Assembly: GCF_017921895.1 (NCBI RefSeq)
Contig: NZ_JAFIDN010000002.1
Location: forward strand, 372,001-436,000
Origin: Natronogracilivirga saccharolytica
Lineage (GTDB): Bacteria > Bacteroidota > Rhodothermia > Balneolales > Natronogracilivirgulaceae
Length of the DNA stretch: 64,000 nucleotides
Direction: 5' to 3'
Shown here piece by piece: positions 1 through 64,000 of this stretch (position 1 is the first letter of the stretch; each line of letters opens with the position of its first letter). A program made the translations under genes and the position numbers. The notes beneath the pieces were generated by a model. The model saw nothing but the letters and a program-made list of their open reading frames with translations. It did no database searches and was not told the DNA's origin.

Positions 1-1120
1 CGGCCTCGACAAGGCGGTAGTTCGGGGCATCGAGGTTGGTGTAAATCAGCAGCCGGTCTCCGTCAGCGTCCACGATGCTGTGGTCGTGCTCGAAATCATC
101 AACTACCGGCACGAGTTTGCCGTTTTCATCCTCCAGGTCCTTGATGTAAAGTTCATTGTTGCTGGTGGTTTCACGGGCGGAGACAACCAGAAAGCGCTGA
201 TCATTGGTCACACCACCGGATACATACCGCCGGCGCTGATCTTCACCAAAAACCAGTTCATCCTCACTTTGCGGAGTTCCGACACGATGAAAAAAGAGCC
301 GATGCTGATCGGTCCGGGCCGAAAGCTGGCTGCCTTCCGGTGTTTCGTAGCTGCTGTAATAAAACCCTTCGTTTTTATACCAGGAAATGCCGGAAAATTT
401 GATGTCCGTCAGCGTGTCGCCGATCTGCTCCATAGTCCGGGTGTTGAGGACGATGAACTTTCGCCAGTCTGATCCCCCTTCGGATATTGCATATGTTGCA
501 AGTGAGCCGTCTTTGGTAAAACTCAGGCCGGCCAGTGAGGTAGTCCCGTCATCGGAAAAGGTGTTGGGGTCAAGAAAGATCTCGGCATCGTCCGGATCAG
601 ACCCGGTGTCTTCGCTGCTTCCTCTCCGGCTCTCATCATCTTCGGAAACCGGTGTGCGATAGATCACAGAATGGTTCTGCAAACCGTCATTGCGGGAGAA
701 GTACACATAATCACCGCGCTGACTTGGTGAGCTCAGGCGCTCATAATTCCAGTCTTCTTCAAGCCGCTCCCTGATTCGTTCACGGAAGGGTATCTGCTCA
801 AGATAGTCGAAGGTGACCTTGTTCTGTGCCTCAATCCAGGCCGACGTTTCATCGGAAAGGTCATTCTCAAGCCAGCGATAGGGGTCCGGCACTTCAACAT
901 CGAAGTAGACATCCACCGTATCGTCACGCCGGGTTTCGGGATAGTCGAGCAGGCGGGCAGTGGAACGGGTAACCTCACCGGAGGAGGCTGCTTGTTCAAC
1001 GTTGGAGGGTGTTTCTGTATCTGATGGTGCCTGTGCCGATTCGTGCTGTTTGCAGCCGCTGATAATCAGGAAAAATGAAAAAAGCAGCAGAGAGCGTCTT
1101 GTGACGGATAATAGTTGCAT
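1..1120 (-). CDS. prolyl oligopeptidase (S9A) lipoprotein, C-terminus cut by window edge
   Basis: The frame is open from an ATG at 1120 to the window edge, giving about 373 N-terminal residues. The start has a short basic region, a hydrophobic stretch and a lipobox (IISGC, Cys about residue 23), so it is probably a lipoprotein. It continues into the signature N-terminal segment of S9A prolyl oligopeptidases (DPYRWLEND followed by W and QN) and then the beta-propeller region. The Ser-Asp-His hydrolase domain lies outside the window. The family cleaves after proline in short peptides; a periplasmic role in peptide scavenging is inferred. It follows the TPR gene on the same strand after about 210 bases, so it probably has its own promoter. 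Confidence 0.88.
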   Translation of the reverse strand, partial: MQLLSVTRRSLLLFSFFLIISGCKQHESAQAPSDTETPSNVEQAASSGEVTRSTARLLDYPETRRDDTVDVYFDVEVPDPYRWLENDLSDETSAWIEAQNKVTFDYLEQIPFRERIRERLEEDWNYERLSSPSQRGDYVYFSRNDGLQNHSVIYRTPVSEDDESRRGSSEDTGSDPDDAEIFLDPNTFSDDGTTSLAGLSFTKDGSLATYAISEGGSDWRKFIVLNTRTMEQIGDTLTDIKFSGISWYKNEGFYYSSYETPEGSQLSARTDQHRLFFHRVGTPQSEDELVFGEDQRRRYVSGGVTNDQRFLVVSARETTSNNELYIKDLEDENGKLVPVVDDFEHDHSIVDADGDRLLIYTNLDAPNYRLVEA

Positions 1121-1331
1121 AATAAATTTTGATATGGTAGAGGCTGTACCGGCGGGACCGTTTATGGTTTTTTATTTATCATCTTAAGTTCATCTTAATG
1201 ATGACTGTATAACCTAAAAAAATACAAAAAGTTCACATTTTTTTACACTTTTTATTGCAATCACACCTGTTACCTGCTGCAGAATGTGATTAATGGTTGA
1301 TGTGAACTGCACCGGGTGCGGGAGAGCGGCA

Positions 1332-2264
1332 TCAGAATGGGCGCCGGTTGCAGTAGTTCCGAATAGCCAGATCCGCTGCGTGGTTCTCAAGCGAACTTGC
1401 GGTGCGCAGGTCCCGGCAGCCACCATACCAGTTACCCTGGTCGAGTTTGATCAGGCCGCGGTAGAGCCATGCACTGGCATAGGAATCGTCAATCGCGATA
1501 GCCTGGTTGTAGGCATTCCGGGCCCTGACCGGCTGCCGGAGCATTTCATGACACCGGCCGGCATACATCCATGCGGCAGCGTGACGGCGGTTGTGATTAA
1601 CGGCGGCGCGGAAATGAACAAGGGCGCTTTCATAATCATCCTGAAAATAGGCCAGAAAACCGCGTGTCAGCTCCCGGGCTGTATCAAGGGTGACCGCATC
1701 AAGCAGGGTGTCGATATGACTAGGGTCAAGTTCTCCGTCCTTTTCAAGCAGGGGCAGGATGTATCGGATGAAATATCCGGAACCGATGGTCCTGTGCAGA
1801 TCCATCACCTTGTGAAACTCTTCCAGGGCAACCATTACCAGGCCCTTCTGATAAAAAATCAGACCGCGGTAATGATAGACCTTTTGCATGTCCGGGTACT
1901 GTTCTGCCAGCCGGTTGAAGTAGTATAGTGCCTTCCGGTCCTGATGCCGGTAATAGTGGATTTTCCCGAGATAGAAAGGAACCAGCCGGCAATCCGGTGC
2001 TTTGGCCCGGACCCGGTAAACTTCCATTTCTGCGTCAATCCAATAGCCGTTCTGCAGGTTTTCGCGAATTTTTTCAAATGTATCTTCGAAAGGCTTGCAC
2101 TCATCGGGAAGCCCATAATCGGTATAGCCGGTTGATGCCGGTGCGGTTGAAGAAAGCAGTACAATCAGCATCATCCAACCTGCCAGTACAAGGCTATGGA
2201 GGCTGCCTCCGCTTGCGGAATGGCGTTTGCAAAACTCTGATAGCGATACCAGAGAAGAAGTCAC
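1332..2264 (-). CDS. exported TPR-repeat protein
   Basis: 310 residues. A hydrophobic segment at about residues 24-45 (LVLAGWMMLIVLLSS) looks like a signal peptide behind a long n-region, or a signal anchor. Residues 60-300 form degenerate tetratricopeptide units, seen in pieces such as AAWMYAGRCHEMLRQPVRA and ASAWLYRGLIKLDQGNWY. Several cysteines occur (CKPF, CRL, CHE, CRD, NYCNRRPF). TPR proteins act as protein-interaction scaffolds; no partner is evident. Its start overlaps the stop of the upstream gene by four bases (ATGA at 2261-2264), so the two are translationally coupled. The specific function is unknown. Confidence 0.75.
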   Translation of the reverse strand: MTSSLVSLSEFCKRHSASGGSLHSLVLAGWMMLIVLLSSTAPASTGYTDYGLPDECKPFEDTFEKIRENLQNGYWIDAEMEVYRVRAKAPDCRLVPFYLGKIHYYRHQDRKALYYFNRLAEQYPDMQKVYHYRGLIFYQKGLVMVALEEFHKVMDLHRTIGSGYFIRYILPLLEKDGELDPSHIDTLLDAVTLDTARELTRGFLAYFQDDYESALVHFRAAVNHNRRHAAAWMYAGRCHEMLRQPVRARNAYNQAIAIDDSYASAWLYRGLIKLDQGNWYGGCRDLRTASSLENHAADLAIRNYCNRRPF

Positions 2265-2959
2265 TTTTTCAGAAATTTCAGTTGCTGTCCGTCCTGATGC
2301 AGTGTGGCTGCATTGACTTTGCCGTCGGAATCCCTGTGAAAATGCAGCTCTGCATCAACCTCCCGGTAGAAAAACACGTCACGTTCTCTCGGTCGGATTT
2401 TCATATCGTCCTGGCCGCTTATGCCGGCCGTTAACGAGTCATTGTCCCGGCTGATGGTCAGCTTCAGTCCGCCGGGCATTTCATAGGTTCCGGTGTACTC
2501 ATCCAGGTCTTCGGTCTCCATGAAGATGATTTCCGGGTCGATGGCGACATCGGCTTCGATCATGCGCCGGAAAAGGTAAGCGTCCTCCTCGCCGGGCTGA
2601 TAGTATAAATTCTGGGCGAGGTCGTTGCGGAACTCCTCAAAACGAAAACGGGCATCGAGAGTGCTGTTTTCAAACTTATTTTCACTTACAGCATAAAGAG
2701 GTTTCACTGACGCTCCGGCAAAGCGGGCAAAAAGGCGCTCTTCGTCCCGGAAGACAGAGACGTCCGGAAGATCATCCACCGATGCATATGTACCTGCGAA
2801 CTTGTCCAGCTCTTCGATGCTGAATTCCTGCGATTCGGCAAGGTCCGGCACCCCGGTTTCTCCGGCATCATCCGATTCTATGGGTTTTCCGGAGCATTGA
2901 AAGAGCAGGCCGGCAGTTACGGCAAGGATGACAGGCATCGGGGGTATTCGGAAAGCCAT
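2261..2959 (-). CDS. exported protein with two DUF3471-like beta modules
   Basis: 232 residues. The N-terminus (PVILAVTAGLLFQCSG) resembles a lipoprotein signal, but Gln before the Cys is not a standard lipobox, so a plain signal peptide is also possible. Two similar modules follow: about residues 50-135, starting FAGTYASVDDLPDV, and about 148-232, starting YTGTYEMPGGLKL. Both have the YxGTY...L...F pattern of DUF3471-type domains, which are usually found after serine-hydrolase domains. No hydrolase domain is present here. It is the first gene of a two-gene operon with the TPR gene (4-base overlap), so the two products may act together in the envelope. Function unknown. Confidence 0.7.
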   Translation of the reverse strand: MAFRIPPMPVILAVTAGLLFQCSGKPIESDDAGETGVPDLAESQEFSIEELDKFAGTYASVDDLPDVSVFRDEERLFARFAGASVKPLYAVSENKFENSTLDARFRFEEFRNDLAQNLYYQPGEEDAYLFRRMIEADVAIDPEIIFMETEDLDEYTGTYEMPGGLKLTISRDNDSLTAGISGQDDMKIRPRERDVFFYREVDAELHFHRDSDGKVNAATLHQDGQQLKFLKK

Positions 2960-3006
2960 GATGGTAAAGAGAAGAAATGAGAGATTGTCTTCTGTGTATA
3001 TCAGGT

Positions 3007-3035
3007 AACTTATCCGAATAAACCGTTCCTGTCAA
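3007..3035 (-). promoter_or_regulatory. candidate sigma70-like promoter for the DUF3471/TPR operon
   Basis: Read on the minus strand there is TTGACA (3030-3035), a 17-base spacer and TAAGTT (3007-3012), about 50 bases before the ATG at 2959. The -35 is perfect but the -10 matches only 4 of 6 positions. The phylum may also use a different promoter consensus, so this is tentative. Confidence 0.3.
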
Positions 3036-3087
3036 TGATAAAACAGCGTTTTTTTGTAAAACAGCAGTTTTTGTCGCCGGGTTGTGC

Positions 3088-5970
3088 TTAACCGGTTGTT
3101 CCAAGCCCTCCGGCGATGGCATTGAGTACCAGCAGCATGTCCGGAAGCATCGCATCTGCCTCCTTCTCCTTTCCGTCCCGTTTCAGATTGCGCCAGGTTT
3201 GAAGCTGGCGTATCTGCAGACGATGCAATGGTTTGAGTCGCTCGTTGCGGAATCCGATCATGGTGTACATACGCGGCCGGCGTTCGTGCAGTTCATGACC
3301 GTACAACAGCTCAAGCATCTGTTTTGTGCGGTGGAATTCTTCGGTGATGGTCTCAAAAAAACGACCAGCAACGGCCTGGTCATCCATGAGCTCCGAGTAC
3401 CATTTCATGATCTCCGTGTCGGACAGGGCAATGGCCGAGGAAGCGTTGGTGATGATGTACCGGAATGGCATGAAGTGGACGGCATGCTCGCGAAGGATAT
3501 CGAAAGATGCGGGATCTTCCGTTTGCAGCTGCTCAAGGGCGCTTCCGACACCGTACCATCCGGTCAGGAAGAAACGGGACTGACTCCAGCTGAATACCCA
3601 TGGAATGGCGCGCAGATCTTCAAAACTGCGCTTTCCGGTCCGCCGTGCCGGACGCGACCCGATACTGCTCGACTCAATAATGTCGATGGGCGTCGCCTGG
3701 GAAAAGAAAGAAACGAATCCGTCTGACCGCACCAGTCCCTGATAGCTGTCAAGGCTGTAATCATAAAGCCGCGAGACGATGGGCTCGAGTTTGTCATATT
3801 GTTCGCGCGTGGACCATTTTCTGTCAGCCGGGCCGGATGCATCGTGATCGGTATCACCGGTGTCGAACGCCCCGAGCGTCAGTCCTGCGGTTCCGGCCTG
3901 AAGAAGTTCCAGGTTGTACAGGGCCGTCAGCCGGTTGGCATATTTCTGTGATATCACCTCACCCTGTTCGGTCAGCCGCATGTCGCCGCGGATGGTATGC
4001 GAAGGGAGTCCGGCGATGAAACGGTGAGTCGGACCGGCGCCGCGGCTGATGGTGCCGCCGCGTCCGTGGAAGAAGCGTATCCGGATGCCATGCCGGTCTC
4101 CAATCTCACTGAGCTTCCGCTGAGCGATACTGAGACTCCATAAGCTGGCCAGAATTCCGCCGTCCTTGTTGCTGTCACTGTATCCGATCATAACCTGCTG
4201 GTAGAGGTCGTTTTGCCCGGATTGTGCGGATGAAGCTGCCGTGCCGCAAACTTCATCAGATACGAGCATCTGATGGGTGACGGGCCGGCCGTCAGACAAC
4301 TCTTTTTGTACGTTCAGGCTGCGGCGAGTGACCGGATGACTCAGGAAATCGTCCAGAATCTGCGGCCCTTTTTCGAGATCTTCGATTGTTTCCAGAAGGG
4401 GAACTACAGAAAAAAGGCTGGCGAGGCCGTCCTTCCCGGAAACCATCAGTCCGGCCTCCCTTGCAAGAACATAGACCACCAGCAGGTCGGACAAGCTGCG
4501 AGTCATGCTCACAATCAACGAACCGATTCCCCGAGTTCCGTACCGGCGTACGTGGCGGTAAAGTATGCGATAGCTGGCCAGTACCGCATCAGCCTCATCA
4601 CCCAGCCCTTTGCGGTGCCGGACAAAAGGGCGGGCGGTTTTCAGTTCCTCATTGAGAAAAGCCAAACGGCGTTCTTCGGGCCAGTGTTCAAAGTTTTCGG
4701 CATCCACTATACCGGCGGCCTGCATAAGCTGCGACAGCGCTTTGTCGTGAAACTTGCTGTTCTGCCGGATATCAAGCGAGGCCATGTGAAAACCAAAAGC
4801 AGCTGCTTTTCTGGCTACAGGTTCTACATCAGCCCTTGCGATACGATAAGCCTTGATCTCTGTAAGAGAGTCAGCCAGAATCTTAAGATCCTGCTGGAGC
4901 TCCTCCGTGCGGGAATAGTAGCGGTCATCTTCGGTGGATGTCAGCGGATTTCCGGAATCATCCAGTGGCACCCGGAGCTGCATCAGATTCACAAATTGCC
5001 GCCAGGGTTCATCCGGATTGCGGTTCATGGCGCTTTTGCCGGCTTCACCGGTGACGTTTTGCAAATAGTTCAGATGCTCACCGAAAAAACCGGGGACAGA
5101 AACTTCGTGAGATGAGATGCTGATTTTCCTTGAGAGACCGACCAGATCATCTCTGACCTGATGCAGTGCTTCCGTACGGAGGCGCCGGAGGGTATGCTCG
5201 GTAACTTTGTCGGTCACGTAGGGGTGCCCGTCCCGGTCGCCGCCGACCCAGTTTCCAAAGGAAACTCTGGGAAGTTGTTCGCGCTTGTCAATAAGTGAGG
5301 GGTCGAAGCCTGCATGTACCCAAGCCTCGCGCAGCCGCTGATCAAGCAGCGGAAGAACTTTGGGAAATACGTTTTTCAGATAATGAAGAACGTTGCGGAG
5401 TTCATCATGTATAGAGGGCTTTTGCAAAAACACCTGGCCGGTTTTCCAGAGACGGCTCAGGGCCACTTTGATATCTTCGGCAATCCGCTTTTTCTCGTTT
5501 TCGGTCCAGACCTGGTTCTCCCGCTTGACCATGAGCAGATAAATGGCCCGGAGCTGGTCAATTACCGTCGAACGTTTGGATTCGGTAGGATGGGCGGTGA
5601 GGACGGGTTCGATGCGGATACGGGAAAGCTCGGATGCGATCTCTTTGCCGGACCTGTTTTTCTTTTTGAGATCCTGAAAAATGCGGCCCCACAAGCCGGA
5701 TATGCGTTGCGTTCCGTGCTGGTCTTCCAGTTTTCTGCGAAGCTGGGCGGCGGCATTTTCCTCCACTATGGTGGTCAGCTGAAAGTACAGCGAAAATGCC
5801 TTGCTGACCTTATCCGGGTCAGCTTCGGCTTCATGATCTCCTTCAAGCTGGCGAATTACCTGGTGTTCCCCCAGATCCCGGAGCACATCAATAAAGCAGG
5901 TATGCAGGTAAGAGATATCGTCCTGCACTTTTTGCAGGTCGATGCTGTCATCGGTTGTGCTGAAATACAT
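3088..5970 (-). CDS. ppc: phosphoenolpyruvate carboxylase
   Basis: 960 residues, the normal length for bacterial PEPC. It carboxylates PEP with bicarbonate to oxaloacetate, an anaplerotic reaction in the cytoplasm. Diagnostic motifs are all visible: VLTAHPTES (catalytic His, about residue 127), FGNWVGGDRDGHPYVT, the glycine loop FHGRGGTISRGAGP, GYSDSNKDGG, and the C-terminal end AGGLGTTG, which packs into the active site. The gene stands alone: the next minus-strand gene starts 128 bases downstream, and upstream is a small minus-strand ORF about 150 bases away. No defect is seen. Confidence 0.97.
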   Translation of the reverse strand: MYFSTTDDSIDLQKVQDDISYLHTCFIDVLRDLGEHQVIRQLEGDHEAEADPDKVSKAFSLYFQLTTIVEENAAAQLRRKLEDQHGTQRISGLWGRIFQDLKKKNRSGKEIASELSRIRIEPVLTAHPTESKRSTVIDQLRAIYLLMVKRENQVWTENEKKRIAEDIKVALSRLWKTGQVFLQKPSIHDELRNVLHYLKNVFPKVLPLLDQRLREAWVHAGFDPSLIDKREQLPRVSFGNWVGGDRDGHPYVTDKVTEHTLRRLRTEALHQVRDDLVGLSRKISISSHEVSVPGFFGEHLNYLQNVTGEAGKSAMNRNPDEPWRQFVNLMQLRVPLDDSGNPLTSTEDDRYYSRTEELQQDLKILADSLTEIKAYRIARADVEPVARKAAAFGFHMASLDIRQNSKFHDKALSQLMQAAGIVDAENFEHWPEERRLAFLNEELKTARPFVRHRKGLGDEADAVLASYRILYRHVRRYGTRGIGSLIVSMTRSLSDLLVVYVLAREAGLMVSGKDGLASLFSVVPLLETIEDLEKGPQILDDFLSHPVTRRSLNVQKELSDGRPVTHQMLVSDEVCGTAASSAQSGQNDLYQQVMIGYSDSNKDGGILASLWSLSIAQRKLSEIGDRHGIRIRFFHGRGGTISRGAGPTHRFIAGLPSHTIRGDMRLTEQGEVISQKYANRLTALYNLELLQAGTAGLTLGAFDTGDTDHDASGPADRKWSTREQYDKLEPIVSRLYDYSLDSYQGLVRSDGFVSFFSQATPIDIIESSSIGSRPARRTGKRSFEDLRAIPWVFSWSQSRFFLTGWYGVGSALEQLQTEDPASFDILREHAVHFMPFRYIITNASSAIALSDTEIMKWYSELMDDQAVAGRFFETITEEFHRTKQMLELLYGHELHERRPRMYTMIGFRNERLKPLHRLQIRQLQTWRNLKRDGKEKEADAMLPDMLLVLNAIAGGLGTTG

Positions 5971-6120
5971 GAGAAATCTCCGCTCGTTTTAAATCCTGTT
6001 CCGGACAGCAAGATAATGACTCAGAGCGAAGTTCTCATGAATTATTAGCAAATTACAGTTGGTAACAGCAGGTTTCAGCCGGATCCAATGACCGGAAGCT
6101 GATAATGGTTAACCGGGCTG

Positions 6121-6279
6121 TTACCGCCTTATATACCGGCAGTAGGTTCCCATACCGTCGTAATCGGTCGGCGTTTCCACGAGTTCTTTACGATTTACAC
6201 GGTAATCGCGGATCCAGCCAAGCGGAAGGATAATCAGGAGAATCAGTAAGCCGAGGAGTGTTGCAGTAAGTGGTGTCAT
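6121..6279 (-). CDS. small single-span membrane protein (52 aa)
   Basis: ATG at 6279 to TAA at 6121. The product begins MTPLTATLLGLLILLIILP, a clear transmembrane stretch, followed by a short polar tail (WIRDYRVNRKEL...) that ends CRYIRR. Charge distribution and codon choice look natural, and it fills an otherwise empty gap between ppc and the deacetylase gene. A weak AGAG lies upstream. It is not recognised as a known family, and small size means it could be spurious. Confidence 0.45.
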   Translation of the reverse strand: MTPLTATLLGLLILLIILPLGWIRDYRVNRKELVETPTDYDGMGTYCRYIRR

Positions 6280-6368
6280 AAGTCTCTGTTTTACAGGTAT
6301 TCAGGTTTGTCAGCAAAAGCCCAAACCCCCGGTTGACTTAAATCGTTTCTTTCAGCACTTTATTTGTT

Positions 6369-7433
6369 ATGAAATCGTACATAATCATGCCTGCCCTTGC
6401 GGTTTTATTGATCGGATCCTTTTCAAACGGGACTCTGAAGGAATCGCCCCGGAATATTCCCGTTTTGTGCTATCACACCTTTTATCCGGAGTCATTTGAA
6501 GGCACACCCGGCACGCTGGCAGAATCCTACAGCAATTTTGAGGAAAAGCTCCGGTTTCTCAGTGATAATGGCTACCGCAGCTACATACCTGACGGTACAT
6601 CGGAGTCAGATGCAAGCAGCCCTAAAGTAGTTATCACCTTTGATGACGGACACCGAAGCCAGTTCCGTGCCGCTGCACTGCTTGAAAAGTTTGACATGCG
6701 GGGCATTTTTTTCGTAATCCCGTCACTCATTGATGATCCGGATTATCCGCACATGACATCCGGGCAGCTTACCGAACTTGCCGGGCGCGGCCACCTGATT
6801 GCTGCCCACGGCCACCGGCATAAAAGCATGCCTGTATCCGGACCGGAAATCGTAGCATCACTTGATACCGTACCAGATATCCTGCAAACCATTCCGGGCG
6901 TCAGCGGTGATGACCTGCACTCCATCGCCTATCCGTACGGACACTATACACCGGCAGTCAGGAGGGCTATGCTGCCGCAGTATCCGCTGCAATACACTGT
7001 CAATCCGGGGTACTGGGACGGCAAATCAACTCTCATCCCAAGGATACTGATTGCCAGCGGTACTGACAGCCAGTTTTATTACGATTATCTGCAGGGCGCT
7101 TTTGCGGGTGCACGGTCGCTCACCATGCAGGAGGAAAACGGATCACGTCAATCCGTCGTCCATTTTGACAATCCGGATGGACTTGATCCTGATTCACTCT
7201 ACATTCAGGCTACGAGTCCGGATGGTGCCGGCCACCACTACAGTATTTTCAGCGCAGCCTCTTATTTGACATCCAAAAACGGAGTCCTGCATTTCGACAT
7301 TACAGATTATCTGGAAACGCACCACTCCGCAGAGCGAAGGGCGCTTTCATTTGCAGTAGCTCAGCAGAAAAACGGGGATTTACGCTATGTGTCGGACGGC
7401 TATCTGATCTGGGTAACAAGAACCGACCGGTGA
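6369..7433 (+). CDS. secreted polysaccharide deacetylase (NodB-type)
   Basis: 354 residues with a signal peptide (PALAVLLIGSFSNG). The NodB homology domain spans roughly residues 28-240. It has PVLCYHTF, the metal/base motif TFDDGH (Asp92, Asp93) and the metal His pair in AAHGHRHKS (His147, His151), followed by YPYG. Family members remove N- or O-acetyl groups from chitin, peptidoglycan or exopolysaccharides in a metal-dependent reaction. The last 100 residues look like a beta-rich accessory module of unknown role. The stop overlaps the upstream extension of the GH18 reading frame, whose real start is about 105 bases downstream, so the two are probably co-transcribed and may act on the same glycan. 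Confidence 0.88.
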   Translation: MKSYIIMPALAVLLIGSFSNGTLKESPRNIPVLCYHTFYPESFEGTPGTLAESYSNFEEKLRFLSDNGYRSYIPDGTSESDASSPKVVITFDDGHRSQFRAAALLEKFDMRGIFFVIPSLIDDPDYPHMTSGQLTELAGRGHLIAAHGHRHKSMPVSGPEIVASLDTVPDILQTIPGVSGDDLHSIAYPYGHYTPAVRRAMLPQYPLQYTVNPGYWDGKSTLIPRILIASGTDSQFYYDYLQGAFAGARSLTMQEENGSRQSVVHFDNPDGLDPDSLYIQATSPDGAGHHYSIFSAASYLTSKNGVLHFDITDYLETHHSAERRALSFAVAQQKNGDLRYVSDGYLIWVTRTDR

Positions 7434-7537
7434 CATCGTCGCGGGGCCCCGCCATAAAGAGGTTTTGCAGTTTCACAAACGTGCATTACATCAGTTCAAA
7501 AACATGGCGTAAAAATCATTCAATATGGAGGAGGAAC

Positions 7538-8605
7538 ATGGTACCGTTACGGGGAATTTTTGTGCTTCTTATGATCACAGCTATCACAGCAGGCAATGCA
7601 AAGGCTCAGGAGTTTGAATTTCAGTTTGCCTACCGGCCGATGGCATTCGAGGTCCTGAAAAAGCATGTCGACAAGGTTGATCTGGTGGCGCCGGAACCGT
7701 TTATCATTGACAATCGCGGAGTGATTCACGGCGAACCGGATCCCAGGCTGATGGATCTGGCACGGGAACATAATCTGAAGGTAATGCCGCAGGTCAAGAA
7801 TCTGGATGCCTCGGCCGGATTGTTTTCACAGGCCTGGGTCAACGAAATGCTGAATGATCCGCAGGCGGTTGACCGGGCCATTGCCTCCATGCTGGAATTG
7901 TGCCGAAAGTATGATTTATACGGTATCCAGATCGACCTTGAGGCGGTCCATATTGACGACCGGGATGCGCTGACCGATTTTTATCGCAAAACAGCCGAAG
8001 CGCTCCATGCCGAAGGCTATAAAATCAGTATTGCCGTAGTCCATCGTTTCGAAAAGACCGGAGGTGTAAACTCATATACCCGCTGGATGATGGAGGACTG
8101 GCGGGGCGGATATGATCTGAAAGCACTGGGTGAGATCAGCGATTTTGTCAAAGTCATGTCTTATGCCCAGCATACCCGGCGTACCACGCCCGGCCCGTCC
8201 CAGGGGCTGCCCTGGCTGACCGAAGTCATGGACTACATGCTGGAATATATTCCGGCTGAGAAGCTGAGCATGGGCCTGAACATGCGCTCGTACCACTATC
8301 ATACGGCAGCCGATCCGGATCGCTATCACATCAACGCCCGCTCCTGGAGCCGCTCCCTTTCACTTGATGAGGTCGAATCACTGATGGATCAGTACGACGG
8401 CATGCCTCTGACCTGGGATGACCGGCAAAAAGTGCTTTTCGGATATATCGAGCGGGGCGGTACGCTGGAATGGTTCTTTGTGGATAATGATCCGCGCAGT
8501 CTCGAAGCCAGGCTTGATCTTGCCAGGGATCGTGGAATACGCATGCTCAATATGTGGGTTTTCGGGGATGAGGATCCGGCGTTCTGGGAAATGATCAGCA
8601 ATTGA
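7538..8605 (+). CDS. secreted glycoside hydrolase family 18-like protein
   Basis: 355 residues from the ATG at 7538, chosen because a strong GGAGGAGG ribosome site sits just before it and a signal peptide follows (FVLLMITAITAGNAKAQ). The frame is open further upstream, but that extension has no signal. The core is a TIM barrel of GH18 type: the strand motif LYGIQIDLEAVH gives the catalytic D-x-E pair (about Asp133/Glu135), and FVKVMSYAQH and the late Trp-rich strand RMLNMWVFGDE fit the fold. Related proteins act on chitin, peptidoglycan or other N-acetylglucosamine polymers. The exact substrate cannot be read. Its partner upstream is a polysaccharide deacetylase. Confidence 0.85.
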   Translation: MVPLRGIFVLLMITAITAGNAKAQEFEFQFAYRPMAFEVLKKHVDKVDLVAPEPFIIDNRGVIHGEPDPRLMDLAREHNLKVMPQVKNLDASAGLFSQAWVNEMLNDPQAVDRAIASMLELCRKYDLYGIQIDLEAVHIDDRDALTDFYRKTAEALHAEGYKISIAVVHRFEKTGGVNSYTRWMMEDWRGGYDLKALGEISDFVKVMSYAQHTRRTTPGPSQGLPWLTEVMDYMLEYIPAEKLSMGLNMRSYHYHTAADPDRYHINARSWSRSLSLDEVESLMDQYDGMPLTWDDRQKVLFGYIERGGTLEWFFVDNDPRSLEARLDLARDRGIRMLNMWVFGDEDPAFWEMISN

Positions 8606-8699
8606 TGCGTCGTCTTCCGGCAATGCCGGCGGTATGACTGTTCTTTTCCGTCAGGCCGCCGCCTCTGTTGATCCATCGAGACCTTCTCTGCAGCAGGGT

Positions 8700-10061
8700 T
8701 TATACCGCTCCCTGGTCCAGCATGGCATCGGCAACTTTGACGAAGCCGGCGATATTGGCGCCTTTGACATAGTCCACTTCGCCGCTTTCGGTTTTGCCGT
8801 ATCTGACGCACTGGCTGTGTATGTTTTTCATGATGTACAGCAGCTTTTCCTCAACCTTTTCACGCTCCCAGCTGAGTCGCAGCGCGTTTTGTGCCATTTC
8901 AAGTCCTGATGCCGCAACCCCGCCGGCGTTGGCGGCTTTGCCCGGAGCAAACAACACCTTGTGATCCTGAAACTGATACACCGCTTCGGTTGTGCAGGGC
9001 ATATTGGCTCCCTCGCCAACATACGTCACCCCCTTTTCAATCAGCTTTTTTGCATCCTCTTCGGTGAGTTCGTTTTGCGTGGCACATGGGATGGCGACAT
9101 CAATGTCGCAGGGCGCATTCCAGCTGGCTTCCCCTTCGTAAAAAGTGAGCTCTTCAAACTTATCTGCCATTTCACTCACACGTCCTCTGGCTTCATTTTT
9201 CAGCTCCATCATAAATGCGAGATGGTCTTTTGTCAGGCCGTCAGAGGCGTAGATATAGCCGGATGAATCCGAGACGGTTACAACCTTCCCTTCCAGTTCC
9301 AGGATTTTTTCAGCGGCATACTGGGCGACATTGCCGGAACCGGAAATGGCAACCCGCTTGTCCTTGAAACTGTCATTTGCCGTATTCAGCATCTCAATGA
9401 GAAAATATACCGTGCCGTAGCCGGTTGCTTCCGGACGGATGAGTGACCCGCCCCAGTTGAGGTCCTTGCCTGTAAGCACTCCGGTGAATTCATTCTCCAG
9501 CCGTTTGTACTGTCCGAAAAGATAGCCGATTTCCCGTTTGCCGACCCCGATGTCCCCTGCAGGAATGTCGGTGTACTTGCTGATATGCCGGTGGAGCTCA
9601 GTCATGAAACTTTGGCAAAACCGCATGACCTCGCCGTTGGTTTTTTCCTTCGGATCAAAATCCGAACCTCCTTTAGCACCGCCAAGCGGAAGGGTGGTCA
9701 GTGCATTTTTAAAAATTTGTTCAAAGCCGAGAAACTTGAGCACGCTCAGGTTGACGGTGGGATGAAACCGCAACCCCCCTTTATACGGGCCGATGGAGGA
9801 ACTGAACTGAACCCGGTAGCCGCGGTTGACCTGAATCCGTCCGTCAGTATCAACCCAGGGGACGCGAAACATGATTACCCTTTCGGGTTCAACCATACGG
9901 TGCAGGATATTGGATCCCTTGTATTTTGGATTTTCTTCAATGAATGGGATCACAATTTCGGCGACTTCCCTTACCGACTGGAGAAATTCCGATTCATTTG
10001 GATTCTTTTTTTCTACATCATCCATGAAGGATTGGATCTGTGACTCAAAAGAGTTGCTCAT
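8700..10061 (-). CDS. gdhA: NADP-type glutamate dehydrogenase
   Basis: 453 residues, the size of the small hexameric bacterial GDH. It interconverts 2-oxoglutarate plus ammonium and glutamate. Visible motifs are GPYKGGLRFHP, the active-site lysine loop LPLGGAKGGSDFDP, PAGDIGVGKREIGYL, and the Rossmann nucleotide site VAISGSGNVAQYAAE, with a Ser after the second strand (TVSDSSG) as in NADP-preferring forms. Coenzyme preference is inferred. It is transcribed toward GH18 (convergent) and divergently from yjbQ across about 250 bases. Confidence 0.96.
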   Translation of the reverse strand: MSNSFESQIQSFMDDVEKKNPNESEFLQSVREVAEIVIPFIEENPKYKGSNILHRMVEPERVIMFRVPWVDTDGRIQVNRGYRVQFSSSIGPYKGGLRFHPTVNLSVLKFLGFEQIFKNALTTLPLGGAKGGSDFDPKEKTNGEVMRFCQSFMTELHRHISKYTDIPAGDIGVGKREIGYLFGQYKRLENEFTGVLTGKDLNWGGSLIRPEATGYGTVYFLIEMLNTANDSFKDKRVAISGSGNVAQYAAEKILELEGKVVTVSDSSGYIYASDGLTKDHLAFMMELKNEARGRVSEMADKFEELTFYEGEASWNAPCDIDVAIPCATQNELTEEDAKKLIEKGVTYVGEGANMPCTTEAVYQFQDHKVLFAPGKAANAGGVAASGLEMAQNALRLSWEREKVEEKLLYIMKNIHSQCVRYGKTESGEVDYVKGANIAGFVKVADAMLDQGAV

Positions 10062-10312
10062 CTTACCGAAGTTAAGTTGCTGTTTTACAGTCCCTTTAAA
10101 ATTTTATTGGGCAATAAGTTACAAAAAAATGTACAGAACCGGTAGTCACAGGCCGCATCGAATAGGTTGTACAACCCGACCTTTGGCCGGCTGATTGCCT
10201 TCACTTTAATTATCAAGCCGGTGCCGGTCCGGCTTCATACGTTTTCAACTTACAGAAATTCAGCCTATTATTATGATCTGTAACCGCAAATGGGACTACA
10301 AACAGGAAAAGC

Positions 10313-10738
10313 ATGATCATATCCACGAGCGATATCCATTTGAAAACTAAAGGTTTTTCAGATATTCACGATCTTTCGGGCAAGGTAGACAAGGCCGTCC
10401 GGGACTCCGGTGTCAAAGAGGGGTTTTGTCATGTATTTGCCGTAGGGTCAACGGCCTCAATTTCTACCATGGAGTTTGAACCGGCACTGGTGAAGGACAT
10501 CAGGGAGAAGCTGGAAGACTTTGCCTCCGAGAACATGCGTTCCCATCACTCGGAAACGTGGGGCGATGACAACGGGTTTTCGCATATCCGATCCACGTTT
10601 ATGGGACCGGGCATCACAGTCCCCATTCGTGACGGCCGCTGCATTCTTGGGACGTGGCAGCAGATTGTGCTTCTGGATCATGACAATCGTCCCAGGGACA
10701 GGCATGTTGTTGTTCAGGTAATCGGAAATGATGCATAA
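10313..10738 (+). CDS. YjbQ/UPF0047 family protein
   Basis: 141 residues, the usual length for this one-domain family. The signature runs through FCHVFAVGSTASIST, then HHSETWGDDNGFSHIRSTFMG and a C-terminal stretch LGTWQQIVLLDHDNRPRDR. Members of the family can have weak thiamine-phosphate synthase activity, but the true cellular role is unsettled. The conserved His and Asp residues could bind metal or phosphate. The creatininase-like gene starts 60 bases downstream on the same strand, so the two may form an operon. Confidence 0.88.
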   Translation: MIISTSDIHLKTKGFSDIHDLSGKVDKAVRDSGVKEGFCHVFAVGSTASISTMEFEPALVKDIREKLEDFASENMRSHHSETWGDDNGFSHIRSTFMGPGITVPIRDGRCILGTWQQIVLLDHDNRPRDRHVVVQVIGNDA

Positions 10739-10798
10739 CCGACCTGTAACCCTGCGCTGAGAAGCAGGGGCTGCATCCTAAACCAGATAAGAAGACGT

Positions 10799-11569
10799 AT
10801 GAATGAAAAACCCTGGCTTATAGCCGAGACCAACTGGAAAACTGTTATGGATACCGATTATGAGGTGGCGGTACTGCCCTGGGGGGCTACTGAACCTCAT
10901 AATTATCATCTGCCTTATGCAACCGATAACATGGAGTGCGAATTTGTTGCCGCTGAAGCCGGGCGCCTGGCCTGGGAAAAGGGGGCAAGGGTGGCTGTCC
11001 TCCCCGCCGTTCCCTATGGCGTGCAGACCGGAATGCTTGATCTGCCTTTTGCCGTGAACATGAATCCATCCACACAGGAGGCGGTCCTCGGTGACATCGC
11101 GCGGTCACTGGACGGGCAGGGCATCCGCAAGCTGCTTGTTCTGAACGGACACGGTGCCAACAACTTTCGCCAGATGATCAGGGAGTTGCAAACAGATCTG
11201 GAGCTGTTTTTGTGTACGGCAGACTGGTATCGGGCAGCAGACTGGAACACGTTTTTTGATGAGCCCGGAGATCATGCAGGTGAATTCGAAACCAGTGCCA
11301 TGATGTATTTGCGGCCGGATATTGTGAGGCCGCTTTCGGAAGCAGGTGACGGCCATGAGCGGAAGTTCCGGCTGAAGGCTATGAAAGAAGGCTGGGTCTG
11401 GGCGCCGAGAACCTGGAGCGAGATCACCGACGATACGGGTGTCGGCAACCCCGAAAAGGCCACAGCTGAAAAAGGCGAAAAGTTTATTGCAGCAGCGGCC
11501 CGGAATCTCGCCTCATTTCTGGTTGAGCTGGCTGAGACACCGGCGGAACAGCTTTACGAAAGCGAATAG
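10799..11569 (+). CDS. creatininase-family amidohydrolase
   Basis: 256 residues, the family's usual size. Metal ligands can be placed: LPWGATEPHNYHLPYATDN supplies Glu, His and Asp, LVLNGHGANN supplies a further His region, and the GDHAGEFETS segment carries the late Glu. Family enzymes hydrolyse creatinine, formamides (FAPy deformylase) or act in cofactor maturation (MftE). Which of these applies cannot be read, and the neighbours (YjbQ, M1 peptidase) do not decide it. No signal peptide, so cytoplasmic. Confidence 0.87.
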   Translation: MNEKPWLIAETNWKTVMDTDYEVAVLPWGATEPHNYHLPYATDNMECEFVAAEAGRLAWEKGARVAVLPAVPYGVQTGMLDLPFAVNMNPSTQEAVLGDIARSLDGQGIRKLLVLNGHGANNFRQMIRELQTDLELFLCTADWYRAADWNTFFDEPGDHAGEFETSAMMYLRPDIVRPLSEAGDGHERKFRLKAMKEGWVWAPRTWSEITDDTGVGNPEKATAEKGEKFIAAAARNLASFLVELAETPAEQLYESE

Positions 11570-11669
11570 CTTGCTATTACCCCCTGTGAGCCAATACCGT
11601 AAAACGACATAAACCCTGTTCTGCCACACAGACCACCAATTCCAAATTTTTCCAATCTCAATTTGTATC

Positions 11670-13814
11670 ATGTTCCCTGCCGAATTACGCACCGCACCAA
11701 CCGTTCTTTTAATCAGCATAATCTTTTCAGCCGGCCTGTTGCTGCCGGCCTGCGCTCCGGGCGGATCCCTTGAGTCATCAGAGGACAGCTCCGGAGCGGA
11801 AACAGCATCCGGAAATATCCACGAAGAGCCGTCCGGGCAGGGTGATTCAGCTGATAAAACACCGGAAGCAATGAACCGCATGGATAAGGATACCCCCGAT
11901 ACGGTATATGTGATGCCGGAGCGCCCGTTGCCGCGCGAAGCAAAACCGCCGGAAGGCTACCTGCGCGCTGTCGATGAAGGAATCCGTACAGCGGACGGCC
12001 GTCCCGGTGATGATTACTGGCAGCAGTTTACAGAATATGATATCGACATTACGCTGGACCCGGACAGCAAAACCCTTGGCGGAACAGCAAGAATCACCTA
12101 TCACAACCATTCCCCGGACGAACTGCGTCATCTCCATCTGGAGCTCGTTCAGAATCTGAACCAGCCCGGAGTGCGCAGAAACCGTCCCGCCGAAGTTACC
12201 GGCGGCGTCAGTCTGCATGATGTGATCGTGAACGGCGACACGCTCACCGATGAAAGCGGCCGGTCTGCCCGGTACAGCATTCAGGGCACGCGTATGGTAA
12301 TTCGTCCCGAAGAACCCGTTAAGGCCGATACTTCCGTTGAGCTTGAAATCAGCTACGATTTCACCATCCCCCGGCAGGGAGCGGGCGGACGCATGGGGCA
12401 CAGCGGAGATAATTTGTTCTATCTCGGCTACTGGTATCCGCACATGACGGTTTACGATGATGTGGTCGGATGGCACCCGGATCCCTATCTGGGCCAGGCT
12501 GAATTCTACCATGGCTTTGCGGACTATGATCTGAGAATAAGGGCGCCTGAGGACTGGATCATCATGGCTACCGGGGAGTTGCAGAACCCCACGGATGTGC
12601 TTGATCCGGAACTGGCAAGCCGGTGGGAGGATGCCCGCAAGCAAGATGAGCCCATGCGGATTTTCACGGCTGGCAGCGATCAGCCGGCGACGGTACGGGC
12701 TGCGTCATCCGGGGATGCGGGAGCTGCAGGAACCGACACCCTGCTTACCTGGCATTACAGGGCGGAAAATGTCCGCGATGTCGCCTTCAGCGCCACACTT
12801 GAATCCAACTGGGAGGCTGCAAGAACGGCCGTCGGCGACCGGACAGGCGACGGAGAGACTGATTACACACTGATCAACACGTTTTGGCGTGATGAAGCAC
12901 CCTTGTGGGAGGATGTCACCGAATATCAGCAGCATGCCATAACATTTCTGTCCGATATGACGGGTCTCCCCTATCCCTGGCCTCACATGACAGCGATTGA
13001 GGGAAGCGGAATCATCGGCGGCGGAATGGAGTACCCGATGATGACCATCATGGGCGATTACAACGACCGCGGAGCCGAAGCACTTTATTCGGTCACGGCA
13101 CACGAACTGGCTCACATGTGGATTCCGCTGATTGTCAGTACCGATGAACGGCGTTACAGCTGGCTTGATGAGGGGAATACCGTATTCAGCACAGCTGAGG
13201 CGGTGATGGATTTTCTGCCCGAGCGGCGTCCGCACAACCAGTCCCGCAATGCCTACACGAGGGCGGCGCGATCCGGAAATGAAGGGCCGATGATGCGAAG
13301 ATCCGATTATCACTACTCGACCCAGCAGTTCATCATTGCATCGTACCGAAAACCCTCGGCCGTCCTGGTCGCCTTGCAAAAGGTGCTCGGTGAGGATATG
13401 TTCTGGAAGGCCTATCGTGAGTTTATCAGCGAATGGGCTTTCAGGCAGGCCTATCCCTGGGATTTTTTCCGGACATTCGAACGTGTAAGCGGCAAAGATC
13501 TCGGCTGGTTCTGGTACAGCTGGTACTACGAGACCTGGGTGCTGGATCAGTCGGTTGCGGAGGTTGAAGAAACCGGTGAGGGAACGCGCATTGTGATTCG
13601 GGATAAGGGCGATGTGCCCATGCCGGTTTATCTCACAGTAACGTATGACGGAGACAACAAGGCCACCTACACCATTCCGGTGGATGTCTGGCTAAAAGGC
13701 AGCCGCAGCGAGGAATTAGTCATACCAGAGCGGGATGTCCGCCGGGTCGAGATCGACTCCGGGCGGGATCTGCCCGACATAAACCGGCAGAATGCGGTTT
13801 GGGAGCGGTCTTGA
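11670..13814 (+). CDS. M1-family metallopeptidase lipoprotein
   Basis: 714 residues. The N-terminus is a lipoprotein signal ending LLLPAC (Cys about 28), followed by an acidic Ser-rich linker. The peptidase has the gluzincin zinc site HELAHMW (His478, Glu479, His482) with the third ligand Glu501 in SWLDEGN, spaced HExxH-x18-E. The exopeptidase-like motif is GGGMEYPM rather than GAMEN. The N-terminal beta domain (roughly 110-330) and the C-terminal beta domain fit the M1 fold. It probably trims peptides on the periplasmic side. A 100-base gap separates it from the creatininase gene. Confidence 0.92.
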   Translation: MFPAELRTAPTVLLISIIFSAGLLLPACAPGGSLESSEDSSGAETASGNIHEEPSGQGDSADKTPEAMNRMDKDTPDTVYVMPERPLPREAKPPEGYLRAVDEGIRTADGRPGDDYWQQFTEYDIDITLDPDSKTLGGTARITYHNHSPDELRHLHLELVQNLNQPGVRRNRPAEVTGGVSLHDVIVNGDTLTDESGRSARYSIQGTRMVIRPEEPVKADTSVELEISYDFTIPRQGAGGRMGHSGDNLFYLGYWYPHMTVYDDVVGWHPDPYLGQAEFYHGFADYDLRIRAPEDWIIMATGELQNPTDVLDPELASRWEDARKQDEPMRIFTAGSDQPATVRAASSGDAGAAGTDTLLTWHYRAENVRDVAFSATLESNWEAARTAVGDRTGDGETDYTLINTFWRDEAPLWEDVTEYQQHAITFLSDMTGLPYPWPHMTAIEGSGIIGGGMEYPMMTIMGDYNDRGAEALYSVTAHELAHMWIPLIVSTDERRYSWLDEGNTVFSTAEAVMDFLPERRPHNQSRNAYTRAARSGNEGPMMRRSDYHYSTQQFIIASYRKPSAVLVALQKVLGEDMFWKAYREFISEWAFRQAYPWDFFRTFERVSGKDLGWFWYSWYYETWVLDQSVAEVEETGEGTRIVIRDKGDVPMPVYLTVTYDGDNKATYTIPVDVWLKGSRSEELVIPERDVRRVEIDSGRDLPDINRQNAVWERS

Positions 13815-13984
13815 GAAGAGCATGCGCCGGGAGCCGGTTTAAAATGGAATAGCATGTACTAATCGTTGGTTTGTGAGCGTCAGTCTGATTATTTTTCAAC
13901 CGGCACAAATTTCGTGGCCGGCACCTCGCCGGCACAGTTCAGTCATTGTGCGGATGCAATAGCAGACATCAACAGGAGACTAAT

Positions 13985-15133
13985 TTGGCAAATCAGACGA
14001 CACTACCCTGGTATGTAAAAGGAACGATTGTTCTTGGGGGGCTGACCCTTTTTGTATTTTTCCTGATTACGGCCAGCTCCATTCTGGTTCCCTTTCTGTT
14101 TGCCGTCTTTTTTTCCGTTCTGCTTACACCGCTTTCATCGTTTCTCGAACGCTACAGGATCCATCGCATTTTTTCATCACTGCTGAGTGTTCTGATCGGC
14201 ATCTCATTTCTGGCCGGTGTCATTTTTTTCTTTTACAATCAGATTGTCAATTTTGCCCAGGACATTGGCATGATTGAAGACCGGATCAACGAGCTGTTTG
14301 ATCAGTTTTCCGGCTTTATCAACGCCTACCTGGATGTGGAGCCTGATGCTCAGCTCGAGTCGGCTGAAGAGGCCATCATATCCTTCCTGCGTGACAACGT
14401 AGAGCCGCTCACCCGCGGGGTTATGACGGCTGCCACAACGCTGACCATGTTTTTCCTGATTCCCATCTATGTATTTCTGCTTTTGATGTACCGGGATTTT
14501 TTAAGGGATTTCTTCCTGATGGCGCTTTCCGGCCGGGGAGAGCAGGGCAAAAAAGTTGAGAAGGTGATGAACAAGGTTCGCAGTGTGATTCAGAACTATA
14601 TTACCGGCATGTTTCTGGTTATTTGTATACTGGCGGTTCTGAACAGTGTGGCATTGCTTATTATCGGTGTGGATCACGCCATGTTTTTCGGAGTATTTGC
14701 CGCCATCCTCAATGTCATTCCGTTCCTGGGTCCGATTATCGGTTCGATTCTTCCGATCATCTACTCCCTTCTGACCATGGATTCCCTCTGGTACCCCGTG
14801 GCGGTTCTTGCAACATTTTATGTCATCCAGCTGTTCGAAAGCAACCTGTTTACACCAATGATCGTAGGACAGCGGGTAAGTCTCAATCCGCTGGTCACCC
14901 TGCTGGCCATATTCATCGGCGGACAGATATGGGGACTGGCCGGCATGATCCTGTTCATTCCGGCGCTGGCCATGCTGAAGGAAATCTTTGATGAGGTTGA
15001 TTCGCTGCGGCCGTACGGATATCTGCTCGGCAAAGTGAAAACCAGAGAAGAGACCGAACGTGAATATTTTACCGGCCGGCTTGCACGATTCAAGAAAACA
15101 GGTCAGGATACGGGAAAAGCGGAGTCAGAGTAA
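13985..15133 (+). CDS. AI-2E/PerM-type permease, TTG start
   Basis: 382 residues from TTG at 13985. This start is chosen because AGGAG (13974-13978) sits six bases upstream, whereas the longer frame begins with an unsupported TTG and a cysteine-rich, non-membrane extension. About eight membrane segments are visible: an N-terminal pair (LGGLTLFVFFLITASSILVP and the next), a soluble loop at about 85-130, and a C-terminal bundle with FLGPIIGSILPIIYS and LAIFIGGQIWGLAGMILFIP. Family members include the autoinducer-2 exporter TqsA and sodium/proton antiporters, so the substrate is unknown. It ends 75 bases from the convergent amidase gene. Confidence 0.87.
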   Translation: MANQTTLPWYVKGTIVLGGLTLFVFFLITASSILVPFLFAVFFSVLLTPLSSFLERYRIHRIFSSLLSVLIGISFLAGVIFFFYNQIVNFAQDIGMIEDRINELFDQFSGFINAYLDVEPDAQLESAEEAIISFLRDNVEPLTRGVMTAATTLTMFFLIPIYVFLLLMYRDFLRDFFLMALSGRGEQGKKVEKVMNKVRSVIQNYITGMFLVICILAVLNSVALLIIGVDHAMFFGVFAAILNVIPFLGPIIGSILPIIYSLLTMDSLWYPVAVLATFYVIQLFESNLFTPMIVGQRVSLNPLVTLLAIFIGGQIWGLAGMILFIPALAMLKEIFDEVDSLRPYGYLLGKVKTREETEREYFTGRLARFKKTGQDTGKAESE

Positions 15134-15208
15134 GTCTGAAAGGACCAGCAAGTTGACCGGGGTGCCACGTCATCAATCTGCAGCAGGAATTAACCTGAAA
15201 GGCAGGCC

Positions 15209-17074
15209 TTATCTCATAGCATGCCTGGTGGTGTCGGTGCCGGAGTTTTCAGCAGCATATTTGCGGTAATAATCCCGCAGGCCTTCCGTAATCTTCTCAG
15301 CCATTTTTTGCTGATAGTCCGGATCCATCAGCATCATTTCATCCTCGGGGTTGGAGATGAAGGCGGTTTCGACAAGTACATTCGGCATTTCGGTAAGTGC
15401 ATTCAGTGTGAAGTTGAAGCTGCCAATCAGGCCGAAATCCCTGAGCGGCAGTTCAAGCATCCGGTTATGCACTTTGGAGGCCAGCGGCTGGAACGCATGA
15501 TAGCGGTAGTATGAGCTGGTACCCTTGACGGCGTCAGGATTGGTTGCACCGCCTATGGAATTGGCATGTATACTGACCAGCACATCGGCATCGGATGCGA
15601 TCAGCATTTCACTTCGCTGTATCATCGGAATATTCACATCGCGCTCGCGCGTCATGAAGATTTCAGCTCCCTCTTTTTCAAGCAGCTTTTTCAATTTCTG
15701 CGTGATATCCATCACCACCTCTTTCTCCTCAATGCCGGTGGCGCCAAGCGCACCGCGATTGCTGCCTCCGTGTCCGGCATCAAGAGCGATATGAACCCCA
15801 TCCAGTGGTTGTTCTCTGGTTGCAATTTCAGGCGGACGCCGCACCTGGATGCGAAGACTGGAGCCCACTCCATACCCGATGTGATAGCCCCAGTGGGAGT
15901 CGTGCTTCAGGTGGATACGCAACCGGAAGTGATTGCTGCCGATCTGCTCCCATTCCACACTCTCAATGCCCATGGCGCTTTTGTGATGCGTGATCCAGTT
16001 GGTATTGGAGTCGGCCCCGAAAATGTCTACTTCGATTATGTTCGGATCGGTGCGCATGTTGGCTACGTACGGCAGACGCTGCCCCAGTGAAAATGTGATC
16101 ATGTCGGCCCGGTCATTGCCGCTGACAGTTGCAGAACCGGTCAGTGACCGTGGCAGGGGTGTGTTTTCGGGCAGAATCTCTGTAAAGCGCATCGGAATGT
16201 AGGCTTCCATCTGATCAGAAAGCCGGACGCGGTACAAACTGCCTTCTATGGCGACAATTTCGAGCCTGACACCTTTTTCCAGGAAACCAAGACGGGCGCC
16301 GCCCAGCCGGTCGGTTCCGGATCCGGAGTTGAGAAATGCCCTGCGGGCAGTGACTTCCGCAACTCGCGGGAAATCATCCGGTGTGATGGATACCGTAACG
16401 GGGGAAGTGGCCGTCACCTTTTCTCCCTGGTCGTTTTCGAGAGTGAAGGTGACTTTTTGATCGCGGACAATGTCATCCGGCCGTGTTGTGTAGCTGCCGC
16501 GATAAACACCCCGCAGCCCGCCCGTTCTCGAAGGGTGCTGTTCTTTCATTTCCACGTCTTCTTCAATACCGTCGATACTGAAATAGGCGCGCTGCCCTTC
16601 GCTTCCCTTGAACTGCATTTCGATGGTTTCGTCTTTGCCGAGAACAAGCGTCTGAGATGGCAGCATCATGGCATCATCAATTCTGAGCGGTGATGCCGGT
16701 GTGGTTTCAGGCGGTTCCGGCCGGATGAAATGGCGCTTTTTGGTGCGGGTCACACCCTCTTCATCAATTACTTTGATCTTCGTCTTGCTTTCGCCAACGG
16801 GGACATCGGCAAGTCCCACAAACGCGCCGGATTTATGAACCTTTACCTCTTTGCCGTCAATATAAGCGCGATTGCCGGGACTGGTATTGGCGGCAATTCG
16901 CTGGCGGCTCTGTGCAACACGGGTAGTATCATCACCGGGAACGATAATATTGAACTCAGGCCCGTCGTGTTTGCCGTGCCTGTAGCTTTCGGTTTCAGAG
17001 CCATAATACGCGCTGTTGCCAAATGAGAAAAATGCAAAAAGAAGCAGTGCCAGAAAATGAGGTAAAAAATGCAT
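15209..17074 (-). CDS. N-acetylmuramoyl-L-alanine amidase (Amidase_3) with SH3-like and AMIN-like domains
   Basis: 621 residues from ATG 17074, which places a signal peptide at the N-terminus (FLALLLFAFFSFGNSAYYG). A start at 17131 would add 19 residues; neither start has a clear ribosome site. In order: a beta-rich region, an SH3-like segment (about 265-325, GFLEKGVRLEIVAIEGSLYR), an AMIN-like beta domain, and the catalytic domain at about 420-610. The zinc site is visible as HIALDAGHGG, GIEEKEVV and SIHANS, with the catalytic Glu in VETAFISNPEDE. It cleaves the stem peptide from MurNAc and probably helps cell separation. It lies downstream of yidC on the same strand. Confidence 0.92.
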   Translation of the reverse strand: MHFLPHFLALLLFAFFSFGNSAYYGSETESYRHGKHDGPEFNIIVPGDDTTRVAQSRQRIAANTSPGNRAYIDGKEVKVHKSGAFVGLADVPVGESKTKIKVIDEEGVTRTKKRHFIRPEPPETTPASPLRIDDAMMLPSQTLVLGKDETIEMQFKGSEGQRAYFSIDGIEEDVEMKEQHPSRTGGLRGVYRGSYTTRPDDIVRDQKVTFTLENDQGEKVTATSPVTVSITPDDFPRVAEVTARRAFLNSGSGTDRLGGARLGFLEKGVRLEIVAIEGSLYRVRLSDQMEAYIPMRFTEILPENTPLPRSLTGSATVSGNDRADMITFSLGQRLPYVANMRTDPNIIEVDIFGADSNTNWITHHKSAMGIESVEWEQIGSNHFRLRIHLKHDSHWGYHIGYGVGSSLRIQVRRPPEIATREQPLDGVHIALDAGHGGSNRGALGATGIEEKEVVMDITQKLKKLLEKEGAEIFMTRERDVNIPMIQRSEMLIASDADVLVSIHANSIGGATNPDAVKGTSSYYRYHAFQPLASKVHNRMLELPLRDFGLIGSFNFTLNALTEMPNVLVETAFISNPEDEMMLMDPDYQQKMAEKITEGLRDYYRKYAAENSGTDTTRHAMR

Positions 17075-17196
17075 GGGGAAGTGCCTGAAAGTGATACTTG
17101 GTGATGCCTGGAGGCTTTTCCAAAATAACATTTTTTACGTAACAAGAAAGCATGCAGGGCGACAAGCACTGCAAAAAAAATGGTGCAGTCCTGTTG

Positions 17197-19032
17197 TTAT
17201 GCTTCTTTTTCTTCGGCCTGGGCTTTTTTCTTCTTTTTGTTTTCGAGCAGCTGTTCCTTGCGCAACTGCTTGGCCTTCTTCTTGTCCACACTTTCCATCA
17301 TCTTCACGTGATCGATTTTCTTGTTGATCATTAGCTGCTGAACGATGGACAGGGCGTTATAAACCAGATAGTAGAGACTCAGTCCGGACGAAAGCCGGTT
17401 GAATATGAAAAGAAGCATGACCGGAAGCACATATTGCATCATTTTCAGTGCCGGATTGGGGGCCGTATTGCCCTGTCCGGAAACCCGCATCTGAATGACC
17501 ATTGAGGCGGTCATCAGCAATACGAATCCGGCAATATGATCGCCCATAAGCGGAATCGTAAAGGGCAGATTGAACAGAATATCCGGTGCGGAGAGATCTT
17601 CGGCCCACAGAAAGCGTTCCTGCCGGACTTCAATGGCGTTCTGGAAAAAGCGCCAGAAGGTGATCAGGACAGGTATCTGGAGCAGGTTCGGCAAACAGCT
17701 TCCCAGAGGATTAACCTTGGCGGTTTTGAACAGCTTCATCGTGGCCTGCTGCTGTTTCTGCGGGTCATCCTTGTACTTCTCCTTGATCGCTTCCATCTCG
17801 GGCTGAAGCTCCCGCATGGCGGCCATGCTCTCAAAACTCTTCTTGGTAAGCGGATACAGTACAATTTTAATGAGGATGGCAAACAGAATGATCGTCACAC
17901 CCATATTGCCGGTAAATCCGCCGACAAATGCAAAAAATGGCAGGATGATGTATTTGACAAACGGATCGGAAAACCACCGCATGAATCCGAATCCGGTATC
18001 CACCATGTCATACGCTGTGCCATCGAAATCCCGCAGCTGGTAATAGTCCAGAGGTCCCAGGAACATCTGGTAATTGTACGATGAGGCATCGGAAAGACGG
18101 GTGCGGATCGCCGTATTGTAGTCGTGAATCATCTCCCCGTTATCCGGGTCGATGGCGAGCTCAGCGGAGAGTATGGCACCATCGGTGTTCTCCTGAGCTT
18201 TCATAATCTGGGTGAAAAACTTGGATTTGCTGGCAACCCAGGATACATCTCCCGTTATGATACTCTCAGAATATCCCTCATCGGAAGGCTGGAATTCCTC
18301 CAGGACTCCGCCGGCATAGCTGTAGGCCGATGTGTACTGAGCTTCGGATGCGATATCCCGCTCAGTGGGTGGTATGGCGGGTTTCCAGGCCAGTTCGAAG
18401 CTGCGGCCGCTGATGTAGTGTTCCACACCTTCGAATCCGACATTCAGGTGGATCTGATATGAGTCGGCATCAATGGTATAGGTGTAGATCATCCGGCTGC
18501 CGTCTTCCAGTTCCAGTTCGTACTGAACGGTAGTGGTTTCACCTTTATCGAGTGTGATGACGGGCTCCGTCGATACCGGACGGAATAGCAGTTCATCGGT
18601 CTCGATGTTGTAGTTCTCTGTGGAGAGGAACTCCAGGGAATAAGCCGAACGGGTAGTGTCGGACATCAGCTGGACCGGTCCGCCGTCCCAGCGTTTGTGC
18701 TGTTTCAGTTCCAAACTGGCAGGGCCGCCGCCGAGGTTGGTGAAGCGTGCACGGAATTTTGGTGTTTCTATCCAGGTATCAATCGTGTCAGATACTGTTT
18801 CGTGGCCGAATACGCCCAGTGAGCGGGTTTCAACAGGCTCCACATCGGGATCCGTTTCAGCCAGGTCCTCTTCAAAACGCGGTTCTTCGGGCTCCTGCTC
18901 GGGAATAGTGTCGCGGGCCTGGCGCTCCTGGCGCTGGCGTTCCAGCTCTTCCTCTGAGGGCATGGTGACATACATCCAGGCAAGCATCAGCCCGAATATG
19001 AGAAGAAATCCGATTACGGTATTACGATCCAA
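17197..19032 (-). CDS. yidC: membrane protein insertase YidC
   Basis: 611 residues. An N-terminal transmembrane anchor (IGFLLIFGLMLAWMYVTMP) is followed by an acidic linker, a large periplasmic beta-sandwich (about 75-350), then the conserved Oxa1-type core with five membrane segments. The cytoplasmic hairpin has LQPEMEAIKEKYKDDPQK, and PLGSCLPNLLQIPVLITFWRF follows. The Lys-rich tail suggests ribosome contact. It inserts inner-membrane proteins with or without SecYEG. The start is 11 bases after the yidD stop, as expected for the rpmH-rnpA-yidD-yidC operon. Confidence 0.97.
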   Translation of the reverse strand: MDRNTVIGFLLIFGLMLAWMYVTMPSEEELERQRQERQARDTIPEQEPEEPRFEEDLAETDPDVEPVETRSLGVFGHETVSDTIDTWIETPKFRARFTNLGGGPASLELKQHKRWDGGPVQLMSDTTRSAYSLEFLSTENYNIETDELLFRPVSTEPVITLDKGETTTVQYELELEDGSRMIYTYTIDADSYQIHLNVGFEGVEHYISGRSFELAWKPAIPPTERDIASEAQYTSAYSYAGGVLEEFQPSDEGYSESIITGDVSWVASKSKFFTQIMKAQENTDGAILSAELAIDPDNGEMIHDYNTAIRTRLSDASSYNYQMFLGPLDYYQLRDFDGTAYDMVDTGFGFMRWFSDPFVKYIILPFFAFVGGFTGNMGVTIILFAILIKIVLYPLTKKSFESMAAMRELQPEMEAIKEKYKDDPQKQQQATMKLFKTAKVNPLGSCLPNLLQIPVLITFWRFFQNAIEVRQERFLWAEDLSAPDILFNLPFTIPLMGDHIAGFVLLMTASMVIQMRVSGQGNTAPNPALKMMQYVLPVMLLFIFNRLSSGLSLYYLVYNALSIVQQLMINKKIDHVKMMESVDKKKAKQLRKEQLLENKKKKKAQAEEKEA

Positions 19033-19043
19033 AATGGTACGGT

Positions 19044-19466
19044 TTAAAAGTCGTTGGAAATAACAGGTGACATCGTTTTCTCCGAAACGGCAGCCGGCCG
19101 GTTACGCAGCCGGTGAGGGTGATGCCGGTTTCGATAGTGGTGTCGTTTACTTTTTTTAATCACCAGGCCGTGGTTTCCGGTACCGGACTGGTGTTCGTGC
19201 TGCTCATGTTTGTCATGACTCCCGTCTGTGGCATGACTGCAGCTGTGGGAGCGTGTGCCGGGCACCAGGTCTTCTCCGCCGGCAGTCCAGGGGTTGCATC
19301 TGAGAATTCGCCAGACTGTCAGCGCCAGGCCTTTCAGTACGCCATGAACGCGGAAGGCCTGAATGGCATAGTGGCTGCATGTCGGATAATACCGGCAGCT
19401 GGTCGGGAAATATGGGGAAATGAATAACTGGTATCCGCGAATGAGGTATATGAAAAAGTGTTTCAT
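19044..19466 (-). CDS. yidD: membrane protein insertion efficiency factor YidD with long His-rich tail
   Basis: 140 residues from ATG 19466; this start overlaps the rnpA stop by four bases (ATGA), which decides it over the longer frame. The YidD core covers the first 70 residues: YLIRGYQLFISPYFPTSCRY, PTCSHYAIQAF and RILRCNPW, with the three conserved cysteines. The remaining 70 residues are unusual: about a dozen histidines (HDKHEQHEHQ, KRHHYRNRHHPHR) plus basic residues. A tail of this length is not part of the normal family. YidD works at the membrane with YidC during insertion. Confidence 0.93.
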   Translation of the reverse strand: MKHFFIYLIRGYQLFISPYFPTSCRYYPTCSHYAIQAFRVHGVLKGLALTVWRILRCNPWTAGGEDLVPGTRSHSCSHATDGSHDKHEQHEHQSGTGNHGLVIKKSKRHHYRNRHHPHRLRNRPAAVSEKTMSPVISNDF

Positions 19467-19894
19467 GATGCTCCGTCTTTTTCCCGGGCTTCGTCTTTTT
19501 CCCGGGCTTCGCGGACCCGCATGAGCAATGACCGGCACTGCTGTTCCATTTCCTGATACGGGATGCCTGCTTTTTTTGCAATAAAGATCCCGTGGATACC
19601 GGAGGTTCCGGATTCCGTCAGTTCACTGACAAGGTGCTGGTTATGCCGGTAAGATTCCCTCATACGGCGTTTGGTGGCGTTGCGTTCGTGTGCTTTTCCG
19701 AGTCGTTTTCCGACGATGAACCCCATCAGGCAGATGCCCGGCTGACCGGGTAGAATGAGATAACGCAGATCAATGTGTTTTTCGCGCAGGACCCTGCCTT
19801 TCCGAAAGAGGCGCTGAATGTTTTCACGTCCTCGCAGGATCCTTGAGCGGGGTAAAGTGTAATTCCGCCGGATATTATTTGCGGAACCCTTCAT
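19463..19894 (-). CDS. rnpA: ribonuclease P protein component
   Basis: 143 residues from the ATG at 19894 (a GTG immediately precedes it). RnpA binds the RNA subunit of RNase P and helps mature tRNA 5' ends. The diagnostic RNA-binding stretch [24 protein letters not shown] is present in full, as is [16 protein letters not shown] at the N-terminus. The 5' end overlaps rpmH by 20 bases. The C-terminus carries AREKDE repeated as AREKDG, encoded by an 18-base direct duplication; this tail is dispensable-looking. Part of rpmH-rnpA-yidD-yidC. Confidence 0.95.
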
Positions 19895-20033
19895 CACTCA
19901 CGGTCAGTCGCTTCCGACCTTTGGCGCGGCGTCGTTTCAATACATTGCGCCCGTTGGCTGATTCCATCCGGGAGCGGAAACCATGCTTGTTGCTTCGGCT
20001 GCGCCGACTGGGTTGATATGTTCGTTTTGGCAT
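19875..20033 (-). CDS. rpmH: 50S ribosomal protein L34
   Basis: ATG at 20033 to TAA at 19875, 52 residues. It starts [19 protein letters not shown] and continues [20 protein letters not shown], the near-invariant L34 sequence, with a slightly longer tail ([13 protein letters not shown]). It is a component of the large ribosomal subunit. First gene of the rpmH-rnpA-yidD-yidC block and divergent from secA, with 237 bases between them. Those bases are AT-rich and presumably hold both promoters. No DnaA-box cluster was seen there. Confidence 0.97.
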
Positions 20034-20270
20034 GTTGTTTCGATGTTTGGAATTCTATGAAAGTGAATTCGTTTTTGAATTTAACAAAGACACAAAAAAT
20101 ACCATTTTTTCATTTAAAATTGAACAACGATTTACAGGCTATTTTTAATGTTTGTTCGTTGGAGAGGAGAAGCGAAACAAGAAGGCTGAAACAGCAAGTT
20201 GAATGAACCTGTAATTAGCCGTACTTTTAAAGATTGCATCAAATTTTAAAAAACAAGCCAGAAGGCTGCT

Positions 20271-23200
20271 ATGATTGACAAAATTTTTGCCGGTATTTCC
20301 AAAATAATGGGCTCCAAAAGTGAGCGGGATATCAAGAAAATCCAGCCCATTGTAGATGAGATAAAATCGTATGAAGACGAGCTGAAGCAGCTCACCGATG
20401 ACGAACTGAAGGGGAAAACCGAAGAGTTCAAACAGGAAATCCAGGGGGCGACAGCGGCCACCCAGCAGAAAATCAACGAGCTCAAATCTGAGCTGGAGCA
20501 GATTCACAACGCCGAATCCGACGACATCGACCGGCGAAATGAACTGGAGACCGAGCTTGAGGAGCTGGACAAAGAGTGGCTGGAAATTACCGATGAAGTG
20601 CTTGATGACATTCTTCCGGAGGCGTTTGCCGTGCTGAAAGAGACCTGCCGGCGATTTGTGGGCAAAAGCTGGAAAGTGGCCGGTAATGAAACCGAGTGGA
20701 ACATGGTTCCGTACGATGTTCAGCTTATCGGTGCCGTTGTGCTGCACCAGGGCAACATCTCCGAGATGAAAACGGGTGAGGGAAAGACCCTGGTTGCCAT
20801 TTTCCCGACTTATCTCAATGCGCTGACAGGACGCGGTGTGCATATCGTAACGGTAAACTCCTACCTCGCCGAGCGTGACTGTGAGTGGAACGAACCTATT
20901 TTCAACTTCCACGGAATTCATGTGGATTGTGTCGACCGCTATCAACCCAACACCGAAGCGCGCCGCAATGCCTACCGGGCGGATGTCACCTACGGAACCA
21001 ACAGTGAGTTCGGTTTCGACTATCTGCGTGACAATATGGTGATCAACAAGGATCAGCTCGTACAGCGCGGACACCACTATACTATCGTTGATGAGGTTGA
21101 CTCGGTACTGATCGATGAAGCGCGTACACCGCTGATTATCTCAGGCCCGGTTCCGCAGCAGGACAATCAGAATCAGAAATTCACCGAACTCAAGCCGAGG
21201 GTGGAGAAGCTGGTCGAAGCACAGAAAAAGCTGATCGCCAAATTCCTTCATGAAGCAGAGGAAGCGTATGCTGCCGGGGATGAGCAAAAGGCCGGACTGG
21301 CACTTTTCCGCGCGCGCCGCGGCTTTCCCAAAAGCAAAAAGTTTCAGAAAATGATGCAGGATCCGACCCTGCAGAAGCTCACGCAGCAGACCGAGTATCT
21401 GTATCTGCAGGATCAGGGCAAGAATATGCACATTGTCGACGAGGCGATGTATTACGCTGTGGACATGAAGCAGAATACCATCGAGCTGACCGAGATGGGC
21501 CGCGAGCTGATCACCCCTTCCAACGAAGACCCCGAGTTCTTTGTCATTCCCGATATGGGAACCGAAACTTCGGTTATTGAGGAGGAACTGGAAAACAAAG
21601 AGCGGGAACAGATTCAGGAGATTGAGAACAACGCCGGATTCAGTGATGATTACAAGCAGCAGCAGATCGAAAAGGTGAAAGAGGAGATCAAGAAGGAGCG
21701 GTCGGACCGTATGTCCGGGTTGTACCGGCTGTTTTCCGAGCGCAGCGAGCGCATCCACTCCGTCAACCAGCTTTTAAAGGCATACACACTTTTTGAACGG
21801 GATGATGAATACATCGTCACCGAAGGAAAAGTGCAGATTGTCGACGAACACACCGGACGGGTGCTGCCGGGGCGCCGGTATTCTGACGGACTCCATCAGG
21901 CCATCGAGGCAAAAGAAAATGTCAAGGTTGAAGCGGCCACACAGACCTATGCCACCATTACCTTGCAGAACTATTTCCGGATGTATCACAAACTGGCGGG
22001 CATGACGGGTACGGCATCAACCGAAGAGGGCGAGTTTGCAGAGATTTACGACCTGGAAGTGGTTGAGATTCCGACCAATGTGCCGGTACAGCGTATTGAC
22101 AGGGAGGATCTGGTCTTCCGGACCAAGCGTGAGCGTTACAATGCCGCGGTTGACAAGATCCGGGAGTATAATGACAAGGGGCAGCCTGTACTGGTGGGTA
22201 CAACCAGTGTCGAAGTTTCCGAGATGCTAAGCCGCATGCTTAAGCGGTCGGGTATCCGGCACAACGTACTTAACGCGAAACAGCACAAAAGCGAGAGTGA
22301 AATTGTAAAAGAAGCCGGACAGAAAGGCTCTGTCACCATCGCAACCAATATGGCCGGACGCGGTACCGACATCAAGCTCGGAGAAGGCGTTCGTGAACTG
22401 GGCGGACTGGCGATACTCGGTACCGAGCGTCATGAATCCCGCCGGATTGACCTTCAGCTGCGGGGACGCGCCGGCCGTCAGGGGGATCCGGGTGAGTCGC
22501 AGTTCTATGTCTCCCTTGAAGATGATCTGATGCGCCTGTTCGGGTCCGAACGGGTGGCCAATGTGATGGACCGCCTGAAATTCGAAGACGGCGAGGTGAT
22601 TCAGCATCCGTGGGTGTCCAAATCACTGGAGCGCGCGCAGAAGAAAGTTGAGCAGAACAACTTCAGCATTCGTAAGCGTCAGCTTGAGTATGATGATGTT
22701 CTGAACAATCAGCGGAATGTGATATACGGCTACCGCCGAAAGGCGCTGCTTGGTGACGGATTAAGCAGCATGCTGCTCAACATGCTTGAAGATATGATCA
22801 CGGCCATTGTAAATGAGCTGTATAAAGAAGGTGACTACGATGGTATCCGTGAGCGCATACTCCGCCAGCTTGCTGTGGATGTGGAGGTGGATCGTGAGAG
22901 ATGGTCGAGTTTGCGGGAAGACGGCGTAATTGACCTGATTTTTGAAGAAGCAGTCAAAACCTATCAGCAAAAGGAAGAGCGCCTGACCACTCCGTTCTAC
23001 CGGGTAATAAAGCAGGTACATGAGAATCAGAATGAAAACAAGCCGACCAGCGTGCAGATCATGTTTACCGACGGCGTCAAGCGCATGCGGGTTGTGGTCA
23101 ATGTAGAAGATGCAGTTCAGAACGAAGGCCGCGAGGTCGTCCGGGCGCTGGAGCGCTCGGCGGTTCTGTCGGTCATCGACGAAAAATGGATGGAGCATCT

Positions 23201-23636
23201 CCGCGAGCTGGATACGGTCAAGGAAGGAATCGGCTTGCGGGCGTTCGGTCAGAAGGATCCACTGCTGGAGTACAAACGTGAGGCATTCAACATGTTCTCA
23301 CAGTTGCTTGAGGATATCAACAGTGATGTCATTTCGCTTGTCTGGCGTGCGGTTCCGGAAGTGGCCAGCGATCCGAATCAGCTGCAACAGGCCAAACAGC
23401 CGGCCCGTGCCAAGGTGGACCTCGACAAACTCAAGACCCAGCATGATTCCGCCGAAAACATGGGACTTCGTTTTGGCGGAGGTGACGGTGAAGGGGATGC
23501 ACAGCGGGCTGCTGCATCGGCGGGACGTGGTGAAAAAGCCAAGCGTCAGCCGGTAGTTGTGGAGGAGAAGGTCGGACGAAACGATCCTTGTCCCTGTGGT
23601 TCCGGTAAAAAGTACAAGCACTGTCACGGCAGGTAA
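20271..23636 (+). CDS. secA: preprotein translocase ATPase SecA
   Basis: 1121 residues, longer than E. coli SecA (901), as in Bacteroidota-like forms. It drives secretory proteins through SecYEG. The Walker A loop is MKTGEGKT (166-173), the Walker B/DEAD region [17 protein letters not shown], and the second helicase domain shows [22 protein letters not shown] and [13 protein letters not shown]. Extra length comes from coiled-coil-like insertions near residues 55-110 (acidic heptads) and about 300-480. The C-terminus has the zinc motif [17 protein letters not shown] (Cys1107, Cys1109, Cys1118, His1119), which contacts SecB or ribosomes. The ATG follows a GAAGG site. Divergent from rpmH. Confidence 0.98.
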
Positions 23637-23875
23637 TGGAGTCACGGCAGGGGCCTGATATTCAGAATTCCTTATTCCAACCGGTGTTGTGATCCAGGCT
23701 CCATTTGTTTGCATTCAAATTCCAGAGCAGAAAAAACGTGATGATTGTGTTGGCCAGGCAGCATACTGTAATTTTGCTGTCAGTGCTGATTTACCAAGGG
23801 AATATTATTCAAAGCTTGTATATTATTGGTTGAAATCAGCAGCAAGACCAAAACCTGTACGTCATCACGATTGCC

Positions 23876-24439
23876 ATGGCCAAACCCGCCCGATTTGGTT
23901 TTATACTTGCAGCACTTCTGTTAATTCCGGTTTTCTATCAGCCGGTTTGGACAATCACTTTCAGCTCTCCTACATTAGAAAAAGATTTCGGCGCCTATTT
24001 CTGGATTGATGACATTACAAGTCACAGTGAAGGTGATCTGGAAACAATAAATTTTATAAGCAAACACATAGGCTTGGAGGAGCTGGATCCTTACAACACT
24101 CCGTATTTTGAGTATACTCAGGCGGTGGTTATCGGCATCATGGTGTTTTCGGTTCTTGTAGCGTTGTTCGGAAGCCGTGGGCTGGCCTGGCTCTGGGTTT
24201 TCCTGGTTGTTGCCGCTGTTCTTGCGGGACTCGCCGAGCTGTTCATGATCGGCTTTGATTACGGACACAATATGGATCCGCGTCAGTCCATTGTGATCCC
24301 GGACAGTCCGGATAGTGCGCAGCCAACGGACATGCAGACTCTGCAAAATGTCAATGTGGCGTCCTGGCCATACTGGGGGGCATTCTGGATAGGGATATCA
24401 TGGGTGACCGGCATGCTGTCCATTTGGCTCAATCGTTAG
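23876..24439 (+). CDS. four-span membrane protein resembling a nos-cluster protein
   Basis: 187 residues with four predicted membrane segments at about 7-28, 80-98, 103-125 and 166-184. A periplasmic-type loop (INFISKHIGLEELDP) and a conserved-looking FDYGHNMDP lie between spans, then a late W-P-x-W-G segment. From memory, this arrangement (DIEIINxxNHYIGM, then DYGHNLDP) matches a small membrane protein encoded in nitrous-oxide reductase (nos) clusters of Bacteroidota, where it is thought to serve copper or NosZ assembly. No nosZ is in this window, so the assignment is an inference. It precedes an Rrf2 regulator on the same strand. Confidence 0.6.
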   Translation: MAKPARFGFILAALLLIPVFYQPVWTITFSSPTLEKDFGAYFWIDDITSHSEGDLETINFISKHIGLEELDPYNTPYFEYTQAVVIGIMVFSVLVALFGSRGLAWLWVFLVVAAVLAGLAELFMIGFDYGHNMDPRQSIVIPDSPDSAQPTDMQTLQNVNVASWPYWGAFWIGISWVTGMLSIWLNR

Positions 24440-24491
24440 TTTCCTGCCGACGCAATGCTTCCGCGCCGGTAAATTTTCCTGTTTTTATTTC

Positions 24492-24505
24492 AGACTATTC
24501 AGTCT
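24492..24505. promoter_or_regulatory. candidate operator before the Rrf2 gene
   Basis: AGACT (24492-24496) and AGTCT (24501-24505) form an inverted repeat around ATTC, 35 bases before the Rrf2 start. A further GACT follows at 24523. It would suit autoregulation by the downstream Rrf2 protein, but only position and symmetry support it. Confidence 0.35.
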
Positions 24506-24539
24506 TACTTTAAAGCACTTTTTGACTAAAAATAACAAT

Positions 24540-24998
24540 ATGGTACTGTCCAAAGCATGTACATACGGTATTCTCGCTTCATTGTTCATAGCGAGAGAGA
24601 CTGCGCGGTCCACTGCATATGTCCCCATTGGAAAGATGAGCAAGGAACTGCACATCTCGTTTCATTTTTTGACCAAAATACTTCAGGAGCTCACCTCGGC
24701 AGGACTTCTGGTTTCAATGAAGGGACCCAGGGGCGGGGTCGCATTCAAGCGTGACCCGGATGAGATTACCATACTGGATGTGGTTCTGGCTATTGATGGC
24801 ATCAAGGTGTTTCGCGAATGCCTGCTTGGACTGCCCGGTTGCGGAAACGAGGAGCCGTGTCCAGTTCATGATGAATGGGCGGAGATCCGCGAGAACTTGT
24901 ATAATACATTTCACTCCAAGACCCTTTCAGATACCGCACGCAGAATAGATGAGCTCAATCTGCGTTTTGCTTTGCCGGAGCTTTATGATCAGAAGTGA
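24540..24998 (+). CDS. Rrf2-family transcriptional regulator, probable iron-sulfur sensor
   Basis: 152 residues from ATG 24540 (a TTG at 24522 gives six more). A winged helix at residues 1-70 has the Rrf2 recognition region ISFHFLTKILQELTSAGLL and the wing SMKGPRGGVAF. Three cysteines in ECLLGLPGCGNEEPCPVHDEW (about 92-106) sit where IscR and NsrR bind a [2Fe-2S] or [4Fe-4S] cluster. That makes it a likely sensor of NO, iron or redox state, though the target is unknown. It ends at the very base before the convergent RND gene stop. The upstream nos-type membrane protein is a plausible target. Confidence 0.85.
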   Translation: MVLSKACTYGILASLFIARETARSTAYVPIGKMSKELHISFHFLTKILQELTSAGLLVSMKGPRGGVAFKRDPDEITILDVVLAIDGIKVFRECLLGLPGCGNEEPCPVHDEWAEIRENLYNTFHSKTLSDTARRIDELNLRFALPELYDQK

Positions 24999-27900
24999 TT
25001 ATTTTTTAAAAATATTTCGCAGATCGGCTGCAATAACATAGACACCGGGCAGTAACAGCAGAGTAAGTAAACTGCCGATCAGTAATCCTCCTATCACAGT
25101 TACAGCAAGGGGCTGCAAAAGTTCGGACCCCTCTCCTATTCCAAGTGCCAATGGCAGCATTCCGAATATGGTTGTCATTGTGGTCATCATGATCGGGCGG
25201 AAACGAATTTCACCGGCGCGGATCACGGAATCTTCAACTCCCATGGTTACTCTGTTTGTTTCAATGAATTCAACCAGCAGAATGGCATTATTCACAATTA
25301 TACCGGTCAGGAAAACCAGACCAAGCAGTACCGGAGCACTAAGTGATAATCCGGTAATCCAAAGCATAAATCCAACCCCGATTAAGGCAAAGGGCAAAGT
25401 TGTAAGAATGACTAACGGACTGGATAGTTTCTCGTATTGAACCGCCATAACCACAAACACAAAGAAAATTGCCAGAGCAATGGCAAGCATCAGCGATCTC
25501 TCTGATTCTTCGATTGCTTCTTGTTCACCACCGTAAATCAGACTGTATCCGTCAGGCAAATCAATATCCTCCAGTTGATTGCGTATACGGTCAGCGACTT
25601 CTCCAACGGTGGCTTCCTCCATGTTGACTGTAGTGTTGACCCAAACAACACGGATCTGGTTGAATCTTTCAATATGTGCCGGTCCGGTTGTTTCCTCAAA
25701 AGATGCAAGAGCACCAAGAGGGACGGATTGTCCGTCCGTATTGAATACAGGAATCCGGGAAAGTCCGTCCGTTGAACCGGTAACACTTCTTGGAAACCGA
25801 ACCCGGACGTTGTATTCAAAACCGCCTTCGACGAAGTGTGTGGGAACAACACCTTCGACGGCACTATTGAGCAAATCAGCAACTTCATTTTGACTCATGC
25901 CGTGATCTGCGGCTCTTTCCTCATCCACGCGGATCATCAGCTGAGGAATTTGTCCTTCCCGCCCAATCTGGATACTGCCAAGGCCTTCAATTCCTTCAAG
26001 CTGCCGGAAGATTCCGCGGGCTTCGGTTTCAAGAACATCCAGATCCTGTCCGACCACACCAATAGCAATATCAGCATCAAGGAGTCCGGTTTGGATGCCA
26101 GGCAAGCGTGGCCCGCGTATTCGTTCCTGGACAAAAGGAAGCCCCATCTCATCCGTTTTCTCAGAAAATTCGGAAGCCCAGCGTTCCCCTGAATATCCTC
26201 TGCGTTCCGACAAGGGAACAAGCTGAACGGTAATATCAATCATGCCACCGCGAATGGAGAGTTGTCCCCCACGGAAATACCCGCCTACCGTCATGTAAAC
26301 AGTTTCCACGTGGGGCATATCCCGGATAGCGTCTTCTATGATTTCTGAAGCTTCATAAGTAGGATCAACAGAAGTTCCTGCTGGCAACACAAAGCGCATG
26401 GTGATACGGCCGTCATCAACAGGAGGTAAAAATTCGGTGCCGAGTCCGCGAATAATATATATGCTGCCGCCAAGAAGAATCAAAGCAAAGGTAATCAGCC
26501 AAAACCGGCGTCTGATGAGCCATTTAAGTGAGGTGGTATAGTGATTCCTAACCCGCAGAAAACCGGAATGAAATAGCCTGACGGGGAGGGATCGGCTGAG
26601 CCCGCTGTTTCCGGAGCGTCCGGCGAATTGTGCTGAAAGTGTGGGGACAAGAGTTACGGCAGCCAGCAGGGAGGCAAGTATGGCAAAAGAGATGGTCAGA
26701 ATCAATTCACGAAACAGCAGTGCGGCCAGACCTGTGACAAGCAAAAAAGGTAAAACTGCAGCGAGATTTGTCAATGTACCTGCAGTAACGGCAGAGATTA
26801 CCTCTTTGGCGCCGTTATGGGCAGCCTGGACAGCGGAGTCACCCTCCTCATTTTGTCTTCGGAAAATATTTTCCAGCATGACGATCGAATTGTCAATCAG
26901 CAGTCCGACACCCAAAGCAAGGCCGCCGAGGCTCATGACATTGAGTGTTAGTCCGCTCATCGCCATGAGTAAAAAAGTGGCAATAACAGCGACGGGGAGT
27001 GAGAGTATGACAATAAAAGATCTGCGGATGCTTCCGATGAAAAAAAGGATAACTGAAATAGCCAGAAGTCCGCCAATAATGGCTGCAATACTGACTGAGC
27101 GCAATGAGGCATCAATGAAAAAAGATTCATCCCGAATAACATGGTATTCAAGATCGGGTGTGATAAAGCCCGATGCCCTCAGCTCTTCAAGTTGTGATTT
27201 AACATTGGCAATGGTAGCCGATGTGTTGGCCAGCGGCTGTTTCATGATGGAGATCTGAACGGCATCATCTCCGTTCAACCGGGCAAATAACCGTTGTTCG
27301 CGGTGGCTGTCACTGATATCAGCTATATCAGACAAGCTGATGCGCCGGTTCATACCGCCGATATTAACCCGGGTATTGCGGACATCATCTTCTGTCCGGT
27401 ACCGCGTCTCGATACGCCCCATGATGTCGTAATCCGGAGAGGTGATGTTTCCGGCTGCTCTGTCCACACTTCTGCCTTCCAGTAATTCACTGATGTCGGG
27501 CAAGTTCAGCCTGTATGAGCGAAGCCGCTCCGGGTCCAGCACCACGTCCATTTCCCGCTCCTTCCCGCCTCCTATATCAATAGTTCCAACCCCGGGAACC
27601 GAGAGCAGCTGAGGAGCCAGTTGCTGATCTACCCAGTCCCGTACTTCAATGGGATCACGGACAGGGGAGCTGATGGCAAGCTCAAATACCGGATCCTGTG
27701 ACGGATCCATTTTCATGATACGAGGCGGGTCTATGCCATCAGGCAGTTCGGTCCGGGCACGTTCCAGCTGGCGGGAAGCATCCTGAAGTGCAATGTCAAT
27801 ATCTGTTTCATAATCGAAGAACATTTCAATATAACTGCGGCCCTCAGATGCCCGTCCATGCAGCTCCGTCAGGTTTTCAGTTGCAGCAAGGTTGCGTTCC

Positions 27901-28142
27901 AGTGGTCGGGTGACCTGTTCTTCGATGACTTCCGGAGTTACCCCCGGGTAATTAACTACTACTCTTATGTGGGGATAGTCTGCCTGTGGGAGCAAATCTA
28001 CGGGTAGTCGTCCGGAAAACAAAAGGCCCAGTACCAGAATAACAGCAGTCAGCGAGAGTGTGGCAACCGGTCGCCGGATGGCTATGGATGGTAGACCACT
28101 GTGCTGAAAGTTGCTGCCGGGTTTGTTTTGAGAGTCGGTCAT
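24999..28142 (-). CDS. RND-family efflux transporter permease (HAE1-like)
   Basis: 1047 residues, the normal AcrB/MexB length. Twelve membrane spans in the 1+5+1+5 pattern are visible, with two large periplasmic loops. Characteristic stretches are PVDLLPQADYPHIRVVVNYPG near the N-terminus, GLALGVGLLIDNSIVMLENIF in TM4 (one Asp kept of the AcrB DD pair, the second is Asn), and GVVPTHFVEGG. It would exchange protons for drugs, bile-type compounds or metals across the envelope. The partner fusion protein is encoded upstream on the same strand; no TolC-type gene is nearby. Confidence 0.95.
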   Translation of the reverse strand: MTDSQNKPGSNFQHSGLPSIAIRRPVATLSLTAVILVLGLLFSGRLPVDLLPQADYPHIRVVVNYPGVTPEVIEEQVTRPLERNLAATENLTELHGRASEGRSYIEMFFDYETDIDIALQDASRQLERARTELPDGIDPPRIMKMDPSQDPVFELAISSPVRDPIEVRDWVDQQLAPQLLSVPGVGTIDIGGGKEREMDVVLDPERLRSYRLNLPDISELLEGRSVDRAAGNITSPDYDIMGRIETRYRTEDDVRNTRVNIGGMNRRISLSDIADISDSHREQRLFARLNGDDAVQISIMKQPLANTSATIANVKSQLEELRASGFITPDLEYHVIRDESFFIDASLRSVSIAAIIGGLLAISVILFFIGSIRRSFIVILSLPVAVIATFLLMAMSGLTLNVMSLGGLALGVGLLIDNSIVMLENIFRRQNEEGDSAVQAAHNGAKEVISAVTAGTLTNLAAVLPFLLVTGLAALLFRELILTISFAILASLLAAVTLVPTLSAQFAGRSGNSGLSRSLPVRLFHSGFLRVRNHYTTSLKWLIRRRFWLITFALILLGGSIYIIRGLGTEFLPPVDDGRITMRFVLPAGTSVDPTYEASEIIEDAIRDMPHVETVYMTVGGYFRGGQLSIRGGMIDITVQLVPLSERRGYSGERWASEFSEKTDEMGLPFVQERIRGPRLPGIQTGLLDADIAIGVVGQDLDVLETEARGIFRQLEGIEGLGSIQIGREGQIPQLMIRVDEERAADHGMSQNEVADLLNSAVEGVVPTHFVEGGFEYNVRVRFPRSVTGSTDGLSRIPVFNTDGQSVPLGALASFEETTGPAHIERFNQIRVVWVNTTVNMEEATVGEVADRIRNQLEDIDLPDGYSLIYGGEQEAIEESERSLMLAIALAIFFVFVVMAVQYEKLSSPLVILTTLPFALIGVGFMLWITGLSLSAPVLLGLVFLTGIIVNNAILLVEFIETNRVTMGVEDSVIRAGEIRFRPIMMTTMTTIFGMLPLALGIGEGSELLQPLAVTVIGGLLIGSLLTLLLLPGVYVIAADLRNIFKK

Positions 28143-28246
28143 ATAGCTAACAATATCGGGCGAAGATCTGTTATGATATCATTCGGGTCAGAAATAAATA
28201 AATTATAAATCAGCGCTTTTATTTAATGCCGGATAAGAGTGGTTTG

Positions 28247-29320
28247 TCAGTCGCGGAAGCCTGATCTGCGAAACTCTCCGACAACGGAAACGGCAGAACC
28301 ATCGTCAAGCGCATCTATGTTGGCAGCTGCAACAGTATCATTTTCTTCAATACCGGAGATGATATGGGTCCACCCGTCACGCCGGACTCCCGTTTCGACA
28401 GAAGCAGCCGTAACCGTCGTTTGATTTTCATCAATCAGGAATACAACGGTCTCATTATCCCGTTCTGCAATAGCGCTTGTCGGCACTGTAAGGGCCGGGT
28501 CCTGATGGTCTGCGGAAAAAGAAACCCGGGCAAGATAGCCGGGACGAATGACCGGGTCTTCATCAGAGTGCTTCACCTGAAGTTCTACTGTAAAGAGCCT
28601 GGAATCAGCATCGACATCAGGGAAAATACGCCGGACCTGGCTTTCAAACTTGTGGTCTGGATACACATCAAGAGTAACATCAATGGTTTGCCCCTGTTCA
28701 ACGCCTGACAAATCCATCTCCGAGATACCGGGTCTGATCACAAGGTTGTTCATGTCGACAATTTCAAAAATCTGCTCATTTTCTGATACACTGTTTCCAA
28801 TTTCCACATCACGGGACGTTACAACGGCATTTTTGGGTGCGGTAATGTAGCTGTAGTCGATAAGTTGTTCCAGTCTTTCCACTTCATTTTCAGCCAGTTC
28901 AAATTCCCGTTTGTCAGCAAGGTATTCTGACTCGCTTATGGCCTCACGTTCGTAAAGCTGCCTGGACCTTTCATAGTTTGTTTCCGATTCAGCGAGTACT
29001 ATTTGGGCACGATTTAATTCGATCTGCTGAAGCCTGGTATCGATTTCAGCCATGACATCTCCTTCCTGAACATGATCGCCTTCCTCAAAATAGACTTGCC
29101 GGACCAGCCCGGAAATTTGGGAGGCGACAAACACCCGTTGATAGGGCTCCACTTTGGCAGATGTCCGGACCCTGTGTGATAGATCTCTGTATTCCGCGGA
29201 AGCTATCGTGACTGAAGTCGCGTCGGTTTCATCAGAGACGTCAGTTTCGCTATTGCAGGCTGAAAATACAAGCAGACCAAGAATCACGGAAAGGGTGACG
29301 GGTGTAAGTATTTTGTTCAT
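28247..29320 (-). CDS. RND efflux periplasmic adaptor (membrane fusion protein), lipoprotein
   Basis: 357 residues from ATG 29320, selected because a lipoprotein signal (LSVILGLLVFSACNSE) follows directly. In order: a biotinyl-lipoyl-like half (QRVFVASQISGLVRQVYFEE GDHVQEGDVMAEIDT), an alpha-helical hairpin with heptads (QIELNRAQIVLAESETNYER), the second lipoyl half (SYITAPKNAVVTSRDVEIGN), a beta-barrel, and the proximal domain. It bridges the RND permease to an outer-membrane channel. The permease starts 104 bases downstream, so the pair is an operon. Confidence 0.93.
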   Translation of the reverse strand: MNKILTPVTLSVILGLLVFSACNSETDVSDETDATSVTIASAEYRDLSHRVRTSAKVEPYQRVFVASQISGLVRQVYFEEGDHVQEGDVMAEIDTRLQQIELNRAQIVLAESETNYERSRQLYEREAISESEYLADKREFELAENEVERLEQLIDYSYITAPKNAVVTSRDVEIGNSVSENEQIFEIVDMNNLVIRPGISEMDLSGVEQGQTIDVTLDVYPDHKFESQVRRIFPDVDADSRLFTVELQVKHSDEDPVIRPGYLARVSFSADHQDPALTVPTSAIAERDNETVVFLIDENQTTVTAASVETGVRRDGWTHIISGIEENDTVAAANIDALDDGSAVSVVGEFRRSGFRD

Positions 29321-29371
29321 GGGAAAATAGCTTTCCGGGTGAAATGTATGATTCTTGAGCAAGATTATGAA

Positions 29372-29396
29372 AGTTATCTGGATGCAGATAATAACT
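29372..29396. promoter_or_regulatory. imperfect palindrome before the RND operon
   Basis: AGTTATCTG (29372-29380) and CAGATAATAACT (29385-29396) form an inverted repeat with one extra base, about 50 bases before the adaptor start. It may be a repressor site for the efflux operon. Symmetry and place are the only evidence. Confidence 0.25.
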
Positions 29397-29594
29397 CTTT
29401 TACAGCGTTGTCTTTAAAACAAGCATAAGCCTGAAATAATTTCACTTCAACGAGTTATAACAATTTCACAGGATAAGAGATAAGCTCTGAATTAACAGGG
29501 TGTAAAGGAGCGGTGGTGACATCCCCTGGCGTGAAAAATTTGCAATTCAGTGGACGGGCTGGCATTTATACGTGCTGAACATGCCGTGGCTGTC

Positions 29595-30488
29595 TCAGAA
29601 ACCCTGTTTGATGAGTTCCTGCAAGGGTCGTTTTTGCATATGCTCCCTTGGTTTAACCGGATGCATCTTCAACACAAATTGCGGGTGACCGGGAAGGTTG
29701 ATCTGCTCTCTGATCCATTTCCTGCAGCAATCGGTGCTGATTACAGGCAGCGCCATCATACCTGCATCCTCACATTGCCTGAGATGTATCATCATGTTTC
29801 CGAGCACTTCGCCTGATCGCAGCCAATTGTACCGGTTATCGGTCCTGGTGTACAGTATAAAGTACCTGTGTTTTAATTCTTCCGGAATCCCGGAACCACT
29901 GCCTGCGGTAAAAGAATTATTGAAAAAGCTGTCGGACAGTATCACTTCATCTTCATAGATGGTGTCGGAATCGGATTCTGACCGGAGCAGTAAATTCAGA
30001 CTATTTCTGAAATACTCAGTATCCAGCTTTTTGGCGCAGTTCGACCTGAAGTATTTTTCGAAACGCAGGTTTTCATCATCATTTTGAACCGTCAGCTCGG
30101 TATCCTTTTGACGGGCAATACGTGTTATATCCTGCTGGATTTTTTCGATGCAGCGTTTTTGGGAAGTTGGTGCCTGTTCAGTATCTGTAGGATCGCCGGG
30201 ACCCTTAAGCTTAATAAAAGCAACAAGGTTTTCTTCTTCGAATCTTGGAAAATAGCTTGTTTTTTGCATCCACCCTTTTTCCCGGATGGCATGGGACAAA
30301 TGTGAAATGAATGTGCCGCAACTGGCAAGCTGAAGCCGTCCGTGCGGATCAACCGGTTCAAGCTCCGGAATTTTGTTCAGATACAGCTCAATGGTGTTCC
30401 CGCATACGCGAAATCTCCACGGCTGAGAGTTCAGAACGGACGGGGCTCGGCGGGCCTGTTGTAATATATCGGTTATTACATCTTTCAT
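29595..30488 (-). CDS. Acg-like nitroreductase-fold protein
   Basis: 297 residues. The N-terminal motif ARRAPSVLNSQPWRFRV is the FMN-contacting signature of the Acg (Rv2032) and related nitroreductase-fold proteins, which are longer than ordinary nitroreductases. The mid-region is poorly conserved, and RSGEVLGNMMIHLRQCEDAG and a terminal loop complete the fold. In mycobacteria, Acg proteins sequester FMN and belong to the hypoxia/NO DosR regulon. The same link here is inference, but a heme-PAS-like kinase with a NarL-type regulator lies just 3 kb away. Own promoter likely; the next gene downstream on this strand ends about 230 bases further (28247 operon). Confidence 0.8.
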   Translation of the reverse strand: MKDVITDILQQARRAPSVLNSQPWRFRVCGNTIELYLNKIPELEPVDPHGRLQLASCGTFISHLSHAIREKGWMQKTSYFPRFEEENLVAFIKLKGPGDPTDTEQAPTSQKRCIEKIQQDITRIARQKDTELTVQNDDENLRFEKYFRSNCAKKLDTEYFRNSLNLLLRSESDSDTIYEDEVILSDSFFNNSFTAGSGSGIPEELKHRYFILYTRTDNRYNWLRSGEVLGNMMIHLRQCEDAGMMALPVISTDCCRKWIREQINLPGHPQFVLKMHPVKPREHMQKRPLQELIKQGF

Positions 30489-30652
30489 TGTATGTTGCAG
30501 ATCACATTATTTGCATCTGAAACATGTATCAGATGCAGTATAATCACTTTTTGAGTTTGGTTTCGCATAAGTTTGCGGCGATCAGCGTCACTAAAAGTAA
30601 AAAGCATTTTTTAGAAACATGTGAACCGGGCTTTTGGTTTCTGAAATTGAAG

Positions 30653-31468
30653 TCAGTGATTATCCTGCTTTGCCAGAACAATGAGATCGAAAAAGACAGT
30701 AAGGTCTTCATGAGCGCGGATCAGTCCACCAAGTGCTGTAGGCGGTTCAATGTCAAAATCATGCATGGAAATCTCTTTGTGCCCTTTTACCCGGTATCTG
30801 CCGTCCCCTTCCGAACGCCCCTGTGTAATCAGGGTGATCTTGCGATCGACACCGGCAACATTCAGTGTACCTTCAATGGTGTAAGCCCGGAAATCACCGG
30901 CAAAAAGTGAGTCAGGTTTGGACCCGTTCTCTTCGATTGGATCAGCCTTCTCAAAATCAAATGTTATGTATTCGTATTCATCTGATTTCAAAGCCTCATA
31001 CATGTCACGGTTCATGCGGGACCTGCCGCAGTCGAAACTTTCAATCGGGACTTTCAGATTGACATTCAGCCCGGGCTGATCGCCGGAACCGGCGCTTTCC
31101 CCGGAAGCGTGATTGTCCGTCCGTGAACCTTCATTGCTGTTACCGCTTCCGGCATTGCCTGCCAGATGCGCTGGTGTGGCAGCAGATGAGGTTTCGACGT
31201 AGGGTCCGCCTCCATCATGAGCCTGTCCGGCAATATCCGGGTCCTTACGCATCGTCCCGTAATTTTCCATGTAGGCCGTACCCTCTATGGACATGGCCAC
31301 ACAGTCAAAACTGTGAACGGAAGAAGACCCTTCAAGCCACAACTTACTGTCTACGTGTGTTTCGAAATAGACCTGTCCGGATACATCTTCAGAAAAGGCG
31401 AAGAACAGGAAGCATGCAGACAGTAAAAGTGACCTGGTCCACAGGGTGTGTTCGGACAAGGTACTCAT
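30653..31468 (-). CDS. YceI-like lipocalin-fold protein with low-complexity insertion
   Basis: 271 residues. A signal peptide (LLLSACFLFFAFSEDVSG) precedes a YceI-type beta-barrel: FETHVDSKLWLEGSSSVHSF at the start, RMNRDMYEALKSDEYEYITF in the middle and GHKEISMHDFDIEPP near the end. YceI proteins bind isoprenoid-type lipids in the periplasm. A Gly/Ser/Asn-rich insertion (about residues 78-135) splits the barrel and is absent from the paralog next door. Two cysteines (SFDCVAM and SFDCGRS) could pair. It lies 13 bases downstream of the other YceI gene and is surely its operon partner. Confidence 0.85.
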   Translation of the reverse strand: MSTLSEHTLWTRSLLLSACFLFFAFSEDVSGQVYFETHVDSKLWLEGSSSVHSFDCVAMSIEGTAYMENYGTMRKDPDIAGQAHDGGGPYVETSSAATPAHLAGNAGSGNSNEGSRTDNHASGESAGSGDQPGLNVNLKVPIESFDCGRSRMNRDMYEALKSDEYEYITFDFEKADPIEENGSKPDSLFAGDFRAYTIEGTLNVAGVDRKITLITQGRSEGDGRYRVKGHKEISMHDFDIEPPTALGGLIRAHEDLTVFFDLIVLAKQDNH

Positions 31469-31481
31469 AGGTCCCCGGGGA

Positions 31482-32093
31482 TTATTTTTCCAGAATCAGC
31501 TCAAATTCGATGGTCATTTCATCACGTGCGCGTACGGACCCAAGCATGGCTGTAGGAGGTTCGATACCGAAATCAGACATTTTCAGATCTTGCGAACCGC
31601 TGATAACTAGTCTGCCGTTTTCCTGTTCAGCGATTTCAACATCATGAACAATTTCGTGTGATGCTCCGGCAGCACTGATATTTCCCTTGACCGTGAGCTT
31701 ATACCCCGGATTGTCAAGTGAAGCAAGTTCTTCGGCTTCAACCAGATTGTATGTGATCTCGGGATAGTCATCCTCTTTAAGATACTCATGCATGTTTCTG
31801 TTCATACGCCGGGAGTCAGCATCAATATCACCAACCGGAATGCTGACAGTGACGCTTTCAAACCAGGAGGCTTCGGCCTCGGACCAGTCTTTACCTTCCG
31901 GGTTATTAATCGTTATTTCACCGTTGATGGTCTTCACTTCAGCATCCCAGTCGGTAACATTGGCCGATCCGTAAATGTACATATGTGATTCATCAGAGAT
32001 GGTGAATGTCTGGGCGGAAGCCTGGGTAAACTGTCCGGCTGCAAAGAAAAACAGCAGGGTGAGAAGATATGGTGTGATTCGGTTTGTAAGCAT
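31482..32093 (-). CDS. YceI-like lipocalin-fold protein
   Basis: 203 residues, close to the family norm. After a signal peptide (LLTLLFFFAAGQFTQASAQ) comes the YceI barrel: ESHMYIYGSANVTDWDAEV, RMNRNMHEYLKEDDYPEITY, and LKMSDFGIEPPTAMLGSVRA. It probably carries a hydrophobic ligand in the periplasm; the identity is unknown. It is the first gene of a two-gene operon with the longer paralog; the gap between them is 13 bases. The 332 bases upstream presumably hold the promoter. Confidence 0.9.
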   Translation of the reverse strand: MLTNRITPYLLTLLFFFAAGQFTQASAQTFTISDESHMYIYGSANVTDWDAEVKTINGEITINNPEGKDWSEAEASWFESVTVSIPVGDIDADSRRMNRNMHEYLKEDDYPEITYNLVEAEELASLDNPGYKLTVKGNISAAGASHEIVHDVEIAEQENGRLVISGSQDLKMSDFGIEPPTAMLGSVRARDEMTIEFELILEK

Positions 32094-32425
32094 AAAGAAA
32101 AAATTTATAAACAGAGCCTAAGGTAAACTCTGTCAGATTAGACGTTAATATACTTTTTAGTGTTTAAGAAACTTAATTCAAAAAACTTGATAATCGCTTC
32201 GAATTTTTTGCCGATTAATGTGTTAAATTCGTGTAGTCAGAGGAGAGCGTTTATTCCGAACTACGAAAAATCATCCGAAACTTCAGCTGATTTCCTTTGA
32301 CCACGGTAAGGAGTACCGGCAACAAGAAGTCAACTGTAATTTCTTTACTTATTCGTTATCAGGTAATAGGCTATACCCTGAATATGAGGTAGGAAATCTC
32401 CTGCGTTGTTTTGTAGTGAAAAATC
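32094..32425. other. 332-base intergenic region, no gene seen
   Basis: AT-rich stretch between the YceI operon start and the stop of the response-regulator gene, both on the minus strand. It should contain the YceI promoter near 32100-32200. No convincing ORF, hairpin with a T-run, or RNA gene was found. Confidence 0.6.
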
Positions 32426-33076
32426 CTACAACTCTTTCTCATTGACAAAATGCATGGCCTGCTGAAGCAGCGACGCCCTGTCGGGTATATTGAGCTTTTC
32501 ACTGATCCGCGATTTGTAGGTATCGACGGTTTTCGGGGAGATATTGAGGCGTTTAGCAATTTCTTTGGCCGGTTTCCCGCGGCCGATCAACCGGAATATT
32601 TCCAGTTCCCTGTCAGTAAGTCGTTCCAGCGGAGAGGCATTTTTGTTATCTGAAGCGGATGAAATTCCCATTAGCAGTTTCTGGCTTACCGCTTCACTGA
32701 GATAGAGTCCGCCATTTGCAATACGGCGTACGGCATCTACAATCTGTTCGCCGGCATGCAATTTCATGATATAACCCTGTGCTCCGGCCCTGACGGCACG
32801 TTCGGCAAACAACTCCTCCTCATGCCGGGAAACAACAAGAATGCGCAGGTCAGGATAACCGGAACGCAAATGCCGTATGAGCTCAATGCCATTCATGCCT
32901 GGCAGAGAAATATCGACAACGGCGATATCAGGCCTGGTCTCTTCGATCAGTCCGAAGGCCTCTTCAGCTGTGGACACCATGCCTGCAACCTCAAAATCAG
33001 GCTCTGTCTGAAGCGTCATCTCCATCCCTTTTTGCATCATGGGGTGGTCCTCAACCAAAACTATTTTATGACCCAT
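32426..33076 (-). CDS. NarL/FixJ-type response regulator
   Basis: 216 residues from ATG 33076, where the receiver domain begins (MGHKIVLVEDHPMMQ). The receiver domain spans residues 1-120 with the phosphoacceptor Asp55 (IAVVDISLPG), and Lys at about 105 in YIMKLHAG. The LuxR-type HTH at about 148-205 reads LTDRELEIFRLIGRGKPAKE then LNISPKTVDTYKSRI. It should bind DNA as a dimer after phosphorylation. The kinase gene ends 25 bases upstream on the same strand, so the two form a two-component operon. Confidence 0.95.
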   Translation of the reverse strand: MGHKIVLVEDHPMMQKGMEMTLQTEPDFEVAGMVSTAEEAFGLIEETRPDIAVVDISLPGMNGIELIRHLRSGYPDLRILVVSRHEEELFAERAVRAGAQGYIMKLHAGEQIVDAVRRIANGGLYLSEAVSQKLLMGISSASDNKNASPLERLTDRELEIFRLIGRGKPAKEIAKRLNISPKTVDTYKSRISEKLNIPDRASLLQQAMHFVNEKEL

Positions 33077-33101
33077 ATGATTGCCATTGAGTGATGATCG
33101 T

Positions 33102-34709
33102 TCAAGAGGTTTCCGCACCGGCACTGTCCAGACTGTAAGATGATTCCGAAGCCGGAATCTTGCAGACAATACGGGTACCGTTATCAAAGTGCTGAATGTC
33201 AAGAGTGGCGCCTATCAGCCGGGCACGAAACTGCATGATATCCAGGCCGGAACCTTTTTTGTCCTGCCAGTTTGGTGAAAAACCCTTGCCGTTATCGGAG
33301 ATGCCAAGTTCAGCAGCGTGATTGTCTGCATCGAGATCCAGCAGCACACTATCGGCAAGTCCATGCTTCACTGCATTGCTGATGGCTTCCTGGGCTATCC
33401 GGAAGAGATGTTCTACAGCGGAGTTGTCGTGAAAAACCGGGGCGTTTTTTTCCTTGAAAGTGCAGGTAACGCCAAACAGTCTTTCGGCATTTTGTGCCAG
33501 CCGTTCCAGAGAGGTGACAAGTCCCCGGACTTCAAAGTCAACCGGCAGCAGGCCGCGCGACAGGTTTCTCGCATATTGATCGGCATCTTTGATCAGACGT
33601 GTAATTTCTTCGGCCTGTTCCGCGGCTTCCGAATGCTCATTTTTCAGCCTGTTTTTCAGGCTTTGACTCATCAGCCCGATGCCGGTGAGCATCTGTCCCA
33701 GTCCGTCGTGAAGATCCTGCCCGATGCGCCTGCGCTCATGGTCACTTGTATTCAGGACTTCCTGTTCCAGGCTCCGCTGTTCCGTTATGTCCCTGACAAT
33801 CCCGGTGAAGTGCCGTTTGTTGTCGATGTGAAACTCACTGACGGCAAGATAGAGCGGGAATGTGGTACCATCCTTGCGGAGGCCGGTGACTTCACGGCTG
33901 CTGCCGATAATTCTTTTTTGTCCGGTTGATGAGTACTGCTCAATATACCGGTCATGTTCCGACCGGAACGGTTCCGGCATGAGCATGCTGACATTTTTAC
34001 CGATAACCTCATCTTCCCTGTATCCGAAAACTTCCTGTGCCGCCTTGTTAAACAATCCGATATTGCCGTTGGCATCAATAGTTATGATGCCGTCAACAGC
34101 GGTGTCCAGAATGGCTTTGGATCGTGATTCGCTCTTTTTCAGCTCCCTGTCCTTGGCATCCCTGGCAAGTTTGCCGGCCAGCATGTTCGCAATTGTTTTC
34201 AGAAAATCCTGTTCATGCTGCAGGAAGTTTTTTTTATTGCGGTCATAAACGGCAAGAACGCCGCTTGCACTATCTTCACCCGGTATGCGGGTGCTCATGG
34301 ATGACCGGAATTCGCGAAAACATTCACGATCGGGCGGATAGTATACTTCGGATTCGGAAAAGTCCGAAACCGCAATCACCCCGGAGCTGTCCATGGTAGT
34401 CTGCAGGTGTGGATTCTCGATCCAGTTGGTTGTCTCCAGCTTGTCCATTTCGCAGAAGCCGCAGGCGGAATAGAGCCTTACCTGATTGGATTCCGGAATG
34501 CGCTGCAGAACCAGGCATCCGTCCACCTGAAGGACATCCCTGACCAGCCGGCTAAGCATACCGTAAACTCTTTCATCTTCCTCATGACGCAGAAAGAAAT
34601 CTGAGAGCGTTGCAATGGTATCCTGCTGCCGGGTCAGGAACTCTGACCCGGTAAGAGATTGTCGCGAACGCTGATCCGGTATCTTGAGCTGATTATTGCA
34701 GGTCTTCAT
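33102..34709 (-). CDS. GAF-PAS sensor histidine kinase with FixL-like PAS
   Basis: 535 residues with no membrane segment, so cytoplasmic. A GAF domain (about 27-183) with a CxxC (Cys83/Cys86, SACGFCEMD) is followed by a PAS domain (197-310), a HisKA_3 dimerisation domain with His334 (QDLHDGLGQML) and an ATPase domain with the N-box EAISNAVKHG and DNGKGF. The PAS domain carries His252 in EHDRYIEQY and Arg272 twenty residues later in RIIGSSREV, the same spacing as heme-ligand His200 and gate Arg220 of FixL. Oxygen or NO sensing through heme is therefore a reasonable inference, though many non-heme PAS domains share this motif. Operon with the NarL-type regulator. Confidence 0.93.
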   Translation of the reverse strand: MKTCNNQLKIPDQRSRQSLTGSEFLTRQQDTIATLSDFFLRHEEDERVYGMLSRLVRDVLQVDGCLVLQRIPESNQVRLYSACGFCEMDKLETTNWIENPHLQTTMDSSGVIAVSDFSESEVYYPPDRECFREFRSSMSTRIPGEDSASGVLAVYDRNKKNFLQHEQDFLKTIANMLAGKLARDAKDRELKKSESRSKAILDTAVDGIITIDANGNIGLFNKAAQEVFGYREDEVIGKNVSMLMPEPFRSEHDRYIEQYSSTGQKRIIGSSREVTGLRKDGTTFPLYLAVSEFHIDNKRHFTGIVRDITEQRSLEQEVLNTSDHERRRIGQDLHDGLGQMLTGIGLMSQSLKNRLKNEHSEAAEQAEEITRLIKDADQYARNLSRGLLPVDFEVRGLVTSLERLAQNAERLFGVTCTFKEKNAPVFHDNSAVEHLFRIAQEAISNAVKHGLADSVLLDLDADNHAAELGISDNGKGFSPNWQDKKGSGLDIMQFRARLIGATLDIQHFDNGTRIVCKIPASESSYSLDSAGAETS

Positions 34710-34767
34710 AAGAGTGATATAACCGGATAATCACGTCATCCGGAAGTATTGATTCAGTAAAAGATGG

Positions 34768-34838
34768 CAATGACCGGCCGGGTTTCAGTTGCCGGCAAGC
34801 CATTACAGATCCGGACTGACGGTAACTGCCGGTCATTG
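34768..34838. repeat. 71-base nested inverted repeat upstream of the kinase gene
   Basis: CAATGACCGG (34768-34777) and CCGGTCATTG (34829-34838) are exact inverted copies. Inside, CAGTTGCCG (34786-34794) and CGGTAACTG (34820-34828) pair with one mismatch, leaving an 8-base bulge on one side and a 25-base loop. It lies in the 276-base gap between the kinase start and the MFS stop, which otherwise has no gene. It could be a leader structure, a REP-like element or a transcription terminator without a T-run. Confidence 0.5.
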
Positions 34839-34853
34839 ATTGTGCAACAGAAG

Positions 34854-34871
34854 AAGATATCATTATATCTT
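34854..34871. promoter_or_regulatory. palindrome AAGATAT-CATT-ATATCTT
   Basis: A perfect 7-base inverted repeat with a 4-base centre, between the nested repeat and the MFS gene. It could be an operator for the kinase-regulator operon, but AT-rich palindromes also occur by chance. Confidence 0.25.
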
Positions 34872-34985
34872 TAACATACTTACAACTAACGATGTGTCAG
34901 TATAATTATTTATGCCGGATTGTTCTACTGGTAACAAGGAAAAAAATGCAGCTATGCCGATGCCGGTGGTGGCCGGCATAACGTG

Positions 34986-36254
34986 TCAGTTGCGGCGTTC
35001 TGAATGTGACTTTTTCATTCCTGAAAACATCCAAATTGAGGAGGCTATAATAAGCAGTCCGGTGATGAAGATTACAAAATGCAGATCAAACATATCAGCA
35101 ATAATACCTGAAAAAATGGCTCCGAAGGCGTAACCTCCGTCCCGCCACAAGCGAAAGACGCCAACGCTTTCTGCGCGGTCCTGCGGATGTGTGAGATCGG
35201 CAATAGCGGCGAGAAAGGTTGGATAAACCATAGCCGTGCCAGTTCCAAGGAGTGCTGCCACGAGAATGAATGCCGAGTAGCTTTCAAGTACGGAAAAAAG
35301 CAGCAAACTGATTCCCTGAACCAGCATTCCGGTCCAAAGCATATGTCTGCGCCCGGTATAATCGGATAATTTGCCGGTAAAAATTTGCAGTATTCCCCAG
35401 AACGCAGGGTATACAGCTGCAATGACACCAATCTGACTTATGGATAGTCCGGAAGCCGCCAGAAACATCGGAAAAACGCCCCATGCCATGCCGTCCTTGA
35501 AGTTGGTCATCATGCCGGCTTGAGAAACAGCCATCAGACTCCGGTTGCCCCATGTGACTTCCCTGAAAAGGTTTTTCTTCTTTCGGATGCGGCTGTCATT
35601 TCCGGACTCGTAAGCGACAAATGGAGCGGTATCACGTACGATGAACAGAGACATGCCGAGTCCCGCCACAGCCAGGGCGATACCAAGGTAAAACGGATAT
35701 GGTCTCAGGCCGAATTCTGCAGCAATCCATCCCGTCAGGAAGGCAACGGCCGCCACAGCCAGATAGCCGGCAAACTCATTCAGCCCCATGGCAAGACCCC
35801 GGTCCTTTTCACCGGCCAGGTCAATTTTCATGATGACATTAGCTGACCACGCCAGTCCCTGATTGATGCCCAGCAGGACATTGGCGGCTACAACCCAGCT
35901 CCATTCGGGAGCAAACATCAGCATGAAGGGAACGGGAAGGCCAAACAACCATCCGGTCACCAGCATGTTCTTGCGCCCGAATTTCTGGGCAAAACGACCG
36001 GCAAAGTAGTTTGACAGTGCTTTGGTGATTCCGAAGACTACAATAAATGAAAAAATCGCAGATCGGGCGGCAATGCCAAAGTCAGACTCGGCAATTTCAG
36101 GCAGAATGGTGCGCTCGAGTCCGACCATGCCACCGACAAAAGCGTTGATCAGAACAAGCAGTGCAAACTGTCTCCAGTTTTTTTTCAGACCCGGTTTGTG
36201 GGTATGATCACCGGGTGATGCAGTTGAATGCAAGCGCGGTTTATGAAACGGCAA
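34986..36254 (-). CDS. major facilitator superfamily transporter
   Basis: 422 residues with twelve predicted spans. The MFS signature between TM2 and TM3 (NYFAGRFAQKFGRKNMLVTG) and its second-half copy (GKLSDYTGRRHMLWTG) are present, as is VFRLWRDGGYAFGAIFSG. The substrate is not readable. A basic N-terminal tail of about 27 residues precedes TM1. The gene is in the run of minus-strand genes with the kinase and the methyltransferase, but its gaps to both neighbours (63 and 276 bases) leave operon membership open. Confidence 0.88.
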   Translation of the reverse strand: MPFHKPRLHSTASPGDHTHKPGLKKNWRQFALLVLINAFVGGMVGLERTILPEIAESDFGIAARSAIFSFIVVFGITKALSNYFAGRFAQKFGRKNMLVTGWLFGLPVPFMLMFAPEWSWVVAANVLLGINQGLAWSANVIMKIDLAGEKDRGLAMGLNEFAGYLAVAAVAFLTGWIAAEFGLRPYPFYLGIALAVAGLGMSLFIVRDTAPFVAYESGNDSRIRKKKNLFREVTWGNRSLMAVSQAGMMTNFKDGMAWGVFPMFLAASGLSISQIGVIAAVYPAFWGILQIFTGKLSDYTGRRHMLWTGMLVQGISLLLFSVLESYSAFILVAALLGTGTAMVYPTFLAAIADLTHPQDRAESVGVFRLWRDGGYAFGAIFSGIIADMFDLHFVIFITGLLIIASSIWMFSGMKKSHSERRN

Positions 36255-36317
36255 GGCAGTGCGGGTTAAGTGTAAGAATTTGACCGGGAGCAGGAGTTGA
36301 CCCGAAAGATGTATGTC

Positions 36318-36983
36318 TCAAGTTATTCTACCCAATACACCAAAATGATAAGGTTTCAGTACTAAAGGACCTTTGAAAACCCTGAACCCCGACTTTTGAA
36401 ATTGTGATACGATATACTCCGGGGTTGGACGAATAGATAAATCGGGGCCGCGGGGTGTGGGAATGTCACTGCGCCAATGAATGATGCCGGCAAGTCCACC
36501 GGGCTTCAAAATACGCCGGGCCTCACCGAGCAGTTCTTCCGGATGTTCATGATGCATGATATTAAAAAGCATGACATAGTCGGAGACGTTATCGTGTAGT
36601 CCTGTGGATTCTGCAATTGCGTCACGTATATGTGTTTTGATGCTATCGGAAAGGTTTGTGCCGGCTGTCTGATGTATTTGTATGCTGTGATCCAGGTGTT
36701 GTTTCATTTGAGGATCAATGTCAAACGCATGCAGGGTTCCACTGATGCGCTTTGCGGCGGGTATTGTAAAGGTTCCGAATCCGAAACCGATTTCCACCAC
36801 ATGCCGAAGCTTGTAACTTACCTCCATCTCATCCAGAATTTTGTCAACATCAAAATGAGAAGACCAGTTCTGTTCATCAGGCATGCCGCTGTCTCGTACT
36901 TTCATCTGTTTTAAATATTTGGATTTATATCGCCATATGAACCGAAGGTCACGAAGTGAAATATCATGACCGAATGTGATCAT
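36318..36983 (-). CDS. class I SAM-dependent methyltransferase
   Basis: 221 residues. Rossmann-type motif I is VVEIGFGFGTFTIPAAK, the acidic residue closing strand 2 is in LHAFDIDPQM, motif IV is DYVMLFNIMHHEHPEELL, and motif V is ARRILKPGGLAGIIHW. The first 30 residues are basic and could be an unrelated extension, as a second ATG at residue 27 would also give a full domain. The methyl acceptor is unknown. It belongs to a minus-strand run of redox/stress genes; the DsrE gene starts downstream after about 30 coding-free bases on the 3' side. Confidence 0.87.
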   Translation of the reverse strand: MITFGHDISLRDLRFIWRYKSKYLKQMKVRDSGMPDEQNWSSHFDVDKILDEMEVSYKLRHVVEIGFGFGTFTIPAAKRISGTLHAFDIDPQMKQHLDHSIQIHQTAGTNLSDSIKTHIRDAIAESTGLHDNVSDYVMLFNIMHHEHPEELLGEARRILKPGGLAGIIHWRSDIPTPRGPDLSIRPTPEYIVSQFQKSGFRVFKGPLVLKPYHFGVLGRIT

Positions 36984-37013
36984 GCATCAGTGTATCTGTG
37001 ACCAGGTTGGGTT

Positions 37014-37373
37014 TCAAAATGTCATTACCTGATCGCTTTCGGCAATCCAGTTACCCAGTTCAGGCATTGTGCTCAGTTTTGCACCTTTGACAAATTTGTT
37101 TTCGGCGATGCCACGAGCCTTGGCACAGGTGCCGCAAACTCCAATTTCTGCACCTTTTGCAACTGAAAGCTTGAGCATTCGCTCGATGTTATAGTATCCT
37201 TCCGGCGTGTCCTGTCCCGCAACAGCACAGAGTGCTGCATCTGCCATCAGGAAAAGGCGTACGTGAATGTTCTCTTTGTGATCTTTAGCCAACTGGTTTG
37301 CTATACGCATGGCATTGTATGCTTTTTCAGTTCCGTAAGGAGCGTCATTGATAATGATCAGAATATTCTTCAT
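37014..37373 (-). CDS. DsrE/F-like small sulfur-handling protein
   Basis: 119 residues, the length of DsrE-fold proteins. The opening strand ILIIINDAPYGTEKAYNAMR and the Cys-bearing loop AEIGVCGTCAKARGI fit the family, where a cysteine carries sulfur or polysulfide in trimeric or hexameric complexes. Downstream of the ArsR-rhodanese gene on the same strand with 68 bases between, so a shared sulfur-trafficking or sulfide-response role is likely. Confidence 0.88.
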   Translation of the reverse strand: MKNILIIINDAPYGTEKAYNAMRIANQLAKDHKENIHVRLFLMADAALCAVAGQDTPEGYYNIERMLKLSVAKGAEIGVCGTCAKARGIAENKFVKGAKLSTMPELGNWIAESDQVMTF

Positions 37374-37441
37374 CCGTTTGGCTGATTTTGAAGTTCATAG
37401 TGATGGTGTTTATAGTGAAATGCAGGGGATTTTTGCAGATA

Positions 37442-38098
37442 CTATTCAACAGGCAGATCGTAACTCTGCCATTCGGGATAGCCGATATCCATTCGCGCGG
37501 CATCAAACCCGTGGTCCCGCAGTATGCGAACTGCATCATCCGACATGGCGCAAAGCGGGCCGCGGCAATAGGCTATGATCTTGCGGTCACGCGGAAGTTT
37601 ATCAAGATGGTCGTTTAATTCAGCGACCGGAATAGAGGCGGCATCGGCAATATGGCCGGCGTCGAACTCTTGTCTTGGCCGGACATCAAGCAGCAGCGTC
37701 TCCCGGTTTCGGATGCGTTCACGAAGCTCTTTTGCATTCACAGGTTCCAGTGCGGATGGCTGTTCGTGCAAATCCTGCATGAGTTGCCGTATCTCGGAAT
37801 TCAATGTAAAACCAAGGTCGCGAAGTCCCTTCCAGGCACTGAAAACCTGTTTGCCGGCAAGGTAGTAGTAGCTGTACTTTCCTCTCTTTTCCGCACGCAC
37901 CAGACGGACTTTTTTCAGATTCTGAAGGTGTTGCGATGTGCTGGCTATACTGCTGCCGGTTTGTTCGGATATGTATTCAACAGAAGCGGGACCCTGAGCC
38001 AGAAGCTCAAGAATCTCAAGCCGAAGCGGATGTCCCAATGCTTTGGTGAGATCAGCCAGCTCTTCGTATACCTGTTTTTTGAATGACCGGATTTGCAT
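37442..38098 (-). CDS. ArsR-type HTH fused to rhodanese domain
   Basis: 218 residues. Residues 12-95 are an ArsR winged helix (LTKALGHPLRLEILELLAQG then SIASTSQHLQNLKKVRLVRA). Residues 120-215 are a rhodanese domain with the active-site loop AYCRGPLCAMS (Cys178, with a second Cys183) and LLLDVRPRQEFDAGHIADA. Such fusions are thought to sense persulfide or sulfane sulfur through the rhodanese cysteine, in the manner of BigR/SqrR-like control. No sulfide oxidase gene is nearby, but a DsrE gene follows. The upstream box TTGATAATGATTAA (38136-38149, minus strand) suggests anaerobic regulation. Confidence 0.92.
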   Translation of the reverse strand: MQIRSFKKQVYEELADLTKALGHPLRLEILELLAQGPASVEYISEQTGSSIASTSQHLQNLKKVRLVRAEKRGKYSYYYLAGKQVFSAWKGLRDLGFTLNSEIRQLMQDLHEQPSALEPVNAKELRERIRNRETLLLDVRPRQEFDAGHIADAASIPVAELNDHLDKLPRDRKIIAYCRGPLCAMSDDAVRILRDHGFDAARMDIGYPEWQSYDLPVE

Positions 38099-38135
38099 GG
38101 TTGTGATTTTTTATTCCAGGTTGACAATGAGCAAG

Positions 38136-38149
38136 TTAATCATTATCAA
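38136..38149 (-). promoter_or_regulatory. FNR-like box before ArsR-rhodanese
   Basis: On the minus strand the site reads TTGAT-AATG-ATTAA, nine of ten matches to the FNR/CRP-family consensus TTGAT-N4-ATCAA, centred 44 bases before the start codon. No Crp/Fnr-family gene is in the window, so the binder is unknown. Confidence 0.4.
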
Positions 38150-38255
38150 ACTATCATTCAGCTGAATAATATAATGATTGAATGAATGCAGTGGAATCTC
38201 TGCACTTTCCGGTCATAATAAACCGTCAATAATAACCCGTCAAAGCAGGACAGCC

Positions 38256-38972
38256 TCAGACCAAAGCCTGGGCTTTGCGGAACAGAAGATTTTTTTCAAG
38301 ATGCACGTGTTTATGAAGATCCTCTTCAAATCCGGCCAGGTTTTTGTAAAGAATTCGGTATTTAGTGCAGGCATCATCGGGAGGAGTAAAGCCATTGCTC
38401 GCTTGTCTGATGGAAGCCATGAGGTTGCCGGCACCTTCATGATCTTCATGAAGCAGCTCCAGTCCGTCGTGCAGCTTTTTTACTGTATCTGCATCAATTG
38501 CTGCTCCTTTATTGCTCATCTCTTCTATCTTTCGAATTAGTGGAAAGACCTTTTTTTCCTCTTCTTCCAGGTGATCGAGCATGTCCTCGGAGAGCTCCAG
38601 GAAATCCTGATAAATGGTTATGTTCCACGGGTGGCGCTGACCATGAACATGGGCCACTTTTTTTGCATAATCTGCTATTTCATATACTTTCTGACGGACA
38701 AACCGGTGATGCCTGCTTTCAATGTAATCAATCAGCAAACCCGGGCTCCAGTCCTGAAATTGTTCATCAGATGCTTCCCTTTTTTCCAGTGCATCCAGAA
38801 GTTTTCCGGATACCTCCTCAGTTGAGATTCCTTTCCTTTCACATGCTTCCCGGAGTGTGATATCCCCTCCGCAGCAAAAATCAATACCATACTCCCGGAA
38901 CACGCCGGCGGCATGGTAGTTTGAGCAGACAATGTCACTTACGGTGGTTTGATGCAATTCAGATGTGTTCAT
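38256..38972 (-). CDS. RIC/ScdA-type iron-sulfur cluster repair di-iron protein
   Basis: 238 residues, the family length. Residues 8-60 are the ScdA_N domain (VSDIVCSNYHAAGVFREYGIDFCCGGD, three Cys), residues 85-235 a hemerythrin-type bundle with the histidine ligands in ESRHHRFVRQ, HPWNITIY, LDHLEEEEKKVF, LLHEDHEGAGNLM and DLHKHVHLEKNLLF. These proteins repair clusters damaged by NO or oxidants, donating iron. A TTAAT-N4-ATTAA palindrome just upstream (38990-39003) may be an NO- or oxygen-linked control site. Homolog of E. coli ytfE and staphylococcal scdA; the symbol is not fixed here. Confidence 0.95.
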   Translation of the reverse strand: MNTSELHQTTVSDIVCSNYHAAGVFREYGIDFCCGGDITLREACERKGISTEEVSGKLLDALEKREASDEQFQDWSPGLLIDYIESRHHRFVRQKVYEIADYAKKVAHVHGQRHPWNITIYQDFLELSEDMLDHLEEEEKKVFPLIRKIEEMSNKGAAIDADTVKKLHDGLELLHEDHEGAGNLMASIRQASNGFTPPDDACTKYRILYKNLAGFEEDLHKHVHLEKNLLFRKAQALV

Positions 38973-38989
38973 TTTTGTAAACGTTTGGA

Positions 38990-39003
38990 TTAATTGTGAT
39001 TAA
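38990..39003. promoter_or_regulatory. palindrome TTAAT-TGTG-ATTAA before the RIC gene
   Basis: The site is 18-31 bases upstream of the RIC ATG, so it probably lies downstream of or over the promoter, which fits a repressor better than an activator. It resembles the box before the ArsR-rhodanese gene (TTGAT-AATG-ATTAA). Confidence 0.35.
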
Positions 39004-39228
39004 GGTGTCAATATTCAAGGGGATGACAATGATGTTGTTGTATATCAGAGCGTACAACCTGCCGGGGTATGTAAGTACGAAACTGGAATTAAGAGTATTG
39101 TGTCTTAAATATATTTAATAATGCCTCTGCCCGGCAATTAACGTTATATGTACACTTTCCGGGAGAACGGTTGCGGCGAAGCCGATACCATTCAGCCGGA
39201 AGCGAATAAGCTGTGAAGCATCGGATAG

Positions 39229-39369
39229 TCAGCCATCCGGATCGCGGGGAGTGCCGGGGTCGCGGTCGTGTGGGCGGATCTTGTACGTGCAGGCGTGGTC
39301 GCCGTTCGGTATGAAATTTGTCCGCCTGACTTCGGCATCAAAGAGTTTTTCTTGCAACGGTGCAATATT
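39229..39369 (-). pseudogene. possible 3' remnant of a regulator gene
   Basis: A minus-strand frame between two stops encodes about 46 residues containing EKLFDAEVRRTNFIPNGDH and ACTYKIRP. From memory this resembles the C-terminal end of COG2345-type (SufR-like) regulators, which finish with a GDxxCxYxI motif. There is no start codon, ribosome site or upstream HTH, so if the resemblance is real this is a decayed fragment. Chance is a fair alternative. Confidence 0.25.
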
Positions 39370-39432
39370 TCATATATTTTTGAGATAAAATAGTCTTAAA
39401 TACAAAAACTCTGAACACATAGCACAATTATT

Positions 39433-39753
39433 ATGCCAAAAAGATTTGAAGCAGAATTATTCGAACCAAAAAATTTACCTGAGCGCGGTATTCTCAGTGA
39501 AACAATTTTTAAAAACGATCATACGGCAATGGTCATGATGCACCTTGCTCCGGGAGAGGAGTTGAACGAGCACACCTCGAAGTTTCCTGTCTGGATTCAG
39601 ACCATCGATGGCCGGGGTGTTCTGAAAACACCGGATGATGAGCAGGATATGACTCCGGGCAGCTGGATCTATCTCGAACCTTCCGAGGAACATGGCGTGT
39701 ATCCCGCCGGCGAGACATTCGTCCGTTTTGCGCTCATCATCATGAAAAAATAG
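39433..39753 (+). CDS. small cupin-domain protein
   Basis: 106 residues, a single beta-barrel. Cupin motif 1 is seen as APGEELNEHTSKFPVW and motif 2 as LEPSEEHGVYPAG, with the potential metal-binding His residues. The first 35 residues (MPKRFEAELFEPKNLPERG) precede the barrel. Cupins of this size bind metal or small ligands; no substrate is indicated. Divergent from the RIC gene across 460 bases. Confidence 0.8.
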   Translation: MPKRFEAELFEPKNLPERGILSETIFKNDHTAMVMMHLAPGEELNEHTSKFPVWIQTIDGRGVLKTPDDEQDMTPGSWIYLEPSEEHGVYPAGETFVRFALIIMKK

Positions 39754-40013
39754 CTTCGGTCAGCAGGAAGGGATATGTCTCCGTTCTGGTTGATGATGGC
39801 CGGTCTGCTCCATCAGAACAAGTAAAAACAGACCGTTACCCTCAAGGTTTTTAAAAAACAAAGACTGTTTTGCAGGTGTTTATTATCTTGCAGTCAGGCA
39901 TTTCCGACTTTTTGCCTTGCCGGACGTATAATCAGACAGCAACAGGTGCCTTTCCGTTTTCCGGAGCGCCGGTGTCACATAAATTCGAATATTTTTCTGA
40001 TAGATTTTGGCCT

Positions 40014-41684
40014 ATGACCATTTTGACAATTTCAATACTTATGCTGCTCGTATTGTGGCAGCCGGCAGAAGCACAAAACGGCGCGGGCGATCATCATCCT
40101 GACCGGATTATGATCCTGTTCGAAGCGCAGAGTCCGGTTATTTCAGAAATCGCGCCCGGACCCGAACTTCAGAAGTCGTTTCCTGATGGTATCATCACAC
40201 TGGAAAGAGCGGCATCCATGCCCGAAACCGAAGCACTGATTCGCGATTACGGACTGGAGTCTATGCGGAAAATGGTCCGCTCTTCGGTGAACCGGAAGGT
40301 GAATTCTGACGAACTGCCTGCCCGTGACCGCATGTTTGTTGCGTATATTGCTGAATCACGTGATCTCGACGAGGTGATCCGGCAGCTTCAGCAGCGCAAT
40401 GACATCATATATGCCGAGCCGGACTTCAAGGGAAAAGGAAGCGGCAAACAGAACTCAAATACAAACGCATTCCCCAACGACCGGTTATTTCACCTGCAGT
40501 GGGGGCTGGAAAATTCCGGTCAGGCTATCGATGAAGTGGATGGGGTCGCCGGAATAGACATCAACATCCTTCCGGCATGGGAAATTACGACCGGAAGCAG
40601 TGATGTCACGCTGGCTGTTCTCGATTCCGGTCAGCCCGATTCTGTCCCGGATTTCGGCAACCGCGTTGTGCCGGGATATAATTTTGTCAGTAACAGCACA
40701 AATACGGCAGATGATCACGGCCACGGAACCAGCGTGGCGAGTATCGCCCTTGCAACCGGCGATAACGACGGCGTGATGGCCGGGGTGGACTGGAACGCCT
40801 CCATCATGCCCGTGAAAATCCTGGATGAAAACAATGAGGGTTCTTATTCCTGGTGGATTGACGGTATTTACTGGGCGATGGATAACGGCGCCGATGTTCT
40901 GAATATGAGCGTGGGAGGAAGCAGCGAGAGCAACTTGCTGCGACAGGCAGTGGAAGATGCATTATCAGAGAGTGTCCATGTCATCGCCTGCATGATGAAT
41001 GAAGACAACGATGTTACCTTTTATCCGGCCGGGTACGACGGAGTGGTGTCGGTCGGTGCGATTAATAGCCGGGGAGAGCGTGCCAGCCCGTTCAGCTGGG
41101 GCGGCGGCAGTAATTATGGAGATCATATCGATCTTGTAGCCCCCGGGGATATGATTGTTTCCTTATCGAGCCAGGATCCCGAAAGTGGAACGTACTGGTC
41201 GGGAACATCCCAGGCTGCCCCGATGGTGGCCGGTGTGGTTTCCATGATGCTTTCTCTGGATCCCGGTTTGTCACCGCAGGAAGTTAAAGATCTGCTGACG
41301 GAGCAAGCCGATGGTGACGGGACCTGGGACCGGTATTACGGATGGGGCCGGCTTGATGCCCATGAAGTCATCAGGGCGGTGTATAATCCTACGGGAACCG
41401 AAGTTGCAACGGACAAGCCGGAGGATTTTTTGTTGGAGCAAAACTACCCCAATCCGTTCAATCCTTCAACAGAAATCGGATTCCGCCTTCCGGAGGCCGC
41501 AGATGTACGGCTCGAGGTTTTCGACATTCTGGGACGGCGGGTGGCATTGCTGGTCGATGAACAGATGGCGGCGGGACGGCATCAGGTTACTTTCGACGGG
41601 ACGAACCTGTCCAGCGGCACCTATATTTACAGGCTGACAACCGGGGATATGATGCGGTCGCGCACGATGGTTCTTTTGAAATAA
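40014..41684 (+). CDS. secreted subtilisin-like protease with T9SS C-terminal sorting domain
   Basis: 556 residues from ATG 40014, where a signal peptide begins (SILMLLVLWQPAEAQ); the frame extends 48 codons upstream without one. After an inhibitor_I9-like propeptide (MFVAYIAESRDLDEVIR) comes the S8 domain with Asp204 (LAVLDSGQPD), His235 (DDHGHGTSVAS) and Ser399 (YWSGTSQAAPM). The final 85 residues are a type A T9SS sorting domain: LLEQNYPNPFNPSTEIGFRL, DILGRRVALLVDEQMAAGRH, then SSGTYIYRLTTGDMMRSRTM and the end VLLK. The protein should cross the inner membrane by Sec and the outer membrane by T9SS. Probably nutrient-acquiring. Confidence 0.94.
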   Translation: MTILTISILMLLVLWQPAEAQNGAGDHHPDRIMILFEAQSPVISEIAPGPELQKSFPDGIITLERAASMPETEALIRDYGLESMRKMVRSSVNRKVNSDELPARDRMFVAYIAESRDLDEVIRQLQQRNDIIYAEPDFKGKGSGKQNSNTNAFPNDRLFHLQWGLENSGQAIDEVDGVAGIDINILPAWEITTGSSDVTLAVLDSGQPDSVPDFGNRVVPGYNFVSNSTNTADDHGHGTSVASIALATGDNDGVMAGVDWNASIMPVKILDENNEGSYSWWIDGIYWAMDNGADVLNMSVGGSSESNLLRQAVEDALSESVHVIACMMNEDNDVTFYPAGYDGVVSVGAINSRGERASPFSWGGGSNYGDHIDLVAPGDMIVSLSSQDPESGTYWSGTSQAAPMVAGVVSMMLSLDPGLSPQEVKDLLTEQADGDGTWDRYYGWGRLDAHEVIRAVYNPTGTEVATDKPEDFLLEQNYPNPFNPSTEIGFRLPEAADVRLEVFDILGRRVALLVDEQMAAGRHQVTFDGTNLSSGTYIYRLTTGDMMRSRTMVLLK

Positions 41685-41759
41685 GGAAATTTTACTGATA
41701 GAAACCGGGGCAGACGGCAGCCTGAACAGCAGGTGAATCAATAGCGGCATAAAGGCCAT

Positions 41760-42668
41760 CTATTTCACATAGATCACGGTCTTGATCTCACGCTCTCCTT
41801 CATGGTCAAACTCCTGATTGTCAGTGGGGTGATTGACCACTCCTTTCGCAGCGGTCCACATGGTAGTTGACCCGCCCCCGTCGAGGTTGATGCCGTCCAT
41901 ACATCCGAGATCCAGCATGAAACGGGCGAGTTCGTTGAGGGTAAGCCCTTCGGCCTCGCCATCGTGGCGTCCGTCTGCGGCAATCAGAAGGGTGTGTCCG
42001 CCATAGGTGCGGCAGATGGCGGTCCGGGGATGTCTGACGGCTGAATGGCGGTCTTCGATATGGGTCGTGTAGGACTCGTCATAGACAACGGGATAGACCG
42101 ATCCGCCGGTAACCAGCATGTGTCCGCCCGCCATGGCATGATCTACTTCAGGCCACTCGTCGTCCCAGTCATCGCCGTTCCTGGTGCGGAAAACAGGCAT
42201 CCCGTCCTCATCCAGACCCACAGCCGAACTGCCGACAAAATGGAGCTCGTCGGGTTCGTCATCAAAAAAAGGCAGCAGTTCACCGTCGATTTTGAGTATT
42301 CCGGAATTGGCATAGTCCGGTCCGCCGTGTCCGAAACCGGAATTGATGGCAGCAATGGCCCCGAGGCGCTCCCCGTATCGTGACACCGGTTTGCGAAGGT
42401 CATCGAACAGGTAGCCGGACGAGAATCCAAGGCCGATGTCACCGGCATCCGGGGTCACTGAAACGACATGGATAAACTGGGGCGCATCGAACAGCGAATC
42501 ATAGTGGCGTTGAATCAGCTCCACTCCGTCATCCAGTTGGGTGAGTGTCCAGGATTCCGGCTCCGGAAACGAACTGAGCACCGAGTCGCTGTCATTGCCG
42601 CATCCGGACAGCAGCGCTGCCGGCATCAGCCAGATAAATATGTATGCGGGCAGCTTTTTGATATTCAT
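41760..42668 (-). CDS. phosphodiester glycosidase/NAGPA-domain lipoprotein
   Basis: 302 residues from ATG 42668, placing the lipobox (PAALLSGC) at the right distance; an ATG at 42695 adds nine residues. The body shows the NAGPA signature: AIAAINSGFGHGGPDYANSG, RHPRTAICRTYGGHTLLIAA DGR, and the diagnostic NLDGGGSTTMW. Related enzymes hydrolyse phosphodiester-linked sugars, such as mannose-6-phosphate uncovering enzyme, or act on polysaccharide caps. Substrate unknown. Confidence 0.86.
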   Translation of the reverse strand: MNIKKLPAYIFIWLMPAALLSGCGNDSDSVLSSFPEPESWTLTQLDDGVELIQRHYDSLFDAPQFIHVVSVTPDAGDIGLGFSSGYLFDDLRKPVSRYGERLGAIAAINSGFGHGGPDYANSGILKIDGELLPFFDDEPDELHFVGSSAVGLDEDGMPVFRTRNGDDWDDEWPEVDHAMAGGHMLVTGGSVYPVVYDESYTTHIEDRHSAVRHPRTAICRTYGGHTLLIAADGRHDGEAEGLTLNELARFMLDLGCMDGINLDGGGSTTMWTAAKGVVNHPTDNQEFDHEGEREIKTVIYVK

Positions 42669-42775
42669 CCCGGGTAAGACATGTGATTCTGACATAGAAG
42701 TATCAGTGATTTAGTGAGATCAGATCTGAAAATGAAAAAAGGTCTGATAATGAAAAAACTTCTGATGCGGAATAA

Positions 42776-45532
42776 TCAGGGTTCGAGCAGGTTGTCCAGT
42801 TCATCCATAAGCTCGCCGTACTGGCGCCAGTCGCCGTCACTGATGGCCTGGCGCATTTCCTGCCAGAGCGACCGGATTCGCTGCAGTTCATCCGGATCAA
42901 CAGCAACGCCCGGTTCTGCGCCCGGCCGGTCCTCAACCGGAAGCGGCTCTTCCATTTCGGCCAGCAGCTCCTCATCATCCGGTATCGCTTCAGGAGCAAC
43001 TTCCGGCTCAAGAAAATCGGCATCTTCGCCGAACAGATCGACCATCGCCGTTTCGATGGTTGGTTGCATGGATATGTCGTCACCGACCGCCACGATCACG
43101 CGCTGAAGCTGCGGGATGTCGTCACGGTCAGCCAGCAGGAATACCGGCTCGACATACATAAAGGAGTTGGCGACGGGCACGACCAGCAGGTTGCCGCGAA
43201 TGACCCTGGACCCGCGCTGGTCCCACAGCGCCAGCTGCCGTGAAATTTCCGGATCCTGATCGATGCGTGATTCGATCTGGGACGGCCCGAAAATGAGGCG
43301 GTCTTTGGGCAGACGGTATGTGATCAGCTCACCGTAATGTTCGGGATCGGATCGCGCCGCCATCCAGGCGATCATGTTGTTGCGGCCTTCGGGCGTGAAC
43401 GGACTGATAAGCTTGAACTCCAGCTCTTCGGTTTCTTCACCGGGAAGCCGGCCAAGCACATAGTAGGGCTCCATGACTGTCCGTTGTCCGGCGTACTGTT
43501 CAAAGGGTCGCCGCCAGCGGTCTTCGTCATTATAGAAAACGCGCGGATTGGTCATGTGATAGCGCGTGTACTGCTGCATCTGCACCTCGAAAAGGTTGAC
43601 AGGGTAGCGGAAATGTTCTTCCAGACCTTCGGGAACCTGGTCTGCCGGCTGGAATATATCCGGGAAGATATTCTGATAGACGGCCATCACCGGATCGGTT
43701 TCATCCACAACATAAAAATCCACCGAGCCCTCATACGCATCCACTACAATTTTGACCGGGTTGCGCATATAGTTGATATCTCCCTGAGGTTCGGAGTAAG
43801 GGAATTTTGAGGATGTGGTATAGGCGTCCTGAATCCAGACCAGCCGTCCGTCATGAACGACCAGATAGGGGTCCTCATCGAGCTGGAGGAACGGAGCGAT
43901 GCGTTCAATGCGGTCCTGCACCCCGCGCCAGATCTGCAGTCGGCTTTCGGGTGTAATGTAGTCGGACAGCAGGATGTTGATGTCCCCGAGCTCCCAGGCG
44001 AACAGCAGCCGGTGGAACCAGCTCCGGAACGGGATGCCTCCGCTGCCGGAATAATGATGATAGACATTGCCGTCGCCGGCAGGATAATGCAGCTCTTCGG
44101 TGCCGGTGTTCACAATGTGATATCCAACGCTCTGCTTGCCATAGTAGATAGCCGCATTGTCGATGGGAATGTCGGGATGGGTGACTGGAGGGAGGTCACG
44201 GGCCAGCATAAGGGGCTCGCCCTGGCGGTTGGAACGGTTGACCGGACTCATGGCAACGCCGTATCCGTGCGTGTACTGCAGGTGGCGGTTTACCCAGGTG
44301 TTGGATCCGTCCGGCAGACGCGGAGACAGTTCACGGCCGGCCAGCATGACCTGCTGTTTCTCACCGTCGATGCGATAACGGTCGATGCCGATGGTATTGA
44401 ACTGGTAGTACGGACGGATCTCCTGAAGCTGCCGGTAGGTCTGGATGAGCAGCCGGGGATCCCAGAGCCGGATGTTTTCGATTATTTCCTGATTCTCCCG
44501 GATATCGCCTGCCTTCAGCGTATCATCTGCTGAATAATCGATCTCCCGTACGTTATCCAGACCGTAAGCAAGCCGGGTCATTTCAATATTATGCTCGATG
44601 TAAGGGCGTTCTACCTCAAGTTCGTTGGGGTCGACGCGGAACTGCTGCACGGCCGCAGGCAGTATCAGCCGGCCGAAAAGAAGTGACAGAACAACCAGCA
44701 CGGCCACACCGGCGAGCACCTTGTTCATCCGCACCCATCGGCTGGCAATGAGCAGCGCCGCCAGAAGAATGGTCAGTATGGATGCAATCCACAATGCGGG
44801 AAGTTCAATGGCCACATGCGTGTAGCCGGCTCCGAAAACCACCCCGTCCTCACGGAAAAGCAGTTCGTAGCGGGAAAGAAAGAATCCGAAGCCGAGAAAG
44901 AGCAGCCAGATCGCACCGTTGATTTTGATCTGCATCAGCGCCGACGGGTCGGCCCGGAGTCCCTCGTTGGGCCGGGCACTGATCATATCGGTGGCAAAGT
45001 AAATCACGGCCAGCAGAAATGTCACAAAAAAGGCCAGCGCGGTGATCGATCCCTGAATGGTGGAAATCAGCGGCAGCTGAAACATGTAGAAGCTGATTTC
45101 GCGGCCGAAAACGGGATCAACAGCGCCGAATGGCTGGGCGTAGAAGAACCGCAGGGCGTCATCCCACCGCAGCATGATCGCCAGGGCAAAAATAAAGGCG
45201 ATGATCAGTGATCCGGCGGTGAATGCGCGGCGCAGCCATTTGTACTGGCGGTCTGCGGGAATGGCAATGTTGAGGCTGCCGATGATGGTGGTGACCAGCC
45301 GGGAGTTTTGAAGCTGCCGGGCCAGAAACCGGAAATTGATCATCAGATAAATTCCGGAGAGCAGAAACGCCCCCAGAAACATCATTACCTGTGTGGATTT
45401 AAGCACGCGGAAAATATCGGCGTAGCCCAGCTCGCGCAGCCAGACCCACTCCATAATCCAGCTGGAGAAGATCATCAGCAGAATCAGCGGAATGATAATA
45501 ATAAGAGCGATGCGCAGTATGCGTAATGTCAT
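42776..45532 (-). CDS. UPF0182 family membrane protein
   Basis: 918 residues, matching the family length. Seven or so hydrophobic spans occupy the first 320 residues (LIIIIPLILLMIFSSWIMEW, MMFLGAFLLSGIYLMINF, and others). A large extracytoplasmic region follows with conserved-looking segments: YGVAMSPVNR, YPAGDGNVYHHYSGSGGIPF, and RVFYNDEDRWRRP. The C-terminus is very acidic (LLAEMEEPLPVEDRPGAEPG). The function of this widespread family is unknown. Confidence 0.93.
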   Translation of the reverse strand: MTLRILRIALIIIIPLILLMIFSSWIMEWVWLRELGYADIFRVLKSTQVMMFLGAFLLSGIYLMINFRFLARQLQNSRLVTTIIGSLNIAIPADRQYKWLRRAFTAGSLIIAFIFALAIMLRWDDALRFFYAQPFGAVDPVFGREISFYMFQLPLISTIQGSITALAFFVTFLLAVIYFATDMISARPNEGLRADPSALMQIKINGAIWLLFLGFGFFLSRYELLFREDGVVFGAGYTHVAIELPALWIASILTILLAALLIASRWVRMNKVLAGVAVLVVLSLLFGRLILPAAVQQFRVDPNELEVERPYIEHNIEMTRLAYGLDNVREIDYSADDTLKAGDIRENQEIIENIRLWDPRLLIQTYRQLQEIRPYYQFNTIGIDRYRIDGEKQQVMLAGRELSPRLPDGSNTWVNRHLQYTHGYGVAMSPVNRSNRQGEPLMLARDLPPVTHPDIPIDNAAIYYGKQSVGYHIVNTGTEELHYPAGDGNVYHHYSGSGGIPFRSWFHRLLFAWELGDINILLSDYITPESRLQIWRGVQDRIERIAPFLQLDEDPYLVVHDGRLVWIQDAYTTSSKFPYSEPQGDINYMRNPVKIVVDAYEGSVDFYVVDETDPVMAVYQNIFPDIFQPADQVPEGLEEHFRYPVNLFEVQMQQYTRYHMTNPRVFYNDEDRWRRPFEQYAGQRTVMEPYYVLGRLPGEETEELEFKLISPFTPEGRNNMIAWMAARSDPEHYGELITYRLPKDRLIFGPSQIESRIDQDPEISRQLALWDQRGSRVIRGNLLVVPVANSFMYVEPVFLLADRDDIPQLQRVIVAVGDDISMQPTIETAMVDLFGEDADFLEPEVAPEAIPDDEELLAEMEEPLPVEDRPGAEPGVAVDPDELQRIRSLWQEMRQAISDGDWRQYGELMDELDNLLEP

Positions 45533-45737
45533 GGTAAGGTTTGGCTTTTTTCAATGAATTATTTCAGCTGTAAATTAACCAAAAGCCAGCCCTGCCCAAA
45601 GTGACCCGCACAAAAAACGACAATTCGTTTCCGGGGTGCCGCCGGGCGAAGAATCCGTTGACTGCTCCCGTTCAGGAAACGTTAAGACAGTACCTTATCG
45701 GTCGATGTGATGCGGCGCCGGTGGAAATGGCACTGGG

Positions 45738-47243
45738 TTACTTTTTCACCTTCTGCATGGCCTCATCCAGGGACTTTTCCGTAGTGTAGAACCGGCCCCA
45801 CTTTTCTTTCGGATCGGGCGGGGTAAGCAGCGATACCACGATCAGCACCAGAATGGATGCCGATGCCGCCGGCAGAATAATGTACTGCTCGTTGAGCAGC
45901 TGCTCGCCGGTTGTACTGACAAGGATGGAATTTGCCACGGTGATGAAAAGCGTGACGCCCATCCCGGTAGCAATGGATGAGACACCGCCGGCAACGGTCA
46001 CGCGTTTCCAGAGGAAAGCGGCCAGCAGCGCGGGAGTGAGTCCCGCCCCCACCATCGTGTAGGCCGTAAGCGCCATCGCCAGGATCGTCTCGAACTGGGT
46101 AAGCAGCAGCCAGGCCAGAATCCCGAGAAGTACTACCGCCATCCGCTGGATGATAACGATCATCTTGCCGTCGGCATGCGGATTGATAAACCGCTGATAA
46201 ATGTCGCGGGTCAGGTTGGTGGATGGCGTCAGCAGGAAACTGTTCCCGGTCGAGGTGATGATGGCGACGGAGGCCATGATCAGCAGCAGTCCGACGATCA
46301 GGGGCAGACCGACTTCGGAGCCGTACCGGGCCGTGTGCAGGATGATCCGCTCTGATTCGCCGCTGGAGAGGAAAAATTCGGAAGCGGACGGCAGTGCGTT
46401 GAAGTGGCTGAAGGCAAAGATGGCCAGCGAGGCAAGGGCCGTTTCCACAATGATGGTGCCCACGACCCACCACATAACGGCGGTTTTGGCGGATTTTTCA
46501 TTCCGGGCAGAAAAGAACTTCTGATACATGTTGGACTCGCCCAGCAGCAGGAAGAACGTCGGCAGAAAGATCCCCATCGCCCACCAGAAATTGTTTTCAC
46601 CGAAAATGGTAAAGTAGGATGGATCCAGCGTGGTGGTCAGATGCTCGGCGCCGCCGATGTTGATGTAGACCAGCGGGACGGCTATGATGACTGCCGCAGT
46701 AATTACCGCACCGTTGATGATATCCACCGAGACGATGGAAAGCATGCCGGCAAAAGCGGTGAAGGTGACGATGAACCCTGCGGTCAGCAGCACACCCTGC
46801 CATTCGGGAACACCGGCGACCAGGTCCAGGACAAATCCGCCCGCGCGGAACTGGTACCCCACGATGGTAGTATAGGCGATCACGATGACGATGGTGCCCA
46901 GTATGCGAGCCCACTTGTTGTACCGCAGCTCAAGGATGTCGGGCACGGTGAATTCGGCGATGCGGCGCACGCGGGCGGCGAGAAAGAAGACGATGACGAT
47001 GGCAACCCAGGCTCCGGCAGCCATCCAGAGCTCGGAGAACCCGATGTTGGCGGCGAGTCCGGCTCCGGCCAGAAGACTGCCCGATCCCATCCAGGTGCAG
47101 AGGAGCGTACCGACCAGCTTGGATGTGGAAACCGACCGTCCGGCCACCATGAAGTCCTCCTGGTTTTTCACCAGAAAGCTTTTCCAGATAGAGATGGACA
47201 TCAGCAGGATCAGGTATCCGATCACAACAATAAAAAAGATCAC
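45738..47243 (-). CDS. sodium:solute symporter (SSS) family transporter
   Basis: 501 residues with about thirteen membrane spans. Family features include LVGTLLCTWMGSGSLLAGAG in the first broken helix and ARYGSEVGLPLIVGLLLIMA then STGNSFLLTPSTNLTRDIYQ in the sodium-site helix. It would import a small organic solute with sodium; the substrate cannot be read. Sodium coupling is notable because a sodium-pumping rhodopsin is encoded 8 kb away. The gene stands alone on the minus strand. Confidence 0.92.
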   Translation of the reverse strand: MIFFIVVIGYLILLMSISIWKSFLVKNQEDFMVAGRSVSTSKLVGTLLCTWMGSGSLLAGAGLAANIGFSELWMAAGAWVAIVIVFFLAARVRRIAEFTVPDILELRYNKWARILGTIVIVIAYTTIVGYQFRAGGFVLDLVAGVPEWQGVLLTAGFIVTFTAFAGMLSIVSVDIINGAVITAAVIIAVPLVYINIGGAEHLTTTLDPSYFTIFGENNFWWAMGIFLPTFFLLLGESNMYQKFFSARNEKSAKTAVMWWVVGTIIVETALASLAIFAFSHFNALPSASEFFLSSGESERIILHTARYGSEVGLPLIVGLLLIMASVAIITSTGNSFLLTPSTNLTRDIYQRFINPHADGKMIVIIQRMAVVLLGILAWLLLTQFETILAMALTAYTMVGAGLTPALLAAFLWKRVTVAGGVSSIATGMGVTLFITVANSILVSTTGEQLLNEQYIILPAASASILVLIVVSLLTPPDPKEKWGRFYTTEKSLDEAMQKVKK

Positions 47244-47461
47244 AAAAGCCTCCGTATGTTCGTCCGGCCGGATAATATCCGGCGATGTGGCAGTTTTTCA
47301 AGCGCTCCGGGTGCCCGGGCAGTGTCGCGGCTCAGAATGCAAGCTCAGAGGCGGATAATAAATGAATGTGCGGTTATTCACAAGTGACGGCAGGCAATTC
47401 CGGACAAATTGGATATCGTCCGTCGGGTAAGTCGCGCTGCCGGGCAGGTTGCGGGGTGCAA

Positions 47462-48391
47462 TCAGCGGAACACGAAAGGAGAATTGGCGCGAATGCCGAG
47501 TGTCAGCAGATGCGCTTCTTCCGGTTCGGCCGGGATGCCGCTGTCGTGGAGATATTCGTAGCTGAGCACAAGCCGGAACTCACCGCCGCTCCGGGGAAAC
47601 CGCCATCCGACGGAAGCGGAACGGTTCAGCCGCAGCCGGTCTTCCATATTAATGAGCTGCAGACGGGTTTCGGCGAACAGACTTTCCTCCTGCGGATTTG
47701 CATGCCAGTGCATGTGCAGGGTGGCCATATTCTGAAGATCGTTCCAGTCCGGACCGGTCTCTTCAAGTTCGCGGGGTGTTCGGCGGTCCCAGGTGATCAC
47801 ATACTGCTCAAATCCCAGCATCATCATAAGGTCATCTTCCCTGAGCAGACTTCCAAGGTGCTGGTAGCGCAGGATCATGCTGCTGAAAATGAGTGAGCGC
47901 TCCCTGCCGATGTCGAGGTTGTCGATGTCGTGCTTGCAGCGGTGCATGAAGCCAAGCTGAAGAAAGCCGGGGGAGAGGCGTGTGGTGTAGAGAAGTCCTT
48001 CTTCCCAGAAAATGGCCCTCGGATTGAAGTTGATGTCGTTGTGCGGGTCGGCGAGGAACTGGATCTGGCCGGTCAGCAGCATGGAAGAAGTGTCACCCTG
48101 ACGCCAGAGCTCCACATAGCCACCAAGATCCTGATACCACAGATGGTGATCATCGCTGCTCAGCGGGAAATTTCCGAACCCGGCCCAGCCTCCGAATGTG
48201 TGAAAAGCGCGGACATCCATGTCCGGCAGATGGTTCCGATCGTCAAGAAGCGGATTGATGATCAGTGAACGTGCTGCATGGCGCTGGGCACCGGCTTCCG
48301 GTGCCAAAACAAGAGCCGCAACCAGAAGCAGCAATTGAACGGCAGGACGGATTATTCCGGAAATCCCGGTTGGCGGATGCCGGAAGTGCAT
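47462..48391 (-). CDS. exported beta-barrel-like protein, not recognised
   Basis: 309 residues from ATG 48391, which follows the stop of the spermidine synthase gene and starts a signal peptide (PAVQLLLLVAALVLAPEAGA). The rest alternates amphipathic beta strands with Trp/Tyr girdles (AFHTFGGWAGFGNFPL, LTGQIQFLADPHNDINFNPR) and ends in Phe-Val-Phe-Arg, close to the aromatic end typical of outer-membrane barrels. FLADPHNDINFNPRAIFWEE looks like a conserved core. No function is proposed. Confidence 0.7.
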   Translation of the reverse strand: MHFRHPPTGISGIIRPAVQLLLLVAALVLAPEAGAQRHAARSLIINPLLDDRNHLPDMDVRAFHTFGGWAGFGNFPLSSDDHHLWYQDLGGYVELWRQGDTSSMLLTGQIQFLADPHNDINFNPRAIFWEEGLLYTTRLSPGFLQLGFMHRCKHDIDNLDIGRERSLIFSSMILRYQHLGSLLREDDLMMMLGFEQYVITWDRRTPRELEETGPDWNDLQNMATLHMHWHANPQEESLFAETRLQLINMEDRLRLNRSASVGWRFPRSGGEFRLVLSYEYLHDSGIPAEPEEAHLLTLGIRANSPFVFR

Positions 48392-48428
48392 GGAAGACCG
48401 CTGATCCCCGCAGTCGATGCCGGGTAAT

Positions 48429-49157
48429 TCAGACCTTGCGTCCGGCAAGGAACGTCCACGCTTCACGGAAAGATGGTATGAAAACCCGCTGTTCAACAAA
48501 ATCTGTGAAATGAGGTTTCAGAGCGTTTTCGATATCGCTCATAATGTCATCGCGTGCAATACCTGTCTCTTCATCAAACGCACGAGTTCCGCAACATTGC
48601 ATATTGAGCATTCCGCCCGGTTTAAGACTGTCCGCCACCTTCTTCATCAGATCGCTGAGAAACTCCGCGCGGGTCTGCCCCTCTCTGACCGGATCGATAG
48701 TGAGATCGTAAATCACACCGTCAAGCTGATCCTGAGAATCGATGTACTCAAATACATCACCGGCAATCACCTCGGCTTTGGGATGGGCGAACGCATCTCC
48801 GCACAGGCCGGGCAGATATTTGCGCGACAAACGCATGACCTCCTCATCTATATCGATCATTACCGCTTTTTCCAGTGCTCTGGACTGCTGGCGGTCGATC
48901 TCGAGAAGTTCGTGCAGGACGCCGCCGTCACCGCCGCCCAGTATGGCGACGCGTCCGAACGTGCCCAGCATGACAAGCGGACTGACCATGGCTACGTTGT
49001 AGGACCTGTCCGATTCGGATATCTGCAGGTCCTTATCTATAATGAGTTGGTGCCCGAACTTTTCATGATACCGGATTTCGATATCCTGCCAGGGACTGGT
49101 TGTCCGGGTGATAATTCTGGATTCGGCATCATTTACCGCTTTTTCGAATTCAGCCAT
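48429..49157 (-). CDS. speE: spermidine/polyamine synthase (SpeE-type)
   Basis: 242 residues. It has the aminopropyltransferase signature VAILGGGDGGVLHELLEI, the acidic strand end MIDIDEEVM, AGDVFEYI, and the catalytic region YDLTIDPVREGQ. It transfers an aminopropyl group from decarboxylated SAM to putrescine or a related amine. The N-terminal beta domain is short. The downstream barrel-like gene starts 37 bases after its stop, and mnmE diverges from it after 284 bases. Confidence 0.9.
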   Translation of the reverse strand: MAEFEKAVNDAESRIITRTTSPWQDIEIRYHEKFGHQLIIDKDLQISESDRSYNVAMVSPLVMLGTFGRVAILGGGDGGVLHELLEIDRQQSRALEKAVMIDIDEEVMRLSRKYLPGLCGDAFAHPKAEVIAGDVFEYIDSQDQLDGVIYDLTIDPVREGQTRAEFLSDLMKKVADSLKPGGMLNMQCCGTRAFDEETGIARDDIMSDIENALKPHFTDFVEQRVFIPSFREAWTFLAGRKV

Positions 49158-49441
49158 GTGTCAGCATAATTTGTGTTCAGGTATTGCGGTCGGTGTGGGG
49201 GTCCGGTCGATAAGACTGGCCGGCGCAGCTTCATCAGCAGTTGCAAAATACAACAAATAGTACCTGTATCACCGTTTTTCAGGTAACGAAAGGTACAAAA
49301 TCCGGCGCATATTCGCATATGCCGAGGTCAGGGTCTGGTTGCTTTGCGGGTATTGGACTGCTCCGTATTTTTCGTGACCTTACATTGTTTGTAAAAATGT
49401 ATTGTTTGTTTCTGAGTTATCCGTATGATCATTTCGAATCC

Positions 49442-50851
49442 ATGACGCAAGTGACCGAATCCCAAAAACCGGACATCAGCCAGAAACCGGCCATTGCCGC
49501 CATCGCCACAGCGCTGGGCGAAGCCGGTATTTCGGTGATACGAGTATCCGGTGAGCAGGCCATCGAAAAGGTGTCCCGGATTTTCCGGGGGAAAAAGCTG
49601 TCCGGACAGCCCACGCATACGGCTCATTTTGGACGCATTGCAGATGGAGACCGGATGATTGACGAGGTTGTTGCAACGATATTTCGGTCGCCGCGATCTT
49701 ATACCGGGGAGGATACAATCGAAATATCGTGCCACGGCGGTGTACTGGTGACCCAGGAGGTGCTGGAGGCGATACTGCGGCAGGATGTGCGTCATGCCGA
49801 CCCGGGGGAGTTTACACAGCGTGCGTTTCTGAACGGCAAGATGGAGTTGTCACAGGCCGAAGCGGTGGCGGATATGATCCACGCGCGCAGCCGGAAAGCG
49901 GTTGAGGCGGCCGGGCAGCAGCTTGATGGAGAGCTTGGCAGGCACGTGAAGGCCTTCCGGCAGCAGATCATCGATGCCACAGCGATGGTGGAGCTTGAGC
50001 TGGATTTCATCGAGGAGGATGTCGAGTTTGCCAACAAGGAACAATTGACCGGACTGCTTCGGGATGTGGACAGCGAGCTGGGACGGTTGCTTGAGACATA
50101 TGAATCGGGCCGGCTGGTGCGGCACGGGGTGCAGACGGTATTCGTGGGCCGTCCGAATGCCGGCAAGTCCACCCTGCTGAATACGCTGATGGGCAAAGAA
50201 CGGGCAATTGTGTCGGCAACGGCGGGCACCACCCGCGATGTCATCGATGCGGAATGGAGCTACGACGGACTCACCTTCACGCTGACCGACACGGCCGGAT
50301 TGCGGGAGACGGCAGACGAAATCGAGTCGGAGGGTGTCAGGCGATCCGAATCGGCAGTGACCCGGGCCGATCTGATCATCTATCTTAAAGACATATCCGA
50401 GCCGGTTGATGACGAAGAGCTGCGCCTGCTTGCACGGATCGAGAAGCGGGCCAAAGGCAGGGCTCTGCTGAAAGTGGGGACCAAGCTGGATCTGCTGACA
50501 TGTGCAGAAGCGGACAACGGCGGAGTTCCGGAATGGTGTGACATGGTGGTATCTGCCAGGGACGGCAGGGGGATGGATGAGCTCAAGCAGCGGATGCGCG
50601 CCGAAGTTTTGCAGAACCGGGAGATCGACACCGGCAAGCTGATGGTTACGTCCAGCCGTCATCGTGACGGACTCGAAAAAGCGCGGCATCACGTCCGGGA
50701 GGCGCTTCAGGGGCTCGAGGCCGGAATGACCGGAGACTTTCTTGCCATCGATCTGCGGGCGGCGCTCAACGAACTGGGTGCCATAACCGGTGAGATCACA
50801 ACCGAAGATCTTCTGGACTCCATATTTTCGCGGTTTTGCATCGGTAAATGA
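49442..50851 (+). CDS. mnmE: tRNA modification GTPase MnmE
   Basis: 469 residues from ATG 49442, where the tetrahydrofolate-binding domain begins; the frame extends upstream without homology. Works with MnmG to modify U34 of certain tRNAs. The N-terminal region shows SVIRVSGEQA and DPGEFTQRAFLNGKMELSQA EAV. The G domain shows G1 GRPNAGKST, G2 TTRDVI and G3 DTAGLRET. G4 reads TKLD instead of NKxD. The catalytic cysteine tail FCIGK is intact. Both family domains are complete. Confidence 0.96.
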   Translation: MTQVTESQKPDISQKPAIAAIATALGEAGISVIRVSGEQAIEKVSRIFRGKKLSGQPTHTAHFGRIADGDRMIDEVVATIFRSPRSYTGEDTIEISCHGGVLVTQEVLEAILRQDVRHADPGEFTQRAFLNGKMELSQAEAVADMIHARSRKAVEAAGQQLDGELGRHVKAFRQQIIDATAMVELELDFIEEDVEFANKEQLTGLLRDVDSELGRLLETYESGRLVRHGVQTVFVGRPNAGKSTLLNTLMGKERAIVSATAGTTRDVIDAEWSYDGLTFTLTDTAGLRETADEIESEGVRRSESAVTRADLIIYLKDISEPVDDEELRLLARIEKRAKGRALLKVGTKLDLLTCAEADNGGVPEWCDMVVSARDGRGMDELKQRMRAEVLQNREIDTGKLMVTSSRHRDGLEKARHHVREALQGLEAGMTGDFLAIDLRAALNELGAITGEITTEDLLDSIFSRFCIGK

Positions 50852-51023
50852 CCGGTGATGCCGGTTTCTTATCCCGGAGCAAAAGGCCTGTAGGGAAATC
50901 CCTTACAAAGATATCAGATTAAGTATTACAAAATAATACTATTTACTCTCATATTTTTAGATCGGCAGTGGGAAGCCTGTAACTGCTTATAAAAATTACA
51001 ACTAAAGTATTTAATTGAATGCC

Positions 51024-52313
51024 ATGAAAAAAATAATCGTAACGATCATAACAGTGACATTTCTGGTTGGATTGTCTGTTCATACTGCTGACGCGCAAAA
51101 ACCCGAATATGACAGAAAAGGGATCGAAATAGGATCAACAGATAATCTTCAATTTACACTTGGCTTGCATTCCGTCGGAAGAGTTCAGGTTCTTTCACAA
51201 GACAATGTCAGAGTCTGGGATGATGGTGACTGGGTTACTCCGGACGAAAATCTGCACGGTATGCAAACATCCTTTGCAAACCTGGAGTTTAACATGACCA
51301 TCGGTGACAATGATATCGATGTGTTTTTTGACGGGCTCCTCGCTACACAGCGCCATCCAAGCCAGTGGTGGGGAAACCAAGGGTATATGTACATCCGGAA
51401 TATCCCGGGGAATTCATTTTTAACAGCCCTGAACCCTGTTCTTGAATACATAGACATTAAAGCAGGTAACTTTTTTGTCAACTTTGGTGAACACCAGTTC
51501 ACAAGAACCATTAATGCTGATGCTCACAGAAATCCATTGGTGGGCAACCCTGTTCTTTCCCCGTTAGGAGCCGAACCGGGTATGGAAATTTATCATAAAG
51601 GCCCCGGTTATGGACTGATGGTTGGTGGTGGAATCGGTGCTCCTGAGCAGGATTTTCAGGATGCCCGGAGTTACAGCTTCCGAACCAAAGCGTGGCTGGA
51701 CATGATTGACGGCGTATATCTCTCCGGATCTTTCTATACCGTTAACCATGATGCAGGCGTGTTAAGAGGTACTAACCTTTTCCGCAGAGAGCGTCATGGT
51801 TCATCCTACGGAGCAACATGGAACCTGAATAATGATGGCTCGGGAGCCGGTGAAGGACCCGGTCAGGGACGACCCGGTGTCGGGCAGGAAACTACTGCAT
51901 GGGAGGCAAATGCCATATTCAACCTGTTTGAGGGTAACAGAATATCTGCTCTGTTCGGTATGGCTACGGACGTAGGCCCTAACCCCGATAACTTTAATGA
52001 AGAAGGCGAGGAAGAGTGGAGCTATTATTCTGTAGAGACACGTCAATTTCTGAATGAAAACTTCTACCTTGCCGGACGATACAGCGCCATTGATTACAGC
52101 AAGTTTATGACTACGGACAATGATGGGAGTGTATCCCGGATTCAGGCCGGCTTCGGAACCTTTATTACGGATAACATTCTTCTGAAAGGAGAGTATGTTT
52201 ACCAGTCGGCTTCCGGTTTCCAGGAAGGAACCACTGGAGTTGTTACCAGTGTGGATGTCGGGCAGGACCCGTCATTTCAGGGGGTAATACTTGAAGTGGG
52301 TGTTAGCTTCTGA
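51024..52313 (+). CDS. porin-like outer-membrane barrel protein
   Basis: 429 residues from ATG 51024; a TTG at 51015 would add three. A signal peptide (MKKIIVTIITVTFLVGLSVH TADAQ) is followed by repeated amphipathic strands and an aromatic C-terminus (VILEVGVSF), as in outer-membrane porins. Loops contain Gly/Pro-rich sequence (EGPGQGRPGVG). Codon use is more AT-leaning than its neighbours. No substrate is indicated. A rho-independent terminator follows directly. Confidence 0.8.
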   Translation: MKKIIVTIITVTFLVGLSVHTADAQKPEYDRKGIEIGSTDNLQFTLGLHSVGRVQVLSQDNVRVWDDGDWVTPDENLHGMQTSFANLEFNMTIGDNDIDVFFDGLLATQRHPSQWWGNQGYMYIRNIPGNSFLTALNPVLEYIDIKAGNFFVNFGEHQFTRTINADAHRNPLVGNPVLSPLGAEPGMEIYHKGPGYGLMVGGGIGAPEQDFQDARSYSFRTKAWLDMIDGVYLSGSFYTVNHDAGVLRGTNLFRRERHGSSYGATWNLNNDGSGAGEGPGQGRPGVGQETTAWEANAIFNLFEGNRISALFGMATDVGPNPDNFNEEGEEEWSYYSVETRQFLNENFYLAGRYSAIDYSKFMTTDNDGSVSRIQAGFGTFITDNILLKGEYVYQSASGFQEGTTGVVTSVDVGQDPSFQGVILEVGVSF

Positions 52314-52636
52314 TATATCTTAAAAATTCAGTCTGATTATTTAAAAAGGTCACCGGCCGTAATAGCCGGGTGGCCTTTTTTTGTTGTTTCTCATCACTCC
52401 GGGGACGTACCGGATAGCTGTGGTTTTGAGTATTTGTAAATTATTATTAATAATGACTTAAAGCATATCACAAATAATAATAGCAGCTATCCATAATGTG
52501 TCCCCGGGTACAGTCATACCAGAGACGAGATAACGGCTTCACTATGCATTGCCATCACATCCTGCTATCATCTTTGTAGAGGGGAGTCAGGGAGACAGGG
52601 AATTCGGGTCACATTGAAACGAATACCGGAGGTTTC
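52314..52636. other. 323-base intergenic region
   Basis: Contains the terminator of the porin-like gene (52346-52383) and then AT-rich sequence with no ORF. The GGAGG at 52629-52633 belongs to the ATG at 52637 of the split surface-protein gene. Confidence 0.6.
52346..52383 (+). terminator. rho-independent terminator after the porin-like gene
   Basis: AGGTCACC-GGC pairs with GCCGGGTGGCCT around a short CGTAATA loop (one mismatch and a one-base bulge), followed by seven T residues. It is 33 bases after the stop codon. Confidence 0.8.
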
Positions 52637-52670
52637 ATGCGTTTGAGTTACATTGTTTTATACATTTTTC

Positions 52671-52677
52671 TTTTTTT
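52671..52677 (+). repeat. T7 homopolymer at the 5' frame break of the surface-protein gene
   Basis: Seven T residues separate the start ATG at 52637 from the main frame that opens at 52678. One more T would join the two frames, putting a signal peptide on the protein. Confidence 0.7.
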
Positions 52678-53976
52678 ATGGGGACGGGCTTTAACACAGT
52701 ACAGGCACAGAGTGATGATCCCTTTATCACCGTCTGGAAAACCGATAATGAGGGTGAATCAGATGATAATGAGATAACCATACCGGGCCAGGGGATCGAT
52801 TATCCGATACAATGGGTGCAGGTCCAAAGAGATCGCCTGCAAATTTGGCGGGAGGTAGACGGAGGTCACTCCGGTAGTGAAACCGGCTCCGGTACTCACA
52901 CCATCGAATTTCCGGAGGCCGGATTCTATATGGTAAGCATTGGCGACGGTTTCAGAAGAATCAATTTTAGTCATGAAAGTGACAGGCTTAAAATTGTGGA
53001 TGTCACCCAGTGGGGCGATATCGAATGGACAACCATGAACAGTGCTTTTCCGGGTGCAGAAAACCTGAGTATTACCGCTACCGATGCGCCTGACCTGTCA
53101 CAGGTTACGGATATGACCCGGATGTTCCGGAACGCTGAATCTTTCAATGGTGACATCGGTCACTGGGATACCGGCAATGTCGAGACCATGAACCGGATGT
53201 TCAAAAGAGCTGACTCGTTCAACCAGGACATCGGCGGATGGTACACAGCCGAAATCACCAGTATGTTTGAGGTTTTCATGGGAGCCGAATCATTTAACGG
53301 AGACATAAGCAATTGGGATACCAGAAATGTCACACACATGAACGAAATGTTTAAAGGTGCCGAAACCTTTGATCAGGATTTTGGTTTTTGGAATACCGGG
53401 CAAGTAGAAACAATGTCGGGAATGTTCTCAGAGGCGGTTTCCTTCGACCAGGATATCGGCAATCTTGATGTCAGGGATGTCCAGGACATGGAAAACATGC
53501 TGGACGGATCGGGTCTCTCGGTCGATAATTACGATAACACACTCGCCGGTTGGGCTCAGCAGCAGGTCCAGCCGGATGTGATCCTGGGTGCAGAAGGACT
53601 TTATTACTGTCATTCGGCAGAAGAGCGGCAACATCTTGTAGATGAATTTGACTGGACCATCAATGATGCTGGGATATCGGTGTATTGTGAAAAACCCGGA
53701 CCAGTCGTGTTGGTTGACCCGGGCGACGAAGATCCTATTGAACCCGATGCCGTAACATTTACCTGGAATGTCCCTCAGGCAGGTGTTGAGCAGTACGGAT
53801 TTGAACTGGCCGGTGACGAGTCTTTTGATGCGTTGGTTATCGACTCGGTGACTACTGATACCACCATCACTCTGAACGATCTGGAGTCGGAATCGATCTA
53901 CTACTGGCGGGTCCGGGGCGAAAACGACACCGGCCGGGGGGGGCTATCTGGTGCGGATGCAGACGGCAGGCTATAG
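52678..53976 (+). CDS. DUF285 25-residue-repeat surface protein, split by homopolymer frameshifts
   Basis: 432 residues in the open frame. Residues 13-125 form a beta-rich head, residues 151-275 five 25-residue DUF285 units (pattern SFNGDIxxWDTxNVxxMxxMF), and about 345-425 a fibronectin-III-like domain ending in YYWRVRGENDTGRGG. The head starts right after VQAQ, a good signal-cleavage site, but the hydrophobic part that should precede it (starting MRLSYIVLYIF) is encoded in another frame from ATG 52637 with GGAGG at 52629-52633. At the 3' end, the G8 tract at 53936-53943 leads to a stop at 53976. With seven G the frame would read YLVRMQTAGYSDVKKITLVK to a stop at 54007, matching the end of T9SS sorting domains. 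Both breaks are at homopolymers. It may be phase-variable, a pseudogene, or an assembly error. Confidence 0.75.
   Translation: MGTGFNTVQAQSDDPFITVWKTDNEGESDDNEITIPGQGIDYPIQWVQVQRDRLQIWREVDGGHSGSETGSGTHTIEFPEAGFYMVSIGDGFRRINFSHESDRLKIVDVTQWGDIEWTTMNSAFPGAENLSITATDAPDLSQVTDMTRMFRNAESFNGDIGHWDTGNVETMNRMFKRADSFNQDIGGWYTAEITSMFEVFMGAESFNGDISNWDTRNVTHMNEMFKGAETFDQDFGFWNTGQVETMSGMFSEAVSFDQDIGNLDVRDVQDMENMLDGSGLSVDNYDNTLAGWAQQQVQPDVILGAEGLYYCHSAEERQHLVDEFDWTINDAGISVYCEKPGPVVLVDPGDEDPIEPDAVTFTWNVPQAGVEQYGFELAGDESFDALVIDSVTTDTTITLNDLESESIYYWRVRGENDTGRGGLSGADADGRL
53936..53943 (+). repeat. G8 homopolymer at the 3' frame break of the surface-protein gene
   Basis: Eight G residues precede the point where the main frame departs from a T9SS-like C-terminal tail. 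Removal of one G, or addition of two, restores the tail. Confidence 0.75.
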
Positions 53977-54007
53977 CGATGTGAAAAAAATAACGCTTGT
54001 TAAGTAG

Positions 54008-54300
54008 ATGACGGCGATGTTCCGGCATCCAGCGCTGTGTCAATAGATTTTTTTGTTAGAAAGTGTTAATCCGTTGGCGGGTTGCCGGTTAAAACCTTTT
54101 TGTATTTCAAAATATGACCGAATTGAGTTGCAGGCGCAGATTAGGCAATCTTAATTAAGCTAATTTAACTTGTAATGGACAAGGTTTTCGTCGTTTATTT
54201 GTGATCAAAATGATCATATGCATAATCGCTGTGGTCAAGCAATTGCCGATGTTCCGCAGTTATTGCAAGCTTTTGAGTATTTCATATTTACCAAACGAAA
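54008..54300. other. 293-base region before the curlin-repeat gene
   Basis: AT-rich, no gene. It contains the inverted repeat TGATCA-AAA-TGATCA at 54202-54216, about 85 bases before the curlin start codon, which may be a regulator site. The remainder shows nothing else that I can support. Confidence 0.5.
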
Positions 54301-55188
54301 ATGAAAAAACCACTGTCCACACTTTTTACCTCCCTGTTGCTGTTTGCGTTTACTCCGCATGGAAATGAGGCGGAGATCGAACAAATTGGTGACGGAAATG
54401 AAATCGGGATCGAGCAAATCGGGTCCGGTCATTCCGCGTTCATCACACAGATCGGGAATGATAACGTTGCGGACATAGAACAGATGGGTGCGTCTCATGA
54501 AGCCCGTGTTTCACAGGAAGGCAGTCATGAAGTGCATATTGAGCAGGCTGGTACCGGCAATCAGGCCTTTGTAGAACAGGTTTCCGGTCAGGGTAGCAGT
54601 GGTGGTGACGGGAACTGGCCGGGCAACTCCAGTCCGTTTGCTTTTCAGGGTGGAGGAGCTGCCGGTGACGGATCATCGTTTGCTCACATCGAACAGGTAG
54701 GCGAGCAGAATGTCGCTTCAGTTACTCAGGAGGGTTCACACTTTGCTGATATTTATCAGGATGGAACCGGCAACGCTGTTTCACTGACCCAGGTCGGTGG
54801 CGCTTCGGGCGAAGGTTCGGCAGGAAATCCCGGCAACGCCAATCCGCCGCCCTTTTCCGGCGGCAATTTCCCGGGCAATGCCAATCCGCCTCCATTTTCC
54901 GGAGGAGCTGAAACTTTCGCGGCATATGCAGAGCTTCATCAGGAAGGGCATGATAACCTGATTGACCTCCATCAGGAAGGCAGCCATTATGCCGAAATAA
55001 CTCAGATTGGAGAAGGCAATCAGGCTAATGTGAACCAGTTGTGGGGTGACGGCAATGGCGGGTCCCATGCGGATATTTACCAGCACGGAATGTCCAATAT
55101 GGCAGACGTAACTCAGTATGGAGGCGGCCATTCAGTGATCATCGAGCAGTTCGGAAATGGCAATTCAGCCACTGTGATCCAGCGATAA
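54301..55188 (+). CDS. curlin-repeat (CsgA/B-like) amyloid-type protein
   Basis: 295 residues. A signal peptide (MKKPLSTLFTSLLLFAFTPH) leads into repeats of the curlin pattern x-Q-x-G-x2-N, for instance IEQIGDGNEIGIEQIGSGHS, IEQAGTGNQAFVEQV and ITQIGEGNQANVNQ. About eight to nine repeat blocks occur, interrupted by two Gly/Pro-rich linkers; one has GNANPPPFSGG twice in a row. Curli subunits form extracellular amyloid fibres that bind surfaces and matrix. No csgE, csgF or csgG is in the window, so export may rely on genes elsewhere. A structured 3' region and terminator follow. Confidence 0.88.
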   Translation: MKKPLSTLFTSLLLFAFTPHGNEAEIEQIGDGNEIGIEQIGSGHSAFITQIGNDNVADIEQMGASHEARVSQEGSHEVHIEQAGTGNQAFVEQVSGQGSSGGDGNWPGNSSPFAFQGGGAAGDGSSFAHIEQVGEQNVASVTQEGSHFADIYQDGTGNAVSLTQVGGASGEGSAGNPGNANPPPFSGGNFPGNANPPPFSGGAETFAAYAELHQEGHDNLIDLHQEGSHYAEITQIGEGNQANVNQLWGDGNGGSHADIYQHGMSNMADVTQYGGGHSVIIEQFGNGNSATVIQR

Positions 55189-55228
55189 CCGTCCGGTTAA
55201 TGCAAGGTATGATTTAAGCCGGATGTCG

Positions 55229-55276
55229 GGAACAGGCAGCAATACCGACGATCAGTTGATGATCATTGCCTGTTCC
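55229..55276 (+). repeat. stable 3' hairpin after the curlin gene
   Basis: GGAACAGGC (55229-55237) and GCCTGTTCC (55268-55276) are perfect inverted copies around a 30-base loop that has inner TGATGATCA symmetry. No T-run follows, so it is more likely a 3' stabilising or processing structure than a terminator. Confidence 0.5.
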
Positions 55277-55295
55277 GATTTATCAGATTGAAAAC

Positions 55296-55331
55296 AAAAC
55301 CTGATTTCGTAATCCGGAGTCGGGTTTTTTT
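55296..55331 (+). terminator. probable terminator of the curlin gene
   Basis: AAAACCTGA pairs with TCGGGTTTT (one T-G wobble) around a 15-base loop, and the T-run continues. It lies 108 bases after the curlin stop. Confidence 0.6.
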
Positions 55332-55407
55332 ATGTGCTGATCTTTGCAGGGTTATGTTGCCAATCAGTACAATTGCTTTAAGTAAAGTTGTAATGATATA
55401 TAAAATA

Positions 55408-55444
55408 AAAGCCTTGCCGATGATAATATCGGCAAGGCTTTTTC
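55408..55444. terminator. perfect bidirectional terminator, mainly for the rhodopsin gene
   Basis: AAAGCCTTGCCGAT (55408-55421) and ATCGGCAAGGCTTT (55428-55441) form a 14-bp perfect stem with a 6-base loop. A T-run follows in each direction; on the minus strand it is the longer TTTTATTTTA, fitting the rhodopsin gene that ends at 55533. Confidence 0.85.
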
Positions 55445-55532
55445 AAAAACCGGGTAACCGGGTTAGCTCTGTTGAAATCAAATTGATGTCATAGAAAACA
55501 AATCGGTTAATGCAGGATACCCGCTTTTTGTA

Positions 55533-56396
55533 TCAGCTTGTTGTGGTAAGCTTTTCGTAATCATAGCCGTCCGCCTTGCTCATCTCCTGAGCCGTCAGCG
55601 TAAGCAGAATGCCGTAGATTACCTTGGAGCTGACGTCTGCCACGGTGTAGGTGATGTGCCGTCCGACTACAGCAGCTTCACTCAAAGCAGGTTCGAGACC
55701 AAGGTTGAACAGATACGGCATCAGATAGGCGCCGGGGTACAGCATCCATGAGAAAAGGAACAGAGCCCAGATCGTGCTGAGATATTTCTGTACTTTCGGC
55801 GGCGCTCCTTCTTTACCTTCGGTGATTACCTTTTTCATGACCACAAGAATGTGGATGAAGAACAGTGTGGATATAAAGCCCCAGACAAAAAAGAGTGTTG
55901 GGTTGGTGTATTCATAATACTGGCCCACATATCCTGTGAGGATCATCAGTGTTCCTGAAAACCAGAACTGATTTCTTATCGAACTGAACGAGCTTCTGGT
56001 CAGCGAAACGACAAAAAGGATCTGAAACAGCAGCATGGGGACATCGATGAGCCAGTTCAGATAGCGGTAACCATTGTTGAACTGATCGGTTTCTGACCCC
56101 AGGAAGTAGCGTCCGGCATCTGAATCAAAGACAAAGGCACTGGTCCAGTTCTGCTGCTGAATCATCAGCAGAAGGAATGCAGAAACCATAACCACAACTG
56201 AAAGAACCGATGAAATCCGGTATTTCGGAGCTACCGTCTTCATTGTGAGTACGAAATAGAGCAATGCCGCCAGCATAATGGCAAAACCGACAGTCAGGAC
56301 GTGCGCTGACATCTGGTAAGCCATTTCGGTATATCCTGAATCAATGCCCACATAATTTTCGAAAGTGGCGTTGCCCAGGGACATCAAATTATCCAT
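55533..56396 (-). CDS. light-driven sodium-pump rhodopsin (NDQ motif)
   Basis: 287 residues, seven spans. Helix C reads RYLNWLIDVPMLLFQIL: Asn114, Asp118 and Gln125 occupy the BR Asp85/Thr89/Asp96 positions, the NDQ motif of KR2-type sodium pumps. Retinal attaches to Lys258 in ADVSSKVIYG, with Asp254 as counter-ion-side residue and Arg111 in place of BR Arg82. The N-terminus (NATFENYVGI) and His32 also match KR2 (His30). It exports Na+ in light; H+ when Na+ is absent is known of the family. AGGAG (minus strand, 56402-56407) precedes the start. Divergent from the retinal-making blh gene. Confidence 0.97.
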   Translation of the reverse strand: MDNLMSLGNATFENYVGIDSGYTEMAYQMSAHVLTVGFAIMLAALLYFVLTMKTVAPKYRISSVLSVVVMVSAFLLLMIQQQNWTSAFVFDSDAGRYFLGSETDQFNNGYRYLNWLIDVPMLLFQILFVVSLTRSSFSSIRNQFWFSGTLMILTGYVGQYYEYTNPTLFFVWGFISTLFFIHILVVMKKVITEGKEGAPPKVQKYLSTIWALFLFSWMLYPGAYLMPYLFNLGLEPALSEAAVVGRHITYTVADVSSKVIYGILLTLTAQEMSKADGYDYEKLTTTS

Positions 56397-56720
56397 AAAC
56401 TCTCCTTTTGGTTAGGATTTAAAAAAAACTGATTTTTTTACAGCATGCCCCAAAACCGAGTTTTTTTTAAAAAAGTTTGACCTGAGTCATGTTTTTTTGA
56501 ATGATTTCCGTCGTTACAAGCTTGGTTTTTTTACAATTGATTAAGGTGCAGAGAGTTGTGCTGGTTTTCCTGTCAAGGGATTTTTTTATCCGGAAAAAAC
56601 AGGCAGGCTGTCCCGGAAATGTATCCGGGAATGTCTTCGGGAATGATTCCGGCAATGATTTGTTTTGTTTCAAAGTCATGTGGCAGCTCCTTCTGATTCC
56701 TGTATAAAAGATTCATATCT
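56397..56720. other. 324-base divergent promoter region of rhodopsin and blh
   Basis: Very AT-rich with A/T runs on the rhodopsin side. It also has TGAC-CTGA-GTCA at 56478-56489 and the 12-base tandem repeat at 56612-56659. Both genes must be controlled from here. A plus-strand 68-codon frame (56501-56707) is judged non-coding. Confidence 0.7.
56612..56659 (+). repeat. four imperfect 12-base direct repeats
   Basis: CCCGGAAATGTA, TCCGGGAATGTC, TTCGGGAATGAT and TCCGGCAATGAT follow in series, sharing a CCGGNAATG core, about 60-110 bases before the blh start. The periodic spacing near one helical turn suggests protein-binding iterons or simple slippage. Confidence 0.6.
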
Positions 56721-57647
56721 ATGAGGCATTCATCCAAAGTGATGGTCTGGTCCGTTGTCCTGGTAACCATTGTCATGATCCTGTTCAGCAGCCTGTTTTC
56801 AGATACGGCAGCAAACTGGAGTCTCTGGATCGTACTTGCATCCGTGGTGCTTGTTGGGATACCGCACGGTGCCATTGACCACATTATGGCCGAAAAAATC
56901 TACGGACTGGACGCATCATGGCGCGGCCGGGCGCTGTTCTATGGTATGTATTTCGGACTGATGATACTTGTTGGCGGACTCTGGCTCATCCAGCCTGTGC
57001 TCGGACTGCTCTTCTTCTTTGCCATTTCCATCTATCACTTCGGCCAGGCTGATATGGAGGATTTTCTTACGCATGAATCAAGTGGATTCACCTGGTACAT
57101 TACCCGCGGACTTTTCATCATCGGACTGATCGTATTCTCTGACACGACGGTGAGCTACCCCATTATGGCAAAGGCAGTGAATACGGATGCTGCAGCGATA
57201 TCACACCTGCTTCCGGATGCCGGTGTCATGTTGTCTTTTGTGACAGTGATCTATGGTTCGGTCTTTTTTTATGCCTGGCTAACCAACAGGCTTCAAAACG
57301 GAATGCGTTTTCTCGCCGACAGTCTGCTTCTGACGGCTCTTTTTTTATTTACCGGCCCAATGATCGGTTTTGCTGTTTATTTTGCACTATGGCACTCTGC
57401 CGGACATGTATTCGAGATGCAGCGTTATCTTGGCGAACAAAACGAACCTATGTCGCTTTTACAGTTCTACAAATCGGCCGCTCCCTTTACGCTCATCTCC
57501 CTTGCCGGCCTCGCACTTCTTGCCGCTGTAAATCATGCATTTGGTATGGAAGAGCAGTTCATTGCTCTCATGTTTATTCTCATCAGCGTACTGACTCTGC
57601 CGCATATGGTCATTGTCGACAAGATGTACGGAGAGGCAGGCAGTTAA
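56721..57647 (+). CDS. blh: Brp/Blh-family beta-carotene 15,15'-dioxygenase
   Basis: 308 residues with about eight spans. It cleaves beta-carotene to two retinal molecules for the rhodopsin. The iron-binding His clusters are visible: LVGIPHGAIDHIMAE, ISIYHFGQADMED, YFALWHSAGHVFEM and TLPHMVIVDKMYG. Size and helix order fit the Blh family. It diverges from the rhodopsin gene with 324 bases between. No carotenoid synthesis genes (crtE/B/I/Y) are in the window, so beta-carotene must come from elsewhere in the genome. Confidence 0.95.
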   Translation: MRHSSKVMVWSVVLVTIVMILFSSLFSDTAANWSLWIVLASVVLVGIPHGAIDHIMAEKIYGLDASWRGRALFYGMYFGLMILVGGLWLIQPVLGLLFFFAISIYHFGQADMEDFLTHESSGFTWYITRGLFIIGLIVFSDTTVSYPIMAKAVNTDAAAISHLLPDAGVMLSFVTVIYGSVFFYAWLTNRLQNGMRFLADSLLLTALFLFTGPMIGFAVYFALWHSAGHVFEMQRYLGEQNEPMSLLQFYKSAAPFTLISLAGLALLAAVNHAFGMEEQFIALMFILISVLTLPHMVIVDKMYGEAGS

Positions 57648-57962
57648 ATTCCTGCTGAGAGACGCTTTATTTATCCAATTTCATTGAAACCATCTGCCGT
57701 CATTCAACTACGACACTGGTTGTCGCATCAGGATGGTATATTTCAATAGAGTTTAGAAGGGAGACCGCAACGAAGGGCGCGGCCGCTCGGGCAGCTCCTG
57801 ATGCAAGCCGTCCGGTTGCCTTGTCATCTTCTGAGAAGAGGAGTTGCCCGCAGCGGATTCTGCATGATTATGAGATATCAGGTTGCTATATTGCCTCCAT
57901 CGTCATGCGGTAATCAACTATTTCTGAGAAACAACTATTTCTTACTAATCATCAGCACCATC
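57648..57962. other. 315-base intergenic region before the WYL regulator
   Basis: Holds a short hairpin CGACA-CTGGT-TGTCG (57711-57725) and otherwise nothing clear. The WYL reading frame extends back to 57801 but lacks family sequence before 57963. Confidence 0.5.
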
Positions 57963-58871
57963 ATGGTAAAACGCTACTTGCTTCTAACCGAGAAGATAAG
58001 CAACGACTGGTACCCTTCGTTCGATGAGCTCAGGGCTTTCCTCAATGAGCACGATATTCACATTTCCGGCCGGACACTTCAGCGCGATATTCAGCACATC
58101 CGCAACGAGTACGGTATCGAAATAGAATACGACCGACGGAAAAAAGGATACGTCATCAACCGGGAAAAAAGTCTGGATGTGAACTCTTTCCTGAGGTTCA
58201 TGGGAATGGTACGGACGGCGGATATCCTGACTGACTCGCTGCGGTCAAGCCGCGAAAGCATGCAGTATCTGCAATTCGATTCGGTTCATCTGTTTGCCGG
58301 CAGGGAGTACATCAAACCGCTGCTGCGAGCGATCCACGACCGGCGGCTTGTCGGGTTCACGCATCAGAAGTTTGACCGGGACAAGCCATCAAACGTCATA
58401 TTTCAGCCCTACTTCCTGCTGGAGTATCAGTATCGATGGTACCTTGTCGGAATTCCGGAAGGTCAAAAAGAGCCCAAAAATTACGGCCTCGATCGTATTT
58501 CACGACTGGATATCCTGCCGGAAACATTTGAGCGAACCAGCGATACGTACATCAGGGATAAATACCGCAACACGGTGGGACTCAATTATGATGCCGGGGA
58601 TCCGGTCACCGTCACCATCCGCTGTACGGCACTTACCGGAAAATACCTCGAAACGCTGCCAGTTCACGAATCTCAAGCAGTTCTGGAAAGGGGAGAATCA
58701 CACTGGCTGATACGCTTCCGGGTAGTTCCGAATTTTGAGTTTGAACAAAAGCTGATGATGCATTTGCAGCAGATGGAAGTTGTGAGTCCGGACTGGTTTC
58801 GCCGGAAATTTGCAGGAAAGCTGCGGGAGGCGCTTAAATATTATGATGGCACAATGCCATCGTCCGGATGA
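57963..58871 (+). CDS. WYL-domain transcriptional regulator (YafY-like)
   Basis: 302 residues from ATG 57963 (MVKRYLLLTEKISNDWYPSF). Residues 1-65 are an HTH of the DeoR/HTH_11 type with the recognition helix ISGRTLQRDIQHIRNEYGI. Residues 120-200 are a WYL domain, with IHDRRLVGFTHQKF and the name-giving EYQYRWYLVGIPEG. The C-terminal WCX-like domain follows (VTVTIRCTALTGKYLETLPV). WYL domains sense ligands, in several cases single-stranded DNA or nucleotides, and often control defence or stress genes; the target here is unknown. Stands alone. Confidence 0.9.
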   Translation: MVKRYLLLTEKISNDWYPSFDELRAFLNEHDIHISGRTLQRDIQHIRNEYGIEIEYDRRKKGYVINREKSLDVNSFLRFMGMVRTADILTDSLRSSRESMQYLQFDSVHLFAGREYIKPLLRAIHDRRLVGFTHQKFDRDKPSNVIFQPYFLLEYQYRWYLVGIPEGQKEPKNYGLDRISRLDILPETFERTSDTYIRDKYRNTVGLNYDAGDPVTVTIRCTALTGKYLETLPVHESQAVLERGESHWLIRFRVVPNFEFEQKLMMHLQQMEVVSPDWFRRKFAGKLREALKYYDGTMPSSG

Positions 58872-58961
58872 CGGGAACGCTGCAGCCCGATGGAGGTGTA
58901 ATTATAGCTCAATGCCATCACATAATGTCATCGCTATAAAATTACACTTCGCCCAAAATTT

Positions 58962-59453
58962 ATGCCCATTTTTTCCCGCCTTCTCAATCAGTACGACCAC
59001 ATCGACCAGTCTGTCACCCGGTGGATGGCCAGAAACGGAATTTTCCTTCTGCGGATCAGCATCGGCCTGATATTCGTCTGGTTCGGAGCGTTGAAATTCT
59101 TTCCCGGTGCCAGTCCGGCCGAGCAGCTTGCCGGCAGCTCCATCGAAATCCTTACATTCGGCATCATCCCGGCCGCAATCGGGCTGCCGTTGCTGGCTGT
59201 CTGGGAGTGTCTGATCGGAATCGGCATGTTCGTCCGCAAGTACATGCGGTTTACCATTCTGATGCTTTATGTGCAGATGATCGGCACCTTTTCACCGATT
59301 GTAATTCTTCCTTATGTCGTGTTTGACGGATTTCCCCTGGTCCTGACCATGGATGGCCAGTATATCATCAAAAATGTGGTGGTGATAGCGGCGGCTTTGG
59401 TGATTGGCGCTACGGTGCGCGGCGGGAAGCTTGAGTCCGAGCCTGAATCCTGA
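58962..59453 (+). CDS. DoxX/YkgB-like membrane protein
   Basis: 163 residues, four spans: residues 28-46 (FLLRISIGLIFVWFGALKFF), 68-88, 96-118 and 138-155. The order and the RISIGLIFVWFGALKFFPGA start fit DoxX/DUF417-type proteins, often linked to quinone chemistry or oxidative stress. Its last 44 bases overlap the last 44 of the convergent membrane gene. Function unknown. Confidence 0.8.
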   Translation: MPIFSRLLNQYDHIDQSVTRWMARNGIFLLRISIGLIFVWFGALKFFPGASPAEQLAGSSIEILTFGIIPAAIGLPLLAVWECLIGIGMFVRKYMRFTILMLYVQMIGTFSPIVILPYVVFDGFPLVLTMDGQYIIKNVVVIAAALVIGATVRGGKLESEPES

Positions 59454-59826
59454 AAAACAGATACGGCCCGATGAATACCCAGACCGGTACCAGCACCCAC
59501 AAATTGCCATCGGAAATGTTATAGTTCTGCATTATTTCCTGCCAGGATAATCCGGTTGCATAGCGTCCCAAGCCGGTTTCAAATGCAAGCGTCATAAGCA
59601 GCCAGATACCGCCAACCGCCCGGGCCTGATTTGCAGAGGCCAGCGGCCACCGGACAGTGAGTACCCGGAAGTAAACGGAAAACAGAAGCAACAGGATGAC
59701 GGTGGAAATCTGATAGGCGGCAGATGCTGACATTAGCGGGAGATATAAAGCATCCCTGGCGATTCCGTTCAGGATCGCCAGGATCATCATCCCGAACCAT
59801 GCAAATATGTATTTGACGAGGATCAC
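59410..59826 (-). CDS. conserved four-span membrane protein
   Basis: 138 residues from a GTG at 59826. Four spans are visible, the last ending near VFIGPYLFFR. Between spans 3 and 4 the stretch FETGLGRYATGLSWQEIMQN YNI looks conserved and resembles a small family I recall from many bacteria (FEFGFGHxxxGxSWxRLLxDYN). The start is 9 bases after the DUF2911 stop, so the two are probably one operon. The 3' end overlaps the convergent DoxX gene by 44 bases. Role unknown. Confidence 0.7.
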   Translation of the reverse strand: MILVKYIFAWFGMMILAILNGIARDALYLPLMSASAAYQISTVILLLLFSVYFRVLTVRWPLASANQARAVGGIWLLMTLAFETGLGRYATGLSWQEIMQNYNISDGNLWVLVPVWVFIGPYLFFRIQARTQASRRAP

Positions 59827-59835
59827 GTGCCGGTT

Positions 59836-60393
59836 TCAGGACTCGTCAATCCGGAAGCCGAATTTGACATCATCCCAATGCAGCATCAGTTTCCCCGAAT
59901 CTTCGGCGATATCTTCAAAGTAAAACATCATCTGCTCCATGTGGAATGTTTCTTCGGGTTCAACCCGGACACGCAAGGCATCTTCATCCGGATTGTAGTT
60001 ATAGGCGCCCCACTGATCGGCCACCTGATTGAAGATTACCGTCCAGGGTCCCTCTTCCTGCGGGATGGTAAACAGGCTGTACGTACCGGCTTCAAGAGGC
60101 TCGCCCTCAACTTTGACATCATCAGAAAGCGTGATGGTGGTAGCCTCATCGGCGCCGGTCCGCCATATTTCGTCAAACGGGACGAGTTCGCCGAAGATGT
60201 CCCGATCGCGGACAGCCGGTCTGCCGTAGGTTATCGTAACTTCGGTGGTTCCTATGGTCTGGGAAACAACGGCGTTTGGACTTACGCGGATGTCGTCATG
60301 GGCGCGGTCCTGCGCTATGGCGCCTGGTGCCGCGATCAGGTAAATAATGAGTCCTGCCAGAATAGTTTTGATGGATAACATTTGAGCTTTCAT
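59836..60393 (-). CDS. secreted DUF2911 protein
   Basis: 185 residues from ATG 60393; a longer frame to 60525 lacks a signal. A signal peptide (ILAGLIIYLIAAPGAIAQ) precedes the DUF2911 domain: SQTIGTTEVTITYGRPAVRD, GELVPFDEIWRTGADEATTI, and YSLFTIPQEEGPWTVIFN. The family is common in Bacteroidota-related bacteria with no known activity. First gene of a probable operon with the membrane protein gene downstream. Confidence 0.9.
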   Translation of the reverse strand: MKAQMLSIKTILAGLIIYLIAAPGAIAQDRAHDDIRVSPNAVVSQTIGTTEVTITYGRPAVRDRDIFGELVPFDEIWRTGADEATTITLSDDVKVEGEPLEAGTYSLFTIPQEEGPWTVIFNQVADQWGAYNYNPDEDALRVRVEPEETFHMEQMMFYFEDIAEDSGKLMLHWDDVKFGFRIDES

Positions 60394-60882
60394 AGGAATA
60401 CTGGTTTTGGTTCCTGTTTCGCGGAATAGTTCTCCGACCATTGTTGTTGTACCATACGCGCTTTCATATCTGTAACGATAAATACAGCTGCCGGTGTTCC
60501 GGTGTACCTGTCCGCTTATGGGCATAGCACTTCGTGACCTTCGGTTCGTCTGTTTAAAATTTTCGATTTATAATGACAGATAGAATGACATGACCGTTTT
60601 TAATTATGCTCATGTGTGTCCGGATTTCAGCTGGTCATGATCATTTCATGTGTTTAAAATTTTTGATTAAGTGGACACATGCAATTCCATGACCGGTTTT
60701 AATCATGCGCCTGTGTGTCCTGACGCCCGTCCGGTCATGTTCATTTCATTTAAAAATCATGTATCGTTTGCAATATGTAAATTATGGTCCGAGATGCCGT
60801 AATATTGCAGCCGGCATTTTTTTCTTATGGAAGCTGACTCCGGTCCGGGGCGGCATAAGCATATTTACTTTCTGTGTTACTC
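60394..60882. other. 489-base intergenic region with 100-bp tandem repeat
   Basis: Lies between the DUF2911 start and the TRIC start (divergent). It holds the tandem repeat at 60551-60750 and the inverted pair GCAATAT/ATATTGC at 60770-60776 and 60802-60808. No credible ORF. Confidence 0.7.
60551..60750. repeat. two 100-bp tandem units with internal inverted repeats
   Basis: Units start TGTTTAAAATTTT at 60551 and again at 60651, exactly 100 bases apart. A third start (ATTTAAAAATC) begins near 60747. Each unit contains TGTGTGTCC at the same place and an inverted pair: CATGACC...GGTCATG in unit 1, CATGACCGG...CCGGTCATG in unit 2. Unit 2 also has GGACACA...TGTGTCC. Sequence divergence between units is substantial but the pairing is kept, suggesting structure matters. 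Confidence 0.7.
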
Positions 60883-61494
60883 ATGATGTACATACTTGAT
60901 CTGCTTGGCACGGCAACATTTGCGGTTACCGGCGCCCTCGCTGCAGGCCGCAAGCGGATGGATATTTTCGGAGTGGTTGTTCTCGGATGTGTCACCGCTA
61001 TCGGCGGCGGGACGCTTCGTGACGTGATTCTCGGCAATCATCCGGTATTCTGGATTTCCAACAATGTGTACCTTCTGGTTGCCACGCTTGCAGCAGTGGG
61101 AACCTTTCTGCTTGTCCGGTACTGGAGGGTGCCGATGAGAACGCTGGTGTACGCAGATGCGGCCGGACTGGCGATTTTTACTGTTATTGGTTTTCAGCGC
61201 GGACTCGAAGTGACCGGTTCCTACAGTATCGCCGTCGTTATGGGTGTGACCACAGGCGTGGTTGGCGGGATGATTCGCGATGTACTTGCAGGCGAGATCC
61301 CGCTGATTCTGCGGCGGGAGATTTACGCTTCTGCCAGCCTGTGCGGAGCCATTCTTTTTGCATTGATGCACTATTTCCAGTTCCCTGGTGTATGGGCCGT
61401 CATCGTTGCTGTCCTGACCATTTTCACGATTCGGCTTGCCGCACTGCGATGGAATGTGTCCCTGCCGCTGCTGCGTCTCGAGGAGGAAAGATAA
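60883..61494 (+). CDS. TRIC/YicG-type cation channel
   Basis: 203 residues from ATG 60883. Seven spans in two homologous halves, each with the glycine-rich KX-type signature: AIGGGTLRDVILGNHPVFW and VVGGMIRDVLAGEIPLILRR. Prokaryotic TRIC proteins conduct K+ or Na+ in a trimer. The tandem-repeat region lies directly upstream and may carry its promoter. The gene is followed by the aldo/keto reductase gene after 130 bases. Confidence 0.92.
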   Translation: MMYILDLLGTATFAVTGALAAGRKRMDIFGVVVLGCVTAIGGGTLRDVILGNHPVFWISNNVYLLVATLAAVGTFLLVRYWRVPMRTLVYADAAGLAIFTVIGFQRGLEVTGSYSIAVVMGVTTGVVGGMIRDVLAGEIPLILRREIYASASLCGAILFALMHYFQFPGVWAVIVAVLTIFTIRLAALRWNVSLPLLRLEEER

Positions 61495-61624
61495 ACGCAA
61501 TCGTCATTGCAAAAGGATTTTCTTTTTGATACTCTCTGAGAGCAGGCCCGGTGCGCGGGTTATATCCGCCGTTGCAGGGCCCTGTGTTTGGAAAAAAATG
61601 ATAATAAATGGCTAAAAGAGGTGC

Positions 61625-62611
61625 ATGAGTATGAAATATCGTCCGTTTGGCAATACAGATCTCATGGTCAGTGAAGTTGGCTTTGGTGCCTGGGCCATCG
61701 GTGGTCCGGCCATGGCCGGCAATATTCCCATCGGATGGGGGAATGTGGACGACCAGGTTTCCAGGGAGGCGCTGAAAGAAGCACACCGGCAAGGGGTTAA
61801 TTTTTATGACACTGCCGACTTTTACGGACTGGGCCATTCAGAAAAGCTGATCGGCGAGGTGTTTGGCAACAGGGATGATGTCATCATTGCCAGCAAGGTC
61901 GGACACCGTCTCAAAGATGACGGGGTCATTCAAGTTGATTACTCAAAAAAATATGTGATCGAGGCGTGTAACGAGAGCTTGCAGCGCCTCCAGCGAGATA
62001 CCATCGATCTCTACCAGCTTCATACGGCAAAAGTGGCCGATTTGGAAAACGGGGAGTGTCTTGAGGCACTTGATAAACTGCAGCAGGAAGGCAAAATCCG
62101 CTACTGGGGCTTGTCATTGCATACCTTCGAACCCGAGCCCGAAGCAGAATTTATACTTTCACATGAGCTGGGAAACGGATTCCAGCTTGTGCTGAATATT
62201 TTGAACCAGCAAAGCGTGCCTCTTCTGGATAAAGCCGCAAAGCAGGGAATGGGGGTGATTGCCCGTATGCCTCTGCAATTCGGCGTACTGACCGGCAAAT
62301 TCACGAAAGAAACCCGTTTTGGTCCGGATGATCACCGGAGTTTCCGGCTCCCGCCGGATATTTTAGGCCGTACGCTCGATGCGCTTGAGAAAGTCTGGCC
62401 GCTGACCGAAAAATACGGATGCAGCAAAACCGAACTCAGTTTGAGTTTCATTCTCAGTTTTGACGCGGTATCCACGGTGATCCCGGGCATCAAAACACCG
62501 CATCAGGCCAGGGAGAATACCAGCGGAATCGTGCGGCTGTCCGATGAAGACCGGGATTACATCACTTCATTGTATGAGGATTTGTTCAAACCTGTGCTGG
62601 TGCAGAAATAA
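61625..62611 (+). CDS. aldo/keto reductase
   Basis: 328 residues, usual length. An (alpha/beta)8 barrel with the tetrad visible: Asp and Tyr in NFYDTADFYGLGHSEKLI, Lys in IIASKVGHRLKD, His in LYQLHTAKV. The NADPH-binding end is seen in VIPGIKTPHQARENTSGI. It reduces an aldehyde, ketone or sugar; substrate is not readable. Start has AGAGG nearby. Resembles the YghZ/Kvbeta-like subgroup. Confidence 0.93.
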   Translation: MSMKYRPFGNTDLMVSEVGFGAWAIGGPAMAGNIPIGWGNVDDQVSREALKEAHRQGVNFYDTADFYGLGHSEKLIGEVFGNRDDVIIASKVGHRLKDDGVIQVDYSKKYVIEACNESLQRLQRDTIDLYQLHTAKVADLENGECLEALDKLQQEGKIRYWGLSLHTFEPEPEAEFILSHELGNGFQLVLNILNQQSVPLLDKAAKQGMGVIARMPLQFGVLTGKFTKETRFGPDDHRSFRLPPDILGRTLDALEKVWPLTEKYGCSKTELSLSFILSFDAVSTVIPGIKTPHQARENTSGIVRLSDEDRDYITSLYEDLFKPVLVQK

Positions 62612-62664
62612 TATGGGGGCATCGGCCGGGCAGCAGCAGTTGTCCGGAAATCAGACAGGATATC

Positions 62665-63951
62665 TTATTCTCTCCTGAATGTCCTGACCAGGAAGCCGGC
62701 TGCAACTCCGGCTGCAGTCGGGATGAGCCATGCGAATCCCTGTCCGGATAAGGGGATGTAGCCGATCAGCGTATCCAGATTATCCAGCGGCAGTCCGACA
62801 ATGGTGAGTGCTTCGGGGACACTGGTCAGCAGAGCACCGATAACCGCTCCGGTATATACGGCGCGATCGGCGAAGGGGCCGCCGATGAGCGTCAGGATAA
62901 TCAGGGCGATGGCAACCGGATAGACCATCACCAGCAGCGGCACGGCGACGTTTACGATGGTTGTCACACCTACGGTCGCAAATACCCCGCTGAATACCAC
63001 GGTGATCACAGCTACAAGCCTGTAATGAAGCCATCCTTTTGTGAGGCTGCTGAAGTATTCGGCCACTGTGGCCGTCAGGCCGATAGCGGTAGTCAGGCAG
63101 GCGAGGCTGACCGCCAGTCCCAGCGAAAGCATGCCGGTTTCGCCCATCAGTTCATACGCAATAGCGATCAGCAGATCGGTTCGCTCTATGGAAGTTGCGT
63201 ACAGCTCACCGGCCGTCGCACCAAGGTACATCAATCCGCCATAAACCAGCCCCAGGCCAAGTGCGGCAATTCCTCCGGCCATCGAAGTCATCATCACCTG
63301 CTCTTTGACATTTTTGTACCCTTTGAGCAGCAGCGCACCAATGACAATCTGGGCAAATACCAGTGATGCCAGCGCATCCATCGTCTGATACCCTTCCCTG
63401 AAACCGCGTCCTGTCGGACCCTCAAGCTCGGATCCCGTAATACTTCCCATGGGAGAGAAAATCCCCTTCAGGATGATCCAGGTCAGGGTGATCAGAAGCA
63501 AAGGTGTCAGAAATTTGGCAATTTTATCAACAACGGCAGTGCGATTCAGTGAAAACAGCAGGGCGATGCCGAAAAAGATGATGGAGAACAGAAAACGCGG
63601 GAAGCCTTCCCAGGACGGACGCACACCAAGTTCAAAGGCCGTCGCGCAGGTGCGCGGAATGGCCAGCAGCGGCCCGATGGCAAGAATGATCACGATACTC
63701 AGCGCCAGTCCGAACCATGGGCTCACCCTGCTCCCCATATGCTCGATGGTACCGCCGGCCCGGGCAGCAGCCATAATTCCCAGCAGCGGCATGCCGATGC
63801 CCGTTATCAGAAATCCGAGAAGCGCCCATTGCCAGTCCACTCCGGCCAACAGACCCATATAGGGCGGAAAGATGAGGTTTCCGGCCCCGAAAAACATGGC
63901 AAACAGTGCCACCCCCACAACCAGGACATCTCTGCTGTTCTGCTTTATCAT
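62665..63951 (-). CDS. brnQ: branched-chain amino acid:sodium symporter BrnQ
   Basis: 428 residues, twelve spans. The opening VGVALFAMFFGAGNLIFPPY MG is the BrnQ signature, followed by LAIPRTCATAFELGVRP and LASLVFAQIVIGALLLKGYK. It imports leucine, isoleucine and valine with Na+ (or H+). It is convergent with the aldo/keto reductase gene (53 bases between). With the SSS carrier, it is the second sodium-coupled importer in the window. Confidence 0.95.
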   Translation of the reverse strand: MIKQNSRDVLVVGVALFAMFFGAGNLIFPPYMGLLAGVDWQWALLGFLITGIGMPLLGIMAAARAGGTIEHMGSRVSPWFGLALSIVIILAIGPLLAIPRTCATAFELGVRPSWEGFPRFLFSIIFFGIALLFSLNRTAVVDKIAKFLTPLLLITLTWIILKGIFSPMGSITGSELEGPTGRGFREGYQTMDALASLVFAQIVIGALLLKGYKNVKEQVMMTSMAGGIAALGLGLVYGGLMYLGATAGELYATSIERTDLLIAIAYELMGETGMLSLGLAVSLACLTTAIGLTATVAEYFSSLTKGWLHYRLVAVITVVFSGVFATVGVTTIVNVAVPLLVMVYPVAIALIILTLIGGPFADRAVYTGAVIGALLTSVPEALTIVGLPLDNLDTLIGYIPLSGQGFAWLIPTAAGVAAGFLVRTFRRE

Positions 63952-64000
63952 AATGGATGTTACAATGATTCGGACTAAATGACAATGTCGGGAAGGAGAC

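Follow-up and report, generated by a model that had tools for sequence, protein, structure and literature searches.

The window, a 64,000-nucleotide stretch of the 3.75-Mb draft genome (49 contigs) of Natronogracilivirga saccharolytica, carries at 52637-54007 a gene of the PARCEL/DUF285 kind that is written in three successive reading frames:

52637-54007, plus strand: the whole locus of three successive frame pieces (sequence and translation)
52637-52670, plus strand: 5' piece, the ATG and the hydrophobic core of a signal peptide (MRLSYIVLYIFL...), off the main frame (translation; aligns with the signal peptide of the relative L005)
52671-52677, plus strand: run of seven T (T7), the likeliest site of the N-terminal frame change (sequence)
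52678-53935, plus strand: main frame, with the VQAQ cleavage region, the FITVW domain, PARCEL/DUF285 repeats and a cut fibronectin-III-like domain (Pfam, TIGR02167, alignments)
53936-53943, plus strand: run of eight G (G8), the join of the truncated fibronectin-like domain to a T9SS tail remnant and putative deletion junction (sequence; both losses meet here)
53944-54007, plus strand: what is left of a T9SS C-terminal domain (YLVRMQTAGYSDVKKITLVK, then a stop), in a frame that differs from that of the main ORF (tail profile of the same genome)

Translated from the ATG at 52637, the first frame reads MRLSYIVLYIFLFLWGRALTQ... and meets a stop at 52777. Between 52618 and 53976 the main ORF is open; it has no in-frame ATG, GTG or TTG before its first ATG at 52678, from which it runs for 432 codons. 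The third frame is open to 54007 and ends in GGYLVRMQTAGYSDVKKITLVK*, with KKITLVK as its last residues; this T9SS-like tail leaves the main frame at the G8 run, which lies at 425936-425943 of contig C2 of the source genome (G000). An earlier note had placed the ATG, T7, main ORF, G8 and tail at these positions and in these frames, in full agreement with the sequence, and its description of a signal peptide and a T9SS-type tail that flank the main ORF and are both off frame is borne out by translation, by the relatives and by the tail profile.

The main-frame protein matches DUF285 (PF03382, E 4.2e-54) and the PARCEL repeat model TIGR02167 (E 6.5e-16), and more weakly fn3 (E 4.3e-4, under the curated cut-off of that Pfam model). 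The match to the repeat model is significant, and the repeats stand without an in-frame export signal, the signal-peptide frame stopping at 52777 and the main frame starting at 52678 at the earliest. A match to the main-frame protein is found in 52 of 60 related genomes, all from outside the source genus, in which repeat proteins of the PARCEL kind are frequent; the genomes of public species that were scanned, a set without the source species, gave distant relatives only. One relative, L005 (G002, contig C370), encodes a signal peptide, PARCEL repeats, two fibronectin-III-like (FN3) domains and a sorting domain in an unbroken frame of 752 codons. A run of ten T lies about 124 nt upstream of the L005 start.

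No PARCEL gene was found beside the porin-like relatives (75-77% identity) or the rhodopsin relatives (78-92%) in the comparison genomes, several of whose contigs are short. The gene is accessory here, since the porin and rhodopsin relatives lack it alongside. Directly downstream of the broken gene lies a gene (54301-55185, plus strand) whose product has five curlin repeats (PF07012, E 1.3e-39); it, too, was not found next to the relatives of the porin-like gene or of the rhodopsin. Further along the window, genes for a microbial rhodopsin (PF01036) and a beta-carotene dioxygenase (PF15461) are neighbours, at 55536-56396 (minus strand) and 56721-57644 (plus strand). Helix C of this rhodopsin reads by eye RYLNWLIDVPMLLFQ, which we take to be the N-D-Q spacing of sodium-pumping rhodopsins.

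At the 5' end, the earlier note had taken a GGAGG motif and the ATG at 52637 as the start of a signal-peptide-like frame. Both elements are present, GGAGG at 52628-52632, and the signal-peptide frame is real. GGAGG itself lends the start weak support, because few starts here carry a Shine-Dalgarno-like motif (about 5 of 24 others checked in the window); Shine-Dalgarno sequences are generally absent in Bacteroidetes (PMC6847099). The relatives have their signal peptide in frame and directly followed by an F(I/V)T(V/I)W(K/Q)TD motif, and the signal peptide of the locus occupies the matching position. The FITVW domain lies near the ORF start in about ten relatives, and the gene studied here is the only one that lacks an in-frame signal peptide, setting aside one internal fragment that comes from a different broken gene. 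The 5' break is thus real in the given sequence, since the signal peptide of the relatives is in frame and that of the locus is in another frame. Translation confirms that the signal-peptide frame has to change at or near T7 to join the main ORF; the change most likely falls at T7, within a possible range of about 52665-52690. The T7 tract is ordinary for the source genome: the window holds 23 T7 and three T8 runs, and T runs are to be expected where Phe and Leu codons build a hydrophobic core. The G105 relative has a T7 and a T6 run in its signal-peptide stretch, and is in frame there.

At the 3' end, a profile built from 34 T9SS tails of the source genome scores the tail at 32.7 bits, against -2.5 for the best of 3877 frame ends outside T9SS C-terminal domains (CTDs). 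The sequence of the last two T9SS strands (GxYL.R... and KK.TLVK) is present. About 100 T9SS CTDs were detected in the source genome, and those inspected are complete, with about 72 residues and the motif NYPNPFNP; the tail at the locus keeps only the last 20-22 or so of these residues, and none of the 100 TIGR04183 matches listed in the genome falls at the locus, which holds no complete in-frame domain of that length. The likeness to a T9SS tail claimed in the earlier note therefore stands for these last residues only, fused as they are to a cut fibronectin-like domain. The FN3 domains of the same genome and of the relatives continue through WSxxWSFTT before the linker and CTD, and at the locus the homology ends at G8, with the last strand absent. 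The loss of this strand and the loss of about 50 CTD residues coincide at G8. Aligned with L005, the locus lacks 88 codons if the join lies in the last FN3 domain, and 184 if it lies in the first.

A deletion is the simplest explanation of the 3' break. No change of tract length at G8 is needed, because a deletion alone shifts the frame two times in three, and a change of one G would not restore a normal secretion domain, because the deletion removed the end of the FN3 domain and the first 50 or so T9SS residues. The reading of G8 as a switch is not supported on this point: G8 is not the site of a simple slip, and about 88 (possibly 184) codons are missing. The G8 run may be older than the join or may have been made by it. 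The only repeat flanking the deletion is a partial one of 16 nt, too little to be informative. A tail swapped in from another CTD gene was considered and rejected, the DNA of the junction having no close second copy in the source genome.

The locus is, we think, probably a recently inactivated and decaying PARCEL/DUF285 gene for a T9SS cargo protein and not a switch. Set beside intact homologs, it has two independent disabling lesions, a 5' frame break and a 3' deletion with a change of frame, which favours the pseudogene that the earlier note had named as an alternative. The ancestral protein would have had a Sec signal peptide ahead of PARCEL repeats, one or more fibronectin-III-like domains and, at its C terminus, a T9SS sorting domain. 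For the order of the lesions and the mechanism of the deletion, we infer that a deletion of about 264 nt (about 552 nt if there were two FN3 domains, as in L005) came first; it would have joined the middle of the last-strand region of the FN3 domain to the last 20 or so codons of the sorting domain, with G8 and a change of frame at the join. The second lesion would be the loss of one base, probably in the T run of the signal peptide, by which the start codon and the export signal came to lie off the main frame, and we infer that no functional protein is now made. The state of the main frame speaks against decay: over its 1.26 kb it has no stop and no further frameshift, and its codon-position composition is ordinary, so the decay must be recent.

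Broken genes of this kind occur elsewhere in the group. A related PARCEL gene (L121, G105 contig C4, 230500-239500, minus strand) is broken in three places into overlapping frames, none of the breaks lying at a long homopolymer. In the source genome, a sorting domain on contig C9 (L083, about 1990-2145; contig position about 30.3-30.5 kb) is cut midway (...NEHQQADDIY*) with no obvious homopolymer, and contig C10 holds a sorting-domain relic with two internal stops (L077, about 27.2-27.4 kb), beside an ORF that we take by eye to be an IS110-type transposase. Together, these broken sorting domains and the broken PARCEL gene appear from their sequences to show plain decay.

An error of sequencing or assembly, by which the true T count (and perhaps the G count, or an unassembled segment) differs, leaving the gene intact or no more than truncated, is unlikely but has to be taken seriously. 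The assembly is a draft, the N-terminal break amounts to one base in a homopolymer, and a T7 error combined with a genuine deletion at the 3' end makes a plausible mixed case. Set against this, the other long ORFs of the window with A/T runs of at least 7 or G/C runs of at least 6 show no comparable break, and because these homopolymer-bearing ORFs read through unbroken, two breaks by error alone in one gene of 1.4 kb are unlikely. Nor can an error in base count account for 88 or more missing codons, and repeat collapse is improbable, the CTD DNA being too diverse and the junction region having no close second copy.

The earlier note had put forward independent changes of tract length at the two ends as a switch. 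We consider phase variation, in which length changes at T7 and/or G8 turn export and tail on and off, very improbable. Poly-G and other homopolymer tracts near the 5' end of mycoplasma PARCEL lipoprotein genes have been proposed as phase variable (PMC2996958), L005 has an in-frame G7 run in its signal-peptide region (one case in about ten relatives), and in Porphyromonas gingivalis surface display required the last 22 CTD residues, which defined the smallest region needed to display a GFP fusion (PMC3120885); a review calls the fragment sufficient (PMC5445135). The tail remnant would thus not certainly be dead if put in frame. Against such a switch, G8 lies on a deletion junction, and shifting it yields just a 22-residue tail; T7 runs are common, and the signal-peptide region of most relatives has no such tract. 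A whole protein results from neither tract length; even the alternative G frame lacks about 50 CTD residues and the last FN3 strand. The idea of independent switches is not supported, given a C-terminal lesion that is a deletion (about 88 or 184 codons), a T7 tract that is ordinary and the want of a G/C-tract switch family. The narrower version, in which the G tract would toggle the 22-residue sorting tail and the T tract the signal peptide to give cytoplasmic, periplasmic and surface forms of the PARCEL protein, is less probable still.

A genome-wide family of poly-G switches was rejected after the other 44 G/C tracts of at least 7 in the genome had been read: most of these fall inside ORFs that are unbroken, between genes or in CRISPR DNA, and, with L126 and L131 left aside, none makes a comparable break or holds a comparable switch position in a surface gene. 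The unbroken ORFs include what we take by eye to be NuoF-like and FlhA-like proteins. The two tracts left aside, on contigs C1 (L126) and C2 (L131), are G7 runs 0 and 19 codons before the stop of an ORF of about 320-360 codons. The start of contig C6 (L069, about 157-1910) holds a CRISPR-like array with the repeat GTTGTGGTTTGATTCAAAGATGGGATGACCGATATT and spacers of about 30 nt, one of which contains a G8 tract.

A shorter functional protein of 432 residues, starting at the ATG at 52678 and having neither export signal nor T9SS tail, is also hard to credit. The main frame is open and begins with ATG, and PARCEL ORFs lacking a targeting signal are known in other genomes (PMC2996958), but it begins with the latter half of a signal peptide (FNTVQAQ) and ends in frame-shifted CTD sequence. 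Least probable of all is programmed -1 frameshifting as the link between signal peptide and main frame, for although the frame from 52637 presents a slippery heptamer T_TTT_TTA at T7 and a -1 shift there gives a well-formed signal peptide ending in VQAQ, a stimulating RNA structure was looked for and rejected (the downstream fold is not beyond chance, z -0.21), the signal peptides of the relatives are in frame and none uses such a site, and the 3' end would remain broken.

Read as decay, the locus illustrates the way in which an accessory gene for a surface protein is lost, and it shows that a deletion with its end in a homopolymer can mimic a slipped-strand switch when judged by sequence alone. 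A true switch here would make this a contingency locus that acts on T9SS export, of which the open-access literature searched gave no example.

Among the closest known systems is the full-length relative L005, which has the same domain order and is collinear with all three pieces of the locus from signal peptide to tail; unlike the locus, its frame is unbroken, and its own G7 run is in frame. As a T9SS type A cargo (TIGR04183), the protein is recognisable in its last 20-22 or so residues, which match the sorting domains of its own genome and end in KK.TLVK, whereas the first 50 or so residues, NYPNPFNP among them, are absent, and what remains does not lie in the main frame. With the PARCEL/DUF285 surface proteins (PF03382, TIGR02167; PMC2996958) the protein shares the tandem repeats of about 25 residues (W.T..V..M..MF...FN.DI) of a secreted surface protein, but here the export signal and the secretion tail are both out of frame. 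In the mycoplasma PARCEL family (PMC2996958), the proposed switch tracts lie in the 5' region of lipoprotein genes, whereas the G tract described here is the putative junction of a deletion.
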